Shown here: one piece after another, positions 1-64,000 of the stretch
Layout: each line of letters starts with the position of its first letter
Numbering within the stretch: the first letter of the stretch is position 1
Source of the DNA: Chelativorans salis
GTDB lineage: Bacteria; Pseudomonadota; Alphaproteobacteria; Rhizobiales; Rhizobiaceae
Assembly: GCF_025336525.1 (NCBI RefSeq)
Contig: NZ_JAOCZP010000013.1
Coordinates: 1 to 64,000 of the forward strand
DNA length: 64,000 nt
Reading direction: 5' to 3'
The notes under the pieces: generated by a model
What the model saw: the letters and a program-made list of their open reading frames with translations, nothing else
The model's database searches: none
What the model was told of the DNA's origin: nothing
Translations under genes and position numbers: made by a program

Positions 1-88
1 GATCACCGCCCATGAAATAGGTCACCAATGCCGGCCGGTTCTCCTGCCTGAGCCTGACAAAAAGCGTATCGATGCGCGTGGCGGTCAT
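1..88 (-). CDS. trpA: Tryptophan synthase alpha chain, N-terminal part only
   Basis: The first 29 codons of an ORF that leaves the window at its left edge. The visible peptide begins MTATRIDTLFVRLRQENRPA and continues into LVTYFMGGD, the conserved start of the TrpA TIM barrel with its YFMGGDP-type first strand. TrpA cleaves indole-3-glycerol phosphate and passes indole to TrpB through the alpha2beta2 complex. Its ATG overlaps the stop codon of the preceding cutA-like gene as ATGA, so translation is probably coupled. The position behind trpB supports the call despite the short visible stretch. Confidence 0.8.
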   Translation of the reverse strand, partial: MTATRIDTLFVRLRQENRPALVTYFMGGD

Positions 89-414
89 GCCGGTTCCCTT
101 GTTTCCTTGCGCAGCCAGTCGGCATACTGCTGGTCGATGTCGCTGATCGCCGTCGCCACGATGGAGGGCGTATCGAAGGGGTGCAGCGGTCGCACGATGT
201 CGCAGACGGCGTCGAAATGCTCCGCACGCGTCTTGAGCAACAATGGCACTTCTTCCGCCGTCTCCACCGCCCCCTGCCAGCGATAGCGGCTGGCGATGGG
301 TGCGAAGATATTGGCGCAGGCGGCGAGCCGCTCGGCGATGCAGGCGTCGGCGATCTTCTCCGCCGTCTCCCGGTCGGGACAATTGACCCATATGTCGACG
401 AAATGCAGCGTCAT
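85..414 (-). CDS. cutA: CutA-type divalent cation tolerance protein
   Basis: A 109-residue protein of normal CutA length. It shows the ferredoxin-like CutA pattern: an early strand, a helix around residues 16-30 with IADACIAERLAACANI, then the strand YRWQGAVETAEEVPLLLKTR and a closing YADWLRKET. CutA proteins form very stable trimers; they are linked to copper tolerance but their exact role is unsettled. The gene starts 3 bases after the trpB stop and overlaps the trpA start by 4 bases, so it sits inside the trpBA transcript. That placement is unusual, since trpB and trpA are usually adjacent. Nothing in the sequence links it to tryptophan synthesis beyond co-transcription. Confidence 0.85.
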   Translation of the reverse strand: MTLHFVDIWVNCPDRETAEKIADACIAERLAACANIFAPIASRYRWQGAVETAEEVPLLLKTRAEHFDAVCDIVRPLHPFDTPSIVATAISDIDQQYADWLRKETREPA

Positions 415-417
415 GGC

Positions 418-1641
418 TCAGATGTTCATGTCGAGATGCTTGGCGACGGAAAAGACGTCTTTGTCGCCGCGCCCGCACAGGTTCATGACGATGATCCGGT
501 CTCCTGCCATCTTCGGCGCGCGCTTGATGACCTCCGCCAGCGCGTGGCTGGGTTCGAGCGCGGGGATGATGCCCTCGAGCCTCGTCAGAAGCTGGAATGC
601 TTCCAGCGCTTCCGTGTCCATGATCGGCACATATTCGACGCGGCCGGACTCCTTCAGCCACGAGTGCTCCGGTCCGATGCCGGGATAATCCAGCCCGGCG
701 GAGATAGAGTGCCCGTCCTTGATCTGCCCGTCCTCGTTCTGCAGGAGATAAGTGCGGTTACCGTGCAGCACGCCCGGCTGGCCCGCCGTCAGCGAGGCGC
801 AGTGCTCCTCGCCCTCAAGCCCCTTGCCGCCCGCCTCCACGCCGACGATGGCCACGCTGCGGTCGTCGAGGAAGGGGTGGAACAGGCCGATGGCGTTCGA
901 CCCACCGCCGACGGCGGCCACCAGCATATCCGGCAGCCGGCCTTCGGCCTTCATGAGCTGCTCTTTCACTTCCGTGCCGATCACCGACTGGAAGTCGCGC
1001 ACCATCTCCGGATAGGGATGCGGGCCGGCGGCGGTGCCGATCAGGTAGTAGGTGTCCTCGACGTTGGTCACCCAGTCGCGCAGCGCCTCGTTCATGGCGT
1101 CCTTCAGCGTGCCGTGGCCGGCGCTGACGGGCTTCACCTCCGCACCCAGCAGCTTCATGCGGAAGACATTGGGCGCCTGCCGCTCCACGTCCGTGGCGCC
1201 CATATAGACGACGCAGGGCAGGCCGAAGCGAGCGGCTACGGTGGCGGTGGCAACGCCGTGCTGGCCCGCCCCCGTCTCGGCGATGATGCGCGTCTTGCCC
1301 ATCCGTTTGGCCAGCAGGATCTGGCCCAGGCAGTTGTTGATCTTGTGGCTGCCGGTGTGGTTCAGCTCGTCGCGCTTGAAGTAGATCTTGGCACCGCCGA
1401 GATGCTCTGTCAGCCGCTCAGCGAAATAGAGCGGCGAGGGACGGCCAGTATAGTGCGTGCCGAGATGTTCCAGCTCAGCCTTGAAGGCCGGATCCTTCTT
1501 CGCCGCCTCCCAGTGTGCCTCCAGGTCGAGGATCAGCGGCATCAGCGTTTCGGCAACGAAACGACCGCCAAAAATGCCGAACATGCCCTGTTCGTCAGGT
1601 CCGGTGCGGAAGGAGTTTGGTCGGGTCTGCATGATCATCAT
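418..1641 (-). CDS. trpB: Tryptophan synthase beta chain
   Basis: A 407-residue PLP enzyme that condenses indole with L-serine. The PLP-lysine motif [14 protein letters not shown] is present near residue 90-100, followed by the glycine-rich phosphate loop [12 protein letters not shown] and the C-terminal [10 protein letters not shown]. The reading frame extends to 1698, but the start at 1641 (MMIMQTRP) is preferred because GAGGGAGG lies 5 bases upstream and the extra 19 residues do not resemble TrpB. It is the first gene of the minus-strand trpB-cutA-trpA run. No trpF is found upstream; instead there is a short gap and a gene on the opposite strand. Confidence 0.97.
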
Positions 1642-1854
1642 TGCCGCCTCCCTCGCGGCGCTTTTCAATCGTGCGCATGTGCGAAGGTGACAAGTCAAAC
1701 GGGCAGTGGCGTGAGACTAAAAGCTCGAAGGGCCTGAATTGTAGGGATGGGACGTTTCGGGAGTTTGCAATCACCGGGCCAACTTGTTCCAATCCTCTTT
1801 TCGTGCCCGATTAGCGCAGTGGACAGAATTTCGGTACCTGCCTAATCTGCCGCA

Positions 1855-2850
1855 ATGATGGTACCTGATCTCACCGAAGCGTCGAACCGGCTCAGTCAGG
1901 TGCCGGGATTGCGTACGCTTCATGTCGCCGAGGCCGTAGCCGCGATTTCGGCGCGCTACCGTCCGCACAGCCTGATGATGCCAAAGGGCGAGACGGCACT
2001 TGATTTCCGCCACCACGCCATCGTCTGCGAAGGCGCTTCTCTCAACCTTCTGCGCTACGGACCGGATGTGGTGGTGGAAGCCGGCATGTTCGACAGCTTC
2101 TACATGCTCGAATTCCCTTTAAGCGGCGGCGCCGATGTCCATTATGGCAATCGGCGTGTCTCCTCACGCAAAGGAAGCGGGCTTATCCTGTCACCTGGCT
2201 CCTATGTACGCTCTAATTGGCACGCCGACACAACACAGATTATGCTGCGGCTGGAGCGCAGTTACGTGGAACGCGCCTACCAACGGTTCGTTGGCAGGCC
2301 GCTTCGTTCGACGCCGGTCTTTGCGCCGGAGATCGATCTCGCTATGCTTGCTGGACGCCGGATTGCCAGGCTCATCGGCCTGATGGTCGCCGAGCAGTTG
2401 GAGATTTCCTCGTCTTCATTTGCCGCCCCCTCACCCGCGCCGCTGGTAAACGCCGTGCTTGAAACGGTGTTCGAGCACATCCCGTGCACCGCCGTCGAAA
2501 CAGCCAGTGCAATCGCTGGGGGCCCGCTACCGTATTATGTGCATCGGTTCAAAGCGATACTCGACGATACCTCCATGCTTGGAATGAGCATCGGTGCGCT
2601 AGCGGCACGGATCGGCGTGTCGCAGCGTACGCTTACCAACGGCATGCGCCGCTTCGTCGGCGTGTCTCCGCATGAGTACCTGACGATGCGCCGCATGGAG
2701 CACGCGTGTATGCTTCTGGAGCACAGCGACCTGTCGGTAGGCGATATTGCTCGTCACGTCGGCTACGCCAATGCCGGGCGCTTTGCCGCCACCTTCAGGC
2801 GCTATTCCGGCGCCAACCCTGTGCAGTTTGGCAAGTTCTTCCGCGCGTAG
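1855..2850 (+). CDS. AraC-family transcriptional regulator
   Basis: A 331-residue protein with a ligand-binding half (roughly residues 30-215, of the AraC_binding_2 kind seen in XylS-type regulators) and a C-terminal double helix-turn-helix (about 225-331). The HTH shows the usual landmarks: IGVSQRTLTNGMRRFVGVSP, then MRRMEHACMLLEHSDLSVGDIARHVGYANAGRFAATFRR split over the second HTH. Two ATG codons lie in tandem at 1855 and 1858; neither has a strong ribosome-binding site. It lies 200 bp upstream of a co-directional sugar operon that carries its own GntR regulator, so its target may be that operon or something unrelated. Its inducer cannot be read from sequence. Confidence 0.9.
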   Translation: MMVPDLTEASNRLSQVPGLRTLHVAEAVAAISARYRPHSLMMPKGETALDFRHHAIVCEGASLNLLRYGPDVVVEAGMFDSFYMLEFPLSGGADVHYGNRRVSSRKGSGLILSPGSYVRSNWHADTTQIMLRLERSYVERAYQRFVGRPLRSTPVFAPEIDLAMLAGRRIARLIGLMVAEQLEISSSSFAAPSPAPLVNAVLETVFEHIPCTAVETASAIAGGPLPYYVHRFKAILDDTSMLGMSIGALAARIGVSQRTLTNGMRRFVGVSPHEYLTMRRMEHACMLLEHSDLSVGDIARHVGYANAGRFAATFRRYSGANPVQFGKFFRA

Positions 2851-3050
2851 CTTGTCGCAACCAGTTGGCGGGTCAGATTGGGAAGATATTGTCCCATTTG
2901 GGAAACGTGCGGACTAGCATCACCGGATTGTCGTTGACAAGCGATCGCCGGCCGCATGCTCTCCAGGTTCGAGGCGCTACGTGGTGGTTCCCAAGCATCC
3001 AGCATCACCAGAACGTAGGCCGAACGCGAGGAGGGGGTGATAGCGTTCGA

Positions 3051-4523
3051 ATGGGAGCGGGGCTGAATCGGAATCTCTTGGTCGTTGACGTTGGCTCGTC
3101 AGCTTTGAAAGCTGTCGTCTTCGGCGAGGACGGGACAATCCGCGCAGTTGCATCGCATCAGATCAAGACGCGATCAGGTGCCGACCGATCGCAGGAGCAG
3201 CATCCCGAAGACTGGTGGTCTGCACTGAAGGCAGCGCTTGCGGAGATAGCAGACAGAAAATTCGTCGCGGCTATCGCCTTTACCGGTTCAATGCAGAACC
3301 TTATTCCACTTGCCAGCGATGGTCTGCCGCTTGGGCCAGCTGCTCTCTACTCGGACCGGCGGCTCGATGAAGCGGATGTTAGTGCGCTTTGTGAGCAGCT
3401 CCCCGAGGACTACGCGCAGCGTACCGGTAACCATTTCGATCCTGCGCACACTATCCTTAAGCTGATGCGGGTCGAACGTTTCCTGCCAGATGCCGCCCGA
3501 GGAAAGGACGTGCGTTGGGCCTTCGGAGCCAAAGATGCGGTCACCTTCCGACTGACAGCGCAGAGCGTTACCGACCCGACGACGGCCTCCACGACCGGTC
3601 TGATGAACATGGCCACGTGCGGCTGGGACGGCGCGCTTTTGAAATGTGCCGGTCAGGATACCAGGGCCCTGCCGAAGATATTGCCAGCCAACGCAGTCGT
3701 CGGGCCACTCTTGCCTGCGCCGGCGAATGAACTTGGGCTGCCTGCAGGAATACCGATTTATAATGGTGCCGGTGATGCCGCGGCTGCCACCTGGGGCGCC
3801 TTTGCCGACAGGCCTGGCGCAGCCTATGCCTATCTTGGCACGACCGGATGGGTGGCGGCCACCCTGCCGATGCGCGAAGCGGCCCCGCCGAGGACGATCT
3901 ACACGCTCGCGGATCCTGTCCGGTCGGATCACGCCATCATCATCTCGCCGTTTCTTACGGCGGGGGCTGCCATGGACTGGCTGGCCGAGCTGGTGGGAAA
4001 ACCGGTCGATGCGTTGCTTGGCGAGGTGCAGCCGGCGGATCGGACGCCGCCGGCTCCCCTTTTTCTCCCCTATCTGTCGGGCGAGCGTGCGCCGTTCGAG
4101 GATCAGCGCGTGCGCGGCGCCTTTCTCGGTCTCGATCGTGTTCACGACGGCGGCGCGCTGGCCTATGCCGTGATGGAAGGTATCGCCTTTGCCGTCCGCC
4201 ACAATCTGGAACATGCGGGCCTGCCGCCGTCGCCGCTGACGATCATCGGCGGTGCCGCGCGCCACATCTTGCAGCAGCAGATGTTGGCCGATGCGTTGAA
4301 GCGTGAGATTTCTATCCCCGACGACAGCCTGGAGATGACGGCGCTGGGTGTATTGCGGATGGTGGCGTCCAAAGCTGGCATCACCGTTGATGACGATGCG
4401 CTCAAACATGCCAGCAAATCCATTGCCCCGCACCGCGAGCGGATAGACCGCGCCGACCGACGGTACCAGGCCTATATGGCCGCATCAGATTTCGCGCGCG
4501 AGCAGGCCGCACGGCTGGGCTAG
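3051..4523 (+). CDS. FGGY-family carbohydrate kinase
   Basis: A 490-residue sugar kinase of the xylulokinase/FGGY superfamily. The N-terminal phosphate-1 motif VVDVGSSALKAVVF, the central GDAAAATWGAFAD with YLGTTGWVA, and the C-terminal adenosine motif IIGGAARHILQQQMLADAL are all visible. The chosen ATG follows a GAGGAGGGGG tract by about 14 bases; the frame is open upstream to 2706, but that stretch overlaps the araC gene and does not look like kinase. It heads an operon with an ABC sugar importer and a GntR regulator, so it probably phosphorylates the imported monosaccharide or polyol in the cytoplasm. The exact sugar is unknown. Confidence 0.9.
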   Translation: MGAGLNRNLLVVDVGSSALKAVVFGEDGTIRAVASHQIKTRSGADRSQEQHPEDWWSALKAALAEIADRKFVAAIAFTGSMQNLIPLASDGLPLGPAALYSDRRLDEADVSALCEQLPEDYAQRTGNHFDPAHTILKLMRVERFLPDAARGKDVRWAFGAKDAVTFRLTAQSVTDPTTASTTGLMNMATCGWDGALLKCAGQDTRALPKILPANAVVGPLLPAPANELGLPAGIPIYNGAGDAAAATWGAFADRPGAAYAYLGTTGWVAATLPMREAAPPRTIYTLADPVRSDHAIIISPFLTAGAAMDWLAELVGKPVDALLGEVQPADRTPPAPLFLPYLSGERAPFEDQRVRGAFLGLDRVHDGGALAYAVMEGIAFAVRHNLEHAGLPPSPLTIIGGAARHILQQQMLADALKREISIPDDSLEMTALGVLRMVASKAGITVDDDALKHASKSIAPHRERIDRADRRYQAYMAASDFAREQAARLG

Positions 4524-4559
4524 GATCGAAAGACAGGGAAACGGACAGTGGAGGAGATG

Positions 4560-5474
4560 ATGAAACGGACACTTTCGATGCTGACCACATTGGCGGGCGT
4601 GAGCGCGGCAACCGGGGCGTGGGCTGAGGACGTGGCGGTGCTTACGCCCTACCTCAGCTCTGTTGCCACCAACGAGATGGTGGAGACGTTCACCACCGAA
4701 TCCGAGGCCAAGGGCTGGACCGTCAACGTGCTCGACACACGTGGCGACTTCCAGCAGCTTGCCAGCCGCATCGAAGACGTGACCAATGCCGGCGTCGATG
4801 CCATTGTTCTGGTCAGCGTCGATCCCAATCAGGTGGGCGACCAGGTTGCCGGCGCGGCCGAAAAGGGCATTCCAGTTTTCGCGCTCGACGGGGCACTGGC
4901 CGACGGGGTGAGCGCCAACATCACCACCGACAATTTCGCTCTCGGCACGATCCTGTCGGACTACCTGTTCGAGTCGCTCGGCGGCGAGGGCGATATCGTC
5001 AAGTTCTTCCATTCGGCGCATCCGGGCGTACGACAGCGCGAGCTCGCGTTAGACAAGGCGCTTGAGGAGAACCCGAACATCAAGGTGATCGCCGAGCACT
5101 ACGTGCAGGTCCCGGGCCCGATCGACAATGCACGCCAGGCGATGGAGACCTTCATTCGCCAGCACGGCGAGGCGATCGACGGCGTGTGGGCTGCATGGGA
5201 CGAGCCGGCCATCGGCGCGCTTCTGGCGCTGCAGAGCGACATGCCGGATTCCGACATCGTGATCGCCGGCATCGACGGCAATCCGCAGGCCGTCGACCTG
5301 ATCGGCCAGTGCACCAACTTGGTCGCCACAGTACGTCAGGACTTCCCCGGCATTGCGCGGGCGGCGGTCGAGGAGATTGAAACTGTGTTGGACGGCGGCG
5401 AACCCAGCAGCAAGGAGATTTTCGTCGACGCTATGGTCGTCGACCGCGAAAGCCTCGGTGCTGATTGCAAATAG
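4560..5474 (+). CDS. Periplasmic sugar-binding protein of an RbsB-type ABC importer
   Basis: A 304-residue Peripla_BP_4 (ribose/LacI-like) binding protein. It starts with a signal peptide (MKRTLSMLTTLAGVSAATGA, cleaved after AWA) and has two Rossmann-like lobes, with the hinge-typical segments GVDAIVLVSVDP, GIPVFALDG and VIAGIDGNPQAVDLI. The ATG at 4560 is preferred over GTG 4548 or ATG 4557, because GGAGG ends 5 bases before it and no residues precede the basic signal start. It lies 36 bp after the kinase stop and just before the ATPase gene, as in standard CUT2 importers. Confidence 0.93.
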   Translation: MKRTLSMLTTLAGVSAATGAWAEDVAVLTPYLSSVATNEMVETFTTESEAKGWTVNVLDTRGDFQQLASRIEDVTNAGVDAIVLVSVDPNQVGDQVAGAAEKGIPVFALDGALADGVSANITTDNFALGTILSDYLFESLGGEGDIVKFFHSAHPGVRQRELALDKALEENPNIKVIAEHYVQVPGPIDNARQAMETFIRQHGEAIDGVWAAWDEPAIGALLALQSDMPDSDIVIAGIDGNPQAVDLIGQCTNLVATVRQDFPGIARAAVEEIETVLDGGEPSSKEIFVDAMVVDRESLGADCK

Positions 5475-5485
5475 TCGCCACCGCG

Positions 5486-6997
5486 ATGCTCGAGATCGAG
5501 GAGCTCAGGAAACGGTTCGGCGGTGTCACGGCCCTCGACAGTGCACGGATGCGCGTGGCCGCCGGGCGTGTTCATGCGCTTCTCGGCGAAAACGGCGCCG
5601 GCAAGTCGACATTGCTGAAGTGCCTGTCGGGTGTTGACCGTCCCGACGGCGGCACGATGCGCATCGGCGGGTACGCCTACGCGCCCGCCGACCCGCATGC
5701 GGCGGAGGATGCGGGTCTGCGTTTCGTCCACCAGGAACTCAACCTCGTACCCAGCTTCACCGCATACGAGAACGCTTTCGTCGGCCGCCGCTATCCACGC
5801 AGGCTCGGGCTCGTCGGGTGGCGCGAAATGCGCGCGCGCTTCGCAGAGGTGCGCGACCGGCACGGGATGGAGCTCGACATCGACGTGCCAGTGGGACGGC
5901 TTTCCACGGCCAAATGCCAGATCGTCGGGATACTGCGCGCGCTCATGGACGAAGCACGGGTCCTGGTGCTCGACGAGCCGACCGCCTCCCTTAGCGAAGG
6001 CGAGGCAAAGACCCTGCGCAAGATCGTCCGTGGGCTTGCCGACCACGGCTGCGCGGTCATCTTCGTCTCGCACCGGCTCGACGAGGTCTTTGCCGTCGCC
6101 GACGACTACACAGTCTTGCGCAACGGGCGCACGGTGGGCGAAGGCAGCCTGAGCGACGAAACGCGCGACCAGATCATCGCCCTCATGGCGGGCGAGGAGT
6201 TCAAGCACGAGCGCGCGGCGCTAACAAGGACCGGTGCACCGCTGCTCAAGCTTTCGGGTTTCACGCCTGCATACTTCCGTCCGCCGCTCGATCTCACGGT
6301 AAATGCGGGCGAGATCGTCGGCCTTTATGGCGTGATCGGCAGCGGCCGGTCGAGCCTTCTTGCCTCCATATGGGGCGCCAATTCGCTGGCGCGTGGTGAA
6401 ATCAGGATCAAGGAAAGGGCACTGCCTGCAGCCGGGATTGCCGAACGCATCGCGGCGGGCGTGGCCTATGTTCCCGAAGATCGGCGCAACCGCGGGCTCG
6501 TCATGCACCATTCGGTGCTGGACAACGCAGTGCTCCCGCGCCTGTCGCTCTATCGCGCGGCATCGAAGCTGCCGGTCCCTTCCTGGCGTGCCGCGCGCCG
6601 CGGCATCCGCAGGCTTCTTGCAGACGGCAACGTGAAATACGGAAAGCTCTCCGACCGCGTCTCCACGCTCTCGGGCGGCAATCAGCAGAAGGTCATGATC
6701 GGCCGCTGGTTCACCGATGAAGCATGGCTTTTCCTGCTCGACGAGCCGACGCGTGGCGTCGATGTGCGCTCGAAGGCGGAAATTCATTCGATGTGCCTGC
6801 GCCTGGCCGAAGACGGTGGTGCTGTCCTGTTCGTCACGAGCGACATCGAGGAGTTGTTGATGCTTGCCGGCCGCGTACTGGTGATGGCGCACGGCCGCAT
6901 CACGCTCGACGCGCCGAACCATGCCGTCACGCGGCAATCGATTCTCGACGCAACATTCCACGCACCCGATCGCGACCCAATTCGCAAAACCGGCTAG
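5486..6997 (+). CDS. Duplicated ATPase subunit of a CUT2 sugar ABC importer
   Basis: About 503 residues with two ABC domains. The first has Walker A GENGAGKST, a signature LSTAKCQIVGILRALM (not the canonical LSGGQ) and Walker B VLVLDEPTAS. The second has a degenerate Walker A (GVIGSGRSS), the signature LSGGNQQKVMIGRW and Walker B LFLLDEPTRGVD. This asymmetry is normal for RbsA/XylG proteins. The frame is open back to TTG 5465, which would overlap the previous stop; ATG 5486 (MLEIEELRKRFGG) fits the family better, although no clear ribosome-binding site is seen. It couples ATP hydrolysis to the permease encoded next. Confidence 0.92.
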   Translation: MLEIEELRKRFGGVTALDSARMRVAAGRVHALLGENGAGKSTLLKCLSGVDRPDGGTMRIGGYAYAPADPHAAEDAGLRFVHQELNLVPSFTAYENAFVGRRYPRRLGLVGWREMRARFAEVRDRHGMELDIDVPVGRLSTAKCQIVGILRALMDEARVLVLDEPTASLSEGEAKTLRKIVRGLADHGCAVIFVSHRLDEVFAVADDYTVLRNGRTVGEGSLSDETRDQIIALMAGEEFKHERAALTRTGAPLLKLSGFTPAYFRPPLDLTVNAGEIVGLYGVIGSGRSSLLASIWGANSLARGEIRIKERALPAAGIAERIAAGVAYVPEDRRNRGLVMHHSVLDNAVLPRLSLYRAASKLPVPSWRAARRGIRRLLADGNVKYGKLSDRVSTLSGGNQQKVMIGRWFTDEAWLFLLDEPTRGVDVRSKAEIHSMCLRLAEDGGAVLFVTSDIEELLMLAGRVLVMAHGRITLDAPNHAVTRQSILDATFHAPDRDPIRKTG

Positions 6998-7011
6998 CCG
7001 GGAGGTATACT

Positions 7012-7941
7012 GTGAGTTTTTCCGCCCGCTACGGAACCCTGATCGGCCTTACGGCTATTGTCGCTCTCTTTTCGGCTCTGTCGCCGGAGGCGTTCGCCAG
7101 GACGTCCAATCTCATCAACATCACCCAGCAGATGTCGCTCCTGGCCATCGTGGCGCTGGGAGCGACCTTCGTCATGTCGCTGTCGGAGTTCGACCTCTCG
7201 GTGGGGGCCGTGGTGTCGATGGCGGGCATTGTCTCCGTCAGCCTTTTTGGCGCCGGCTGGGGCATGGTTCCCACGATCGTCGTCACGCTTGTGGCGGGCT
7301 TCGCCGTCGGCTGCATTAGCGGCTTTTTGGTGGCAACCTGGCGCATGCCGAGCTTCATCATGACGCTGGCCATGGGCACGATCGTCGGCGGCTTGACCTT
7401 CTGGATCAGCGACGGCGCCACCCTCTTCGGCAATATTCCCAACGCGTTCAGGGATATGGGCCGGGGCTATCTGGCGGGCGCGCCGGTGCTGACGCTTTGG
7501 GCGCTGGCGGCGACAATCTTTGCCGCATTCATCCTCGACTACACCGAGCTCGGACGGAAGATGCTGGCCATTGGCGGCAATCGCGAGGCGGCACGGCTGA
7601 CCGGCGTGCCTATCGTGCCCACGAGCGTCTACGCCTTCGGCTTGTGCACGCTGCTTGCCGCTGTCGCCGGCCTCCTGCTCACCGCCCGGCTAGGCAGCGC
7701 CCACCCCACCGGCGGTAATGGGTTTCTGCTCCAGGCCTATGCCGCCGTCTTCCTGGGCATGACGGCCTTTCGTGACGGCCAGCCCAACGCGCCGGGCACT
7801 TTGCTGGGCGCTGCGATCATCGCGGTTGTCGCCAACGGCCTCACCATCCTTGGCGTCCCCAACTATCTCCAGGACATCTTCACCGGCCTCATCATCATCG
7901 CCGCGGTTCTGGTGCGCAATGTCGGGCACAAGACCCAATGA
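7012..7941 (+). CDS. CUT2-type sugar ABC permease
   Basis: A 309-residue RbsC/XylH-like membrane protein with 8-10 hydrophobic segments and the family landmark SEFDLSVGAVVSMAG, followed by the cytoplasmic coupling region GNREAARLTGVPIVPTSVYAFG. The start is GTG 7012 with GGAGG six bases upstream; the longer open frame from 6724 only shadows the end of the ATPase gene. The last codons overlap the GntR regulator start (ATGA). It forms the membrane channel of the importer encoded with 4560-6997. Confidence 0.92.
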   Translation: MSFSARYGTLIGLTAIVALFSALSPEAFARTSNLINITQQMSLLAIVALGATFVMSLSEFDLSVGAVVSMAGIVSVSLFGAGWGMVPTIVVTLVAGFAVGCISGFLVATWRMPSFIMTLAMGTIVGGLTFWISDGATLFGNIPNAFRDMGRGYLAGAPVLTLWALAATIFAAFILDYTELGRKMLAIGGNREAARLTGVPIVPTSVYAFGLCTLLAAVAGLLLTARLGSAHPTGGNGFLLQAYAAVFLGMTAFRDGQPNAPGTLLGAAIIAVVANGLTILGVPNYLQDIFTGLIIIAAVLVRNVGHKTQ

Positions 7942-8648
7942 CAGCTGGAGATACCGGCCTGGCTTATATGCGGGTCGCGCGGGCGATCGCCGCGGAGCTT
8001 TCTAATAGCTTCTGGAAAACGGGCGACGCGATTCCCTCCGAATTCGACCTTGCGGCGCATTTCTCGGTCAGCCGCAATACGATCCGCCAGGCTCTGGCCC
8101 TGCTTCAGAGCCAGGGGATCGTATCGAAAGGCCAGGGTCGACGGACCGTTGTTGAACGGCGGGCCATCCGGACGGACAAACAGCATTTGACGGACTTTCC
8201 TTCCGCCGCACGCGAAGCGGGCTTCCGGCCGGACACCCGGCTTCTTTCGGTCAGAAAAATGCCTGCCGGACTGACGGAAGCACACGTGCTTAGCCTTTCC
8301 GTATCGGAACCGGTTTCGGAGATCTGCCGCGTCCGCATTCTGGAGGGCCGGCCGGCCGTGCGGCAGGTTTCGATCATTCCCGGAACGATCGCCGACGGAT
8401 TGCCCCTGCACGCGTTGCGCACCCGCTCTCTCTACAAGCTGGTGCGGGCACATCACGTTGACACGCTCGTGCTTGCCTCCCAACATGTGTTCGTCGCCGC
8501 CGCCAGCGGCCGCGAGGCATCGGACCTGAAGATCGACGAAGGAGCGCCGTTGCTTCGTATCCAGAGGCTCGTCACCGATGGCGAAGGCGGTCCGGTCGAA
8601 TATTCCGATTCAGTCGTGCGGGACGACGTGTTTCTCTTCTCTACCTAG
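7938..8648 (+). CDS. GntR-family regulator with UTRA effector domain
   Basis: A 236-residue HutC-subfamily regulator. The winged HTH fills residues 10-75 (IPSEFDLAAHFSVSRNTIRQ, LALLQSQGIVSKGQGRRTVV), and the rest matches a UTRA ligand domain ending PVEYSDSVVRDDVFLF. It is the last gene of the kinase-importer operon and overlaps the permease stop by 4 bases, so it is very likely the local repressor responding to the imported sugar or its phosphate. No obvious operator palindrome was picked out upstream of the kinase. Confidence 0.92.
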   Translation: MTAGDTGLAYMRVARAIAAELSNSFWKTGDAIPSEFDLAAHFSVSRNTIRQALALLQSQGIVSKGQGRRTVVERRAIRTDKQHLTDFPSAAREAGFRPDTRLLSVRKMPAGLTEAHVLSLSVSEPVSEICRVRILEGRPAVRQVSIIPGTIADGLPLHALRTRSLYKLVRAHHVDTLVLASQHVFVAAASGREASDLKIDEGAPLLRIQRLVTDGEGGPVEYSDSVVRDDVFLFST

Positions 8649-9402
8649 ATGCGAATGCTGGGCGCACATGCACCAATAGTGTTGGCCACCTTCTGAACAC
8701 GTTCCAGCAGCGGTTTCGCGCTGGAGAAAAGCCAGATCTCAAAGACCGAAAACGCCGAGCTAGTCGCTCATTACATCAATTCTGGTCTTTCGGGCTTCGA
8801 AAGTGCCCATCCAAGCAGCTTTCCGGCGGCATGCGCAAGCGCGTGGCGATTGCCCGATCGCTCGTGATCACGCATCGCATCTGGCGACGGCACAGTGTTC
8901 CGCTGGACGCGCCAAGACATCATGCCCGCGGCCGCCCCTGATGCGGGTCAACCTCTGTCAGCGTGCCGCCGTGCTCGTGGCCCGTCAAGGGCAAGTTGCT
9001 GCGCGATGGCTTTCGCCACCCTTGACCGGCGACTGCGCGCGGCCGGCAGAGGCGAAGCCAGGTTAGCGGCTTCTCGCCTGCAACTAGCAAGCACGACAAA
9101 AGAAGCGTTAGCTACCGCCACCTAGCTGGTATCCGTTCAAAAGTTCAGAGGGATTGATGCCGCAAGCGCGAGGAGCCGATGTGAGAGTCCTCTCTGGTCG
9201 TTGAGGTCAAGCTGTTCCTGTCGTTGGTCTCGGACCGATCCGCGGCTCACACGCTTCTCTTCGCGGTCGGCGCTTTTGCCGCCGCATGATGGGGTCAGAG
9301 GGCGAGGCGCCTCAATCTGTGCCACGACCTTGGACTGGACGCACTTTCAACGCAGGCGAGAAAAGCGATGCCGGATATTTGCTGATTGGAGAGGTCCACA
9401 AG
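8649..9402. other. Gap with gene debris
   Basis: No intact gene is seen. The only recognisable item is a short piece of an ABC ATPase listed separately at 8816-8884. Small open frames on both strands lack ribosome-binding sites and family character. The region separates the sugar operon from a small hypothetical ORF. Confidence 0.5.
8816..8884 (+). pseudogene. Fragment of an ABC transporter ATPase (MlaF-like signature)
   Basis: In one frame the DNA encodes QLSGGMRKRVAIARSLV, the ABC signature loop followed by its helix. The GGMRKRVA form is typical of MlaF/Ttg2A-type ATPases. Neither a Walker A upstream nor a Walker B downstream is found in any frame, so only about 20 codons of the ancestral gene remain. 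This is evidence of past rearrangement at the 3' side of the sugar operon. Confidence 0.55.
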
Positions 9403-9567
9403 ATGAGCACCCTGGTCGGCTGGGTGAAGTTCGCAGTGTTGGATTTGAACAGCAATAGACCTGTGTGCGATCGGTTTTTGAGCTACCGGGGCGATAATGA
9501 CGAGGCGTGGCGGCAAGCAGCAGCGTTCGCTGTGCGTGACATCGAAAGGCACTGCATTCCGAAGTAG
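9403..9567 (+). CDS. Small hypothetical protein, 54 residues
   Basis: Starts MSTLVGWVKFAVLDLNSNR and ends RDIERHCIPK. GGAGAGG lies eight bases before the ATG, which is the main reason to list it. The frame is open upstream to 9286, but that part has no credible start. No family is recognised. It stands alone between decayed DNA and the L,D-transpeptidase gene on the other strand. Confidence 0.35.
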   Translation: MSTLVGWVKFAVLDLNSNRPVCDRFLSYRGDNDEAWRQAAAFAVRDIERHCIPK

Positions 9568-9766
9568 CCGCCGGAAATGCGGTCCCAGCCGTCAGGCAGC
9601 TCGTCGAGAACACCCGGCTGGCTGCAGATCTTAGCAAGCCATTTGGCTCTTCTTCTGCGCGTTCCAGTAGTTCTCTATTGAGAGCTCAATGCCCGGCCAT
9701 CGTGGGCCTGCAGGATAATCGCACCGGTTCACTCCCGCAATTCACCGGATAGCCGCGCAATCACGA

Positions 9767-10372
9767 TCAAGCCTGGACGACGACCACTCTGGCGCCAACC
9801 GGCACACGTTCGTACAGGTCGATCACATCATGATTGACCATTCGGATACAGCCGCTCGAAACGGCTCCGCCAATCGTCTCGGGTTGGTTCGTGCCATGAA
9901 TGCGGAACATGGTGTCACGGCCGTTCCGATAAAGGTAGAGGGCGCGGGCACCAAGGGGATTTCTTGGCCCACCAGGCACCCCACTGGCGTACTGAAGATA
10001 ACGTGAATCGCGCTGCATCATGTTTTGCGTCGGGGCCCAACTCGGCCATTTGGCCTTTCGGCCAACGACTGCATTGCCGCGCAATGTCAGTCCTTCTCGC
10101 CCCGCTCCAATTCCGTACCTGATCGCCCGCCCATTGCCGAGAACGTAGTAGAGCCGACGCTCCGGGGTATTCACGACCACCGTTCCAGGAGAGTAGTCTC
10201 CACCGAACGCGACTTCCGTGCGCCGAAGTTCAGGCCTGATCTGCGAAAGCGGGATGGCGTTTACAGGGAACGGCTCATCCGTGAGAGCTGCATAATTTGC
10301 GAATTCGGCAGAAACGCAGCCACCAACGAAGAGAGGTAGTCCGACGATAAAGGTCCTTCGCGAGAGTGGCAT
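9767..10372 (-). CDS. L,D-transpeptidase (YkuD domain), probable lipoprotein
   Basis: About 201 residues. It starts MPLSRRTFIVGLPLFVGGC, a lipoprotein-type signal with a VGGC lipobox, so the mature protein is probably anchored in the envelope. The YkuD catalytic pattern is present at residues 160-185: a histidine in FRIHGTN and the nucleophile in SSGCIRM. Such enzymes make 3-3 peptidoglycan cross-links or attach proteins to peptidoglycan. The frame runs to 10402, but the ten extra residues before MPLSRR are not signal-like. Many rhizobia carry dozens of similar paralogues, so the specific role is unknown. Confidence 0.92.
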   Translation of the reverse strand: MPLSRRTFIVGLPLFVGGCVSAEFANYAALTDEPFPVNAIPLSQIRPELRRTEVAFGGDYSPGTVVVNTPERRLYYVLGNGRAIRYGIGAGREGLTLRGNAVVGRKAKWPSWAPTQNMMQRDSRYLQYASGVPGGPRNPLGARALYLYRNGRDTMFRIHGTNQPETIGGAVSSGCIRMVNHDVIDLYERVPVGARVVVVQA

Positions 10373-10409
10373 GAGCGTTCCTCCGCAGCTTCGAATGTCC
10401 AAGGTGTTT

Positions 10410-10625
10410 ATGTCGTTATGGTTAATGAACAGTTGGCGTGATTCCCTGCCCCGCTGGCAAGGAAATACTCAAGGCCAGCGACGAGACACAGACCGCATCG
10501 AGGCCGATGCCTTCGCCCATCTGTCCGACGGTGACTTTAACGAGCTGAGCCGAATTATCAGTCATCTCCTGTCCTGGCTGAGGACGGCCCGCCGTACGTT
10601 GGACGAAGGAGAAGCCACTGAATGA
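10410..10625 (+). CDS. Small hypothetical protein, divergent from the L,D-transpeptidase
   Basis: An ORF of about 71 residues from MSLWLMNSWRDSLPRW to RTLDEGEATE, with an amphipathic middle (DFNELSRIISHLLSWLRTAR). It diverges from the transpeptidase gene with only about 40 bp between them. No strong ribosome-binding site or known family is seen, so it could be non-coding. Confidence 0.3.
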   Translation: MSLWLMNSWRDSLPRWQGNTQGQRRDTDRIEADAFAHLSDGDFNELSRIISHLLSWLRTARRTLDEGEATE

Positions 10626-10687
10626 CGCCAGAGCGCACTCAGATCATGCGCAGCATTAAAGCATAGCTGTTCAGGTAGATCTACGGA

Positions 10688-11803
10688 TCAAGAGACCCTC
10701 GTCCAGCCGCCTTCCACCGACCGATAGATCGCCTCCAGCGTGCGTTGCACCTCCAGCCCTTCTCGGAAATCAGCATGGCCGGTCTCCTCGCCGGCGATCG
10801 CCCGCACGAGGTCGCACACTTCAATGGTCTTGAGGTCGTTGAAGCCGAGCTGGTGGCCGGGCGCCACGCAGAACGCACCGTAGGGCTCGTTGGCGGGCCC
10901 GGCCAGTATCTTGCGGAAACCGTCGCGCCCGGCCTTATCGGAAGTCACATAGAGGTCGAGCTCATTCATGCGCTCGCCGCAATAGGCAATGGAGCCGCGC
11001 GAGCCGGTGATCTCGAGATCCTGCCGCATCTTGCGTCCGCCGGCGATCCAGCTTGCCTCCAGAACACCGTTGCAGCCGTTCTCGAAACGCAGGAAAGCGC
11101 GGCCGATATCCTCCACCTCGACGGGCTTTCGCTTGGCCGAGCCGGCGCCATCCGGGCGCGTGGCAACCAGCGTCGCCACCTCCCCGCACACCTCGGCCAC
11201 AGGCCCTACCAGATAGCGCGCGGCGGCGATCAGGTGGCTGCCGAGGTCTGCCAGCGCCCCGCCGCCGCCGGCCGGGTCCAGCCGCCATGTCCACGGCGCC
11301 TCGGTGTCCATCATGAAATCCTCTGTGTGGATGCCGCTGAAGGCGCGGATTTCGCCGATCTCGCCGCTGTCGATGATCTCTTTTGCAAGGCGCATCATCG
11401 GGTTCTTCAGGTAGTTGAAGCCGACTGCGGTGACGACGCCCTTTGCCTCGGCCGCCCTCGCCATCTCCTCTGCCTCGCTCGCCTTCGGAGCCAGCGGCTT
11501 CTCGCAATAGACGTGCTTGCCCGCCGCAATTGCCGCCAGTGCCATCTCCTTGTGCAGGAGATTGGGTGAGGTGACCGAAACGATGTGGATGCGCGGATCG
11601 GCGACGAGGCGGCGCCAGTCAGCCGTCGATTCGGCAAAACCGAAGGCCGCTGCCGCACGCGCGGCCTGCTCCTCGCCGACGTCGGCCAACATGACCGGCT
11701 GCACCTTTACCGGTAAATTGAACACGCGGGCGACATTGTTGAACGCGAAGGCGTGCGTCCTGCCCATGAAACCCGAGCCGATCAGCCCCAGTCCCAGCTC
11801 CAT
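10688..11803 (-). CDS. Gfo/Idh/MocA-family NAD(P)-dependent dehydrogenase
   Basis: A 371-residue oxidoreductase. The N-terminal Rossmann motif LGLIGSGFMGRTHAFAF is followed by the family signature VYCEKPLAPKASEAEEMA around residue 98, and then by the C-terminal alpha/beta domain that binds the substrate (HTEDFMMDTEAPWTWR, ADLGSHLIAAARYLVG). Members oxidise or reduce sugars, inositols and related polyols. It stands alone on the minus strand with no transporter directly beside it, so the substrate is open. Confidence 0.93.
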   Translation of the reverse strand: MELGLGLIGSGFMGRTHAFAFNNVARVFNLPVKVQPVMLADVGEEQAARAAAAFGFAESTADWRRLVADPRIHIVSVTSPNLLHKEMALAAIAAGKHVYCEKPLAPKASEAEEMARAAEAKGVVTAVGFNYLKNPMMRLAKEIIDSGEIGEIRAFSGIHTEDFMMDTEAPWTWRLDPAGGGGALADLGSHLIAAARYLVGPVAEVCGEVATLVATRPDGAGSAKRKPVEVEDIGRAFLRFENGCNGVLEASWIAGGRKMRQDLEITGSRGSIAYCGERMNELDLYVTSDKAGRDGFRKILAGPANEPYGAFCVAPGHQLGFNDLKTIEVCDLVRAIAGEETGHADFREGLEVQRTLEAIYRSVEGGWTRVS

Positions 11804-12259
11804 CCCGCTTCTCCACGCAGATCTGTGATTTTGGCGACCGCCGACGAAACGTGTAGATGGTTACCGCCGGATCGTAAAGCCGCTGTGAGAGCAGACGCCG
11901 ATCACTCCTACTATAGGTGCCTTCGACATCATGACGTGCGGGCGCCAAGTGGTGAAGACCTAACGCTTGGCGCCCGTGATAGATGTCTGCTTCGCGGACA
12001 CCGTCCGTCCCCACAGCTGCCGACGTGAGGGTGAGCAGCGGCCTATCGATGACAAACTGGTCGGCGCCGCTGTCCAGACCGATGCCGCGCCCAAACGAGA
12101 GTAAAAAGGCGAAAAACCGCTTCAAGTGAGTGGAAATCAGGAAGCCTCCCGCGTAAAAAACCGTCACACGGGGATGTGCTCTCAAACAACGGGCATACGA
12201 TTTTGACACGCGGCCTGTGTTCTGAAGTGGAACACCAGGTGCGCATTCAGGGGAACGAG
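11804..12259. other. Intergenic region with one strong hairpin
   Basis: A 456-bp stretch without a credible gene. It holds the perfect inverted repeat at 11940-11975 listed separately, and probably the promoters of the minus-strand dehydrogenase and the plus-strand periplasmic protein. Confidence 0.5.
11940..11975. repeat. Perfect 10-bp inverted repeat (hairpin)
   Basis: GGGCGCCAAG at 11940-11949 is matched by CTTGGCGCCC at 11966-11975 across a 16-base loop. No T-run follows on either side, so it is not a typical intrinsic terminator. It could be a bidirectional stem-loop between the dehydrogenase promoter and upstream DNA, or a protein-binding palindrome. Confidence 0.6.
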
Positions 12260-12781
12260 ATGAAACAAATCCTGACCGTTGTGACAGTCTGGCTGTCGCT
12301 TATGGGCGTGCAGTTCTTCGGCGTGTCCGTTTCTGCGCATGCTTTGGAACAAGGAACGGTCTTGACCATCACGGGACAGATAGCACCACAAACGGAAGGA
12401 ACGCGTGAAGCCAGAGACGTGGATTTCACTATCGCTGACCTTGAGACATTGCCGCAGACCGAGATGAGAACTTACACCGATTGGACAGAGGGTTTGCAGA
12501 GCTTTTCGGGGGTCCTCCTGAAGGACCTGATTGACGCTATCGGAGCTTCAGGAAAGGAAATAGTGGCCACTGCCCTCAATGACTATAGCGCAACAATACC
12601 CGTTTCGGATGCATACGAACTTTCGGTCCTGCTCGCCATCAAGCACAATGGGCAGTATATGCGAATCCGCGATAAAGGCCCAGTATGGATTATATATCCG
12701 TCCACGGAATCTTCATCCACCAAAGTCAATCCCTACAATGACCGTATGATCTGGCAGCTGTACCGGCTGGAGTTTCGATGA
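12260..12781 (+). CDS. Exported molybdopterin-oxidoreductase-fold protein
   Basis: A 173-residue protein with a signal peptide (MKQILTVVTVWLSLMGVQFF, cleaved near SAHA) followed by a compact domain resembling the Oxidored_molyb/SUOX fold: TITGQI, LETLPQTEM, FSGVLLKDLIDAIGA, LNDYSATIPVSD, IRDKGPVWIIYP. No cysteine that could ligand molybdenum is seen in the mature part, so it is probably a cofactor-free periplasmic relative. Its last codons overlap the start of the hybrid kinase by 4 bases. Such small proteins are often found next to sensor kinases, which suggests it is the periplasmic partner of the kinase's sensor domain. Confidence 0.75.
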   Translation: MKQILTVVTVWLSLMGVQFFGVSVSAHALEQGTVLTITGQIAPQTEGTREARDVDFTIADLETLPQTEMRTYTDWTEGLQSFSGVLLKDLIDAIGASGKEIVATALNDYSATIPVSDAYELSVLLAIKHNGQYMRIRDKGPVWIIYPSTESSSTKVNPYNDRMIWQLYRLEFR

Positions 12782-15009
12782 AGGTCGTCGCGGGCTGGAT
12801 CAACACCGCCGCCAAGAACCGCGTCACTTGGGTGTCGGCGGCAGCGTTGGCCCTTATCGCGCTGGTTATTGCATTTATTCTCTGGCAGAACAAAGAACGT
12901 GAGATCAACGTCGAACTTTTACGCACAAATGCTTGGGTTGCGTGGCAGGTTGAGAAGGAATATCTTCGGTTCCTATTGGCTCTCGACCATTTTGAGCACC
13001 ATGGAGGCGACGAAGAGATTCAAGATCTCATACTGCGCTTCGAAATATTTTATAGCCGGCCGAGTGTTGCTCTGCATGGGCCAGAATCTTCTCTTATCCG
13101 TTCGGTGCCGGGCGTCTCCGAAACCTTTGAAAGGCTGCTACGCGTTCTGGACGGCATCGAAACAGAGTTGGAGACGCTTTCTCCTGGAGATCACGGGGCA
13201 GTCGTACGGATCAGAGAGGCGCTCAAGCCATTCGCAGATGCGTTGACGGAAGTATCTGTGTCCGCATCGCGTGGCGAGGTTGCCCGCCAGCTCAACCAAC
13301 GGCTGGACAAGCTCCAAGTGACGTCTACTTGGCTCCTCGTGTCCCTCGTCGGAACAGCGGTCGCACTGCTCATTTTCCTTTCGTTCGAGGCGGTGCGAAA
13401 TCGCCGGCTGGCCGATTGGGAAAGCGAGCAGCGAAGGAAGATCAATGAAGCCAACAGTGCGCTTCGACAGAGTGAAGCCCGATATCGCCATCTGGTCGAA
13501 AGTACGGGCGTCGTTCCGTATACGCTGGATCTGTCGCGCGGGGTGCTGGACTATATCGGGCCGCAGGCCGAGAGTATTCTCTCGTATAGTGCCGACGAAT
13601 GCGCGTCCTGCGGAGATTGGAACGATCGCATTGTTCAGGACGGGGTCACCAACCTGGCTGCCGCCCGAGAGCGCGCTGCACGAGACTTCGTTGATGTCGA
13701 GCTTGAATATCGAATTGCCTTGGCTGACAGCAGGACCATCTGGGTTCGTGACACGATGAACACCGTTCGCGAGTCCGACGGGCAAATCATCGGATACGGC
13801 CTGATATTTGATATCACCAGCACCAGGCGTCAGGAGCAGGCTCTCGCGACAGCACAGAAGATGGAGGCAGTCGGCCAATTAACGGGTGGCGTTGCGCATG
13901 ATTTCAACAACCTTCTCACAGTCATCTTGGGCAACGCCGAGACTCTCGCCGAGCAGCTATCGTCCAACGGCCGCCCCCGTGCGCTTGCTCAGTTGATCAA
14001 GCTGGCCGCCGAGCGCGGAGCTGAACTGACCAACAGGTTGCTCGCGTTTTCCCGAAAGCAACCGCTCGATCCAAACCCGACTGATGTCAATAAACTGATC
14101 TCTGGTATGGACGAACTGTTGCGTAGAACCCTGGGGGAACATGTTGAAATGGCGTTCGCTCCTGGTGATGGCTTGTGGAAGGGTCTTGTAGATGCGACGC
14201 AGTTGGAAAGCGCTGTTCTAAACCTCTGCCTTAATGCCCGTGATGCGATGCCTGACGGTGGTTGTCTGACGATCTCGACCACAAATATCTACGTCGACCA
14301 GGAGATGGTGACACAGTATGACGATTTCGCTGCAGGTCCCTATATCGTGGTAGCGGTTTCCGACACGGGCACTGGGATGGATGAAAAGACCTTGGCGCAT
14401 GCCTTCGAGCCCTTCTTCACCACCAAGGAAGTCGGCAAAGGTAGCGGACTGGGCCTGAGCATGGTCTACGGCTTCGTCAAGCAATCCAAGGGCCACGTGA
14501 AAATCTACTCCGAGCGTGGGCACGGCACAACTGTCAGGCTCTACCTCCCGCATGCCTGCCACGAGCCGGATGAGTCCGAAACGTTGGATAAATTTAGCCT
14601 CGCCGCGCCCGGGGGGTCGGGCAAAGTCTTGTTGGTCGAGGACGACGACATGGTGCGTGACCACGCGCAGGCCCAGCTGCAGAGCCTGGGATATCAAGTT
14701 GTCAGCGCCTCCAATGGCCCGGAAGCCCTGGAAGCACTCAAGCAGGGACGCACCTTCGACCTCTTGTTCACCGATGTGATCATGCCAGGGGGTATGAGCG
14801 GCCTTCAACTGGCTGAGCAAGCCAAATATATTTGCCCTGACCTACCTGTTCTTTTGACCTCCGGCTATAGCGAGGACATTGCATTCCGCAACGGCAGCTT
14901 GGTCCATGGCTTGCAACTGCTTCCGAAACCTTACCGAAAGCGCGACCTTGCTGCCAAAGTCAGAGGCGTCTTGGATGACCGGCAGAAGAGTAAGGTCGCA
15001 GAGAGATGA
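12778..15009 (+). CDS. Hybrid sensor histidine kinase (PAS-HisKA-HATPase-REC)
   Basis: A 743-residue membrane kinase. A first membrane helix lies at about 18-36 and a second at about 180-200, enclosing a ~145-residue periplasmic domain. A PAS domain covers about 230-355. The HisKA box GGVAHDFNNLL places the phospho-acceptor at His374. The ATPase has NARDAMPDGG, DTGTGMD and GKGSGLGLSMVYGF. A C-terminal receiver starts KVLLVEDDDMVRDH, with Asp666 in FTDVIMPGG and the conserved Lys in LPKPYRK. The gene overlaps the preceding periplasmic-protein gene. The output partner may be the response regulator at 15329, 320 bp downstream, although a hybrid kinase normally needs a phosphotransfer step. Confidence 0.95.
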   Translation: MKVVAGWINTAAKNRVTWVSAAALALIALVIAFILWQNKEREINVELLRTNAWVAWQVEKEYLRFLLALDHFEHHGGDEEIQDLILRFEIFYSRPSVALHGPESSLIRSVPGVSETFERLLRVLDGIETELETLSPGDHGAVVRIREALKPFADALTEVSVSASRGEVARQLNQRLDKLQVTSTWLLVSLVGTAVALLIFLSFEAVRNRRLADWESEQRRKINEANSALRQSEARYRHLVESTGVVPYTLDLSRGVLDYIGPQAESILSYSADECASCGDWNDRIVQDGVTNLAAARERAARDFVDVELEYRIALADSRTIWVRDTMNTVRESDGQIIGYGLIFDITSTRRQEQALATAQKMEAVGQLTGGVAHDFNNLLTVILGNAETLAEQLSSNGRPRALAQLIKLAAERGAELTNRLLAFSRKQPLDPNPTDVNKLISGMDELLRRTLGEHVEMAFAPGDGLWKGLVDATQLESAVLNLCLNARDAMPDGGCLTISTTNIYVDQEMVTQYDDFAAGPYIVVAVSDTGTGMDEKTLAHAFEPFFTTKEVGKGSGLGLSMVYGFVKQSKGHVKIYSERGHGTTVRLYLPHACHEPDESETLDKFSLAAPGGSGKVLLVEDDDMVRDHAQAQLQSLGYQVVSASNGPEALEALKQGRTFDLLFTDVIMPGGMSGLQLAEQAKYICPDLPVLLTSGYSEDIAFRNGSLVHGLQLLPKPYRKRDLAAKVRGVLDDRQKSKVAER

Positions 15010-15328
15010 ACAAGGCGCTCACGAATCCTGGCGGCAGGCCAAACGAGTCTGATGATTGAAGATGAGAGATCGTCTTGTCGTCCGCGTACGCCGATTCTCA
15101 TATGGTGCCTGTGCAGCCAAGATTACCGGACAGCGACTTTTTTCAGCCATCGGCCCATCGCGCGGTTCGCCGAGGATAGAAAAAGCCTGTCCTGCGATTG
15201 AGCTCATCAACCCATCAATCTTTACTCAAGCGATGGTTGGGAGAACACCGAAACGTCGGAAGGCGGCACATTAATGATAGAAGACGCCTGCCCGGAGGCG
15301 GTGTTCCCAAAGTCAAAACTGCGAGCTT
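15010..15328. other. Intergenic region
   Basis: About 320 bp between the hybrid kinase and the response regulator with no credible ORF. It is likely to hold the promoter of the regulator gene; a small GC hairpin lies just before it (around 15285-15300). Nothing else was recognised. Confidence 0.5.
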
Positions 15329-16024
15329 ATGGATATACTTGTCATTGAAGACGATCCGTTGATGACCGAAACGATCCGCACGGCATGGCCCGTCCCTTCC
15401 GATCGCCTGCTGTTTCTCTCGACCTACAAACGGGCTGTGCACTATGTACACAGTTCCGAGATCGACTACTTTGACGGGATAATCTTGGACGTAAATCTCC
15501 CTGACGGTAACGGGATCGAAATATTGCGATCCATCCGACGCAACACGAACGTTCCCGTCATACTTATCTCGGGCGCGGGAAGCGGCGACAGTCGCGCCGA
15601 TGCGATCAACCTTGGTGCGGACGACTACATCATGAAGCCGTTCCATATCAGGGAACTGCAGGCCCGAATGAGGAGGCTTGTTGAGCAGAGACCCAAACAA
15701 CAGCCGAAAGATAGAAAGGAGCAAGTTTTTTTGGGCAATGTGACTTGCGACCTTCAAAGAAGAATCATGATGTACAATGGGAACGAAATGCGTCTGACAG
15801 ATGCAGAAGCACGAATTATAGAAGTGCTCCATGGAAATAGGAATCGGAATTGCTCAAAGTCCTTTCTGTACAAGAATGCGTTTTTTCGTGACTATGATCC
15901 ATACGACAAAACATTGGATGTTTATGTCAGTCGATTGCGAAAGAAGCTCAAACAACTGAACGAAGACAGTGAGCATTGCATTAAAACCGTCCGCGGTTCG
16001 GGATACCGTTACAACGAATTGTAA
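15329..16024 (+). CDS. OmpR/PhoB-type response regulator
   Basis: A 231-residue regulator. The receiver domain (residues 1-115) has the acidic pair in LVIEDDPLM, phospho-acceptor Asp54 in IILDVNLPDGNG, the switch region ILISGAGSGD and Lys in YIMKPFHI. The C-terminal winged helix (about 130-231) ends in the PhoB-type CIKTVRGSGYRYN, with the recognition helix around DKTLDVYVSRLRKKLKQ. The second half is clearly poorer in GC than the neighbouring genes, hinting at a different origin. It is probably the output of the upstream kinase, but there is no overlap and a 320-bp gap. Confidence 0.93.
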   Translation: MDILVIEDDPLMTETIRTAWPVPSDRLLFLSTYKRAVHYVHSSEIDYFDGIILDVNLPDGNGIEILRSIRRNTNVPVILISGAGSGDSRADAINLGADDYIMKPFHIRELQARMRRLVEQRPKQQPKDRKEQVFLGNVTCDLQRRIMMYNGNEMRLTDAEARIIEVLHGNRNRNCSKSFLYKNAFFRDYDPYDKTLDVYVSRLRKKLKQLNEDSEHCIKTVRGSGYRYNEL

Positions 16025-16449
16025 TGGTTGGTAGAGCGGAACCGATGCACACGGTCCTGCAGCAGGTGCGGGGCTTTTACATGCCCGGGACGGGCGCCAA
16101 GTTCGCTGCGGTCCGTTGAAGGTGCGGTGGTACCGAGCGACATGCCGGCTGGGTTATTTCCTTTGCGGCCGTTGTTTTCGCACGTGGCAGTTCCTGAGTG
16201 AGACCACGCCTCGGCAGAGTCAGCGCCCGCGTCTCAATGGGATCGCTACGCCGCCGGTTTCCTCTGAATTCCATCACCGGATGTTTTGCTGTCAAAAGCA
16301 CTTGCAAGGAAGAAAATGTTCTAAAGTTTACATGGCGCACACAGAGGTATTGTAAAATATATGTGCCTGAAATCATATTTTACCTTTTTTAACTTTTTTG
16401 GCGCGGGGAGAAATTGTTAGGTAGCCAGACACGGCGAAGGAGTCAACAG
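16025..16449. other. Intergenic region with an AT-rich patch
   Basis: No supported gene. The stretch from about 16290 to 16410 is markedly AT-rich, with T-runs near 16380-16400. It may hold a promoter for the small zinc-ribbon gene at 16450. Confidence 0.45.
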
Positions 16450-16728
16450 ATGCTTCCGCTGCACACTGTACATCCCCCAGCCTCAAATCTCTCCACCAAA
16501 CGGGAGCCATGTTTGCCTACTGCCGAGCCGGATTGGATCTGTGATGGCTGCAACACTAGGATGAAAGTGCGGAAGATTGATGCTGTCCGATGGGTCGACA
16601 TCAACGTGTCGAGTCCAAGCGGCGCGCCGCTGGTCCAGGGCAAATTCCAACTCTGCCCGGCATGTATGCTGCGAATAATGACGATCGGCGATCCAACGAA
16701 GTGGCCTCGCGATTCTGAGCAGACGTGA
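16450..16728 (+). CDS. Small zinc-ribbon-like protein of unknown function
   Basis: A 92-residue ORF starting MLPLHTVHPPASN. GAAGGAG lies seven bases before the ATG. The core has two CxxC knuckles 37 residues apart (WICDGCNTRMKV and LCPACMLRIM), consistent with one structural zinc site. Many rhizobia encode small zinc-ribbon proteins of this size, but this one is not recognised further. Confidence 0.55.
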   Translation: MLPLHTVHPPASNLSTKREPCLPTAEPDWICDGCNTRMKVRKIDAVRWVDINVSSPSGAPLVQGKFQLCPACMLRIMTIGDPTKWPRDSEQT

Positions 16729-17438
16729 CGTGCGACGCCCCTGCGTCACTCGCACCATGACGCAATACCTCGGCCGGCATCGGGCGGCGTAGCCTTCGCG
16801 CAGCAGTGGAGTTCGGCGCGGTGCCAGCATCGGATCCCGTATTGTCAAGGCTCGCGAACCAATGGATTGGTCTGGAACGCGCGAGCATTAGGTCGCTACC
16901 ATCATTCTCATGCAGTGGGTGCCTGGACAAAAGCCCGGCACAGGGTTCTTCGCAGGTAGATGAGGATCGGTGCTCTATACCCTCTCGTGAACTGCCGTTA
17001 CGACGCACGGTGTCCCTCCCCTGCCCTGCCGAGCGGCAACACCTCGCTCGCCGCGCTCAGCCTAGCCGCTGATTCCTATCAGGAGCTTTCGGGCTGCAGG
17101 TACTCGCCTGAGCAAAGTGCCCACCAGCGCCTACCTGTGGCCGGATGCGGGTCATGTTCGCGCGCAGATGATCTGCAGGAGGCGGATGCCCAGAAGTGCA
17201 TACGCCCTGGTGAGCAATGATCAGCACCAGGCCGGTATGCCCCTCACCGCGCTTCGCGATAATCCGGCCGATGATGGCAAGCACCCTGTTGTGCCTGGGG
17301 AGCGGGTGAATGTGCTTGGTACGAGCTCGATCGGGCCACCTATCGCTACAGTTGCACCGAGTTAAGCCTGCAGTCGGTGCGATACTTGCGCCCAGCCATA
17401 TGTTCGGCCACACTCGGCAGGGGTTGGGAGGAACGCAA
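16729..17438. other. Gap of about 700 bp without a supported gene
   Basis: Several short overlapping ORFs occur on both strands, but none has a ribosome-binding site together with protein-like composition. It opens a stretch of gene decay that runs to about 30 kb. Confidence 0.45.
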
Positions 17439-17804
17439 ATGGGACTTCTGGATGGACTCCTGGGCATAGGAGTGAAATCGACGCATCAAAGTTGGCCCAG
17501 CGTCTTGATGGAGTAGTGATCGAGTGTCCGGCTCGCCTACAAGATTGTCCGAGACTTTTTCATCTTCACCAGCAAGCGCATGATCATCGTAGACATTCAA
17601 GGGATACGGGGAAACAAGGTCGACTATCTCAGCATACCGCATCGAGCAATTACCCAGTTCTCCGTCGAAACCGCAGGTACGGATCTCGATACTGAGTTGA
17701 CGATTTGGGTCTCTGGTGATGCAAGCCCGATTCAAAAGTCGCTGAAGAAGGGGACGGATGTACGCGGGATTCTGCGAGCCATTGCTGCTGGCGTCATCGG
17801 CTAG
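17439..17804 (+). pseudogene. Frameshifted bacterial PH-domain protein
   Basis: The start reads MGLLDGLLG and the end reads VRDFFIFTSKRMIIVDIQGI followed by the remainder of the domain to AAGVIG. This is the layout of the ~125-residue bacterial PH-domain (bPH_1/YvbH-like) family. Start and end are in the same frame, but the middle (SEIDASKLAQRLDGVVIEC) is in another frame, and the main frame hits TAG-TGA at 17514-17519. Two indels that cancel each other, one near 17467 and one near 17530, explain this. A recent loss of function or a sequencing artefact are both possible. Confidence 0.75.
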
Positions 17805-17807
17805 GCA

Positions 17808-18178
17808 ATGAATGTGCTGGCGGCCCTATTCGCAGCCTGCCTTCCCTCACCGCCGTCGACGGCGACACAATCAAGTGCGACGGGCAGAATATGCGCATCA
17901 TGGGGCCGGGGGCGCCAAACAGGTCCGGCGTGGATGCGCCAGAAATCCGCAACGCCAAATGCGCCAAAGAGCGCCTTCTGGGCCAGCAGGCGAAACTCCG
18001 GCTGGAGGATCTGCTGAAACAAGACGTTCGCGTTGAGGATTCGGGCGTGCGCGACCGCTACGGCCGCCCACTGGTCTGGGTGAGGTTGCCAAATGGCGAG
18101 ACGGCCGGTGAAGTTCTGCTACGTGACGGCTACGCCGCGCGGTGGAGGCCCGGACAGCAGGTGTCGTGGTGCGAATGA
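17808..18178 (+). pseudogene. Staphylococcal-nuclease-fold (SNase/thermonuclease) protein, frameshifted at the signal peptide
   Basis: The signal-like start MNVLAALFAACL at 17808 is in one frame. From about 17845 the coding continues in another: LTAVDGDTIKCDGQNMRIMG, GVDAPEIRNAKCAKE, then VRDRYGRPLVWVRLPNGE and LLRDGYAARWRPG. The nuclease pattern (DGDT, DAPE, DRYGR) is complete, so only one indel near 17845-17855 separates the two parts. The gene may still be translated if an alternative start is used, but none is evident in the second frame. It starts 4 bases after the PH-domain relic and overlaps the next ORF as ATGA. Confidence 0.7.
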
Positions 18179-18432
18179 CAAATCCGCTCGGCGAACTTCG
18201 CAGCTTGGTCACTGCTGACGGCCAGATCAATCACGCCCGTTGTCGTCGGCTCGCCGTGCGAGCAACAAGTGATATCCCCGATTTGGAACGCGCCGCTGCA
18301 CTTGTCCAAGAGATTACTCTTCTCGTGCCGGCGATTGAGCTTGCCGAGACACTTGGTGGAGAGAGACAGGACCAGATTGATCAGATTCTGGAAATCCTTG
18401 ATGAGATCGAAGCGCTGAGCCAGCCGGGATGA
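18175..18432 (+). CDS. Small hypothetical protein coupled to the nuclease-like gene
   Basis: An 85-residue ORF, MTNPLGELRSLVTADGQ to DEIEALSQPG, predicted to be mainly helical and acidic at the C terminus. Its ATG overlaps the stop of the nuclease-like gene (ATGA), which supports it being a real gene of that small operon. No family is recognised. Confidence 0.45.
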   Translation: MTNPLGELRSLVTADGQINHARCRRLAVRATSDIPDLERAAALVQEITLLVPAIELAETLGGERQDQIDQILEILDEIEALSQPG

Positions 18433-18553
18433 GGGGATAATTTCTCGGTATCAATGCAATGATCTCAATAGATTATCCGGAATTTCCGCCCATTTTATCC
18501 CCGCCGGTGTAGTCAGTCGCATAATGGCTCCAGTCAAGCATGAGGAGCCAATC

Positions 18554-18748
18554 ATGATCCCCTTCCATCTGATCTTCGCAACCGTTCTGGCGCTAACCGT
18601 GGTGAGCGGCACGGTAGCTACGATGGTGGCTGTCCTTGACGATACACGCGGCAACAAGGCTCACCGTAGGCTGGTCGAGGCTCTTTCACAGGTGGCGCTT
18701 TTGGGAGCGGGTGCCATCATCGCGCTTCTGAGCCGCAGCGCCGGATAG
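18554..18748 (+). CDS. Small membrane protein, 64 residues
   Basis: Starts MIPFHLIFATVLALTVVSG with a hydrophobic helix, has a charged middle (LDDTRGNKAHRR) and a second hydrophobic segment VALLGAGAIIALLS near the C terminus. GAGGAG lies about 7 bases before the ATG. Two membrane helices with a short loop are expected. Function unknown. Confidence 0.5.
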   Translation: MIPFHLIFATVLALTVVSGTVATMVAVLDDTRGNKAHRRLVEALSQVALLGAGAIIALLSRSAG

Positions 18749-19031
18749 AAGAAGCCTGCTCTCCCAAGCCAGTTCATCACGCCAGACCCGTCGACGCAGG
18801 ATCTTGGCGGGTAGTATCCCAAATTTCGGCTACAGCTGGGAATCGCGCCATTGTCAGCAGACAAATCAAGGTATCAGAGGGTGACCACCAATACGCCCCA
18901 TCGATAGTGGGCCGTTGTCATTCCGATCAATGCGACAGGCGCTGTCGTTGGGTTGAGCGCCGCAATCCACGTGCTCGAACGACAGCAAACCAACCCAGGG
19001 CCGTGCCAAGAACAGGCTCCCGTAACGCCGC

Positions 19032-19970
19032 TCACCCCTCCGCCATGAAGGTGTAGCCGTTGCCGCGACGCTTGGCAAAGCCAACGCCCGGATAGTCCCA
19101 ATGGAAGCCGAGGAGCTTTACTTTATCGGTCGCGGCGCGGTCGAGCAGCGTGCGGCGGGTCTCGGCGGCCACGTCGGGGGCGGCGTCGAAGGCGAACTGC
19201 CAGTCCGGGTGGGCGAAATAGATGACCGGGTGGACGATCGCATCAGCCACGACGATGAGACCGTCGCCGCCTTCCACCTCGAAGGAGACGTGACCGGGCG
19301 TGTGCCCCGGGGTCGAGAGAACATGGATGCCGGTGACGATGTCGTCGCCGGGTTTGACCATGGTGACGGCATTGCGGACGGCCGCATACTGCCGCTGCGC
19401 CTCGCGCGCCAGGTCGTGCATTTCAGAGGGAAAGTGGGTGAAGACCGCCTCGCCGTTCCAGAAATCCCACTCGTCGGCAGCCGAATAATAGGCGGCGTTG
19501 GGGAAGCGGAGACCGCCGTCCGGCAGAATCGTCCCCCAGATGTGGTCCGGGTGGCCGTGGGTGAAGACGACCTTGGTGATATCGGCAGGATCAAAACCGG
19601 CGGCGGCGAGGCTGTCGTTGATGGCGCCGGCTGTCGGTTGGAAGCCCTTGCCCGAGCCGGTATCAAAGAGGATGAGATCGTCGTCGGCGCGGATCAAGGT
19701 GATATTGGCCTCTGAACGGAGCTCATCGAGGCTGATCCCGTGCTCGCTGAAGAAGGCTTCTCTCTCCTCTGGCGGGACATTGGTAGCCTGGAAGAAACTC
19801 GGCGCTGTCAGGTAACCGTCACTTATGACCGTCACCTCAAAATCGCCATGCCTGAAGCGGTGCGGTGCGGGCGCGGCGTGCAGCCCTTCCGGCAAGAGGC
19901 CGAGCGCACCAAAGCCGGCGGCGCCGGCAAGAAAACGACGCCGGCTGACCGGCGCGAGCGGCTTCAACAT
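19032..19970 (-). CDS. Tat-exported MBL-fold metallo-hydrolase
   Basis: A 312-residue metallo-beta-lactamase-fold hydrolase. The N terminus has a twin-arginine signal (SRRRFLAGAAGFGALGLLP). The metal site shows THGHPDH at about residue 140, a further histidine in STPGHTPGHVSFE near 220 and an aspartate in VVADAIVHP. A 30-residue insert with WDFWNG and FTHFP is typical of the quorum-quenching-lactonase-like/AttM-like exported group. It stands alone. Substrate unknown; lactones, esters or phosphoesters are possible. Confidence 0.9.
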   Translation of the reverse strand: MLKPLAPVSRRRFLAGAAGFGALGLLPEGLHAAPAPHRFRHGDFEVTVISDGYLTAPSFFQATNVPPEEREAFFSEHGISLDELRSEANITLIRADDDLILFDTGSGKGFQPTAGAINDSLAAAGFDPADITKVVFTHGHPDHIWGTILPDGGLRFPNAAYYSAADEWDFWNGEAVFTHFPSEMHDLAREAQRQYAAVRNAVTMVKPGDDIVTGIHVLSTPGHTPGHVSFEVEGGDGLIVVADAIVHPVIYFAHPDWQFAFDAAPDVAAETRRTLLDRAATDKVKLLGFHWDYPGVGFAKRRGNGYTFMAEG

Positions 19971-20269
19971 CCTTCCCTCCTACGCCGTCGCAAGCGGCCA
20001 GTGGGCCGCGCTCCGAATACATGTCGATGGCCCAGGAATACTATGCCTCGGCCGGACTGTCTAACGGCCCAAGTCCGTCAATGCCTCGCTTGACCAAATG
20101 TTCTTTTTTTGTTCACTACTCCGGGCTGCAACGGCAATATGAGCACTTCCATGGTCCGAAGGCACAGCGGATCCCCCTCCCCGACGATCATCATGCGCTT
20201 CTGTGCAGATCATGGCCTCAACTACCGTACGCGGACGGTGACGGTGGTCTGGCCGGGCGGCTTTAGGCT

Positions 20270-20464
20270 GAGCTCTATCGCCTGCACTGCTTCGCCGACG
20301 TCGACCCCGCGGAGACTTTTCGCACGCATTTCGGCGGGATAAGCTTCGATCCGAAGAAGGATCGAAAGGGGGGCAGAGCCAGGGGTGCGTGGCATCGGAC
20401 GGTCGAGTACGAGCGCATCTTGGAGAGCGGTCCCCTGAGCGTGCCGGAGATATTGCGTCGGTAG
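20270..20464 (+). pseudogene. C-terminal remnant of an unrecognised rhizobial-type small protein
   Basis: An open stretch of 64 codons reads ELYRLHCFADVDPAETF, then THFGGISFDPKKDRKGG and ends SGPLSVPEILRR. It is protein-like and soluble, but no start codon is found in frame upstream, where stops occur. It ends 12 bp before the SRAP relic. It is probably the surviving end of a decayed gene. Confidence 0.35.
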
Positions 20465-20476
20465 GAGGAGCTTCGC

Positions 20477-21198
20477 ATGGGCGGTCGCGTGTTCGTCAGA
20501 ACAACCTTGGACGAGCCGATGCGCAATTCGCCTGGGCGCAGGCGGCCGGCGGCATCGAAGGACTGGCCAACGACTATCCGTGCTAGAACGGGGCGCCGGG
20601 GAAGGATTACCCGCTCATCATCCAGGAGCCGGATCACGCTGGGCCGGTCTTCATGCGGCCTCTTGGGGCTTCATCCCGTCATGGGCGAATGAGCCCAACT
20701 TTGGCGGCCGGCGTCCGCCCATCAATGCCAGAGCCGAAACGGTGGCCACCAGCGGCAATGTTCAAGCACGCCTATAGGAGACGGCTCGCGCTCATGCCGA
20801 TCGACGGGTTCTTTGAATGGTGGGGCGTGCAGGGCACGGGTAAGAACAAGCAGCCCTATGCCGTGGCAATGAAGACCAACCGGCCCTTCTGTATCGCTGC
20901 GATCTGGGAAGAATGGAAGGATCGTCAGACGGATGCGGTCTCGCGCACGTTTGCTGTCGTCACCTGCGAAGCAAACGAGCTTATGGCGCCGATCCATCCT
21001 CGCATGCCGGTGATCATCGCGCCTGACGATTATCCGCGCTGGCTCGCGTTCCAGGAGGAAGACCCGCACGATCTGTTGAAGTCATTCCCGTCCGAAAAGA
21101 TAAAGATATGGCCCATTGGCCGAAAGGTGGGGAATACATGGAACAACGCATCGGATATCCTAGATCCAATTGAAGAAGAAGAGCCGCCGCTCATTTAG
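20477..21198 (+). pseudogene. SRAP/YedK-type peptidase, decayed
   Basis: The pieces of a SOS-response-associated peptidase (HMCES/YedK) are spread over three frames: MGGRVFVRTTLDE at 20477, then GGIEGLANDYPC with an in-frame TAG at about 20583, then ASWGFIPSWANEPN and PPINARAETVA, and from about 20755 FKHAYRRRLALMPIDGFFEW to the end. The family protects abasic sites through the amine and thiol of Cys2; here codon 2 is GGC (Gly), so the catalytic residue is gone as well. GGAGGAG remains seven bases before the ATG. At least three frameshifts plus a nonsense codon rule out function. Confidence 0.85.
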
Positions 21199-21212
21199 AC
21201 GCGGGGACTGCC

Positions 21213-21410
21213 ATGAACGCGTTGCACGAAACGGATGCCTGTGACGTGGAGGAGACGGCACGCCTGTTCTATGAATTCGCTACCGGCAAGCGGTGGAGAG
21301 ACGCAAGATCGGCCATTCGGGACACTTGGCTCGAGACAGCACGGCAGCTCCATGACATCGTTGGGGAGCCGATCTCGCCAATTGGATCGCCAAAGCCTAC
21401 ACCCCACTGA
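21213..21410 (+). CDS. Small hypothetical protein A of a duplicated pair
   Basis: 65 residues, MNALHETDACDVEETARLF onward. The core ARLFYEFATGKRWRDA and ETARQLHDIVG is closely related to the ORF at 21741, so the two are paralogues about 500 bp apart. The start is 15 bp after the SRAP relic. No domain name is known to me; the conserved helix-turn-helix-like pattern suggests a small helical protein. Confidence 0.45.
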   Translation: MNALHETDACDVEETARLFYEFATGKRWRDARSAIRDTWLETARQLHDIVGEPISPIGSPKPTPH

Positions 21411-21740
21411 TCGCCCGGCAAACAAAAAGCCCCGCTGGCCGGAGCCAACGGGGCAGTGACTGAAGGATGCTTGGTGTATTGCGAATCTTAATACCGGCGT
21501 GGAGATTCACCAGTCGCCAAAATGGCGTAGTGCCGTAGACGCAAATAATGCCTCACCGGCAGGAACCTTCCATTCTGGCCATCGTTCAGCGTGCGTGGCT
21601 CTCCTCCCGGCCACAGGCAGGCCGGCCTACCCTCCGAGGTCCCCCAACCGCTACCGCCGGCCTGCCGCTCTCGAGGAGGCACCGAATCTCTCGACTCCCT
21701 CCCGCGCTCATGCCAACATGTCGTTGGTTTATGGAAGGTC
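21411..21740. other. Gap between the two paralogous small ORFs
   Basis: No supported gene. It holds the hairpin at 21429-21454 listed separately; the rest shows nothing recognisable. Confidence 0.4.
21429..21454 (-). terminator. GC-rich hairpin with T-run on the minus strand
   Basis: GCCCCGCTGGC pairs with GCCAACGGGGC with one mismatch and a CGGA loop. AACAAAAA precedes it on the plus strand, so on the minus strand the stem is followed by TTTTTGTT, the form of an intrinsic terminator. There is no minus-strand gene directly upstream; the nearest is the diguanylate cyclase, which ends at 22840. Confidence 0.5.
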
Positions 21741-21932
21741 ATGAACCCGTCACTTACTGTGGAAGGCGCCGGAGGCGTGAAGACGTTGCAGGGTGTCGGC
21801 GACGTGGAACTCGCGGCGCGGCTATTCTACGAATTCGAGACACGCAAGCAGTGGGCAGACGCAAAGCCGGCCGTCAAGGAGACGTGGCTGAAGGCTGCCC
21901 GACAGTTCCACGACGTGAGGCGCCGCGGCTAA
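21741..21932 (+). CDS. Small hypothetical protein B of a duplicated pair
   Basis: 63 residues, MNPSLTVEGAGGVKTLQG onward. The segment ARLFYEFETRKQWADAKPAV and TWLKAARQFHD mirrors the ORF at 21213 almost position by position, which argues that both are or were real genes. GGAAGG precedes the ATG closely. Function unknown. Confidence 0.45.
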   Translation: MNPSLTVEGAGGVKTLQGVGDVELAARLFYEFETRKQWADAKPAVKETWLKAARQFHDVRRRG

Positions 21933-22157
21933 ATCGTATTTAGCACGGCTCTACTCCCTGACATCCCTACGTGCGCGCACTCTGCCGAAGGCGTCGGAAG
22001 CCACCGATGAAGCGTAAGCCCACGTGGAAGTGGTTATAAAGAAGGTAGTCGCTGAGCAAGATCACGCCGACCTCACGCATTGTGAAACAAGTGTCGGATT
22101 CGTTACGCAACGCTTCTCATTTGTCGCTCTTGAGCTTTCAAGTAAGGAGAGACTGCG

Positions 22158-22424
22158 ATGCGCGAGATCGATATTGGTCCGTTCGAAGAGCCGGTCCACG
22201 TCGTGACTGAGGCCGGAGAGCGCAATGTCTGTAACGCCAGAGAGGCCGCGGAAATGCTCCTCTACGAATGGCCGACAGGCGAGACGGGAATACGAATTCA
22301 GGCGCGGATGACGTGCATGAAGGTGCTTGCGGGAAATGAATCGCCAGTATCTGCGCGGGAGGCATTCGTGCAGGCGGCAAAGGAGGCGAAGATATTTGCT
22401 GAGGCGTGCGAAGATGCGCGTTAG
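22158..22424 (+). CDS. DUF982 domain protein
   Basis: An 88-residue protein matching the DUF982 layout common in rhizobia: an N-terminal strand pair (DIGPFEEPVHVVTEAG), AREAAEMLLYEWP, and the C-terminal SAREAFVQAAKEAKIFAE. AAGGAGAG lies 8 bases before the ATG. DUF982 proteins are short, numerous and of unknown function. Confidence 0.8.
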   Translation: MREIDIGPFEEPVHVVTEAGERNVCNAREAAEMLLYEWPTGETGIRIQARMTCMKVLAGNESPVSAREAFVQAAKEAKIFAEACEDAR

Positions 22425-22839
22425 GCAACCTCCCGTTCTGCAGCCAGGTGCTGGCAGTTCGCCCGCACCAGAGTGATAGGAGAGCGGAGGGAGTACCAAT
22501 GGGGCTCCCTCTCTGGATCTCCGAGGCCCCCGCAGGATTCCGATGAAGTGGCGAGGCAACAGATAACCCGCCTCGTGGCGGGTCCTTCTCGAGCACTGCG
22601 CCTCAATGACCTTCTTGTAGAGGGTTTCGATCGTGAGCTCAGGAGTATTCCAAGCGCAGAAGCAATCCTAACGGCCTTGGGATGATCAGGTGACAAGGAG
22701 GGAGCGAAACTTCAATGTACCGGCGCACTAATTGCTTTGCTGGCGCGGAGCGCTGGTGGGTAGTTGCTTTCGTCGTGGGTGCACGTTGTTGATGCCGACA
22801 GACTTCCCGTTGCCCAGGATCTCGGGATTACCTCGTGCC
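22425..22839. other. Gap without a supported gene
   Basis: A 70-codon frame at 22473-22685 (ending AEAILTALG) is open but lacks a good start signal and looks only weakly protein-like. No repeat or terminator was recognised at the end of the DUF982 gene or of the converging cyclase gene. Confidence 0.4.
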
Positions 22840-24171
22840 TCACTGCCGATCTTGCTCGGGTGTATCCATGCTTTCGCTCCACAACTGCACCCGGTCTTTT
22901 CCCGCCCGCTTCGCGAAATAGAGAGCCATGTCGGCCTGTTGCTGGATCACCTCACAGGAGAAAGATGGAGTCTGCGTATCCCCAGCAGCCACACCAATGC
23001 TCAGTGTGACCGTCGGTTTCACGCGCGAACGGGGGTTGGGGAGCGCGGCCACTGCGACCTCCCGGCGGATGCGCTCTCCAATCGCCAGTGCTTCGGCTTC
23101 GCCCGCATCGGGCAGCAGGACTAGGAACTCCTCCCCGCCATATCGCGCCACGCAGTCCGTACCCGATCGGGTGCATGCCTTAATGATGCGGGCTACTTCC
23201 ACGAGGCATCTGTCGCCTTCCATGTGCCCCAGATGGTCGTTCAGCGCTTTGAAGTCGTCGATGTCGCACATGAGGAGCGCAACCTTACCCTTTCGCCCCC
23301 ACAGCTCCTCGATCCTCTCCCGCAGGTAAAGTCGGTTAGCGGCGCCGGTCAGACCATCGATTTTCGAAAGCCGCTCGAGACTCCGGTTTGTCTCGGCCAA
23401 CTCCGCCAGGTGCTTCTGGTCGCGTAGCTCGAGCAGGAAGGATTTGTGGGCGAGGATGTTCATGGTCCTTCGCGCCACGACGGTAGCGCCCACACCACTG
23501 CCGAAGAGAAAGAAGCCCGTCAGGGCCATGCCGACATCGCTATTAGCGACCCCGAGATGGAAGGCCAGATAGAGCGCCATGGCCGGAGCGGCGATAGCCA
23601 GTGTCTGGATGAACGGAACATTGAAAAGGACGACGCCGGTAATGGCGACAAATAGCATGACGTGCAGATATCGTTCGAACACCGCGCCCCCGGTTGCCGC
23701 GCCCATCCAGCAGATGGACAACAAAATGATGAGTACGCCGGATATCAGCGTCCAACCCAGAAGTTGCTCTGATCTTGGTTTTTGCCAGACGACGGCGACG
23801 GCAAGGGCGGCCGGGATGATCACCGCGCTCGGGACAAGTGTGGCCAGTGCCTTTTCGCGCGGAAGCAGGAACAAGCTCAGGAAAAGCATGAATAGATCGA
23901 GAAAGACGACCCATATCATCCAGGACCGTATGACGCTGGCCGTATGTCTCCAGGAGCGCTGCCGGAACGCCGCGGCAATGCGGCCTTTGAGCCGGATGTC
24001 GCGCGTGCGCCCGGACAGGAGCCGCTCGACCTCTGCCATGATCTCGGGATCGCAGATGAAGCTGTCGAGAAGGGCGCCGGACGGCTTCGCAGCAGCGGCA
24101 GTTGTAGCCGGCCACCGCGGGGAGTCCGGCGGCCTGTCCTCTGACTTCGTCTTCCGGAACAGCCGCATCAT
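22840..24171 (-). CDS. Membrane-bound diguanylate cyclase (GGDEF)
   Basis: A 443-residue protein. The N-terminal 95 residues are soluble. About six hydrophobic helices follow between residues 95 and 240 (for example WMIWVVFLDLFMLFLSLFLL). The C-terminal cyclase domain starts around residue 268 with DGLTGAANRLYLRERIEEL and contains the active-site loop ARYGGEEFLVLLPDAG. The GGEEF version is catalytically competent. An RxxD inhibitory site is not obvious. It makes cyclic di-GMP. It could feed the GT2 synthase locus 8 kb away, but there is no direct link. Confidence 0.93.
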   Translation of the reverse strand: MMRLFRKTKSEDRPPDSPRWPATTAAAAKPSGALLDSFICDPEIMAEVERLLSGRTRDIRLKGRIAAAFRQRSWRHTASVIRSWMIWVVFLDLFMLFLSLFLLPREKALATLVPSAVIIPAALAVAVVWQKPRSEQLLGWTLISGVLIILLSICWMGAATGGAVFERYLHVMLFVAITGVVLFNVPFIQTLAIAAPAMALYLAFHLGVANSDVGMALTGFFLFGSGVGATVVARRTMNILAHKSFLLELRDQKHLAELAETNRSLERLSKIDGLTGAANRLYLRERIEELWGRKGKVALLMCDIDDFKALNDHLGHMEGDRCLVEVARIIKACTRSGTDCVARYGGEEFLVLLPDAGEAEALAIGERIRREVAVAALPNPRSRVKPTVTLSIGVAAGDTQTPSFSCEVIQQQADMALYFAKRAGKDRVQLWSESMDTPEQDRQ

Positions 24172-24982
24172 CCGTTTTCCTGGCGCAACATCAGTTCCAG
24201 ACGGAGTTCAGACGGCGCCCTCCTTGCCTTCCCTGTCGAATATAAGGCAAAATTCCAACCGATCGTTTATGGTCACCAGCGCATCCGCTTGAAGCTGAAG
24301 CTAAGTGCGACCAGGCCATTCTCGTCTGAAACCTCCATCATCCAATTTGTACCGACGGGAAGGTTGCCCTCCAAATCACGGATCATGTCGCTCTTGAGCG
24401 AGGGCGGATCCGAGCGCGGTACGGATCACAACCACTCGTGATCTCTTACGACTTGCCCTGATAGCGCTGCCATCAGCTTTTGTCCTGATGCACGAGAAGG
24501 CGGCATTTCAGGCGCTCTACGCCACCTCTCTCGGGCCGAGTAGGAGGAATGCGCGTAGCCTTCCTTGGTGGCGACGATGACGATTTGGGTGCTTTCGCCC
24601 TTCTTGCCGCGTCAAGCGTGATACAGCGCTTCGACGCATTCGATGCTTGCGCCGGCTCCGGCACGAGCTTCAGCGCATCAGTCATGACGGGATGCCTCGT
24701 CTTGATCAGATCAACCGCGTGGAATGGAGAACGAGCATTTGCGTTTGTGTCGACGCGAACGGATCGACGGCTGTTCGCTTCGGGGCGACCTGGTTTGGGG
24801 TAGTCGAACCGCCTGCAGGCCGAAGAAGAAATCCCCAAGCATAAGCCAACAAAGAAGGCCCGCCGCTGGAAATTACCGCGCGGTCGGTAGACATTGCTTT
24901 TCTGACATCGAAGGCAATATTTATCATTGATCGAGTTATCAGTTGGCTGGCGTAGGCTGTCCCGAGCCAGGAGGAGTCGAAT
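24172..24982. other. Gap of about 800 bp, possible small-protein remnant on the minus strand
   Basis: No intact gene is supported. On the minus strand at about 24278-24400 a short open piece reads DLEGNLPVGTNWMMEVSDEN then GLVALSFSF, which resembles the end of the small DUF6894-type proteins of rhizobia, but no start or N terminus is found. The rest holds only overlapping spurious ORFs. Confidence 0.35.
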
Positions 24983-25225
24983 ATGAGCAAATTTGTCATA
25001 ATCGGGATTGTCGCTGCAGCTCTGGCGGGATGCACCACTACGGAACGCGACGTCGGCCTCGGAGCGGCCGCAGGCGCAGTCATAGGTGGCATCGCGGATG
25101 GTGGTGAGGGCGCGCTTATCGGCGCCGGAGCCGGTGCGTTAGGCGGCCTGCTCGTTAGAAATCTCCGCAACGGATACTGCGAGTACCGCGATCGACGTGG
25201 GCGTCTCTACACTGCACGGTGTTAA
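24983..25225 (+). CDS. Glycine-zipper lipoprotein
   Basis: An 80-residue protein. A signal peptide ending in the lipobox LAGC (Cys18) is followed by a glycine-zipper segment (VGLGAAAGAVIGGIADGGEG, then ALIGAGAGALGGLL) and a short C-terminal YCEYRDRRGRLYTARC. GGAGGAG precedes the ATG by 7 bases. It is probably attached to the inner leaflet of the outer membrane. It resembles the small 17-kDa-antigen-like/YMGG lipoproteins of rhizobia. Confidence 0.8.
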   Translation: MSKFVIIGIVAAALAGCTTTERDVGLGAAAGAVIGGIADGGEGALIGAGAGALGGLLVRNLRNGYCEYRDRRGRLYTARC

Positions 25226-25228
25226 TGC

Positions 25229-25717
25229 TCGGCAGCGCTCGCCGCGCGGCGCGCGCCCCCGCAGGCGGGCCATCTTGGTGGACAGTCTGGCCTCATCGAT
25301 GAAGACAGCCCGGCAGGATCACGGTCACGTTGGCCTTCGAACCAGTCCTGCCGGCGCTTCAAGACGTCAGGACGCTCCTGCTCCAATGCATGCACGGACT
25401 TTTTCGAACGTCCAGCCTCGCCCGCGCAGGGCGCTGCAGCCGATACACACTGACCGCTCGGCTGCGAGCCGTTCGACCATCTCGTTCAGTGTCACGTCCT
25501 TGTTCATGGCACAACGAAGGTCCCGCAAGCATCGAGGCGCGAGCACGCGGCTCGCCCTGACGCCGGCTGAGCGTTCCCCGCTCCCATACCGCCCGCCTAA
25601 TCCAGATAAATCGAAAACGCCGACGCCAAACCGCGCCACGGCAAATCGCGCCGAAGCGTCTGCCGCCGCAGCGCCCAAAACCCGCATCCGAAGATCATCA
25701 CCATTAGTTCGAGCCAT
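25229..25717 (-). pseudogene. IS630-family transposase remnant
   Basis: The start MARTNGDDLRMRVLGAAAAD is the classical N terminus of IS630 orfA transposases, followed by ARFAVARFGVG, NKDVTLNEMVERLAAERSV and RGRGWTFEKV. After that the frame is broken: RPDVLKRRQDWFEGQRD is in another frame, and the DE(T/A)RLSTKMARLRGRAPRGERC portion in a third. The catalytic domain ends after about 20 residues. Terminal repeats were not identified. Confidence 0.8.
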
Positions 25718-25976
25718 CGCCACCTCCTGCAATGGCGACGGTGAATCATACAACGCAATCCATGTCATCAAGGCTACGACTAGGAGTTCAACAGACGTGA
25801 TCTAGGGCGTCATGAAGGAAGGTCCGATGTACACAAATCTGCGCGAGAGCCGTTGTCCGCCTTTGCTGGGTTCGAAACGGACTCTCCGTCCAAGCCGCGA
25901 CGGCGTCCTCAAAAGGCGGCTATACGTTAACCATTCATTAACCATGGCACGCATAGACCTGGGCAACGGAAAATTA

Positions 25977-26735
25977 ATGAAGATGACCAAAGTGCTAACT
26001 GACAGCCGACCGATCCGTCTCAAGGGGCGCTCATTCCTTGCGCTCGTGCTTACTCCAGAGCTTCCCTTCGATAGCTGGCTGGCACAGCTTGACGATCTCG
26101 CTGATCGCTCGGCGGGATTCTTTTTGCGACGCCCGGTCGTACTGGACGTGGAAGGTCTCGATATAAGCCGGCACCAGTTGGTGGAGCTGATCGGTGAGCT
26201 TGGTAAGCGCAGCGTGAGAATTATCGGGATGGAAGGCGCACGTTCGTCGCTGCTTACTTTTGACATGCCCCCAGCTATGTCGGGCGGCAGGCCGGCCCCT
26301 GATATCGAGGGGCCGGCGGCAGAACCGGCCGTCGAGGCACCAGACGTAAACCACGGAAACCCAGCAACTCCCGTCGCACAGCCCGAATCGCAGATGGTCA
26401 AAGCTAGGCCCTCGATCATCATCAATCAGCCTGTGCGTTCCGGGCAATCGGTAATCTTTCCTGAAGGCGATGTCACCATAGTCGCGTCGGTCGCATCGGG
26501 CGCGGAGATCGTCGCCGGCGGTTCTATCCACGTATACGGAACACTTCGTGGACGGGCGATGGCTGGCTCTATGGGCAACGCCGGTGCGCGCATCTTCTGC
26601 CGCAAGCTTGAAGCAGAGCTCCTTGCAATCGATGGCCTCTACAAAACGGCAGAAGACATCGAGCCGCAATTTCGCGGACGAGCCGTCCAACTCTGGCTTG
26701 AAGGCGAGGCGATCAGGGCAGAGGCACTTATCTGA
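25977..26735 (+). CDS. minC: Septum site-determining protein MinC
   Basis: About 252 residues. The N-terminal domain (PIRLKGRSFLALVLTPELPF near residue 12) blocks FtsZ assembly. A proline-rich linker follows (about 105-150). The C-terminal right-handed beta-helix domain begins SIIINQPVRSGQSVIF and includes ASGAEIVAGGSIHVYGTLRG and NAGARIFCRKLEAELLAI, the part that dimerises and binds MinD. The open frame starts at 25812, but MKMTKVLTD (25977, or 25983) fits the family start best; the ribosome-binding site is weak. It is first in a minCDE operon. Confidence 0.95.
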   Translation: MKMTKVLTDSRPIRLKGRSFLALVLTPELPFDSWLAQLDDLADRSAGFFLRRPVVLDVEGLDISRHQLVELIGELGKRSVRIIGMEGARSSLLTFDMPPAMSGGRPAPDIEGPAAEPAVEAPDVNHGNPATPVAQPESQMVKARPSIIINQPVRSGQSVIFPEGDVTIVASVASGAEIVAGGSIHVYGTLRGRAMAGSMGNAGARIFCRKLEAELLAIDGLYKTAEDIEPQFRGRAVQLWLEGEAIRAEALI

Positions 26736-26767
26736 AGCGGCGGCCAGAACGAAGACAGGAGAGGGAA

Positions 26768-27583
26768 ATGGGAAAAGTAATTGTTGTCACATCCGGTAAA
26801 GGGGGTGTCGGAAAAACGACTTCGGCTGCCGCCCTCGGCGCTGCTTTGGCGCAGAGGAACGAAAAGACGGTCGTCGTGGATTTCGACGTCGGTCTGCGCA
26901 ATCTTGACCTCGTCATGGGCGCTGAGCGGAGGGTGGTCTACGACCTGATCAATGTTATCCAAGGCGACGCCAAGCTGCCGCAGGCCTTGATCCGCGACAA
27001 GCGGTTGGAGGCGCTTTACCTGCTGCCGGCGTCGCAAACACGGGACAAGGATAATTTGACTGCACGGGGTGTTGAGGCTGTGGTCGGCGCGTTGAAGAAG
27101 AGCTTCGACTGGGTGATTTGTGACAGCCCGGCCGGGATCGAACGTGGAGCGACGCTGGCGATGCGTCACGCCGACATAGCGGTGATTGTAACGAACCCCG
27201 AGGTCTCTTCCGTACGTGATTCAGATCGCATCATCGGGCTTCTTGACGCCAAAACCGTCAAAGCCGAACGCGGCGAGTGCATTGAGAAGCATCTGCTTCT
27301 CACCCGCTACGATCCCAACCGCGCCGAACGTGGCGATATGCTAAAAGTCGACGACGTCCTGGAGATCCTGTCGATCCCATTGCTCGGCATTATACCGGAG
27401 AGCATGGATGTTCTGCGCGCCTCCAATATCGGTTCGCCGGTCACTCTTGCGGACAGCCGTAGTGCACCGGCACAAGCCTACCTCCAAGCCGCACGCCGGC
27501 TTACGGGCGAATCCGTGCAGATTGCCGTCCCCGGCGAAAAGCGCGGGTTGTTCGGAAAGATCTTCGGACGGAGGGCAGCATGA
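26768..27583 (+). CDS. minD: Septum site-determining ATPase MinD
   Basis: A 271-residue ParA/MinD ATPase. The deviant Walker A is [11 protein letters not shown] at residues 9-19; switch [16 protein letters not shown] and Walker [11 protein letters not shown] follow. The C-terminal amphipathic membrane-targeting helix is [20 protein letters not shown] lies close before the ATG. It recruits MinC to the membrane and is released by MinE. In Sinorhizobium and Agrobacterium minCDE lies on a secondary replicon; whether that holds here cannot be told from this window. Confidence 0.98.
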
Positions 27584-27843
27584 ACATTTTCCGTTTCTTC
27601 GGCAAGCAAGCTTCCGCTCCCACGGCGCGCGAGCGATTGCAGGTCCTACTGGCCCACGAGCGGGCATCCGTAGGTGACTCGGACCTGGTGGCTCTTCTGC
27701 GGGAAGAGATCCTCGCCGTCATCGCCAAGCACGTGCAGGTCGACGGCGAGAAGGTCAATGTGAAAATGGAGCGTGGCGACCAAGTCTCGACGTTGCAAAT
27801 CGACGTCGAGATTCCGCTCAATGCGCATATACGGGCGGCCTGA
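27580..27843 (+). CDS. minE: Cell division topological specificity factor MinE
   Basis: An 87-residue protein of normal MinE length. The N-terminal membrane-binding and anti-MinCD region ([20 protein letters not shown], then QVLLAHER) is followed by the beta-strand dimerisation domain ([31 protein letters not shown]). It overlaps minD by 4 bases. It sets the oscillation of MinD. Confidence 0.97.
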
Positions 27844-27904
27844 AGGTACCGCCCTCATGAAACGCGGCGGCATTCCAGCCGCGAGTTGAAGTGAAGGAGA
27901 AAGC

Positions 27905-28108
27905 ATGACCCGCGTCGCACTACTTGATCGGCTCAAACAGCTCCAGCACATGCCAAACTTCCAAGGGCGCGATATCACCACCATTAGCGCGCTCTTGTCC
28001 AACGAGGCCTTGGCCGATCACGTTAGGGTTTGCGAGGATGCAGTCAGTGCGCCGCCCAACGGAGGTTCAGTCGGTGATGACAGCCGCGCGCTCTTGGGCC
28101 GAGCCTGA
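27905..28108 (+). CDS. Small hypothetical protein downstream of minE
   Basis: 67 residues, MTRVALLDRLKQLQHMPNFQ to SRALLGRA. GAAGGAG lies five bases before the ATG and the gene follows minE by 61 bp in the same direction. No domain is recognised; the C-terminal third is low in structure and may be a truncated end. Confidence 0.45.
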   Translation: MTRVALLDRLKQLQHMPNFQGRDITTISALLSNEALADHVRVCEDAVSAPPNGGSVGDDSRALLGRA

Positions 28109-28149
28109 TCCGCCTCGTCGATGACCTTAGGCGAGGTACGCCTACCGCA

Positions 28150-28532
28150 TCAAGATGACCGCTCGAGCAGGATGTCGACATCCGCGTCGTCCAGGTCCTA
28201 CTCGGGCACAGCAAGCTCGATACCCGAACTGAATGTCGGTCTTGGGGTAGGTTCGATATCTTCCGCCAGGCCTCCAGGACGGCTTCGGACTCCCATAAGT
28301 CCATCAGCTTGACACGTGAAGTATCGACAGGATCTTCACTAATGGATAGGTCGAGACAACCTGGATATGCGCAGGCGCGCCTGATCAAATCCACATTTGC
28401 TGCAACGACTCCATCTGATTTCCCGTAGACGGGAGAGGGACCGCCCGGCCACCAATGGAAGCCGTAGAAGAATAGGCCCTCGCCGTTCACATGCGGGCTG
28501 GTCGCTTTTACCGCCGCGCCGACGTGGCTCAT
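28150..28532 (-). pseudogene. Antibiotic-biosynthesis-monooxygenase (ABM) domain protein, broken
   Basis: The frame from 28532 contains RACAYPGCLDLSISEDPVD and VKLMDLWESEAVLEAWR, the central pattern of ABM-domain monooxygenases. The expected C-terminal half continues in another frame (PTPRPTFSSGIELAVPE, then an in-frame TAG, then DLDDADVDILLERSS). One frameshift near 28270 plus one nonsense codon break it. Its ATG lies one base after the stop of the intact gene at 28534-28791, so the two once formed a coupled pair. Confidence 0.6.
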
Positions 28533-28533
28533 G

Positions 28534-28791
28534 CTAAGACATTACCTTCTTGATGCCGATGTCGATCTGGGTTCGGAGATGTTCCGACAGGGCGAGTGCC
28601 CCGGCCTGGTCGTGTGCAAGATGCCGCAGAATAAATTCGAGAGTAATCTCGACAACGGCTGCCGCTTGGCCAATGTCGGAAAGCTTCTCCATCTCACGAC
28701 TCATGCGTTTCACAGCCTTTCGCACATGTGGGAGCTGCGGCTGAAGCTCGGCATAAATCTGAGCATCTTGTTTGGGCGAAAATCGCGGCAT
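28534..28791 (-). CDS. Helical hypothetical protein, 85 residues
   Basis: Starts MPRFSPKQDAQIYAELQPQL and ends TQIDIGIKKVMS. AAGGAGG lies seven bases before the ATG. The sequence is predicted to be nearly all helix (VRKAVKRMSREMEKL, AAAVVEITLEFILRHLAHDQ). No family is recognised. It is followed directly by the broken ABM-domain gene. Confidence 0.6.
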   Translation of the reverse strand: MPRFSPKQDAQIYAELQPQLPHVRKAVKRMSREMEKLSDIGQAAAVVEITLEFILRHLAHDQAGALALSEHLRTQIDIGIKKVMS

Positions 28792-29094
28792 CGATGATCC
28801 TCCTTAGCACGCGCCTCGAATGACATCCCCATCGGCCTTAAGGAGTCGCTTCGATATCGCTCAACGACCCGCCCTCCGCAGGCCGAGTCCTTGCAGATCC
28901 TGCCGTTTGGGGTAAAGTTACCCAGCGGTCTACGCTGCCTGAGGCGCGCCTGGAAGAGGGACAACGTCCTCTGGGCGCCTAGGAGGTACGGCTAGTGCGG
29001 TGAGCGGGCGCTTGGAATGCCGTTTCATGCCCTCCGAAGGCGCATGGTTGCACGAACTCAAGGCGCAAAATTGGAGCGAGGGGCAGGAGCCCCT
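28792..29094. other. Gap without a supported gene
   Basis: About 300 bp. Overlapping ORFs on both strands have no start signals. Apart from the promoter side of the gene ending at 28534, nothing was recognised. Confidence 0.4.
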
Positions 29095-29301
29095 TCACCC
29101 ATCACTTTTCCGGCGGGTCCAGTCGTCTACAGGAGGCGTGCTAACCTCCTCACGCTCGATTTGCTCCAACTTGTCAAGAAGCTTCTCAAGGTTCTCTGGT
29201 ATCCTGTCGTCTATCGCAAAGAACGGATGGGCGGCAGACAACCGCCTGCCGGTCTCAATATCCGCTGGAATGGCGCGTTGACGTTTTGGCACCTTAGCCA
29301 T
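29095..29301 (-). CDS. Small hypothetical acidic protein, 68 residues
   Basis: MAKVPKRQRAIPADIETGRR at the start and RIPENLEKLLDKLEQIEREE in the middle. The pattern 'P-x-x-L-x-x-LL-x-KL' vaguely recalls NepR anti-sigma factors of the general stress response, but no PhyR or EcfG gene lies nearby and the length and N terminus differ. The ribosome-binding site is weak. Best treated as unknown. Confidence 0.4.
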   Translation of the reverse strand: MAKVPKRQRAIPADIETGRRLSAAHPFFAIDDRIPENLEKLLDKLEQIEREEVSTPPVDDWTRRKSDG

Positions 29302-29806
29302 CTTCTAGTCGAGCTTTCAAGATGTGGCGCCCGCTCTGGGTAGCTGCCACACGGTGGGAGCTCCTTCATGGGCGAAGCCTCCTAGGCATGCCCATAGGAA
29401 GCCAACTTGGCGTATACAACCTGGCATGAGGGCCGTTGTTCCAACGTTCTCAGAGAATATTGAGGCGATCTTCTGCCGCAAGTAGGATCCTGGAGTGGGC
29501 GGTCGTGCGCCGTCCCAGCGCGGACAAACTGGGAAATAGGTCCGGTGTGACGAAAGAGAATGCGCGCAGCAGGCGGCGATAGAGGGAGCTCTTGCCATTG
29601 AGCCGCTAGCGCGCACAGCACGCCCTTGGCGGCTACTTGTCTTTCGACCCCCGGCCTGCGTGAGCGGCTTCTCTCCTGAGCGCTAAGCTAATCAAATGAG
29701 GTGATCACTTCCAGCCAGCAAAGACGGCGGTTCGGTCTCGCGTTGGCCAACCTGTAGCGAAGCGGCGGGCAAATACTTCGGCAGCGGCTTTTGCTCGCCT
29801 CAGTGG
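29302..29806. other. Gap of about 500 bp without a supported gene
   Basis: Short ORFs in several frames lack start signals and family character. No repeats or RNA structures stand out. Confidence 0.4.
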
Positions 29807-30058
29807 CTATCTCGCGATAAGACCAGGGATTCTTAAGCCGGTGGGCCCATACATAGTATAAAGGCGGTCACAGACCTCCTGACTGCCAGATACTTCGAGG
29901 CTAACCTGTGCTTCCTGCGCCGCTTCCGCGAACGCGGATTCGTAGGGTTTAGCCTCCAAATCCATCAGGTTCAGGCCTGCATGCACCATTGCAGTATTGA
30001 GAACATCCTGGTCCACTGGCATCTCGCACTGTTCATCTGCAATGACCGCGTTGGCCAT
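29807..30058 (-). CDS. Hypothetical protein, about 83 residues (start uncertain)
   Basis: The segment from MANAVIADEQCEMPVDQDVL through HAGLNLMDLEAKPYESAFAE to TGLRIPGLIAR reads like a real protein. The frame is open further upstream to 30319, and the part after FDLESVAGPTIALSQ may also be coding, but the region beyond it is rich in Arg, Pro and Ala in a shadow-like way. No family is recognised. Confidence 0.35.
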   Translation of the reverse strand: MANAVIADEQCEMPVDQDVLNTAMVHAGLNLMDLEAKPYESAFAEAAQEAQVSLEVSGSQEVCDRLYTMYGPTGLRIPGLIAR

Positions 30059-30361
30059 GTGCGCGATGATGTCTCGCTGATCTGACAGCAGGGCCTGTGA
30101 TAGAGCGATCGTGGGACCCGCGACGCTTTCGAGATCGAATCCAAGGCAGAGGTGCGACCTGCGGCAGTGATCCGGCCGCATCGGGCGGAGTAAGCGTATC
30201 CCGCAGGGGCTTTTTGGGGGCTGCGCCGCCGCTCGGGCCGTGCACCGTACCACTATCTGCCGGTCATTACCCCTGAAGTAATCGATCGCCCTCCCCTCCC
30301 CTGGCAGGATCAAGCACATCGACGGCTACCGGTTTTAGGTTACAGCCCCTAGGAGAACGCC

Positions 30362-30820
30362 ATGTCCATCAAGTCCACCGCCACCACGATGAATTCAGCC
30401 GCCGCCGCAAGTTCCGTCGCCGAGGCCACGCGGGCCGTCGTGCAGGAGTTCCTTGCCGCCCGGCTGGCCGGAGACACCGCGCGGCTCGTCGCACTCTTCG
30501 CCGACGAGGTCGACTGGGTGCTCGCCGAGAACCCCGCCGTTCCGTGGATCCGCCCGCGGACCACCGCCGCCGATTGCGCTGCCCAGTTCACGGAATTGAT
30601 GGAGCACACCGTGCCCGAAGATGCGCGCGCCTCCGTCGACACCTTCCTCGTCGACGGCACCGACGCAGTCCTGATGGGGCATGTGTCGGGAACCGTCCGC
30701 GCGACGGGAAAGTCCTTCGAAGGCCCGTTCGCGTTGCGCCTGACCGTCGAGGATCATCGGATCACTCGGCACCATCTCTACGAGAACAGCCTATCGATCG
30801 CCGAGGCTTGCGCTCGGTGA
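30362..30820 (+). CDS. NTF2-like (SnoaL-type) protein
   Basis: A 152-residue protein with the cone-shaped NTF2 fold pattern: an N-terminal helix (TRAVVQEFLAARLAGDTARL), VALFADEVDWVLAENP, FTELMEHTV, then the strands VDTFLVDGTDAVLMGHVSGT, FALRLTVEDHRITRHHLYEN. The ATG follows AGGAGAACGCC. Such proteins can be small isomerases or binding proteins. GC content is higher and third positions more uniformly C/G than in the neighbours, which suggests separate origin, possibly from a high-GC donor. Confidence 0.75.
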   Translation: MSIKSTATTMNSAAAASSVAEATRAVVQEFLAARLAGDTARLVALFADEVDWVLAENPAVPWIRPRTTAADCAAQFTELMEHTVPEDARASVDTFLVDGTDAVLMGHVSGTVRATGKSFEGPFALRLTVEDHRITRHHLYENSLSIAEACAR

Positions 30821-31066
30821 GAGCGCGAGCAGAGCTCCAGGTGGCTGTCGTGCGGGGAGTGGGAACGCACACGTCGAATGGCCGCAGAGTGTGGGAACAC
30901 GCCCTAGAGCTTGGCTACGACCGCGGTTTCCGCCACGTCGGAGATCGTACCATCGACGCTGGTTCGTACATGTCGTCAGACGCAGTTTGGCGCGCTGTGG
31001 TCTCCAGCATCCGCCGAATGACTCGCAGGCGGTACACGGTCAAACGGCTTTCGTTGCACCAGGCTG

Positions 31067-32077
31067 TCAACGCACCCAGCACCAGCCGGCGGCGCAGCCT
31101 CGGACGCTCACCTTCTGAGTCATGGCAAAAGGATGCTTCTCGGGCAGCGCAATGCGTATCAGGCGGGACCGATCACGTGGCCGCAACATGTTCTGGAATT
31201 CCGCGGGCAGGGCTTCAGCAATCGGCAAGACTTTCTCGACCGTTCCGGTCGAGCGTGCGTTCCCGGCGCGAACATCAACCTTCATGCCCTCGGTGATCGC
31301 AAACAGGTAGTTGTCCGGCAGATAGGCGAACAAGTAGGATTTGCCTCCATTGATTTGCAACAACTCGTCACCCAGCCGTACGACCTGTCCGGGTACGGGA
31401 AGTTTGGAGCCCACGACGCCTGCTGCGGCGGCGCTTATTCTGCCTTCATTGTAGATCGCCTCCATCTTGCTGATGGCGTCGGAGGCAATACGCCTGGTTT
31501 TTTCGACAACTCGGAGCTCGCTTTCAGCTAGACGAGCTTGAGCGGCCAACTCGGCGAAGCGCTCTGTAGCCTGGAAGTTGGATGTTAGCGCCTCATCCCT
31601 CCTTTCGGCCAGAATGAGCCCTCGGATAGAAGCCTGGTCGAGCCGCGCGACGGTGTCATTGAATTCACGCGCCGTGCGCTCCGCCAAAGGCAGGAGCTCG
31701 GCGATCGTTTCCGCCTTGCCGCGCAACTCGCCCTCGCGCACCGCAAGCTCGCTCGCACGCACGGAAAGTTCGGCGATCTCCCTCACCATCTCAAAAGATT
31801 CCAGTTGCAGAAGCGGCGTCCCTCCTGTGACGACGTCGCCTTCGCGCACCAGCACCTTCACGATTGTCGCGGGATAGCTTGCTGAGACGATGTGGCGCTG
31901 GTTGAGGACGATTCCGTCGGCCGACAATACGAACATCCCGCCGATAAAGTAGTAGGCGATCGAGAAAGCAAACGTTGTCAGCATCGCCAAATATATCGAT
32001 CGGGCCAGTCGGCCCGACGCTGATCGTTGTTGTGCGCCGAGATTATCAATGCGGGGACGCTTGCGGATATATCTCAT
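31067..32077 (-). CDS. HlyD-type membrane fusion protein of a polysaccharide synthase locus
   Basis: A 336-residue protein with one membrane helix near residues 20-45 (YLAMLTTFAFSIAYYFIGGM). A biotinyl-lipoyl-like half-motif (SADGIVLNQRHIVSASYPAT, LVREGDVVTGGTPLLQLESF) is followed by a long coiled coil (about 90-195, with RASELAVREGELRGKAETIA) and the returning half-motif (ISAAAAGVVGSKLPVPGQVV). It therefore spans the periplasm like HlyD, BgsB or the C-terminal part of Alg44. It follows the GT2 synthase by 11 bp, so it probably helps export the polymer. Starts at 32095 or 32158 are possible. Confidence 0.85.
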   Translation of the reverse strand: MRYIRKRPRIDNLGAQQRSASGRLARSIYLAMLTTFAFSIAYYFIGGMFVLSADGIVLNQRHIVSASYPATIVKVLVREGDVVTGGTPLLQLESFEMVREIAELSVRASELAVREGELRGKAETIAELLPLAERTAREFNDTVARLDQASIRGLILAERRDEALTSNFQATERFAELAAQARLAESELRVVEKTRRIASDAISKMEAIYNEGRISAAAAGVVGSKLPVPGQVVRLGDELLQINGGKSYLFAYLPDNYLFAITEGMKVDVRAGNARSTGTVEKVLPIAEALPAEFQNMLRPRDRSRLIRIALPEKHPFAMTQKVSVRGCAAGWCWVR

Positions 32078-32088
32078 TAGAGAAGACC

Positions 32089-33369
32089 TCACCATGCGCG
32101 CTCGTAACGGACCTTGGCGGGCGTGTAGTTGTCGCGATGCGATCCCGATAAGAACCACTCGTCGATATAGGCGATCAAACGCACAGACCGCATCAGATAG
32201 GCCATGAATATCGAATAACCGGGGAGAAATGGCAGGTTACGCCAGAAGGCCGCGCGGCCAGTCGTCCAGCTGGCAAACGCCAGCATCAGGGCATCGAGAA
32301 CGAACAGAGCGGTATGGAGCGCCATGAGGATCGGAATGGCAAGCGCGCCCAGATTGAAGACCAGCCAGACGAGATAGATTGGAAATATGGCGGCGCCGAC
32401 AACGTTGAATAATAAGAAATCCCACTGGTGTAGCGCTTCCAAAGGCCGAAACTGCGGGTCGAGAGGATTAAGCAGCCGGCGGTGCTTGCGGAAACGGATC
32501 CATACCGCATCGCGCTCCCAACGTAGGCGTTGTCGGATATAGTTGTAGACGGAGGACGGGACATCGGTATAGCAGATCGCATCCGGAACGTAGGCGATGC
32601 GCCAACCTGCGCGACGCAGCCGCAGGGTAACGTCGAGGTCCTCTCCGCCGCCAACGTCTAGCCCGCCAACCCGGGCAAGCGCCTTTCTGCGGAACGCACT
32701 GAACGCGCCGGAGGCACACGTTACTTGCTCAATCGCCGCACTGAACCGTTTTCCGACGGAGATCGCCTCGAGGTACTCGATCTCCTGGAACTGGGCGACA
32801 ATGCTCGCGTGGGCGTTGCGCGGAGCAATATCGCCGCAAGCCGCGCCAATTGCCTCGTCCTCGAACGGCTTTACGAGACGCTCGATGGCATACCGGTCGA
32901 ACGAGCAATCGCAGTCGATGTTGATGATGATGTCTCCTCGCGCGATTTCGCAGGCGAGATTCGTTCCGCTCGCTTTCCCTCCACGGACTCCCGTGGAAAG
33001 GATGCAAGTGGCATGGCCATTCCGCACCATCTCCCGCGCGACTTTGCTCATCCCGTCCGTCGAACCGTCACTGACGATGATGATCTCAAAACCCGAAATT
33101 GATTGTTCCCTCAGCGAGCGCACGCACGCGCTGATCGAATCCGCCTCATTATGGCCGATGAGAACGATGCTTATGCTGGGCAATGTGGTGCTCGGCGATG
33201 CAGGCGCCGGTCGGTCGTGCGACGAGGCCGAACGCAAGGTCAGGGCGGCGACCGCGAAGGGCAAGATATACCGCGGGACGTCAAAGAGGAGTAGATACCA
33301 AAAAATCGCAGCTAAACTTGTACTCGTTTGAGCGAAAAGAAAGGAGAATCCAATATCGAGTTCACTCAC
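32089..33369 (-). CDS. Processive GT2 glycosyltransferase (polysaccharide synthase)
   Basis: A 426-residue membrane synthase. Two N-terminal helices (residues 8-45) precede a GT-A domain: SISIVLIGHNEADSISACV, the first aspartate region IIIVSDGSTDG, DxD-like NIDCDCSFD, the acid-base ED in VGGGEDLDVTLRLRRAGW and the processivity motif QRLRW. Three or four C-terminal helices follow. This is the layout of cellulose, curdlan and mixed-linkage glucan synthases. GTG 33369 has AAGGAGG about seven bases upstream and overlaps the previous stop by 8 bases. No PilZ domain is seen. The longer frame to 33996 is a shadow of the preceding gene. Confidence 0.92.
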   Translation of the reverse strand: MSELDIGFSFLFAQTSTSLAAIFWYLLLFDVPRYILPFAVAALTLRSASSHDRPAPASPSTTLPSISIVLIGHNEADSISACVRSLREQSISGFEIIIVSDGSTDGMSKVAREMVRNGHATCILSTGVRGGKASGTNLACEIARGDIIINIDCDCSFDRYAIERLVKPFEDEAIGAACGDIAPRNAHASIVAQFQEIEYLEAISVGKRFSAAIEQVTCASGAFSAFRRKALARVGGLDVGGGEDLDVTLRLRRAGWRIAYVPDAICYTDVPSSVYNYIRQRLRWERDAVWIRFRKHRRLLNPLDPQFRPLEALHQWDFLLFNVVGAAIFPIYLVWLVFNLGALAIPILMALHTALFVLDALMLAFASWTTGRAAFWRNLPFLPGYSIFMAYLMRSVRLIAYIDEWFLSGSHRDNYTPAKVRYERAW

Positions 33370-34919
33370 CGCCCACCTCCTTGGATCCGCTCCACAAGGT
33401 GAGCAATCTCGGATGCAATCGCTCGGAAAGGATTGCATCGCAATGATCCAGTATTGTCTGCGGAGGGGCTCCGAGGGTGGAATCGTGGAGATCCAAGAAG
33501 AGCACATAGTCACTGTCATGTGATTTGTGCACCGTGGCTCTTTCTCCCAAAAAACCTTGAAGATTGTCCAGAAAGAGCTTTCGCATGGACGCGAAGGCCG
33601 CTTCACCTTTGCTGCACAAAAGTTGGTCGCGTGCCTCGTACTGCACCTCTGCCACGACAAAGTCTGAAAGGACATTCGTACCAACTGACAGCTGCAGAAC
33701 TTCGCGTTGCAGTTTCTCCGGAAGATGTCGCAACAGCCGGCTTGGAATGTGATTGTTTTCGGCGTGATCGGTCGCAAGCAAAGCCACGGCTTGATCGGAT
33801 AGTGTGTAGGTGAACACGTCCGCCGTGTTGACCACATCTCCATCGACATGCACCCGGCAATCCTGGCACACGAAGCCGACGGCAGGCTCCGAGGTCGTGC
33901 TCTTGCAGTGACCACAGATCTGCACAATTCCAGGCTTGTCGTAGTCCTTGCCATAATGACGCAGTTGCTTGCTGCATTTCGGGCAAACCAGCGCACTTCC
34001 CTGGCGGAATTGGCCTTCGGGGCTTAGTTGCGCACAACCATAGTGATGAATCAGGCTCGTTTCCGATAGATTGGGCGATCGGCAGACAGGACATTCCTCC
34101 CTAACGGCCAACCGGTGTGAGCGGCATCCGGCGCATTCGTGATACCGGTCGAAGAAGCTTCGCTCAAGCCAACCTCTATCGGCGAGGGCCTCTGCAACCG
34201 CTACCGTTGTACGGGTATTCGCAAATCCCTTATAGGCAAAGTAAAGTGGAGAGGCCGGATGCGGAACCGGAGTAAGATCGCTGCCGGAAACGAATAGGTA
34301 AGCCAGCATCCGGATGGCGGGCGACGTAGGTGAGTGGAAGCGGGATGGCAAGCGACGTCTTCGGTCTGCGAATCTACTGATGCAATCAGCCGTGTCGGTC
34401 CACGACTGAGGCTTTGTCAGGTCGAAATCCACGTCCGCAGCAGGACTGAGCTTTCCACTCACGTTTACGGCGGGAACGAGAAACATGTTTCTCGTACAGC
34501 GGAACCTCTCCAGCGCGAACAGCTGTCGTTCGTTTGTGAGCAGGATTGCATCGACATCGTGTTCGTCGACAACGTCAAACACTTCACGAAGATCGCGCGA
34601 GTGCGGAACGACGGTATCGGGGAATAGCACGACACGGGGAATCCGCAGCCCGAATTGACGCCATATCGCGCGACATTGACCTACGACCGAGAGCTCGTCT
34701 GTGAGCGGATTGCTCTCGGGCGGGATCGCGGAATTAACCAACAAGATATTATTGTTCGACACAACGACACCTTTGCCGAATACCTCGCAGAACCGACGCT
34801 CACAGTTGGAAACGAGTTCCACATCCCACCCCAAAGAAAGCGCCTCGCCAAATTTAGTGTCAAGTAGTTTGAGAAGAGTTTTATATTCTCGGTCACGGTA
34901 CCATGGATATATACACCAT
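33362..34919 (-). CDS. TackOD1-like zinc-ribbon protein heading a polysaccharide locus; apparent frameshift at the start
   Basis: Roughly 519 residues. The N-terminal half is an alpha/beta domain (VVVSNNNILLVNSAIPPES, LRIPRVVLFPDTVVPHSR, VDAILLTNERQLFALERF). The middle (about 260-370) is a multi-knuckle zinc module: CAGCRSHRL, CPVC, YGCAQLSPEGQFRQG, LVCPKCSKQLRHYG, ICGHC and FVCQDCRVHVDGDVV, matching the TackOD1 output domain. The C terminus (about 375-519) is unassigned and may be a degenerate signalling domain. No ATG, GTG or TTG lies in frame near the obvious N terminus. ATG 34919 would give MVYIYPWYRDREY if two bases (one TA unit) were added in the TATATA run at 34907-34913, so the gene is frameshifted, uses a rare start, or contains a read error. 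Its stop overlaps the GT2 start. Confidence 0.7.
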
Positions 34920-34956
34920 ATTATGTATATATATGGTGAGCTTCTCTCCGTGACCG
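34890..34956. repeat. Nested AT-rich palindrome over the start of the TackOD1-like gene
   Basis: An outer pair CGGTCACGG (34890-34898) and CCGTGACCG (34948-34956) is perfectly inverted. Inside, CCATGGATATATACA (34901-34915) faces TGTATATATATGG (34924-34936) around an 8-base loop. The inner part is far more AT-rich than the surroundings. It covers the presumed start codon of the TackOD1-like gene, so it could be an operator, a 5' mRNA hairpin or the footprint of a mobile element. Confidence 0.65.
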
Positions 34957-35271
34957 CAGGATAGCAATGTCTCTCTGGGACAAGACGATGCGAGAATCTT
35001 GTTAGACTGCACGCACAGACTAATACATTGGAAGTATTCGCACCTTCTTTTAGGGCGCAGGCTGCCCAACCGGTGGAACGCGCACCGGAGCAGTCGCCAA
35101 GACGACCACACCGTCCGCGGAAAAGGCAGCGAGGGTGCAGATCATTTAACGCCGCATCCAGGTTGTGGAAGGAGGCGTGGCGGAGCACCACCGACACCCG
35201 CTTTACAAAAGTCATACTATATGATTTTTTCTCCTTCGCTGCTTTGCAGCCTAGCAACCGGGAGGAACATA
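34957..35271. other. Divergent promoter region
   Basis: About 315 bp between the zinc-ribbon gene (minus) and the ytfQ-like gene (plus). No gene is supported; a long open frame on the minus strand up to 35257 has non-protein-like composition. It includes the small palindrome at 35212-35224. Confidence 0.5.
35212..35224 (+). promoter_or_regulatory. Candidate operator or -10 region of the ytfQ operon
   Basis: TCATA-CTA-TATGA is a perfect 5-bp inverted repeat with a 3-base centre, about 48 bp before the ytfQ start and 8 bases after a TTTACA hexamer. FadR/GntR dimers commonly bind such short palindromes, and a regulator of that family ends this operon. The match is by eye only. Confidence 0.35.
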
Positions 35272-36231
35272 ATGCTCAAGTCAGCTCTTGCTGGCGCGAC
35301 CGTGCTCGCGTCGGTGGTTCTTAGTACGTCCGTCGCTTCCGCCGTGACGGTGGGCTTTTCGCAGATCGGCTCCGAATCCGGCTGGCGCGCCGCCGAAACG
35401 ACAGTCACCAAACAGGAAGCCGAGAAGCGCGGCATCGACCTGAAGTTTGCCGACGCCCAGCAGAAGCAGGAAAACCAGATCAAGGCGCTGCGCTCCTTCA
35501 TCGCCCAGGGTGTGGACGCGATCCTGCTCGCACCGGTGGTGGAGACGGGTTGGGACTCCGTGTTGGAAGAAGCCAAGGATGCGGAAATCCCCGTTATCCT
35601 TCTCGACCGCACCGTCGCCGCCTCGGATGACCTCTACCTCACCGCTGTCACCTCCGACCTGGTGCACGAGGGGCGGGTGGCCGGCGAGTGGCTGGTCGAG
35701 AATGTTGGCGACGAGGACTGCTCTATCGTCGAGCTCCAAGGCACAACGGGCTCCTCGCCCGCCATCGCCCGTAAGAAAGGCTTTGAAGAGGCGATTGCCG
35801 GCCACGAGAATTTCGAGATCATCCGCAGCCAGACCGGCGACTTCACCCGCACCAAGGGCAAGGAGGTGATGGAAAGCTTCCTCAAAGCCGAAAACGGCGG
35901 CGCCAATATCTGCGCGCTTTACGCACACAATGACGATATGGCGCTGGGCGCCATTCAGGCCATCAAGGAGGCCGGACTAAAGCCGGGCGAGGATATCCTC
36001 GTCGTCTCCATCGACGCCGTGCCGGACATCTTCCAGGCGCTCGCCGCCGGCGAGGCCAACGCCACGGTCGAGCTGACACCGAATATGGCCGGTCCTGCCT
36101 TCGACGTGCTGGAGGCCTACCTTTCCGACGGCACCGTGCCGCCGAAGTGGATCCAGACCGAGTCCAAGCTCTATACGCAGGCGGACGACCCGAAGGCAGT
36201 CTACGAGGAAAAGAAGAACCTCGGCTACTAA
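35272..36231 (+). CDS. ytfQ: Galactofuranose-type periplasmic binding protein (YtfQ-like)
   Basis: A 319-residue RbsB-like binding protein with a signal peptide (MLKSALAGATVLASVVLSTS, cleaved after VASA). YtfQ-type landmarks are VGFSQIGSESGWRAAET, FADAQQKQENQIKALRSFIA, DAILLAPVVETGWDSVL, LQGTTGSSPAIARKKGF and YAHNDDMALGAIQAIKEAG. GGGAGG lies about five bases before the ATG at 35272; the longer frame upstream is spurious. It starts a four-gene CUT2 importer operon; in E. coli YtfQ binds furanose galactose, and the rhizobial orthologues are assumed to do the same. Confidence 0.9.
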   Translation: MLKSALAGATVLASVVLSTSVASAVTVGFSQIGSESGWRAAETTVTKQEAEKRGIDLKFADAQQKQENQIKALRSFIAQGVDAILLAPVVETGWDSVLEEAKDAEIPVILLDRTVAASDDLYLTAVTSDLVHEGRVAGEWLVENVGDEDCSIVELQGTTGSSPAIARKKGFEEAIAGHENFEIIRSQTGDFTRTKGKEVMESFLKAENGGANICALYAHNDDMALGAIQAIKEAGLKPGEDILVVSIDAVPDIFQALAAGEANATVELTPNMAGPAFDVLEAYLSDGTVPPKWIQTESKLYTQADDPKAVYEEKKNLGY

Positions 36232-36244
36232 AGGGGGCGGGGAC

Positions 36245-36268
36245 AGGCGGGCCTTCACTGGCCCGCCT
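36245..36268 (+). terminator. Strong stem-loop between binding-protein and ATPase genes
   Basis: AGGCGGGCC (36245-36253) and GGCCCGCCT (36260-36268) pair perfectly around a TTCACT loop, 13 bp after the ytfQ stop. The following bases (TCTCTTCC) are pyrimidine-rich but not a T-run. A stem here would partly terminate transcription or protect the ytfQ end of the mRNA, giving more binding protein than ATPase, a common arrangement in ABC operons. Confidence 0.6.
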
Positions 36269-36332
36269 TCTCTTCCGACTGCAGCAACCGGTGTCCCCGA
36301 GAGGGCGCTCGGTTCCATTTCGGGGAAATGTC

Positions 36333-37856
36333 GTGGAAAAGCCTCAGGAACCGCTGCTGAGCGTGGCAAGCCTTACCAAGAGCTTCCCTGGTGCGCTGGC
36401 GCTCGATGGCGTCGACTTCACCTTGAGGGCGGGGGAAGTGCACGCTCTTCTGGGCGAGAATGGTGCGGGCAAGTCCACCCTCATCAAGTGCCTCACCGGC
36501 GCCTACCGGCGCGACAGCGGCGATATCCGGCTTTCCGGAAACCTGGTCGACCCGCGCGATACGTTCGAGGCGCAGGCGCTGGGCATCGGCACCGTCTATC
36601 AGGAGGTCAATCTCCTGCCCAACCTGACGGTGGCGCAAAATCTCTATCTCGGCCGCCAGCCGACCCGTTTCGGCATGGTGGGCACACGGCGGATGAATGC
36701 CGGGGCACAGGCGCTGCTTTCCAGATACGGCCTCGATATCGACGTGACACGGGAGCTTTCCTCCTATTCCGTCGCCGTCCAGCAGATCATCGCCATTGCG
36801 CGCGCGGTCGATCTGTCCGGCAAGATCCTTATCCTCGACGAGCCGACCGCCAGCCTCGATGCGCAGGAGGTGCGAATGGTGTTCGACATCGTGCGGGCGC
36901 TGCGCGAGCGGGGATTAGGCATCATCTTCATCACCCATTTCCTCAACCAGGTGTTCGAGATCTCCGATCGCATCACCGTTTTACGCAACGGCCGGCTGGT
37001 CGGCACGCGCGATGCCGCCGATATCGAGCGCATCGATCTCGTCACCATGATGCTGGGCCACGAGCTTTCTCAGGAGACCGTCGCGCATAAGGCGGCACGC
37101 AAGAGCGAGGGGGAGGTTGCCTACTGCTTCCGCGATTTCGGCCGTGCCGGCACGATAGAGCCGTTCAACCTGGAAATTCGCCGCGGCGAAGCAGTCGGCG
37201 TTGCCGGTCTCCTCGGCTCCGGGCGCACGGAGACCGCCGAGGTGATCTTCGGCGTGCGCCCGCATGACAGCGGCAATGCGGAGAAGGATGGCAGCCAGCT
37301 CGAACTCAATGGTCCGCGCAAGGCGATCGCTGCAGGCCTCGGTTTCTGCCCAGAGGACCGCAAGACCGACGGCATCGTCGGCGACCTCTCCGTGCGCGAG
37401 AACATCGTGCTGGCGCTGCAGGCGCGGCGCGGCTGGTCCCGGCCGCTGCCCAGGCAGGAGCAGATCGAGATCGCCGACCGCTTCATCGACGCTCTCGACA
37501 TCCGCACGACAGACCGGGAGAAGCCGCTCAGGCTTCTGTCTGGCGGCAACCAGCAAAAGGCCATCCTCGCCCGCTGGCTGGCGACCAACCCGGAGTTCCT
37601 CATCCTCGACGAGCCGACACGCGGCATCGATGTCGGCGCCCATGCCGAGATCATCCGCCTGATCGAGCGCCTCTGCGAGGACGGCGTGTCGCTGCTCGTC
37701 ATCTCCTCGGAGCTGGAAGAGCTGGTCGCTTATTCGCATCGCGTGATCGTGGTGCGCGACCGGCAGCATGTGTCGGAACTGACGGGCGAGGAGATCAATA
37801 CGGACAACATCGTCCGCGCCATCGCCGCCGACAGCCAGCCGGAGCAAGCCCGATGA
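36333..37856 (+). CDS. ytfR: Duplicated ATPase of the galactofuranose-type importer (YtfR-like)
   Basis: A 507-residue protein with two ABC domains. The first has GENGAGKST and LDEPTASLD with the signature region LSSYSVAVQQIIAIARAVD typical of the sugar group. The second has the degenerate Walker A GLLGSGRTE, LSGGNQQKAILARW and LDEPTRGIDV. GTG 36333 is chosen because residues before it overlap the previous gene and the intergenic stem-loop; GGGGAAA lies upstream. It ends overlapping the next permease by 4 bases. Confidence 0.92.
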   Translation: MEKPQEPLLSVASLTKSFPGALALDGVDFTLRAGEVHALLGENGAGKSTLIKCLTGAYRRDSGDIRLSGNLVDPRDTFEAQALGIGTVYQEVNLLPNLTVAQNLYLGRQPTRFGMVGTRRMNAGAQALLSRYGLDIDVTRELSSYSVAVQQIIAIARAVDLSGKILILDEPTASLDAQEVRMVFDIVRALRERGLGIIFITHFLNQVFEISDRITVLRNGRLVGTRDAADIERIDLVTMMLGHELSQETVAHKAARKSEGEVAYCFRDFGRAGTIEPFNLEIRRGEAVGVAGLLGSGRTETAEVIFGVRPHDSGNAEKDGSQLELNGPRKAIAAGLGFCPEDRKTDGIVGDLSVRENIVLALQARRGWSRPLPRQEQIEIADRFIDALDIRTTDREKPLRLLSGGNQQKAILARWLATNPEFLILDEPTRGIDVGAHAEIIRLIERLCEDGVSLLVISSELEELVAYSHRVIVVRDRQHVSELTGEEINTDNIVRAIAADSQPEQAR

Positions 37857-38887
37857 ACGGCGAAAGTGCGAGCAGTCTTCGGCGCTTCCTGCCCCAGCTC
37901 CTGACGCTTCTCGTCATCCTGGCGCTGATCACGGCGGTTTTCCCGAATTTCCTAAACCTGACGTGGCAGAACGGCCGTCTCTACGGCAGCCTGATCGACA
38001 TCCTCAATCGTGGCGCTCCCGTGGCTCTTCTGTCGATCGGCATGACGCTGGTTATCGCCACCAGGGGCATCGACCTTTCTGTCGGCGCTGTGATGGCGAT
38101 CTGCGGGGCCGTAGCGGCATCCACCGTCGCAGGCGGCGGCAGCGCGGCAACCGCCCTCCTCTTCGCGCTTGCCGTGGGTGTGGCCTGCGGCGCCTGGAAC
38201 GGTTTCCTTGTGGCCGTACTCGGCATTCAGCCAATCGTCGCCACGCTGATCTTGATGGTGGCCGGGCGCGGCATCGCCCAGCTCATCACCGAAGGCATCA
38301 TCGTCACCTTCAACAATGCGGCGTTCGCCTTCTTCGGCAGCGGCGCGCTTCTCGGTCTGCCGGTGCCCATCCTGCTGTGGGTCGCCACCGGCATTGCTGC
38401 AGCCTTCATCGTGCGCAGGAGCGCACTCGGGCTTCTGATCGAGGCGACCGGCATCAATCGCCGCGCCAGCACGCTTTCCGGCGTCAACAGCGGCGTGCTC
38501 CTGGTGACGGTCTACATGGTCTCGGGTCTGTGCGCGGCGATCGCCGGGATCATCGTCACCGCCGACATCCGCGGCGCGGACGCCAACAATGCCGGCCTGT
38601 GGCTGGAGCTCGACGCCATCCTCGCCGTCGTTTTGGGCGGGACGTCGCTGCTCGGCGGCCGCTTCACCATCCTCGGTTCGTTGATCGGCGCCATGATCAT
38701 CCAGTCGATCAACACCGGCATCCTGCTCTCCGGTTTCCCGCCCGAGTTCAACCTGATCATCAAGGCCGTCATCATCATGCTGATACTGGTCATCCAGTCG
38801 CCGGCCCTGCGCATGGCCACGATCTTCTGGCGTGGCCGCCCGGCGGAGCCGATGGCCGCAGAACGGAAGGAGCGGTCGGCACCATGA
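37853..38887 (+). CDS. ytfT: First permease of the galactofuranose-type importer (YtfT-like)
   Basis: A 344-residue RbsC-family permease with about ten hydrophobic segments, the family loop ATRGIDLSVGAVMAICGAV near residue 65 and the cytoplasmic coupling region LLIEATGINRRASTLSGV. Overlaps ytfR and yjfF by 4 bases each. Two different permeases in the same operon are the hallmark of the ytfQRT-yjfF system. Confidence 0.92.
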   Translation: MNGESASSLRRFLPQLLTLLVILALITAVFPNFLNLTWQNGRLYGSLIDILNRGAPVALLSIGMTLVIATRGIDLSVGAVMAICGAVAASTVAGGGSAATALLFALAVGVACGAWNGFLVAVLGIQPIVATLILMVAGRGIAQLITEGIIVTFNNAAFAFFGSGALLGLPVPILLWVATGIAAAFIVRRSALGLLIEATGINRRASTLSGVNSGVLLVTVYMVSGLCAAIAGIIVTADIRGADANNAGLWLELDAILAVVLGGTSLLGGRFTILGSLIGAMIIQSINTGILLSGFPPEFNLIIKAVIIMLILVIQSPALRMATIFWRGRPAEPMAAERKERSAP

Positions 38888-39870
38888 AGTCCCGCTATCT
38901 GCCGCTGGCGGCAACCATCCTCATCTTCGTCCTCGCCTATGCACTTTGCTATGCGCAGTTCCCGTCGATGCTGTCGACCCGCGTCATCGGCAATCTCCTG
39001 ACCGACAACGCCTTTCTCGGCATCGTCGCCGTCGGCATGACCTTCGTCATCCTCTCCGGCGGCATCGATCTTTCCGTCGGCTCGGTCATCGCCTTTACCA
39101 GTGTCTTCATCGCCGTGGTTCTGGCCAACACCGGTCTGCACCCGCTTATCGTCTTCGCCGTCGCGCTCCTCATCACCACGGCCTTCGGCGCGGCGATGGG
39201 AGCAGCGATCCACTATCTGGAGATGCCGCCCTTCATCGTCACGCTGGCCGGCATGTTTTTAGCACGCGGCATGGCTTTCGTGCTGTCGATCGATTCCATC
39301 CCCGTCATGCATCCCTTCTACGATACTCTGCAGTCGTTCTACTGGCGCATGCCCGGGGGTGGGCGCCTGACGCTGATCGGCGGTCTTCTGCTGCTTGTCT
39401 TCGCAATCGGCATCCTGATCGCCCACCGCACGCGCTTCGGTGCCAACGTCTACGCCTTGGGCGGCGATGCTGCAACGGCGCGGTTGATGGGCGTTTCCGT
39501 CGGCCGCACCACCGTCGGTATCTACGCGCTGTCCGGCCTTTTAGCGGGCCTCTCCGGCATCGTCTTCTCACTCTACACCACGGCCGGCTATTCCCTTTCC
39601 GCGGTCGGTGTCGAGCTCGACGCCATTGCGGCGGTCGTCATCGGCGGGACGCTGCTTACCGGCGGCAGTGGCTTCGTCGCAGGTACCTTCGTTGGTATTC
39701 TGATCATGGGTCTGATACAGACCTACATCATCTTCGACGGTACACTATCGAGTTGGTGGACGAAGATTGTGGTCGGAGTGCTCTTGTTCGTCTTCATCTT
39801 CTTGCAGAAGGGGATTCTCTGGCTCTCGGCCAGGAAGACGGCGGCGCTGCACCACGCACATGGAAGCTGA
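38884..39870 (+). CDS. yjfF: Second permease of the galactofuranose-type importer (YjfF-like)
   Basis: A 328-residue permease starting MKSRYLPLAATILIFVLAYA. The motif ILSGGIDLSVGSVIAFTSVF and the C-terminal LYTTAGYSLSAVGVELDAIA match YjfF. It overlaps the previous permease by 4 bases and the regulator by one base. Together with YtfT it should form a heterodimeric channel. Confidence 0.92.
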   Translation: MKSRYLPLAATILIFVLAYALCYAQFPSMLSTRVIGNLLTDNAFLGIVAVGMTFVILSGGIDLSVGSVIAFTSVFIAVVLANTGLHPLIVFAVALLITTAFGAAMGAAIHYLEMPPFIVTLAGMFLARGMAFVLSIDSIPVMHPFYDTLQSFYWRMPGGGRLTLIGGLLLLVFAIGILIAHRTRFGANVYALGGDAATARLMGVSVGRTTVGIYALSGLLAGLSGIVFSLYTTAGYSLSAVGVELDAIAAVVIGGTLLTGGSGFVAGTFVGILIMGLIQTYIIFDGTLSSWWTKIVVGVLLFVFIFLQKGILWLSARKTAALHHAHGS

Positions 39871-40655
39871 TGGGACTGCTTGAAACCGCCATATCCGGCC
39901 GAGCCCGGCGCACGAGCCATTCTCATGTGGTGAACGAACTCGGCAAGGCCATCATCGGCGGTGTCTATCCCGTGGGCAGCATTCTACCCGGCGACAGCGA
40001 GTTGGTCGCGCGCTTCCATGTCTCGCGCACCGTTCTGCGCGAGGCGATGAAGACGCTTTCGGCCAAGGGGCTCATCGTGCCGCGGGCGCGCATCGGTACG
40101 CGCGTGACGGAGCGCAGGGAGTGGAACCTATTCGACGCCGACGTGCTCACCTGGCACCTGGAGCGCGGCGTCGACCGCACGTTTCTTATCCACTTATGCG
40201 ATATGCGTCTTTCTTTTGAGCCCTATGCGGCGGGGTTGGCGGCAGGACGCGCCGGGCCGGAGACTGCGCGTCACCTTCTAGCACTGGCGGAGGACATGGC
40301 CTCGGCCCCCTCGCATGAAGATCTTATCATGGCCGACCTGCGCTTCCACCTTGCTGTCTTGCAGGCTTCCGAGAACCCTTTCATGTACGGCGTCGGCACG
40401 CTGATCGAAGCAGCCCTGGTCGCCGCCTTCGGCCTCAGCTCGCCCGACGTCCCATCACGGGAGACGGAAAGGATCGGCCTCTCCCATAGGACAATCGCCG
40501 AGGCCATTGCCCGCGGCGACACGGAAGCGGCATCCGAGGCCATGAGGAAGGTTATCCTGACCGGCCGCGACCAGGCACTCGACCGGATCAAGGAGGCGGC
40601 GCTTAGGAGCCGCCCGCCGGACGACATGAACCTGTCGCGCAGGAGAGGACGATAA
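39870..40655 (+). CDS. FadR-subfamily GntR regulator of the ytf operon
   Basis: A 261-residue regulator. The winged HTH (residues 15-85) reads SILPGDSELVARFHVSRTVL, then MKTLSAKGLIVPRARIGTRV. The FCD effector domain follows, with a metal-binding-type pattern of Asp/His residues (DLRFHLAVLQAS, HRTIAEAIARGD). Its ATG overlaps the yjfF stop (TGATG), placing it last in the operon. It probably represses the operon in the absence of the sugar acid or sugar. Confidence 0.92.
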   Translation: MGLLETAISGRARRTSHSHVVNELGKAIIGGVYPVGSILPGDSELVARFHVSRTVLREAMKTLSAKGLIVPRARIGTRVTERREWNLFDADVLTWHLERGVDRTFLIHLCDMRLSFEPYAAGLAAGRAGPETARHLLALAEDMASAPSHEDLIMADLRFHLAVLQASENPFMYGVGTLIEAALVAAFGLSSPDVPSRETERIGLSHRTIAEAIARGDTEAASEAMRKVILTGRDQALDRIKEAALRSRPPDDMNLSRRRGR

Positions 40656-40687
40656 CATGGCCAATCCCCTGCCCTGCCCAGTCAAAT

Positions 40688-41070
40688 TCACGAAAGGTAG
40701 TGTCTCAGTTTGAACTTAGACTGGTGGCGGCCCGTCATAGATCATTCATGCTGCGGAACAAGAGTTCCCACTAGGTGCAGCAAGTTTTCGTGCTGCGGCG
40801 AGCCCCTATCCCTGTTCAAGAAAGCACCAAGTTCCATATGCATTGATTTGCCGCTCGATTGGGGATTAGGAACATGTCGAACGAACGCCTTGCCTGCATC
40901 GTCCCGGCAGAGAAACCACTCGTCCCCGTTTGCACTCTCATAGATAAGCAATCCCGGATTCGCCACGCTTTCAACTCCCATGCCTTCCGGGAAGCATATA
41001 GGAGTTCGGGCGCGATGCGACAGGGCGGTCAAGCGGACCAAATCTCAAACTGAGACACTACCTCACGAAA
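40688..41070. mobile_element. 367-bp TIR element with 8-bp target duplication, carrying one small ORF
   Basis: Perfect 18-bp terminal inverted repeats, GGTAGTGTCTCAGTTTGA at 40696-40713 and its complement TCAAACTGAGACACTACC at 41045-41062, bound the element. Both ends are flanked by the direct repeat TCACGAAA (40688-40695 and 41063-41070), an 8-bp target-site duplication that proves insertion. At 367 bp it is too small to encode a transposase and must move by one supplied in trans. Most of its length is an open frame on the minus strand (40742-41041). Confidence 0.85.
40742..41041 (-). CDS. 99-residue cargo protein inside the TIR element
   Basis: From a TTG at 41041 (MVRLTALSHRAR) to GTLVPQHE. 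The protein core GLLIYESANGDEWFLCRDDA, GKAFVRHVPNPQSSGKSMHM, then ELGAFLNRDRG and LLHLVGTLV is well behaved and, as far as I recall, resembles small conserved rhizobial proteins of unknown function. It starts 4 bases inside one terminal repeat and ends 28 bases from the other. ATG 40981 (MGVESVANPG) is an alternative start. If expressed, its promoter must lie outside or in the repeat. Confidence 0.55.
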   Translation of the reverse strand: MVRLTALSHRARTPICFPEGMGVESVANPGLLIYESANGDEWFLCRDDAGKAFVRHVPNPQSSGKSMHMELGAFLNRDRGSPQHENLLHLVGTLVPQHE

Positions 41071-41153
41071 GCCTGTCTTATCCGGTCGACGAGAATCTCG
41101 AATAGTCGGCCCCGGCTATCCTGCGCGAGGGAACTGCCATACTCGGCCCGCGG

Positions 41154-41540
41154 CTATACCTTATACATCGTCGATCGCAACACGGCTTGCATGTGCTCGC
41201 TGAGGTCAAGCTCGCGGCGTGCCTCGATCCTTAGAAGATACTTCGCTTTTGCCCGGCGATCGCCTTTGCTGACCGCTGGGTGGGAACAGACTGCCAGCAG
41301 CGCCTTTTCCTCGGCTCGGTTGGCTTTGGCATGTTGATGGCTATGGCTGCCCCACTTGCGGATGGATTTGCTGAACTCCGCGTATGCTGTCTTGTGGGCC
41401 TCGATCAGTTCCCGCAGTTGGCCAGACGAACTTCGGTTCCGGCGTGGCCGTACTCTGGCGATGGCTTTTTCGACCACGGTCGAGGCGACGAGGGCGCTCG
41501 TGGAGCTGACGAGCAAGACGCGGCGGTTGATCCTCGACAT
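41154..41540 (-). CDS. Hypothetical protein with exported-type N terminus
   Basis: 128 residues. The start at 41540 (MSRINRRVLLVSSTSALVAS) is chosen because AGGAGG lies five bases upstream; the frame is open to 41582. The N terminus has an RINRR basic stretch followed by a hydrophobic segment, like a weak Tat or Sec signal. The rest (LIEAHKTAYAEFSKSIRKWG, EEKALLAVCSHP, AKYLLRIEARRELDL, MQAVLRSTMYKV) is helical and seems to belong to a rhizobial family of unknown function. Confidence 0.65.
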   Translation of the reverse strand: MSRINRRVLLVSSTSALVASTVVEKAIARVRPRRNRSSSGQLRELIEAHKTAYAEFSKSIRKWGSHSHQHAKANRAEEKALLAVCSHPAVSKGDRRAKAKYLLRIEARRELDLSEHMQAVLRSTMYKV

Positions 41541-41684
41541 ATGGACCTCCTCTTGGCGTGTGATGGCTGCGGGATCGGACATGCCGTCGACCGCCGGCCT
41601 ATCGGCTCATCAGCCGCAATCCCGAAGTTAACATGTGGAGCAAGCTCGATGCCGCGCTTGATGCAGTGGTTTCTTTCGGGAATC

Positions 41685-42710
41685 CTAGCTGGAGGATCGC
41701 TGCCCTGCCCGGTCGAAGAAATGCATGTTTTTCGGATCTATCGTGAGGCCGACGCGGTCACCGGCCGCCGGACCATCGCCGTTGTTGACAACCAGCACCG
41801 TCTCGCCCTCATCTAGCCTGATGTGCAGCATCGAGGCCGCGCCGGTATATTCGCTGATAGCCACGGTCCCTGCCAACAGTCCCGCCTCGGGCGCTACGAG
41901 GCTTAGGTTCTCCGGCCTCATGCCGATCTGCCTTGCGCATGTCGGTACGCTTTCCGGAATGCCCTCCGAAACGTGCTCCACCGGCAGGATGTTCATCCTC
42001 GGACTGCCGATGAACTGTGCGACGAAGAGATTGTCTGGCTTCGAATAGAGCTCACGGGGCGTGCCGACCTGCTCGATGAGTCCGTCGCGCAGCACGACGA
42101 TCCGATCCGCTAGCGTCATCGCCTCGATCTGGTCGTGGGTGACGTAGACCATGGTGTTGCCGAGACGCGCATGGAGCGCGGCGATCTCGGAGCGCATGTG
42201 GACGCGCAGTTCCGCGTCGAGATTGGACAGCGGCTCATCGAAGAGGAAGATCTTGGGGTCGGCGACGATGGCCCGCCCGATGGCGACGCGCTGCCGCTGG
42301 CCGCCGGAAAGCTCGCGCGGATAGCGGTCGAGCAGCCCGTCGAGCTTGAGCGTGTCCGAAGCTTCCTTGACGCGCCTTTCCCTCTCGGCCAGGGGCACTT
42401 TCCGCACCTTCAGACCGAAGGCCATGTTCTCGCGTACCGTGAGGTGCGGATAGAGCGCGTAGCTCTGGAACACCATAGCGACGCCGCGGCGAGAGGCCTG
42501 GACCTCATTCATCTTCATATCGCCGATGAAGAGATTCCCGGAGGTGATGTATTCGAGGCCGGAAATCATCCGCAGCAAAGTGGACTTGCCGCAGCCGGAC
42601 GGCCCCACGAAGACGACGAACTCGCCGTCCTGGACGTCGAGATCGATGCCCTTGATGATCTCGACAGAGCCGAAGGATTTGCGGAGATTCCTGAGGCTGA
42701 GGCTTGTCAT
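41685..42710 (-). CDS. MalK/UgpC-type ATPase of a sugar ABC importer
   Basis: A 341-residue CUT1 ATPase: Walker A GPSGCGKST, Q-loop VFQSYALYP, signature LSGGQRQRVAIGRA, Walker B FLFDEPLSNLD and the switch histidine in VYVTHDQ. A C-terminal TOBE regulatory domain (about 240-341) is present. It is the last gene of the minus-strand operon that begins at the FadR regulator (47410). Confidence 0.95.
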   Translation of the reverse strand: MTSLSLRNLRKSFGSVEIIKGIDLDVQDGEFVVFVGPSGCGKSTLLRMISGLEYITSGNLFIGDMKMNEVQASRRGVAMVFQSYALYPHLTVRENMAFGLKVRKVPLAERERRVKEASDTLKLDGLLDRYPRELSGGQRQRVAIGRAIVADPKIFLFDEPLSNLDAELRVHMRSEIAALHARLGNTMVYVTHDQIEAMTLADRIVVLRDGLIEQVGTPRELYSKPDNLFVAQFIGSPRMNILPVEHVSEGIPESVPTCARQIGMRPENLSLVAPEAGLLAGTVAISEYTGAASMLHIRLDEGETVLVVNNGDGPAAGDRVGLTIDPKNMHFFDRAGQRSSS

Positions 42711-42741
42711 GTACTGCCCAGTTTCTGGCCGGTCCGGGAGG

Positions 42742-43584
42742 TCATCCTTTCACTCCCGACATGGCGAAGCTTTCGATGATCTGCCGCTGCGCGATCAGGT
42801 ACACGATCAGGATCGGCACCACTGCGAGCGACGTGGCGGCGAGCTGCAGGTGCCAGAGCGGCAACCCGTATGCGTCGGTGAAGTTCGCAAGCGCCAGCGG
42901 CAGGGTGAATTTCTTGAGGCTGGAAAGGAAGACCAGCGGTTCGAGGAACAGGTTCCAGGAAAACAGGAACGTTATGATGGCGACGGCCGCAAGCGCCGGC
43001 CTGGACATGGGAAGCGCGATCTTCCACCAGATGCCGAGCCTGGACAGGCCGTCCATCCTGCCCGCCTCCTCCAGTTCCTTCGGCAGCGCCACAAAATACT
43101 GGCGCATCAGGAAGGTGGCCATGACGCCATGGGGGCCGAAGACCGGCAGGAGAACCAGCGGGCCATGCGTGTCCATCAGGCCGAGCCATCGCATCAGGAA
43201 GAAGTTGGGGATGATCGTCACCTCCTCGGGAACCATCAGGGCGGAAACGAGAAAGAGCATGAGCAGCCCTGCCCCGGCAAAGCGCATCCGGGCGAGCGCA
43301 TAGCCGGCCAGCGAAGAGAGGATCAGCGTCAGGACCGTGACCAGCCCCGCAATATAGAGCGAGTTGAAATATTGCCGCGCGAAGGGCTGGTATTCGAAAA
43401 CCTCGACGAAGTTGGTCCATCGCCAGACGCGCGGGATGAGGCTCGGCTGGCCGAAGATCTCGGTGGCGCTCTTGAAACCGGACGATACCATCCACAGGAA
43501 CGGAAAGACGAAGGGAATCGCGAGGATGGACAGCGATAGCACCCACATCACCCGCTTGAGCCTGTCGAGCTGTCCCTGGGTCAT
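42742..43584 (-). CDS. Sugar ABC permease (MalG/UgpE-type)
   Basis: A 280-residue permease with six hydrophobic helices and the EAA loop PKELEEAGRMDGLSRLGIWW near residue 185. It overlaps the companion permease by 4 bases. The ATPase starts 31 bp downstream. Confidence 0.93.
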   Translation of the reverse strand: MTQGQLDRLKRVMWVLSLSILAIPFVFPFLWMVSSGFKSATEIFGQPSLIPRVWRWTNFVEVFEYQPFARQYFNSLYIAGLVTVLTLILSSLAGYALARMRFAGAGLLMLFLVSALMVPEEVTIIPNFFLMRWLGLMDTHGPLVLLPVFGPHGVMATFLMRQYFVALPKELEEAGRMDGLSRLGIWWKIALPMSRPALAAVAIITFLFSWNLFLEPLVFLSSLKKFTLPLALANFTDAYGLPLWHLQLAATSLAVVPILIVYLIAQRQIIESFAMSGVKG

Positions 43585-44510
43585 GTCGCCCCCTTTTGGC
43601 GCAGCAGCAACTGCACGATGGTCAGCACCAGAACGATGACGAACATGATCATCGCCAGAGCCGATGCGTAACCGACATTGAAGAATTCGAAGGCCTGCTC
43701 GTAGACGTAGAAGGCAAGCACGAGCGTGCCGTTCTCGGGTCCGCCCCCGGTCATCAGGTAGATGTGGTCGAAGACCTTGAAGGATCCGATCGTCGTGATG
43801 ACCATGATGATGAGGGTTGTCGGCGCAAGCAGGGGCCAGGTCACCATGCGAAAGACCTGCCAGCCCGTGGCGCCTTCGAGACGGGCCGCCTCCTCATAAT
43901 CGCGGGGAATTGCCTGCAGCGCTGCGATGTAGAGGATCATGTTGAGGCCGACCATCTTGATGACGCGTGTGACGATGACGGCCGCCATGGCCCAGTCCGG
44001 CTCGCGCAGCCAGTTCGGCCCGTCGATGCCCACCAGGGCAAGCAGCTGATTGACCGTTCCGCCCTCCCCTTGCAGGAGGAACTTCCAGACGATCGCCCAG
44101 GCGACCGCGGAGGTGACGACCGGCGCGAAGAAGACGGTGCGGAAGAAGACGACACCGCGCCTGGGACGCGACAGCGAGATGGCCAGGGTCAGGGCGAGCG
44201 CCATGTTCATTGGAACGAGGCCGATCGCAAAGATCACCGAGTTGCGGATGACGTGCCAGAAATCCGGATTCTCCGTCAGGGCGTCGCGGTAGTTCGCCAC
44301 GCCGACGAAGATTTGTTCGCCCGACAGCAAATTCCATTCCGACATCGAATAGATCACGACGGCGATCAGCGGCCCCAGGAAGAATATGAGGAAGCCGATG
44401 AGCGTCGGGCTGACGAAGAGCCACGCTTCGATCGCCTCGCGCCGTTTCAATGTCAGCCATGGCACGCGTGCGCGGCGTGCCATGGCCTCTATGTCGTCTG
44501 CTGCGGCCAC
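43581..44510 (-). CDS. Sugar ABC permease (MalF/UgpA-type)
   Basis: A 309-residue permease with a soluble N-terminal 30 residues, six hydrophobic helices and the EAA loop PRDYEEAARLEGATGWQVF around residue 205. It lies 13 bp after the binding-protein gene and pairs with the permease at 42742. Confidence 0.93.
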   Translation of the reverse strand: MAAADDIEAMARRARVPWLTLKRREAIEAWLFVSPTLIGFLIFFLGPLIAVVIYSMSEWNLLSGEQIFVGVANYRDALTENPDFWHVIRNSVIFAIGLVPMNMALALTLAISLSRPRRGVVFFRTVFFAPVVTSAVAWAIVWKFLLQGEGGTVNQLLALVGIDGPNWLREPDWAMAAVIVTRVIKMVGLNMILYIAALQAIPRDYEEAARLEGATGWQVFRMVTWPLLAPTTLIIMVITTIGSFKVFDHIYLMTGGGPENGTLVLAFYVYEQAFEFFNVGYASALAMIMFVIVLVLTIVQLLLRQKGAT

Positions 44511-44523
44511 ATCGGTCCCCCGC

Positions 44524-45771
44524 CTAGAGCTGCGGCCGGATAGCTTCGCAGACCGCCTTCAGCGATGCCTCGACATCGGAGTCAGCGCGCCACAACGCGT
44601 CGAATCTCGGCTTCATGGCCGCGAGGATCTGCGGCGCGCGCTCATGGCTCGGCAGCACCTCGCCTTCTTTGATCGCGGCGGCGACGTGTTTCATCTGCTC
44701 GGGCGGAATGAGGGCGTTCGCCTCGGTGAAGGTGTCGCTTTCCAGTACCGAGACCCGCGCCGGCGGGAAGAACTGCGCCATCACCTCGACATTTTCCTGG
44801 TTGGTCATCCAGGCGATGAACTGCTTGGCGAGTTCCTTGTTGTCGGACTTGGCGAAGACCACGAGGCCGGCCTGACCAATGACCGGAGCCTCGCCGGCCG
44901 GGCCTGTCGGCAGCGGTGCGATGCCCCATTCGAAACCGGCCTCGGGCATCTTCGAAGCTCGCGATATCTGGTTGATCGTCATCGCTGAGGAGCCGGAGAA
45001 ATAGTCACCCTGCTCGCCGGGCGGCACGATCGACTTGTCCTCAAAGACCATCTCGTGAAGCATCCGGACCGCCTCGACCGCCTCCGGATCGTCGAAGCCG
45101 CATTCACCGTTCGACCATGCATCACCGCCATAGGCACGGATCGGCGGCATGACTGCGTGCATGATGCGCGTGTCATAGCCCTGGCCGTCCTTGAACTCGA
45201 AGCCCCAGATGCGATCCTCCGGCTTGGTGAGCGCCTTCACCACTTCACGGAACTTGTCGAGCGTCCACTCGCCCTTCTCGGCGAGCGTCAGCGGGTCCTC
45301 CAGTCCGGCTGCGTCGAACATGTCCTTGTTGTAGAAGATCATGAAGGGCGAGGTGGAGAAGGGCACACCATAGATCTCGCCATCCTCCCTCCAGAGGCCC
45401 ATGGCGGGATCAGAGAAATCAGCAAGGTCGTAGCCCTCGGCGTTCTCCAGCGTGTCGGTCAGCGACTCCACGGCTCCTGCTGCGACGAATGCCGGCATGG
45501 AGTCCTCAAACATCCAGCCGAGATCCGGAGGGTTTCCTCCGGCGAGCTGGAAAGTCAACTTCTGGACGTAGTCACCGGCAGGGATCGTTTCGAAGGTGAC
45601 CGTGGTGCCGGGATTTTCGGCTTCGAACCCGTCGGCGATGCCGTTCAGCATGTTCAGATGGGCCTCGTTACCGGTCCACACGGTGAAGCGCAGATCCTCC
45701 GCCATTGCGTGGCCGGCGGCGAGGCTCAACGCCAGTGCCGATACGGTAAGACTTGTCAGTGCATTTCTCAT
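44524..45771 (-). CDS. Extracellular sugar-binding protein, family 1
   Basis: A 415-residue binding protein with a signal peptide (MRNALTSLTVSALALSLAAG, cleaved after HAMA). Family 1 features are FTVWTGNEAHLNMLNGIADG, FQLAGGNPPDLGWMFEDSMP and IYGVPFSTSPFMIFYNKDMF. It lies 83 bp downstream of the SDR gene. It delivers substrate to the permeases at 42742-44510. The regulator, SDR and enolase-superfamily genes suggest a sugar acid or a modified sugar rather than a plain hexose. Confidence 0.94.
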   Translation of the reverse strand: MRNALTSLTVSALALSLAAGHAMAEDLRFTVWTGNEAHLNMLNGIADGFEAENPGTTVTFETIPAGDYVQKLTFQLAGGNPPDLGWMFEDSMPAFVAAGAVESLTDTLENAEGYDLADFSDPAMGLWREDGEIYGVPFSTSPFMIFYNKDMFDAAGLEDPLTLAEKGEWTLDKFREVVKALTKPEDRIWGFEFKDGQGYDTRIMHAVMPPIRAYGGDAWSNGECGFDDPEAVEAVRMLHEMVFEDKSIVPPGEQGDYFSGSSAMTINQISRASKMPEAGFEWGIAPLPTGPAGEAPVIGQAGLVVFAKSDNKELAKQFIAWMTNQENVEVMAQFFPPARVSVLESDTFTEANALIPPEQMKHVAAAIKEGEVLPSHERAPQILAAMKPRFDALWRADSDVEASLKAVCEAIRPQL

Positions 45772-45854
45772 GGCTTTCCTCCCTGTGATGACTGTCTATG
45801 CGCTCTTTGAAGCCTGCCCGCTTTTGCGGGCGAAACCAAAATTCAACGCTGCGC

Positions 45855-46649
45855 TCATGTCGTGACCTCAGGCAGCCCGCCCATCGCGTCGCCGACCGTC
45901 CAGCCGCCGTCGACGGGAATGCTTGCTCCGGTAACGTAAGCGCCCGCATTGCTGCACAGCATCAGCACTGGCCCGACGCAGTCGTCCGGCCTTCCCTGCC
46001 GGCCGGCCGGGATTTTCGCCACGACCGCCTGCCGGAACTTCGGGTCTGCATATCTGGCAGCATTCGCCTCGGTCTCGATCGCACCCGGTGCGATCACATT
46101 CATCGTCACGCCGCTTGCGGCGACCTCGCGGGCAATGGCCCTCACCGCGGTGAGCTGTGCGGATTTCAACGACGCATAGAGCACTGTCTCCGCACGCGGA
46201 CGAGCTGCCATCACGCTGCCCGTCGCGACGACCCTGCCCCAGCCCCGCTCGGCCATCGGCGGAACAAGCTTCTGCATGAGCAATATCAGCGATGTGAAAT
46301 TGACAGCGACGTGGGCATCGAGGAGGTCGGTCGTCGCCTCCAACCAAGCCGCCCGTATCTCGATTGCTGCATTGGCAATCAGAATGTCGATCGGCCCCAT
46401 CTGCAATGCGTCGCGGGCAAGCCCATCAACCGCCGCGGCGCTTGAGAAATCGGCTTCGATGACTGAAGCATTCCGACCCATTGAGCGAACCGCCTCCTGA
46501 ACGCTGGCCGCTCCCTCGGCATCGCCTAGATGATGGAGCGTGAGGTCGGCCCCCTGCCCCGCCAGACCAAGCGCAATCGCTCGCCCGATGCCGGTACTGG
46601 CGCCGGTGACGAGCGCTCTGCGACCATCGAGGCTGAACAGACTACTCAC
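45855..46649 (-). CDS. Short-chain dehydrogenase/reductase
   Basis: A 264-residue classical SDR: cofactor loop VTGASTGIGRA at residues 14-24, NAAIEIR, catalytic Ser region VVATGSVMAAR and YxxxK in LYASLKSAQ, and the C-terminal TGASIPVDGGW. Its start overlaps the regulator stop (ATGA). Together with the enolase-family dehydratase encoded divergently it could oxidise a sugar to the acid or process the 2-keto-3-deoxy product. Confidence 0.94.
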   Translation of the reverse strand: MSSLFSLDGRRALVTGASTGIGRAIALGLAGQGADLTLHHLGDAEGAASVQEAVRSMGRNASVIEADFSSAAAVDGLARDALQMGPIDILIANAAIEIRAAWLEATTDLLDAHVAVNFTSLILLMQKLVPPMAERGWGRVVATGSVMAARPRAETVLYASLKSAQLTAVRAIAREVAASGVTMNVIAPGAIETEANAARYADPKFRQAVVAKIPAGRQGRPDDCVGPVLMLCSNAGAYVTGASIPVDGGWTVGDAMGGLPEVTT

Positions 46650-47410
46650 GCTCCCTTTCCCCTTGAACCGAGTTCGTCAGCAACCTCCAAGGAGGCGATG
46701 TCGGCAGCCTCGAAATGGATGATGATCTTCTGCTCCGCGAGGTCTGCATCGCCCGCGGCTATCGCCTCGTACAAGGCCTGGTGGCGGTCGATCGTCGCGC
46801 TCCAGTCAGATCGTGTCCTGTTGGACCGCCTCGAGAACAGTTCCGACACCTCCCGCTGAACAGACCGCATCCCCTCCATCTGCACGCGGATCATCGAATT
46901 GCCGGTCGCCATGGCCATTCCCAGGTGGAACAATATGTCGGCCTCGGTGAAGGCGGCAGGATCGCCCAGCCCCTCGCGCATGTCGGCGAGCGCCCGTTCC
47001 ATGGCCGCAAGACCAGCCTTGCCACGGCGCTGCGCGGCCAGTCTTGCGATCCCCGTCTCTATGACGCGGCGCATTTCGTTGGCTTCCTGGAGCCGCTTTA
47101 CGCTGGAGCGGACGGCGTAGCCATAGATCTTCTCCAGGGGCTCACCGTTGAGCTCCTTGGCACGAGCCACTTTTCCCTGCTGGGTTGAAATGAGGCCTGC
47201 GGAGGTGAGCTGGCGCAATGCCTCGCGTGCAATCGGCCTGCTGACGCCGAACTCCCGAGCGATCTCGCCTTCCGGTGGCAGCGGCTCACCCGGAACGATC
47301 CGCCCGTCGAAAAGCGCGGCGGCAATGGCATCCGAGACGGCGTCGGCAAGCCGCGAGGGCATCGCGGGCTTTGCCGAAAACAGCGGCTTCTTCGTCGGCA
47401 GTTCGGTCAT
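46646..47410 (-). CDS. FadR-subfamily GntR regulator of the sugar-acid island
   Basis: About 254 residues. The open frame reaches 47671, but the start MTELPTKKPLFSAKPAMP at 47410 gives the usual FadR length and keeps the divergent intergenic region free. The winged HTH (residues 20-90) has PLPPEGEIAREFGVSRPIAR and LRQLTSAGLISTQQGK; the FCD domain follows with ADILFHLGMAMAT and RHQALYEAIAAGD. It lies between the minus-strand importer/SDR genes and the plus-strand dehydratase, with the operator at 47451-47467 in the gap. Confidence 0.92.
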   Translation of the reverse strand: MTELPTKKPLFSAKPAMPSRLADAVSDAIAAALFDGRIVPGEPLPPEGEIAREFGVSRPIAREALRQLTSAGLISTQQGKVARAKELNGEPLEKIYGYAVRSSVKRLQEANEMRRVIETGIARLAAQRRGKAGLAAMERALADMREGLGDPAAFTEADILFHLGMAMATGNSMIRVQMEGMRSVQREVSELFSRRSNRTRSDWSATIDRHQALYEAIAAGDADLAEQKIIIHFEAADIASLEVADELGSRGKGA

Positions 47411-47450
47411 CGTCACTCCCTTTGCAGCCCCTCCTATCACACAGCTCATC

Positions 47451-47467
47451 AACTTAGCAACTAAGTT
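47451..47467. promoter_or_regulatory. FadR-type operator in the divergent promoter
   Basis: AACTTAG-CAA-CTAAGTT is a perfect 7-bp inverted repeat with a 3-base centre, 40 bp upstream of the GntR start and 68 bp upstream of the dehydratase start. The size and symmetry fit FadR-subfamily operators, so one dimer could control both directions. Confidence 0.65.
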
Positions 47468-47534
47468 TATCAGTTGCCAAGAAATCTTGTTCCGGTCTAT
47501 TAGGGGAGCAAGAAGCAGCAAGGGAGGCCATTCC

Positions 47535-48671
47535 GTGCCGGATACAAACGCCGCCGATGTGAAGATCGTGGACGTCATCGCCCATCCGCTAACGCAGACT
47601 CTGCCACGGCCAACGGTCACGTCGTGGGGCAGGTATACGGAAGTCTCGATCGTTCTCGTCGAGATCCGCACGGATGCAGGACTTGTCGGCGTCGGCGAAG
47701 CCCTCGCCCGTTTCTCGCCGAAGGCTTATGCCGAGCTGATTGAGACGTCGCTGAAGCCGCGTCTCATCGGGCAGAACCCGACGGACATCACGCAGCACTG
47801 GCGTACGATGCGCCGCGCCCTGTCGGGACGCGCGGGCGGCATGCTGATTGAGGCGATCGCCGGCGTTGACATTGCCTTGTGGGACATCACGGGCAAGATG
47901 GCCAACCTTCCAATCTTCCGCCTGCTGGGCGGCGTCGGCCGCACGCAGGTTCCGGTCTATGCCGCCTCAGTCAATTGGGGCAGCGACGAGTTCATGGACG
48001 GCGAGCTCGACCGCTATCTGGAAAAGGGATTTCCGCGGGTGAAGGTGAAAATCGCCAATCCCGTCCGCGACGCATGCCGCCGCATCGAGCGGCTGCGCAA
48101 GCGCGCCGGCGATAATATTGAGCTGTGCGTCGACGCCAACTGGGCCTACGCGCTCGAAGAGGCGGTCGAGGTGGGGCGTGCGCTGACAGCCAATGGCTAT
48201 GTCTGGTTCGAGGAACCGCTCAGACCCGAAGATGAACAGGGCTATGAACAGCTCCACCGCCAGTGCGTGACACCGCTCGCCGCGGGCGAGAGCAACTACA
48301 CGCTCGACCAGGCCATGCGTCTCGTCTCCAATCGCACCCTTTCCTATCTGCAGCCCGACGTTGCGCGCTCGGGCGGCATCACCGAGACGCGCCGGATGGC
48401 GGAGTTCGCGGCAGCCTACGATGTTTCCTACGCGCCGCATATCGGCATGTCAGGCATCGTCTGCGAGACCGCCAGCCTTCACCTGGCCGCCGCCATGCCC
48501 AATCTGCGCGCCATGGAATGCGAGACCGACTCCAGCCCATTCAAGACTGCGATCACGGGGGCTGCGCCGGGGGCCGACCGTCAGAAGAACGGCTACCTGC
48601 CGGTTCCCACCGGCCCTGGGCTCGGCATCGAAGTCGATTGGGACGCGGTGGCACGCCTCCGGACCAGCTAA
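47535..48671 (+). CDS. Mandelate-racemase/enolase-superfamily dehydratase
   Basis: A 378-residue enzyme. GTG 47535 has AGGGAGG seven bases upstream. The capping domain (1-130) is followed by the barrel with the KxK base pair Lys170/Lys172, metal ligands Asp200 (in CVDANWAY), Glu226 (in WFEEPLRPED) and Glu252 (in AAGESNY), and the second base His302 (in YAPHIGMSG). This is the mandelate-racemase-subgroup pattern of acid-sugar dehydratases. It probably converts a hexonate or similar acid to a 2-keto-3-deoxy acid. The sugar cannot be fixed from sequence. Confidence 0.93.
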   Translation: MPDTNAADVKIVDVIAHPLTQTLPRPTVTSWGRYTEVSIVLVEIRTDAGLVGVGEALARFSPKAYAELIETSLKPRLIGQNPTDITQHWRTMRRALSGRAGGMLIEAIAGVDIALWDITGKMANLPIFRLLGGVGRTQVPVYAASVNWGSDEFMDGELDRYLEKGFPRVKVKIANPVRDACRRIERLRKRAGDNIELCVDANWAYALEEAVEVGRALTANGYVWFEEPLRPEDEQGYEQLHRQCVTPLAAGESNYTLDQAMRLVSNRTLSYLQPDVARSGGITETRRMAEFAAAYDVSYAPHIGMSGIVCETASLHLAAAMPNLRAMECETDSSPFKTAITGAAPGADRQKNGYLPVPTGPGLGIEVDWDAVARLRTS

Positions 48672-48676
48672 AGCAA

Positions 48677-49600
48677 ATGGGCGAGGATAGGAAATTGACC
48701 GATAGCTCCGTCAGAAGCGATATGGCCGAGGCGATGCGCATCGCCATGCTGCGGGCGAACCCGAAGCTAAGTCGCTTCGACCCGCTGCCGCGCATCATCT
48801 GCCACGACGAGTTCTCACGTGGCCATTGCGGCTGGTCGCAGCTCGTGGGCAACTACGAGAACGACATCGGCACTATGCTGCCCGGCTATGCCCAACATAC
48901 CAGCGCTATGCTGTCCACGCTCGCGCACTGGGATGCCGGTTCCCACGGGGGGCACGACAGTTCCTATGCCCTCAAGATCGCCACGCGTCCGAAGAAGGGC
49001 GCTCAGAACGTCGCGATCAAACGCCTGACCTTCCGCAAGCGGTGCCCGATCCGCCTGGAATTCTACTTCACGTTCAAGCCCGAAGCGACGGAACTGAAGC
49101 TGAGCGAGAGCGACGTGCGCTCCGTCGGCTTTCTCTTCGACCTGCAGGGCGGCGATAGGGACGATGACAGCCAACGCGTCATGCCCCACATCCGCTTCCT
49201 CAACGCGCTTGAAGGAGAGCACGTTCAGAAGTGGCAATTTAAGCGACATAACGCCGAGTTCACGCCGATCGGCACCTCGCGTAAAACCTTGAGCCACTAT
49301 CATCTGTCGCCGGAAGGGTGGGAGGACATTCCTGGCGGCGCACAGCGCCTTTGTTACAACGAAATCCCGACCAAGGTGAACTGGACCTACCTGCGCTTCG
49401 ATTTTGATCTTGCCTCCATGCAGGCCCTGTCCTTCCAGTGCAACGACCGCGCATTCGATATGTCCGGCTTCGATTCCATCAGGATTCCGGCGATGAAGAA
49501 CCTGTGGTGCATGCTCAATATCGCCCTTTTCGCCGAGACAGACACAGACAAGCGCGTCTTCCTCTACGTCGATTCCGTTTGCATATCGGGGGACTTCTGA
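48677..49600 (+). CDS. Uncharacterised protein of a sugar-catabolic island (possibly DUF6772)
   Basis: A 307-residue cytoplasmic protein with no signal peptide. Striking segments are LPRIICHDEFSRGHCGWSQL, DAGSHGGHDSSYALKIATRP, CPIRLEFYFTFKPEA, TKVNWTYLRFDFDLASMQAL and KRVFLYVDSVCISGDF. The overall character is of an all-beta carbohydrate-recognition fold (many aromatic and Asp residues in strands), which is inference. It starts 5 bp after the dehydratase and overlaps the next gene (TGATG). I believe this is the DUF6772 family but cannot confirm it. Confidence 0.7.
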   Translation: MGEDRKLTDSSVRSDMAEAMRIAMLRANPKLSRFDPLPRIICHDEFSRGHCGWSQLVGNYENDIGTMLPGYAQHTSAMLSTLAHWDAGSHGGHDSSYALKIATRPKKGAQNVAIKRLTFRKRCPIRLEFYFTFKPEATELKLSESDVRSVGFLFDLQGGDRDDDSQRVMPHIRFLNALEGEHVQKWQFKRHNAEFTPIGTSRKTLSHYHLSPEGWEDIPGGAQRLCYNEIPTKVNWTYLRFDFDLASMQALSFQCNDRAFDMSGFDSIRIPAMKNLWCMLNIALFAETDTDKRVFLYVDSVCISGDF

Positions 49601-49935
49601 TGCTGCCGGAAAACATCACCGCCGTTGTCGCGCGCAACGAACGTTGGACGGGACAAGCTGCGAGCGAACCTCACGAAGCGGGCTGGGCGCGCGAGGCGAT
49701 CATATTTGTGCGCGCCATGAAGGAGCCGATCGGCGAACAGCCGAAGGCACGAATAGAGATTTCGCCGGACGGGATATACTGGATCGGCGAGGGAAGCGAG
49801 TTTGCCCTACCGGCAGAGAAAGACAGCATCGCCACGGCGCGCATCTCTCATTTCGGAAACTGGCTGAGAGTGCGGGCCGATTTCGGCGACGGCGCGGAAT
49901 CGACCGTTCTGGTCACGATTCACCTGAAAGCCTAA
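49600..49935 (+). CDS. Small uncharacterised protein of the same island
   Basis: 111 residues, MLPENITAVVARNERWTGQA onward, with IEISPDGIYWIGEGSEFALP and the C-terminal strand STVLVTIHLKA. All-beta, soluble, with a conserved-looking WTGQAASEPHEAGWAREAI. Its start overlaps the stop of the 307-residue gene, so the two are probably made together and may form a complex. Function unknown. Confidence 0.7.
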   Translation: MLPENITAVVARNERWTGQAASEPHEAGWAREAIIFVRAMKEPIGEQPKARIEISPDGIYWIGEGSEFALPAEKDSIATARISHFGNWLRVRADFGDGAESTVLVTIHLKA

Positions 49936-50283
49936 CCGGGCCGTGCGCGATATATCCGCTCTTACGCTCCTCTCGGAGACAATTCTCTGAGCTTCGCCCG
50001 CCTCAGCTGCTAGATCGCACCGACCGGTTCCCATACGATCTTTGCTCCCTTCAGGGTTCGTTGGCGCTCGTTCCCACGACGCGTTGGCGATCACACTTCC
50101 ACCATGGTTCCGGTTCTCGGGCAGGTAGCGCCGCTGTCAGCCAGAAGCTGCTTGCCTGACGCGGCTATCCAGCACGATGAAGATGGCTTCACCCGCGATA
50201 CCTGCGCGGAAAGGGTGCAAATGCTTTTTAGGATTTTCATCTGCGCTCCCCCAAACATAACCGTCCACCGCACTCGGCCGATC
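49936..50283. other. Intergenic region at the convergence of two operons
   Basis: About 350 bp between the plus-strand sugar island and the minus-strand MFS gene. No gene, repeat or T-run hairpin was recognised. Confidence 0.5.
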
Positions 50284-51621
50284 TTAGATTTCTGACTGAG
50301 GGTGTGCGGCGCTGGAGCGGGCGCGCGCGCCATTGTCTTCAACCTCGCTTGCCCCTTTGGTCGCGTCCGCCCCCGCGAGGTCAACGGAGGCTGTCGGATG
50401 CTCGCGCATCAAGGCCGCAACGATGACGCCGGAGAGGAAGGTCAGCCCGCCGATCGATCCGATCGCCCAGGCGAACCCCAAGGCGTCTGCGATGAGGCCT
50501 GCCGAAAGCGCGCCGAGCGCATAGCCGAGGTCGCGCCAGAAGCGGTAGACGCTGAGCGAGCGCGCCCGCCAGGACGGATGCGAAGCATCGGAGACGGCCG
50601 CGATCAGGCTCGGATAGACCATCGCGGTGCCGAGCCCCATAAGCAGACTCGCCGTTAGCCACCAGCGGAAGTCGCGGGTGAGCGCGGTAAGAAGCAGGGC
50701 GCCGGCCTGCACCCACATGCCGCCGACGATCAGGCCCTTGCGCCCCCAGCGGTCGCTCAGCGGCCCGGTGGCGATCTGGAGCGCGCCCCAGACCGTCGGA
50801 TAAACGGCCTTGAGGATGCCGATCCGCTCCACGCCGAGTCCGTTGGCGGCGAAGAACAGGGGAAAGATGCCCCAGCTCATGCCGTCGTTTAGGTTGTTGA
50901 CCAGCCCCGCCTGTGAGGCGGCGAAGAGATTGCGGTCGCCCCAGGAGGTTAGCGCGAAGACCTCTTGGAACGTGATCGGCGAGGCTTGCTGCGCGTGGTT
51001 CGTCGTTTCCAACCGCACGTGATCGCGCGTATCGCGCACGAGCAGGATGGAGAGGGCCGCGCCGAGGACTGCGTATCCGACACCCAAATAGAGAGGCGCC
51101 GGACGCAATCCGTATCGGGCTGCAAGCCAGCCGGTCAGGAAGGCGGTCACGCCAACGGCGAGATAGCCCGCGAACTCGTTGAGTCCGACGGCCAGGCCCC
51201 GCCCTCTCGGCCCGACAAGGTCGACCTTCATGATAACCGTCATCGACCAGGCGAGCCCCTGGCTAACGCCGAGGAGTGCGTTGGCGGCTATCACCCAGTT
51301 CCAGTCCGGTGCCCACAGAAGCATGAACGGGACAGGCAAGCCGAACAGCCAGCCCAGCACCAGCACGCGTTTGCGTCCCCACCGGTCGGCGAGTTGGCCG
51401 GAGGCGAGGTTGGCCAGGGCCTTCACCACGCCGAACGAGACGATGAAGGAGACGATCAGCGTGGTCGAGGCAATGCCGAACTCTTCCGCGCCGATCAGCG
51501 GCACGACGGTGCGCTCGATGCCGACCATGCCGCCGACGAAAGCGTTGATCAACACGAGCAGCGAAAACTGCCGCCAGTTCTCCCAAAGGCCCAGCTTGAT
51601 AGCCGGGGAACCGTTGTTCAC
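50284..51621 (-). CDS. MFS transporter
   Basis: A 445-residue major facilitator with 12 hydrophobic helices. The MFS signature LADRWGRKRVLVLGWLFG lies near residue 78 and is repeated in the second half as LSDRWGRKGLIVGG. The start is a GTG at 51621 that overlaps the metallo-hydrolase stop by 4 bases. With that hydrolase and the divergent ArsR-rhodanese gene it may export or import a sulfur compound, but the substrate is not evident. Confidence 0.9.
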   Translation of the reverse strand: MNNGSPAIKLGLWENWRQFSLLVLINAFVGGMVGIERTVVPLIGAEEFGIASTTLIVSFIVSFGVVKALANLASGQLADRWGRKRVLVLGWLFGLPVPFMLLWAPDWNWVIAANALLGVSQGLAWSMTVIMKVDLVGPRGRGLAVGLNEFAGYLAVGVTAFLTGWLAARYGLRPAPLYLGVGYAVLGAALSILLVRDTRDHVRLETTNHAQQASPITFQEVFALTSWGDRNLFAASQAGLVNNLNDGMSWGIFPLFFAANGLGVERIGILKAVYPTVWGALQIATGPLSDRWGRKGLIVGGMWVQAGALLLTALTRDFRWWLTASLLMGLGTAMVYPSLIAAVSDASHPSWRARSLSVYRFWRDLGYALGALSAGLIADALGFAWAIGSIGGLTFLSGVIVAALMREHPTASVDLAGADATKGASEVEDNGARARSSAAHPQSEI

Positions 51622-52349
51622 CCTCCGCCTCCGGCATTCGCGGTGCGGGTGCGGGCCGCATCGGGCGGTGGGGCCGGTATGTCAGCGACCATCAGATCGA
51701 TGAACTCGCCTTCGTCCTCGATCCGGAACGCCTTGTTGAAGCGCTTCTCGAAGCCGATGGTCGAGGTCGGCTTGCCACTCAGGGAACGACCGCAGACAGA
51801 GCCGGAATAGGCGCCCGGCAGCACTTCGACATGATCGGGCAGTTCCTTGAGACGACGGACGGAAGCGAACAGGTTCTTCGCACCGTCTTCGGCGCTGGAG
51901 GCAAGTTCGGTACGACCGAGATCGCCGACCATGAGCGTGTGGCCCGTCACCACGAACCACGGCTCGGGCGAGCGGGTGCGGTCGGCGACGAGCAGCGAGA
52001 TATGCTCGGGCGTGTGGCCGGGCGTGTGCATCACGGTCACGGAGACGTTGCCGAGCTCGAGCACGTCGCCGTCCTTGACGCGCCGGAACGGAAACCGCGC
52101 CTCGGCGCCTTCGAAGAGCATATACTCGGCGCCGACGGCTTTGGCGAGTGCCCGTCCGACGGAGAGGTGATCGGCGTGGATGTGCGTGTCGATCACATAG
52201 AGTATGCGCATGCCAGTCGCCTCGGCGGCTTCAAGATAGGGCGCGATTTCGCCGACCGGGTCGACGACGGCGGCGGATGCTTTGCCGCCACAGCCGAAGA
52301 GATAGGAGGCGGCGACGGGATCGGCGTGCAGGAACTGTCTGAGGATCAT
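51618..52349 (-). CDS. MBL-fold hydrolase, persulfide-dioxygenase-like
   Basis: A 243-residue glyoxalase-II/ETHE1-like protein: metal motif IDTHIHADHLSVG at about 56, second histidine in MHTPGHTPEHISLL, and the aspartate in TLMVGDLGRTEL. The C terminus contains GKPTSTIGFEKRFNKAF, typical of the persulfide dioxygenase/rhodanese-linked group. The start at 52349 (MILRQFLHADPVAASYLFGC) has GGAGA 6-10 bases upstream; the frame is open to 52430. It lies divergent to an ArsR-rhodanese gene, the arrangement expected for sulfide/persulfide detoxification. Confidence 0.88.
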   Translation of the reverse strand: MILRQFLHADPVAASYLFGCGGKASAAVVDPVGEIAPYLEAAEATGMRILYVIDTHIHADHLSVGRALAKAVGAEYMLFEGAEARFPFRRVKDGDVLELGNVSVTVMHTPGHTPEHISLLVADRTRSPEPWFVVTGHTLMVGDLGRTELASSAEDGAKNLFASVRRLKELPDHVEVLPGAYSGSVCGRSLSGKPTSTIGFEKRFNKAFRIEDEGEFIDLMVADIPAPPPDAARTRTANAGGGG

Positions 52350-52423
52350 TTTCTGTCTCCTGGACGAGCGACATGCATCACGCTCCAGCCGTGGGAGCGC
52401 TTGACAAATCGCGTGGAAACTGT

Positions 52424-52445
52424 CATTCAATAATTACGTTGAATG
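52424..52445. promoter_or_regulatory. Candidate ArsR operator
   Basis: CATTCAA (52424-52430) and TTGAATG (52439-52445) form a perfect inverted repeat around the AT-rich spacer TAATTACG. It lies just upstream of the ArsR-rhodanese start and between the divergent genes; a TTGACA hexamer lies at 52411-52416. This is the usual size and AT content of an ArsR-family operator. Confidence 0.7.
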
Positions 52446-52467
52446 AAATAACGTAGGCACCAGGCCG

Positions 52468-53133
52468 ATGTCAATCCAGAAACCGAAACAAGCCCTCTAC
52501 GAACAGTTTGCCGCTGTGGCTAAGGCGCTCGGCAACCCGCAGCGGCTGGAGCTGATCGAACATCTCGCGCAGGGCCCACGCAGCGTTGAGATACTGGCGA
52601 GGAAGCTCGGCCTGCCGATCGCCAACGTCTCACAGCATCTTCAGAACCTTCGCCGGGCAGGACTTGTGGCTGCGGAGCGCGACGGCAAGTTCGTGCGATA
52701 TCGCCTTGCCGACGAAAGCGTTCTTTCCGCTTTTACGGCCATTCGCGCCGTTGCAGAGCAGCAGCTCGCCGAGGTGGAGCGTATTGTGCGCGGCTATTTC
52801 GATGAGCGCGATTCTATGGAGCCGGTCAGCCGCGAAGAGTTGATCGACCGCATGCGCGACGGGCTCGTCACGCTCATCGACGTGCGCCCGGCGGACGAGT
52901 TCGTGCTCGGCCATGTACCCGGCGCCGTCAATGTCCCGCTCGGCGAACTGGAAGAGCGCATCGGGGAGTTGGATCCTGCACGGGAGGTCGTTGCCTACTG
53001 CCGGGGGCCATGGTGTATCCTGTCCTTCGAGGCGGTGGCTGCGTTGCGCGGCAGGGGCTACCGGGTGCGGCGGCTGGAGGACGGCCTGCCGGAATGGAAA
53101 GCTGCAGGATTGCCGATGGAATCCAGCACTTGA
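52468..53133 (+). CDS. ArsR-type regulator fused to a rhodanese domain
   Basis: 221 residues. The winged HTH (residues 10-95) includes LGNPQRLELIEHLAQGPRSV, LPIANVSQHLQNLRRAGLV and AAERDGKFVRYRL. It contains no cysteine, so it cannot sense through the disulfide used by BigR or SqrR. The rhodanese domain (about 125-221) has TLIDVRPADEFVLGHVPGAV and the active-site loop YCRGPWC with Cys178 and Cys183. Sensing by persulfidation of the rhodanese cysteines is a reasonable inference. It is divergent from the persulfide-dioxygenase-like gene and probably represses both. Confidence 0.93.
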   Translation: MSIQKPKQALYEQFAAVAKALGNPQRLELIEHLAQGPRSVEILARKLGLPIANVSQHLQNLRRAGLVAAERDGKFVRYRLADESVLSAFTAIRAVAEQQLAEVERIVRGYFDERDSMEPVSREELIDRMRDGLVTLIDVRPADEFVLGHVPGAVNVPLGELEERIGELDPAREVVAYCRGPWCILSFEAVAALRGRGYRVRRLEDGLPEWKAAGLPMESST

Positions 53134-53151
53134 CCTTGCCCACGGTCCGAC

Positions 53152-53370
53152 CCTGCAAACTGGACCTTCCTGACCATCAGGGAGGGCCGGGCGGAGGACG
53201 TTACACCGAGGCTTGCCGAGGAATATAAGCGGCGTTTCGAGTCGATCGAGGGCCGTTTTGCCGCACTGTTCCACGGCCTGCGCGTCGATCCTGTCAATAT
53301 GGTCCTGTTTATCAACGGACAGGCGAACAACGTGAGCCCGGATGGGAACCCGGTTTCTGGCAACGCGTGA
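53152..53370 (+). pseudogene. Orphan coding remnant after the ArsR-rhodanese gene
   Basis: An open stretch with protein-like composition but no start codon reads DPANWTFLTIREGRAEDVTP, LAEEYKRRFESIEGRFAALF and VDPVNMVLFINGQANN. It ends at 53370. The first part recalls the thioredoxin-fold SCO/SenC family only faintly. It overlaps the antisense shadow of nothing known and is best seen as the tail of a lost gene. Confidence 0.35.
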
Positions 53371-53440
53371 AGGAATAGTTCTGACGACGCCCGGCGGCCG
53401 TGTACGATCCACCCGATGCGCCGGGCGTGGAGCGAAACCA

Positions 53441-55120
53441 ATGAGCAAAGCCCGTCAAGGCATCGCGAAACACGACCTGACCGACATGCGCTCCGAGATC
53501 GAGCAAGGCCGCAAGGCCTATGAAGCAGGCGCCTGGGCTGAGGCATACGGATGGCTCAACCGTGCCGATGAAGCGGCTCGGCTTGTTGCCGGCGATCTCG
53601 AACTGTTGGCCATGTCGGCGTATCTGATCGGCCGTCAGGCGGAGTATCTGAGCGCGGTTGAACGCGCCCACCATACCCATCTGGAGGCGGGTGAGAGCCG
53701 CCGCGCGATCCGTTGCGCGTTCTGGCTCGGGCTGCATCTCTCCTTGCAAGGCGTGAAGGGACCTGGAAGGGGGTGGCTTGCCCGTGCGCAACGATTGCTC
53801 GAAGGCGAGACCGAGGAGTGCGTCGAGCAGGGATATCTGCTCCTGCCGGTCGTGCAGCAACACATTGAAACCGCGGACTGGGATGCCGCACAGGCGGCAG
53901 CGGTCAACGCAGGCGAGATCGGCGACCGCTTCCAGGAAGCGGACCTAATCGCGGCCGCCCGACACCTGCAGGGCCGGGTACTCATCCATCGGGGTGCAGT
54001 CGAGAAGGGGCTTGTGCTGATGGACGAGGCGATGGTCGCCGTCACCACGGAAAAACTCTCTCCCCTCACCACCGGCACGATCTATTGCAGCGTGATCGAC
54101 AGCTGCCAGCAAGTCTACGCCTTCGGTCGCGCGCGAGAATGGACCGCCGCGCTGGCGGAATGGTGCAGCAAGCAGCCCGACCTGGTCGCCTTCACAGGCA
54201 AGTGCCTCGTTCACCGGGCACAGATCATGCAGATGAGCGGCGCCTGGCGAGACGCCATCAAGGAAGCGCGGCGTATCAGCGAGCGGCTTTCGGACGGATA
54301 TGATCGGCAAGCCGCTGCGGCCGCGTTTTACCAGCAGGCCGAAGTGCACCGCCTTCGGGGCGAGTTCGCGGATGCCGAACGCGGCTATCAACAAGCGAGC
54401 CGGCGAGGGTGGGAACCACAGCCGGGATTGTCCCTGCTTCGCATGGTGCAGGGCAAGCTACAAGCTGCGGCCTCTGCAATCGAACGGGCAATGAATATGT
54501 CGGCGGATCGCCTGCAGCGCACCCGCCTTCTGCCCGCGTATGTCGAGATCATGGCTCAATCTGGCGACATCGAGGCTGCGCGGCGTGGCGCTGGCGAGTT
54601 GACTGCGACCGCCGAGATTTTCAAGACCGAGGTCCTTTTGGCGATGGCCGCGCATGCCCAAGGCACCGTCGAACTCGTTGAGGGCAATGCCAAAGCCGCC
54701 CTCGGGCAATTGCGCGAGGCCTTCGACGTCTGGCAGCGCGTGGAGGCGCCTTATCTCGCCGCGCGTGTCCGGGTGCAAATCGGACAGGCCTGTCGCGTCC
54801 TTGGCGATATCGAAGGCGCACTGCTGGAATTGGAAGCCGCCCGTGCCGTCTTCGAAGAGCTCGGCGCTGCTCCGGACATCGCGCGCCTTGAGAGGCTGGA
54901 GGCGGAACCGGCCTCGCCAGCGCCTGCCTGCATGCTGACCCGGCGGGAGTTGCAGGTCCTGCGATTGATTGCTTCGGGAAAAACCAACAAGGCGATCGCC
55001 GCGGAACTACTCGTGAGCGAAAAGACGGTGGACCGGCATGTGAGCAACATCTTCGACAAGCTCGACGTCCCCTCACGCACAGCGGCAACCTCATTCGGTT
55101 ACCGACATCAGCTGATCTGA
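53441..55120 (+). CDS. Large LuxR-type regulator with TPR-like repeats
   Basis: About 559 residues. Residues 15-480 are helical repeats of TPR/MalT type (YEAGAWAEAYGWLNRADEAA, RGEFADAERGYQQASRRGW, EGNAKAALGQLREAFDVWQR). The C-terminal LuxR HTH (about 500-559) reads MLTRRELQVLRLIASGKTNK, AIAAELLVSEKTVDRHVSNI and FDKLDVPSRTAAT. No receiver or autoinducer domain is present. ATG 53441 (MSKARQGIAK) is chosen over the open frame to 53342. The next gene, a methyltransferase relic, is a plausible former target. Confidence 0.88.
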   Translation: MSKARQGIAKHDLTDMRSEIEQGRKAYEAGAWAEAYGWLNRADEAARLVAGDLELLAMSAYLIGRQAEYLSAVERAHHTHLEAGESRRAIRCAFWLGLHLSLQGVKGPGRGWLARAQRLLEGETEECVEQGYLLLPVVQQHIETADWDAAQAAAVNAGEIGDRFQEADLIAAARHLQGRVLIHRGAVEKGLVLMDEAMVAVTTEKLSPLTTGTIYCSVIDSCQQVYAFGRAREWTAALAEWCSKQPDLVAFTGKCLVHRAQIMQMSGAWRDAIKEARRISERLSDGYDRQAAAAAFYQQAEVHRLRGEFADAERGYQQASRRGWEPQPGLSLLRMVQGKLQAAASAIERAMNMSADRLQRTRLLPAYVEIMAQSGDIEAARRGAGELTATAEIFKTEVLLAMAAHAQGTVELVEGNAKAALGQLREAFDVWQRVEAPYLAARVRVQIGQACRVLGDIEGALLELEAARAVFEELGAAPDIARLERLEAEPASPAPACMLTRRELQVLRLIASGKTNKAIAAELLVSEKTVDRHVSNIFDKLDVPSRTAATSFGYRHQLI

Positions 55121-55251
55121 AGGGCACTGAGGCTACTCCTGCTGAGGGAAATTACCCATCGGGCAAATTGGGGGATTCGCCCGAAGCTTCGCCATGTCCA
55201 AAGCGGTAGGGTCCTCTGTCGAGTGGAACGACGGAACCAGCGGAGCTAGCG

Positions 55252-56405
55252 ATGAATAAAGAACGCGCAGGATCAGGTAGCCGCACGGTAGCGATGGGCC
55301 ACATTGAGGAAGGCAGCGCTTTTCTGGAACTGTCTGCCGCTCAGAAGGGTTCGACCGGGCCAGAGACAAGACCCCGATCCCCGGCATTGCCCTCGCCTGC
55401 ACGGCTGACCGAGCAAGCTTTTGCCTTCCAGCGTACTGCAGCACTGAAGGCGGCGGTCGGTCTGGATGTCTTCACGGCGATCGGGGAAGGCCACGATACG
55501 CTAGTCGCACTTGCTAAGCGTTGCAGAGCCGCGAAGCGAGGGGTTCGGATCTTGTGCGACTACCTCGTCGTGCTCGGCCTTCTTGAACGGGAGGGAGAAC
55601 GTTATCGGGCGGTGCCCGATGCCAATGCCTATCTCAACCGCCAGTCGCCCGCCTTCATCGGCGACGCACTCGATTTCATCGCTTCGGAGACAGCGTTGAA
55701 GGCGGCTTTGGACGATCCCGCGGCCGTCGCGCGCAAGGGCGGGACCGTACTCGACAACCGCGAGCATTTCGTCGCGCCGAACCATCCGAACTGGAGGGTC
55801 TACGCACGCGCCCTCGCACCCATGATGGCACGCTCGGCAGCATTCCTCGCGGAATTGCACGCCAGCCACGGAGATGAGTTCGACAGCATCCTCGATATTG
55901 CGGCCGGGCCGGGCCAGAACGGCATCGCGCTCGCCAGGCGTATACCAAACGCACGGGTGACGGCCGTCGACTGGCCAAGCGTGCTCGAGATTGCCTCCGA
56001 GAATGCGCAGGCCGCCGGCCTCGGCGAGCGTTGGCAGGCACTGCCGGGGAACGCCCTGAATACAGATTTTGGCGGCACCTATGATGCCGTGCTTATTGCA
56101 CGATTTCTCCATCTGCTGGCGCCCGACGCGTGTGAAGCGCTGCTGTGTCGGGCGCATACAGCACTGGCACCGGGCGGGCGGATTGTCGTCTTGCAGCTCA
56201 TTCTCAACGACGACCGCGTCTCTCCGCCCTTCGCCGCCATGATGAACTTCAGCGCGATCGCGACCACGCCGGCGGGGCAGATACCCACTGCCAGCGAAAG
56301 ATGCTGCTCCGCAAGGCGGGTTTCGATTGTCTCGAATGGTGCGAGATTATGGACTCCGACGAACGGATCATCATTGGGCATAAAGCGGACGTGAGGGAGG
56401 TTTGA
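55252..56405 (+). pseudogene. SAM-dependent methyltransferase with a late frameshift
   Basis: The frame from 55252 encodes an O-methyltransferase-like enzyme: a dimerisation winged helix (residues 50-120), then the SAM site ILDIAAGPGQNGIALARRIP and VTAVDWPSVLEIA, and LHLLAPDACEALLCRAHTAL. At about 56298, just after PTASE, the frame is lost; the expected C terminus (RKAGFDCLEWCEIMDSDERI and IIGHKADV) continues in another frame to the TGA at 56405. One indel separates a 345-residue normal enzyme from the present state. It may be a recent mutation or a read error. Confidence 0.75.
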
Positions 56406-56536
56406 TGATGGGAGACATGATGGACATGATGGGCGGCATGGGCTGGATGATGGGCGGCATAGGAATAATCTGGATCTTGGTCCTGGTCGGCCTCGTCCTC
56501 GGCATCGCCGCGCTCGTCAAGTATCTGCAGAGATAA
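56405..56536 (+). CDS. Met-rich 43-residue membrane microprotein
   Basis: MMGDMMDMMGGMGWMMGGIG is followed by one hydrophobic helix (IIWILVLVGLVLGIAALVKY) and LQR. Nine of the first sixteen residues are methionine, grouped as MM pairs with Gly/Asp between, a pattern seen in copper or silver binding tails. A second start codon at 56408 is in the same frame. The ATG overlaps the stop of the methyltransferase relic. GAGGGAGG lies just before it. Function unknown; metal handling at the membrane is a guess. Confidence 0.6.
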   Translation: MMGDMMDMMGGMGWMMGGIGIIWILVLVGLVLGIAALVKYLQR

Positions 56537-56577
56537 GTGGGCGGGAAGCCAGGAGCGCGAGGAGACGGAGGTGAGCC

Positions 56578-56790
56578 ATGGGGCTCTACGAAGAGAGGAT
56601 CCCGCCGCATCTCGTCAATTTGTCGATGCGCATCTGCTATCTGGTGCCCTGTCGCGAGCGCGTGATCTGCACGGCGGACGGCCGCGTGCTGGAAATAGGC
56701 ATCGGCTCCGGCCTCAACCTGCCGTTCTACGGACCGCAGGTGGGCCGCAGCGTCTATATCCTCGGCCCCGCCGCGCCTTTCATTCGGTGA
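56578..56790 (+). pseudogene. Class I methyltransferase, N-terminal third only
   Basis: 70 residues, MGLYEERIPPHLVNLSMRIC, then GRVLEIGIGSGLNLPFYGPQ (SAM motif I), ending abruptly as SVYILGPAAPFIR. Full-length relatives have about 200-210 residues. The break lies where the next motif (D-P-S/A) starts, and an IS110 fragment begins 70 bp downstream, so an insertion/deletion event removed the rest. GGAGACGG precedes the ATG. Confidence 0.7.
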
Positions 56791-56858
56791 AGTTCTACGG
56801 CGAATCCTGACTGCGTAGCCGCCGTTCGAGATAGACTGATTGCCGCAAGGCGAAGCCC

Positions 56859-57231
56859 TCATCCAAGCGGCGGCCTTTGACCGTTTTCTCCTGCGCTGGC
56901 GCCGATAATCAGCAGGCGGCGCAGCGTTCGCTCGCCCATCTTCGACGTCGCGCCGAGCTTCTGTTTGCCTCCGGTCGATCGCTGCAACGGTGTCAGACCC
57001 AGCCAGGCGGCGAAGTCGCGACCCTTGGCAAAGGTTTCGGCAGCGGGAGCAAGCGCGGTCAACGCCGTCGCGGTGATCGGCCCGATGCCAAGGCGATTGC
57101 GCAGCGAAGAAGTCGAGCACCTTCGCCCGGCTCAGCCGCTTCGAGAAAACGCCTCGACCGCGTGAATCCGAACCATGCGCATGGAACACATTCTTCGCGA
57201 TATCCAGACCGATCGTGGTAATCTCAGGCAC
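56859..57231 (-). pseudogene. IS110-family transposase with internal deletion
   Basis: The N terminus VPEITTIGLDIAKNVFHAHG and GVFSKRLSRAKVLDFFAA is that of an IS110-group DEDD transposase. It then jumps, in another frame, to ALGIGPITATALTALAPAAE, KGRDFAAWLGLTPLQRSTGG and KLGATSKMGERTLRRLLIIG, the C-terminal Tnp_20 domain. About 190 internal residues are missing, and the C terminus ends early. It lies directly upstream of the intact IS110-type gene. Confidence 0.8.
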
Positions 57232-57427
57232 GGACGCCTCCCTTCGAATGGTTGCAACACCCCATTCTGGCACAGCGATGCCGTCGGGGGGCGTCCACAT
57301 GGGGTAATCGCGGGAGCGGTTTCGCCCTAAAACCAATCATAGTCTTGGAGGGTGGCTGTTCCCCGATAGGATGGAGATACGGGCTCACGACCTGACGCCG
57401 GGCCCAAGCATCTAAGGGAGAACAGCC
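57232..57427 (+). other. Non-coding 5' flank of the IS110 gene, possible bridge-RNA region
   Basis: About 200 bp between the deleted IS110 copy and the intact transposase with no ORF. In IS110-group elements the bridge RNA is encoded in the left end upstream of the recombinase. Whether the loops needed for target and donor pairing are present cannot be decided by eye. Confidence 0.3.
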
Positions 57428-58450
57428 ATGGAAGAATATATCGGTCTCGACGTGTCGATGAAAGAGACGGCGGTGTCGATCCGCCGTGAAGGCGAGCGCA
57501 TCTGGCGCGGCAAGTGTGCCTCGAACCCAACGATCATTGCCGAGCTTATCCGCAAGCGGGCGCCCGCGGCCAAACGTGTGGTGTTCGAGACTGGGCCCCT
57601 TTCCGTCTGGTTCTATCATGCACTTCAGGAAGAGGGGTTGCCGGCAATCTGTATCGATGCGCGCCATGCCAAGGCAGCGCTCGACATGGCCGCGAACAAA
57701 ACCGACGCGAACGACGCCGATGGTTTGGCGCATCTTGCAGAGGTGGGGTTCTTCCGTGAGGTGCGGGTGAAAGGATACGACAGCATGCTGACCCGCACGC
57801 TCGTGGCCGCGCGCACCCGACTGGTCAGGATCACCACTGAGCTTTCGAACCAGATTCGTGGAATCATGAAAACGTTCGGCCTGGTCGTTCCCGCAGGTAA
57901 GGGGACCACGTTCGAGAAGAACGTTCGGCGCCTTGTCGATCAGGACCAACTTGCTCCCGTCGTTCTGCCGATGCTGGAGGCCTGGCGCGGCATTCGCATC
58001 CGTGCCGCCGAACTTGGGCGCCAACTCGCCGCAGATGCACGTCAGAGCCAGGCATGCCGCATACTCATGTCGATCCCCGGAATCGGCGCCATCACCGCAA
58101 CCTCTTTCGCCACTGCCATCGAAGACCCGGACAACTTCAAGAAATCCCGATCTGTTGGCGCCTGGATCGGCCTGACGACACGCCGCTACCAATCCGGAGA
58201 AGTCGATTATGATGGCCATATATCCCGACGCGGCGACCGCCATTTGCGGGGCCTTCTCTATGAGGCGGCGTCAGTTATTCTGACGCGCAGCTCAACCGAC
58301 AGCGCCCTGCGAACATGGGGGCTCCAACTCCGGGAGAGGATCGGCTTCAAACGCGCCGCCGTGGCTGTGGCGCGCAAACTGGCGGTGATAATGCATACGA
58401 TGCTTAGAACCGGCGAACTCTTTAACCCGAATGCAGGAGCCACAACGTAA
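57428..58450 (+). CDS. IS110-family transposase, full length
   Basis: 340 residues, intact. The RuvC-like DEDD domain has MEEYIGLDVSMKETAVSIRR (first Asp), VVFETGPLSVWFYHAL (Glu) and KTDANDADGLAHLAEVGFF (Asp pair). The Tnp_20 domain has SIPGIGAITATSFATAIEDP with the likely catalytic serine and VGAWIGLTTRRYQSGE. AGGGAG lies close before the ATG. In this family target choice is guided by a bridge RNA from the non-coding end of the element; the flanks are described separately. The element's exact ends were not found. Confidence 0.95.
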   Translation: MEEYIGLDVSMKETAVSIRREGERIWRGKCASNPTIIAELIRKRAPAAKRVVFETGPLSVWFYHALQEEGLPAICIDARHAKAALDMAANKTDANDADGLAHLAEVGFFREVRVKGYDSMLTRTLVAARTRLVRITTELSNQIRGIMKTFGLVVPAGKGTTFEKNVRRLVDQDQLAPVVLPMLEAWRGIRIRAAELGRQLAADARQSQACRILMSIPGIGAITATSFATAIEDPDNFKKSRSVGAWIGLTTRRYQSGEVDYDGHISRRGDRHLRGLLYEAASVILTRSSTDSALRTWGLQLRERIGFKRAAVAVARKLAVIMHTMLRTGELFNPNAGATT

Positions 58451-58904
58451 CCCGCATAGCGTTCAGATTCTGAACGCATGAGACGTCCCTGCCGGGACGT
58501 GAGCCGAGCCATTCCGCTGATGGGGTTGCACCGCTGTCTCAGCGAAGTGCGTCGTCCACATTGAAGGCTCGCCCCGCGAAGCTCCATCATGCGGCGACCG
58601 ATGTCGACCGCGAAGACAACCATGCACCCGGCAGCGTCGTCTCAATGCACCAAATGCTTGACGTCCCAGCTGCGATTAGACAACCCCATCAGCTTTTGAC
58701 TTCGTAGCGAAGATGGCAGACGTTAAACCAGCTGGGATTGCGGTCGCGAGCTGCCTCGGAGTGGTGGTCTGTCCTTACCAGCCTTCACGCTTCACTGCGC
58801 TGGAACAAGATGCAGAAATTTGTCAGCAACAGCACGTTCGAATTCCATGGATGAGCCGCACTGGAATACAGCCGCGACGAGCCCGACGGCCGCATCTAAA
58901 CAGT
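58451..58904. other. 3' flank of the IS110 gene with two hairpins
   Basis: No gene is supported in about 450 bp. Two perfect hairpins follow the transposase directly: GCGTTCAGA-T-TCTGAACGC at 58459-58477 and ACGTCCC-TGCC-GGGACGT at 58483-58500. The right end of the IS element probably lies in this stretch. The remainder shows nothing recognisable until the RNA candidate at 58905. Confidence 0.5.
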
Positions 58905-59021
58905 CTCAAGTGTGAACATCCTCACAGTCCCCATCCACCCGGTCCTGTAGAAGAGGGACCTCAACGCGCCTCCTCCCAGGCGACCGTGGAACTTGGGGAG
59001 GGCTTCGGCCCTCCCCTTTTT
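58905..59021 (+). ncRNA. Small RNA candidate, alpha-r14/suhB-like, with intrinsic terminator
   Basis: Three short hairpins in a row (TGTGA/TCACA at 58911-58926; GGTCC/GGACC at 58941-58960; CGCCT/AGGCG at 58967-58982) are followed by a strong terminator GGGGAGGGC-TTCG-GCCCTCCCC plus TTTTT at 58995-59021. The third hairpin exposes CCTCCTCCC (58969-58977), an anti-Shine-Dalgarno sequence. Length, hairpin order and this motif match the alphaproteobacterial alpha-r14 (suhB/NfeR1-type) sRNAs, which repress mRNAs at their ribosome-binding sites. There is no ORF that the terminator could serve. The 5' end is approximate. Confidence 0.65.
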
Positions 59022-59165
59022 CGTTCCAAGCATGCATGATCCAGCGCCGCGAGGCGTCGCCCACGCCGTGCCATGAGGCAGCAAGTTGTCTTACTCTCTT
59101 AACCGAGATCGAAACCGGCGCCGATCTCCCTAGCCGCCGTTTTCAGGCGGAGCCGCGACGGCGAC

Positions 59166-60470
59166 CTACCGCCCGCCCAATCCCGCAATTGACGTCACAA
59201 GCTCCGGGAATGTGATCAACAGCCCTATGATGACAATGTCGGCGAGGATGAAGAGGGTGACGCCGCGGAAGACGTCGCCGAGGCCGGCATATCTGGAGGC
59301 TACGTTGCGGATGACGAATACGTTCATGCCGAGTGGCGGCGTGATCATGCCGACCTCCAGAAGCTTCACCAGGAGGACGCCGAACCAGATCAGGTCGATG
59401 GAGGCGGCGTTGAGAAGGGGCAGGAGCACCGGCAACGTGATCAGCATGGCGCCGAAAGGCTCCATGAACATGCCGAGGATCAGGTAGAGGATAACGATAA
59501 GCACCATCAGTTCGACATAACCGAGCTCCCAGGCCGTCAACGTCGTTGAGATGAAGCCGGCGGTGCCGCTCAGCCCCAGGAAACGGGTGAACATCACCGC
59601 GCCGACGCCGATGATGAAGAGCGCCACCGACGTTCCGACGGTCTCCAGAAGCGCGGTGCGGAAGCGGTCCCATGTGAGCCTGCGGGTGAAGGCGGCGATC
59701 AGGATCGCGCCCGCCGCCCCGACAGCGCCGGCCTCGGTCGCCGTGAAGGCGCCGCCGAAAAGGCCGCCGAATACGAGAACGATGAGGACTGCGACCGGCC
59801 AGACGTCGCCAAGGATGGTGCTGTCGACGGTGGCCCGCGGCTCCTTCGGCAAAGGGGCGATGTCGGGGCGCAGCCTGGCGACCAGAAAGATCAGCAGGCA
59901 ATAGATAGCCGCCGTCATGACACCCACCGAGATGCCGCCGAGGAAAACCTTCGTCACCGACTGTTCGGCGAAGACGCCGTAGATGATCATGAGGATCGAA
60001 GGCGGGATGAGCGCGCCGATGGTGCCGCCGGCCGCCAGCGTTCCCGTCGCGAAGCTCGGCCGATAGCCGGCCCTGATCATCTCGGGAATGGCGATGCGCC
60101 CCATCGCGGCGGCGCAGGCGAGGCTCGAACCGGAGACCGAGGCAAAGCCGGTGCAGGCGAGAACGGCGGCCATGCCGAGCCCGCCGGGAAGGCGGTGCAG
60201 CAGGCGCTCGGCGGCGGCGAAGAGCCGCGTCGTCAGCCCGGCATGGAAAGCGACGAAGCCCATAAGCAGAAACATCGGCACCGCCGACAGGGTCCAGCTG
60301 GCGACGAAATCGTAAGGCGTCGTCGTCAGCACGCCGACGGCCGGATTGAAGCCCAGCATGAGCCAGATGCCGGCAAAGGAGACAAGGATTAGCGCCACCG
60401 CCACGGGCACGCGAAGCGCCAGCAAAAGGAGAAGGACGGCGATACCGAGGAGGCCGGTGGCGACGCTCAC
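59166..60470 (-). CDS. TRAP transporter large permease (DctM-type)
   Basis: A 434-residue membrane protein with about 12 hydrophobic helices. Family features are ALRVPVAVALILVSFAGIWL, LLMGFVAFHAGLT, FASVSGSSLACAAAMGRIAI and GTLAAGGTIGALIPPSILMI. It overlaps the small permease by 4 bases. Imports a carboxylate together with sodium, using the binding protein encoded upstream. Confidence 0.95.
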   Translation of the reverse strand: MSVATGLLGIAVLLLLLALRVPVAVALILVSFAGIWLMLGFNPAVGVLTTTPYDFVASWTLSAVPMFLLMGFVAFHAGLTTRLFAAAERLLHRLPGGLGMAAVLACTGFASVSGSSLACAAAMGRIAIPEMIRAGYRPSFATGTLAAGGTIGALIPPSILMIIYGVFAEQSVTKVFLGGISVGVMTAAIYCLLIFLVARLRPDIAPLPKEPRATVDSTILGDVWPVAVLIVLVFGGLFGGAFTATEAGAVGAAGAILIAAFTRRLTWDRFRTALLETVGTSVALFIIGVGAVMFTRFLGLSGTAGFISTTLTAWELGYVELMVLIVILYLILGMFMEPFGAMLITLPVLLPLLNAASIDLIWFGVLLVKLLEVGMITPPLGMNVFVIRNVASRYAGLGDVFRGVTLFILADIVIIGLLITFPELVTSIAGLGGR

Positions 60471-61015
60471 GGCGACGTGCTCCCCTCACCCTGCTCGGAA
60501 AACGCCGCGCCTTCGGCGCTATCTTCCGTACCCGTCAGGCAAAGGTACAGCTTAAGCGCTGAGACGAGGCTCGCCAGCGCGAAGGCGAGCGGCAGGACGA
60601 AATATCCCGGCCACACCGGCACCGCCACGCTGAGCGAAAGCACGAAACTTCCCGACCCGAACTCGCGCATCGCTGCGAACCAGGTAGTGTAGGTGAGGAA
60701 GGCGAAAGCGGCGAAGCTGAGAACGTTCACCAGCACCTTGTCCACGCGTTCCCACCGGCCCCTGAACAGGCCGGCGAAGACATCGACGGCGATCATCTCG
60801 CCACGCCGCTCCGTCCACGCCAGGGGCAGGAAGGCGATGAGGAGCATGTAATAGCGCGACACGATCTCCACCGTCGCCGGCACCGGCCGCCCAAAAATCT
60901 GCCGCCCCACGATATCGGCGGTTACGTGGAGAAGCATGGCGAGAACACCCGCGGCCGCCACCAGCGCGAGCGCGTTGGTCAGGTGGCGGAGCAGGGTCAG
61001 GATGCGGGCGCGCAT
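60467..61015 (-). CDS. TRAP transporter small permease (DctQ-type)
   Basis: A 182-residue protein with four hydrophobic helices (TNALALVAAAGVLAMLLHVT, VEIVSRYYMLLIAFLPLAWT and two more) and the conserved ERRGEMIAVDVFA. It lies between the binding protein and the large permease. Confidence 0.92.
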   Translation of the reverse strand: MRARILTLLRHLTNALALVAAAGVLAMLLHVTADIVGRQIFGRPVPATVEIVSRYYMLLIAFLPLAWTERRGEMIAVDVFAGLFRGRWERVDKVLVNVLSFAAFAFLTYTTWFAAMREFGSGSFVLSLSVAVPVWPGYFVLPLAFALASLVSALKLYLCLTGTEDSAEGAAFSEQGEGSTSP

Positions 61016-61103
61016 GCGAAGACGTTGCGATGTACCGGGCGCGGATTGGCCCGATTGAGAGGCACTGTCATCTCCAAACCGTCTCCGCCCCTACATCCGG
61101 CCT

Positions 61104-62225
61104 TCACATCCCGTAGCTCTCATAATCGATCTTGTCCCACACATCCGCCTGGATCGCCGCCGCGATCGCTGCGGGATCATGCCCGGCGTCCTCGACAATA
61201 CCGGTCCATTTCTCCACCAACTCCTGAAACCGGGAGATCTTCGCCTCGGCGTCGGCAATACCGTACTGGCTCTCGGCGATGCCGACGGCCGCCTCCAGAT
61301 CATCCTCGACGAACGCCTCGGTCAGCTCGACGAGCTCCTCGTCCGGCTCGATGAATTCCAGCCCCGCCTCGCGGGCTGCCTGGCGGGCCTCGTCCGGCCG
61401 CTCGAACCCCCAGTTCTGCGTGAAGGCGACGTTGGCCTTGTTGGCGGCGCGCATGAAGCCCCGGCGTTCCTGGGCGCTGAGCGAGCGCCAGGTGTCGGTG
61501 TTGACCGTGAAGTTCGACGTCGCGTGGTAGGTGCCGAGCGGCAATTCCACCACATAGCGCGCCAGATCTACGAGCCGGTAGGCGGTGAGATCGGAGACCG
61601 AGCCCATCGTGCCGTCGATCACACCCTGCGACATGGTCTCGAAGGTGTCGCTGACGGGCACGTTGGCCGGCACCGCGCCGACATACTCGGCCCAGCGGGC
61701 AAACGGCGCACCGCCGCTCCTCAGACGCAGCGCCTGAAGGTCGGCCTTGTTGCGCACCGGCACTGTGGTCAGGAGAACATAGACATCCGACGAGCCGGCG
61801 CCGGCGAACACCCCGCCCATCCTGGCGAATTCTGCTTGGCATTCGTCGCAGGTGGCGACGTACTCTGTCATGGCCGCCCCCATAACGTGAGGGTCGCGGC
61901 CGAGAAACGCCAGATCCCCCACCAGCGCGGAGTTCGGCAGGTCGCCCGGATAATAAAGCGGCAGCACGTTGCCCACCTCGGCCACCGACGACTGCAGTGC
62001 GCCCTTCATGCCGCCGATGTTGACCACCTCGGTTCCCAGGATGGTGCCGGTGAGCGCACCGTCCGTTTCCTTCGGCAATTCCTCGGCGAGTGTTGAATAG
62101 AGTGGTGTGTGGGCTGGATGGGTTGGCGGGCCGCCGGGCGCCAGCCTCAGCTCGCGTGCTTCGACGGCAGCAATGGATGCGCAAAGGCCTGTCGCCAAGG
62201 CGACGGCAGTGACGAACGCTTTCAT
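61104..62225 (-). CDS. TRAP transporter substrate-binding protein (DctP-type)
   Basis: A 373-residue periplasmic protein with a signal peptide (MKAFVTAVALATGLCASIAA, cleaved after VEA). DctP features: LRLAPGGPPTHPAH at the start, the substrate-contacting arginine region ADLQALRLRSGG, VPVSDTFETMSQGVIDGTMG and YHATSNFTVNTDTWRSLSAQ. The residues contacting the ligand do not identify it. It is the first gene of the TRAP operon, 88 bp upstream of the small permease. Confidence 0.94.
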   Translation of the reverse strand: MKAFVTAVALATGLCASIAAVEARELRLAPGGPPTHPAHTPLYSTLAEELPKETDGALTGTILGTEVVNIGGMKGALQSSVAEVGNVLPLYYPGDLPNSALVGDLAFLGRDPHVMGAAMTEYVATCDECQAEFARMGGVFAGAGSSDVYVLLTTVPVRNKADLQALRLRSGGAPFARWAEYVGAVPANVPVSDTFETMSQGVIDGTMGSVSDLTAYRLVDLARYVVELPLGTYHATSNFTVNTDTWRSLSAQERRGFMRAANKANVAFTQNWGFERPDEARQAAREAGLEFIEPDEELVELTEAFVEDDLEAAVGIAESQYGIADAEAKISRFQELVEKWTGIVEDAGHDPAAIAAAIQADVWDKIDYESYGM

Positions 62226-62299
62226 GGCTTCTCCTCCTCTTTTGCGCGTTCCCCCCGAACGCGCTTGCAGTCGATGCCGGCGTTGCCTCCTCCGGCTTG

Positions 62300-63181
62300 T
62301 CAGATGTTAAGCAGCCTGCGGGCATTCTCCTTCAGGATGCGCGGCCTCACCTCGGGCTTGATGTCGAGCTTTTCGAAATCGGCAAGCCAACGGTCCGGCA
62401 TGATCGCCGGCCAGTCGGAGCCGAAAAGGACCCGGTCCTTGAGCAGCGAGTTGGCGTATTTCACCAGGATCGGTGGAAAGTATTTCGGCGACCAGCCGGA
62501 AAGGTCGATCCACACATTGGGCTTGTGCGTGGCGACCGCCAGCGCCTCCTCCTGCCAAGGGAAGGAGGGGTGCGCCATGACAATCTGCATATCCGGGAAG
62601 TCGGCCGCCACGTCGTCGATATAGATCGGGTTGGAAAATTTCAGCCGCATGCCGTTGCCGCCGCGCATGCCCGCGCCGACGCCGGTCTGGCCGGTGTGGA
62701 AGAGCGCCGGCACGCCGGCTTCCGCGATCGCCTCGTAGAGCACATAGGCGCTGCGGTCGTTGGGATAGAAGCCCTGCATGGTGGGGTGGAACTTGAAGCC
62801 GCGGATGCCGTAGTGCTCCACCAGCCGCCGCGCCTCGCGCGCACCCATCTTGCCCTTGGCGGGATCGATCGAGGCGAAGGGGATGAGGATGTCGCTGTGC
62901 TCGGCGGCAAGCTCCGCCATCTCCTCGTTGTTGTAGCGGCGAAAGCCCGTCTCGCGCTCCGAATCGACGGGAAAGATCACCGCTCCGATCCTGCGCTCGC
63001 GGAAATAGGCGGCGGTTTCGGGGACGGTCGGCGGATGCTTGAAGGGCGAGCGGAAATAGGCGGCCATGCCGGCCTGGAAGCCGTCATAGCCGTCGTCGGC
63101 ATGGGTGCCGCACGGCTCTTCGGCATGGGTATGAATATCGATGGCGACAACGGTATCCGGATCGAACATCACGGCCTCCAT
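62300..63181 (-). CDS. Amidohydrolase-family protein (aromatic-acid pathway type)
   Basis: A 293-residue TIM-barrel hydrolase: metal motif AIDIHTHAEEP at residue 13-23, GIRGFKFHPTMQGFYPND near 125, PALFHTGQTGVG, VMAHPSFPWQEEALAVA and the final aspartate in LFGSDWPAI. This subgroup includes decarboxylases (ACMSD-like) and the hydrolase of p-coumarate degradation in Rhodopseudomonas. The TRAP, MarR and crotonase neighbours favour the latter reading, but that is inference. Confidence 0.88.
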   Translation of the reverse strand: MEAVMFDPDTVVAIDIHTHAEEPCGTHADDGYDGFQAGMAAYFRSPFKHPPTVPETAAYFRERRIGAVIFPVDSERETGFRRYNNEEMAELAAEHSDILIPFASIDPAKGKMGAREARRLVEHYGIRGFKFHPTMQGFYPNDRSAYVLYEAIAEAGVPALFHTGQTGVGAGMRGGNGMRLKFSNPIYIDDVAADFPDMQIVMAHPSFPWQEEALAVATHKPNVWIDLSGWSPKYFPPILVKYANSLLKDRVLFGSDWPAIMPDRWLADFEKLDIKPEVRPRILKENARRLLNI

Positions 63182-63206
63182 TCAGTGGCGGCAAACGAGT
63201 ACGGCA

Positions 63207-63698
63207 TCAAAGAGGCGGCCATCCCGACACCTTTCTAAGCAGCGCCAGGAAGGTGGCGTGCTCCTCGTCCGACAGCATGGGAAGGGAGCGTCGGTCGGCC
63301 TCGAACATGAGCGGCGTGAAGGTTTCGAGGAGCTTGCGGCCCTCTTCCGTCAACCGCAGCTCGACCGAGCGGCGGTCGTGGGGCGGCACGAAACGCTCCA
63401 CCAGTCCCCGTTCCTCGAGCGAGCGCACCAGCTTGGTCATGTTCGACCATTTTATTTTCAAGACGTCGGCCATCGCGCCTTGGCGGACGCCGGGATTCTC
63501 CGCGATGGCGAGGAGGATCGTGAATTCGCCGATCTTGACGTGACCGTCCTTCAGCTCCGCGAACATGCGCTCGAACACCGTGAGCTGGGCAATACGCAGG
63601 AGGAAGCCCGCGGAGCGCTCGAACTTGCCGAAGGAGAGGCCGGTCTTGCCGTCCTCTATCCCGGCTTCCTCGACCGGCAGGATCTCCGCGCCCGTCAT
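63207..63698 (-). CDS. MarR-family regulator
   Basis: A 163-residue winged-HTH repressor. The HTH is at residues 55-115 (FTILLAIAENPGVRQGAMAD, VLKIKWSNMTKLVRSLEERG, LVERFVPPHDRRSVELRLTE). Flanking helices form the dimer. It overlaps the enoyl-CoA hydratase stop by 4 bases, so they share a transcript. MarR proteins of this context often bind aryl-CoA intermediates. Confidence 0.93.
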   Translation of the reverse strand: MTGAEILPVEEAGIEDGKTGLSFGKFERSAGFLLRIAQLTVFERMFAELKDGHVKIGEFTILLAIAENPGVRQGAMADVLKIKWSNMTKLVRSLEERGLVERFVPPHDRRSVELRLTEEGRKLLETFTPLMFEADRRSLPMLSDEEHATFLALLRKVSGWPPL

Positions 63699-64000
63699 GA
63701 CGAGACCCCCGTTCCGGTCGGGATCGCCAGGCGCTCCGCCTTCTTGTCGAGGAAAGCGCGCAGCCGCTCGTGCGCCTCGGGCGTCGCTTGGGTTAGCGAG
63801 GCGATCATGGATTCGAAGAACAGCCCCTCGTCATAGCCGCTGTCGTGGATGCGCTGCAGAGCATTGACGATGGCGTAGTTGGAAAGCGGCGCGTTCTTCG
63901 CCGCAAGCTTTGCCAGCTCCTTGGCCCTGGCAAGCGCCCCGCCGGGCTCCGTCAGATAGTTGACGATGCCGTAGCGCTCCGCCTCGTCGGCCGTGAACAC
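63695..64000 (-). CDS. Enoyl-CoA hydratase/isomerase, C-terminal part
   Basis: The last about 101 residues of a crotonase-family enzyme; the N terminus is outside the window. Visible features are FTADEAERYGIVNYLTEPGG, AKELAKLAAKNAPLSNYAIV and RLRAFLDKKAERL, the conserved end helices. The catalytic glutamates and oxyanion hole are not in view. Its place before the MarR, amidohydrolase and TRAP genes suggests a CoA-dependent side-chain breakdown pathway. Confidence 0.88.
   Translation of the reverse strand: MFTADEAERYGIVNYLTEPGGALARAKELAKLAAKNAPLSNYAIVNALQRIHDSGYDEGLFFESMIASLTQATPEAHERLRAFLDKKAERLAIPTGTGVSS

Follow-up and report, generated by a model that had tools for sequence, protein, structure and literature searches.

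Mobile insertion cassettes (MICs) are described, in the available text of one source, as units with inverted ends, usually a target duplication, and a passenger gene, and with no transposase (PMC3913671), and according to the same text MIC231A1 is mobilised in trans by the transposase of IS231A (PMC3913671). The accessible part of a second source treats MICs as relatives of ISs (PMC3129680), while ISs that carry passenger genes are referred to as transporter ISs (tISs) in the portions available of two accounts (PMC3129680, PMC9330008).

The element analysed here, from Chelativorans salis, shares with MICs such as MIC231 of Bacillus cereus and mic-qnrD, as far as the available descriptions of these go, its inverted ends, its duplication, its passenger gene and the lack of a transposase. 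On the same descriptions, it differs from MIC231 in that its ends belong to an IS1-like family rather than to IS231, from mic-qnrD in that its duplication is 8 bp rather than 2 bp, and from both in being a unit of 367 bp that carries a single small gene and an expression end that is conserved. Its relatives of 2.2-4.2 kb are comparable to tISs, as these are defined in the accessible accounts, in being ISs with unrelated passenger genes, whereas the element itself lacks a transposase. The earlier note had suggested that it would be an unusual gene-mobilising unit; those features of the claim that could be tested hold, but units of this kind have already been described as MICs. With MICs and tISs already known, what seems to be new, relative to the literature available, is an IS1-like family in which the expression end is fixed and the slot for a small gene varies, together with the cassettes derived from it.

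The element and its site

The window (the whole 64,000-nucleotide stretch analysed) contains an element of 367 bp at 40696-41062, bounded by terminal inverted repeats (TIRs). The letters of the TIR, GGTAGTGTCTCAGTTTGA, occur at 40696-40713 (left TIR, plus strand, where the first 19 bp of the element form the 19-mer shared by the family) and at 41045-41062 (right TIR, minus strand). The inverted arms extend over 19 nt (40695-40713 and 41045-41063), are 100% complementary and lie 331 bp apart, and since the outermost base of the arms is part of the target duplication, the TIR is 18 bp long. The target-site duplication, TCACGAAA, is exact over 8 bp on both sides of the element (left copy 40688-40695, right copy 41063-41070), so that the size, the perfect 18-bp TIRs and the exact 8-bp duplication given in the earlier note are all confirmed from the sequence. 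A 27-bp spacer between the left TIR and the stop of the enclosed ORF (40715-40741) had no convincing match among the fetched loci (best E 1.3).

To the left of the element lies an ORF with its stop at 40655, which we take by eye to encode a GntR-type regulator, and to the right an ORF at 41154-41582. The C. salis genome (5.66 Mb, 19 contigs) gave a single match to the whole element, with no second copy, and a search with one query of the cognate type found no cognate transposase in it (best E 0.37). A 1.55-kb query spanning the site matched 9 of 16 genomes of the genus, the own genome included; in 7 of the others the match comprised the left-flank gene only, ending by window position 40619, and the empty site was not found, as no right flank appeared by joined-flank alignment in 4 of these 7 genomes or by blastn in all 7.

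The passenger gene

The 99-codon frame reported in the earlier note does exist on the minus strand at 40742-41041, but it opens with TTG, and the likely coding frame is shorter, with 74 codons. The true start is probably the GTG at 40966, preceded at 8 nt by the Shine-Dalgarno sequence GGGAG (40975-40979, minus strand), which would give a conserved small protein of 74 aa (40742-40966, 74 codons plus stop) and would make the 5′ extension of the longer frame (40967-41041, minus strand) an untranslated leader. The nearest homologue (L030) has the same start place, with AGGAG, 8 nt, and TTG.

Homologues of the ORF were found by tblastn in 47 plasmid records and in 13 of 151 genomes including the own, the 12 others contributing 15 places, one with an inner stop. 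Eleven columns are invariant across 12 aligned homologue sequences, and a Mesorhizobium plasmid carries the closest copy, with 65% identity across 89 residues of the long frame. Over 72 codons, comparison with the nearest relative gave a dN of 0.21 and a dS of 2.66, the latter near saturation, for a dN/dS of ∼0.08. Judged from the homologues and this ratio, the ORF on the minus strand is a genuine gene, and it looks conserved under selection. The earlier note's picture of an intact, conserved non-transposase gene is borne out in this respect, and its alternative of a chance frame runs against both the homologues and the apparent selection. Homologues outside such elements were found as well, in that the 15 stretches (2.0-3.2 kb) fetched around the other homologues contained no TIR at up to 4 mismatches.

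The product matched no family in Pfam, NCBIfam, PADLOC or PHROGs, and Rfam had no match within the window. A protein scan of genome contigs confirmed no relative, unlike the tblastn searches of plasmids and of the 151 genomes. A single-sequence protein model has four strands and two helices (mean pLDDT 78.6), with no PDB or viral structure match at E 0.001 or better. The sole match of the profile against PDB sequences, to an ABC transporter over 29 residues (E 0.0081), was judged to be due to chance. One protein from the corresponding position of another element (L206) aligns with the window family at an hhalign probability of 54% (E 1.3e-4), and this suggests that it may be a distant relative; if the kinship is true, the type of protein found in the window recurs in such positions.

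The family sharing the ends

Of the 151 genomes searched, nine others had a hit to the element, and in eight of these the match to their ends covers element positions 278-286 to 367 (82-90 bp; the right end region common to other elements lies at 40975-41062 in the window), with an identity of 75-80% in five genomes and 72-76% in the rest; the ninth shares the left end only, over 24 bp. The exact 19-bp end is present in 27 of 394 genomes of the family and 25 of 385 of the class, the own genome counted in both, while the reversed control pattern had no match in either set. A 21-bp form of the end occurs in at least 119 contig stretches, and among the matches listed are Alpha-, Beta-, Gamma- and Deltaproteobacteria, Bacteroidota, Acidobacteria, Planctomycetes, Nitrospinota, Binatota and Chloroflexota. 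MAGs, for which misbinning is possible, make up a large part of these records, but those of Mucilaginibacter and Gemmata carry no such label.

Pairing of TIRs at up to 4 mismatches per end gave 70 candidates, a few of them nested, once 105 loci showing just a single TIR, either truncated by the stretch or decayed, had been set aside. The duplication could be tested in 68 pairs and was exact in 41, with 7/8 positions agreeing in 10, 6/8 in 7, and fewer in the remaining 10. The recurrence of the end, with no control matches, and the 41 exact duplications among 68 indicate that the ends in the window are more than chance. The pairs kept, 60 elements in all, had a duplication that either agreed in 6/8 positions or more or could not be tested; they form a sample rather than a census because of the single-TIR loci, the omission of class-search loci L212-L240 from the pair analysis, and the choice by hand of 20 of the stretches. 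By transposase alignment, 28 of the 60 have at least 250 aa, three have 100-250 aa, and 24 have none or less than 100 aa; the other five are at most 215 bp long. Bare TIR pairs of MITE size (132-207 bp), lacking any ORF of 60 aa, were seen at L160, L061, L134, L043 and L056. Three contigs of one genome (G083; L004, L012 and L013) start or stop at or near this TIR, which suggests that the genome probably has several copies of the element and that these interrupt its assembly.

Larger relatives carrying a transposase

The 28 elements with a full transposase span 2.2-4.2 kb. Their transposase is ∼295 aa long in a single frame; the one protein scanned passes the Pfam model for IS1 transposases (PF03400, 29.1 bits against a cut-off of 24.1), and three transposases score 67.5, 53.6 and 71.9 bits with the NCBIfam IS1 model NF033558, under its cut-off of 100. 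The IS1595 model NF033547 matched one of the three transposases at 27 bits, under its cut-off of 75, and the other two not at all. Three acidic columns are conserved in the alignment (D66 in 31/31, D138 in 30/31, E203 in 31/31), and are presumably the catalytic residues of a DDE-type enzyme.

IS1 elements have ends that begin GGT and target duplications of 8 bp, and the IS1 family has a subgroup with long members, represented by ISMhu11. The relatives agree with IS1 in their match to PF03400, their 8-bp duplications and ends that begin GGT, and differ from it in the ∼295-aa single-frame transposase, the extra KGG gene, the passengers, and scores below the NCBI IS1 cut-off. No recognised description of this IS1-like family, of its TIR letters or of ISMhu11 was met in the open-access PMC literature, to the extent that its text was available.

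The KGG gene, annotated as ‘RNA-binding protein’ in Mesorhizobium, encodes a basic protein of ∼77 aa, and 27 of the 28 elements with a full transposase give a tblastn match to it. With the elements oriented by KGG, the transposase match lies to its left on the same strand in all 36 elements with both, some of them fragments. From the right, the layout of the parental elements runs through the right TIR, a hairpin that includes the ribosome site, an optional small variable gene, KGG, passengers, transposase and left TIR, with KGG and the transposase both read leftwards.

The expression end

Between the right TIR and the gene of the window element, a hairpin (AACTCCTATATGCTTCCCGGAAGGCATGGGAGTT on the minus strand) is located at 40973-41006. 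Its 3′ arm contains the Shine-Dalgarno sequence of the next gene and its 5′ arm holds a −10-like TATATG (40995-41000, minus strand), which is a candidate only; a scan of the element for sigma-70 promoters and terminators called none. The motif TATATGCTTAGCGGAAAGCAT, drawn by eye from the same ends in which it was later counted and allowed up to 6/21 mismatches, matches 20 of the 39 KGG-side ends, the other 19 lacking it, against 0 of 39 opposite ends and 2 of 1360 shuffles. It also matches six ends from pairs that lack a full KGG, one of them in the window and another in a nested L077 duplicate. A generic stem-loop scan was dropped for its high background (22/38 KGG-side ends, 18/38 other ends, 273/760 shuffles).

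Behind 25 of these ends, mechanical calls place KGG directly in three cases and another ORF in 22 (that of L047 being doubtful). The 22 genes in this slot all differ, none matching another by phmmer, and only the added Mesorhizobium homologue matches that of the window; among 21 slot proteins there is one clear family (GYD) and otherwise weak single matches. Some slot genes overlap the start of KGG and end in -ANRT, -ANRI or -ADRT.

Folding of ten stretches gave z values from −0.26 to −5.94, and the energy of the window hairpin is not significant (z −0.86, 34 of 200 shuffles being as good). Across the 25 ends, the predicted pairing of the Shine-Dalgarno sequence is 0.82 in the full stretch vs. 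0.19 in an RNA that begins in the loop. Foreign outer arms pair it at 0.78 against 0.82 for its own, and the own arm is better in 15 of 25 ends (p 0.16). The sequence comparison thus shows the hairpin to be conserved in part of the family, and the arm swap lends no support to co-evolution of the arms.

In IS10 and IS50, a hairpin that forms only in read-through RNA hides the ribosome site and protects the element from outside transcription. A similar arrangement may be envisaged here by analogy, in which the slot gene would be transcribed from the element's own end; an RNA entering from outside would fold the hairpin and hide the ribosome site, whereas an RNA begun in the loop would leave it free. 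Such a role in protection from read-through would parallel IS10 and IS50, with the difference that the first gene behind the hairpin of this family is a passenger or KGG rather than the transposase.

Transposase-poor sister elements

From seven of the 24 transposase-poor elements, eight ORFs were chosen as gene-like, and all eight passed a Pfam cut-off, so that each of the seven scanned carries an intact foreign gene. These encode a GNAT protein (L167, 547 bp, duplication 8/8), a SnoaL protein (L132, 525 bp, 6/8), methyltransferases (L151, 759 bp, 6/8; L170, 805 bp, 7/8), a member of the UDG superfamily (L109, 809 bp, 8/8), a sulfotransferase together with GYD (L005, 1294 bp, 7/8), and SocA/Panacea (L096, 1058 bp, 7/8). 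The ORF of L149, like that of the window, matched no family. Remnants of KGG adjoin the left TIR in L005, L006 and L127, and transposase remnants of 20-81 aa are present in L091, L047, L138, L145, L140, L143 and L040; internal deletion of larger elements therefore gave rise to at least some of the cassettes.

The Mesorhizobium locus has a TIR, then the homologue of the window gene, then a full KGG, and the 10.8 kb beyond contain neither a transposase (best E 0.025) nor a left TIR at up to 5 mismatches. The Mesorhizobium copy is itself decayed, yet it allows the window gene to be assigned to the slot of the parental elements.

Origin of the element

With ends that belong to a recognisable IS family, an exact 8-bp duplication and a passenger gene without a transposase, the element is a MIC, and it very probably derives by deletion from an IS1-like element with passengers. 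In the window copy, everything from behind the small first gene up to the left TIR would have been lost, so that the expression end, a single gene and the two TIRs remain. The deletion is deduced from the sister elements, because the window copy has kept no remnant of KGG or transposase. The cassette was probably mobilised in trans, by an IS1-like transposase since lost from the genome.

The same lack of remnants would fit direct capture, in which a free-standing gene came between two TIRs by another route (e.g., in a MITE), with no gene-carrying parent. Homologues without a TIR are indeed common, accounting for 15 of 15 places elsewhere, but the closest homologue already stands behind the same TIR end and before KGG in Mesorhizobium, and parental remnants are kept at the junctions of sister elements, so that we regard capture of this kind as unlikely. 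A MITE with a chance open frame has far less to recommend it: the size would suit a MITE, and the family does include TIR pairs of 132-207 bp without a 60-aa ORF, but MITEs are short, non-coding and usually present in many copies, whereas this element is coding, with conserved homologues and a dN/dS of ∼0.08, and is single in its genome. We give equally little credence to a larger IS that this assembly alone has collapsed or deleted, a case which the earlier note had raised and which a draft of 19 contigs might invite; the duplication is exact and tight against both ends of the one copy, and similar small elements are present in other genomes. The ends of the element, for their part, are those of a family of larger IS1-like elements.

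A possible gene shuttle

Beyond the derivation of the cassette by deletion, the IS1-like family might tentatively be viewed as shuttling genes by means of a standard socket, a reading that we advance as somewhat less than an even prospect. A hairpin-guarded end would drive an exchangeable small gene, and socket and gene would break off together as a minimal cassette movable by a resident relative, a transposition-based counterpart of integron cassettes. If so, small genes travel between bacteria in units barely above gene size that bring a translation signal of their own but lack a transposase, and such units would therefore be missed in the annotation of mobile elements. The 19-21 bp end provides a handle for listing them across genomes. 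The family also makes testable the formation of MICs from passenger-carrying ISs, with junctions at the inner TIR edge, and the notion of a transposon that offers an exchangeable expression slot, as integrons do.

Passengers of the larger relatives

Five passengers were scanned with PADLOC, which matched three of them, as RmrA (L105:3478-4638), PD-Lambda-2 (L118:2032-3156) and PDC-S13 (L049:2423-3466), and gave no match for L054 or for L096, the latter a transposase-less sister element. The larger relatives are thus a possible vehicle for small anti-phage defence genes. Passenger ORFs in L049, L063, L076, L138, L163 and L167 terminate at a TGA inside the TIR, as does the transposase of several larger elements, and the TIR may provide stop codons for captured genes. 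In L063, L088 and L092, ORFs lie between the end of the transposase and the left TIR, and a second passenger site may therefore exist.
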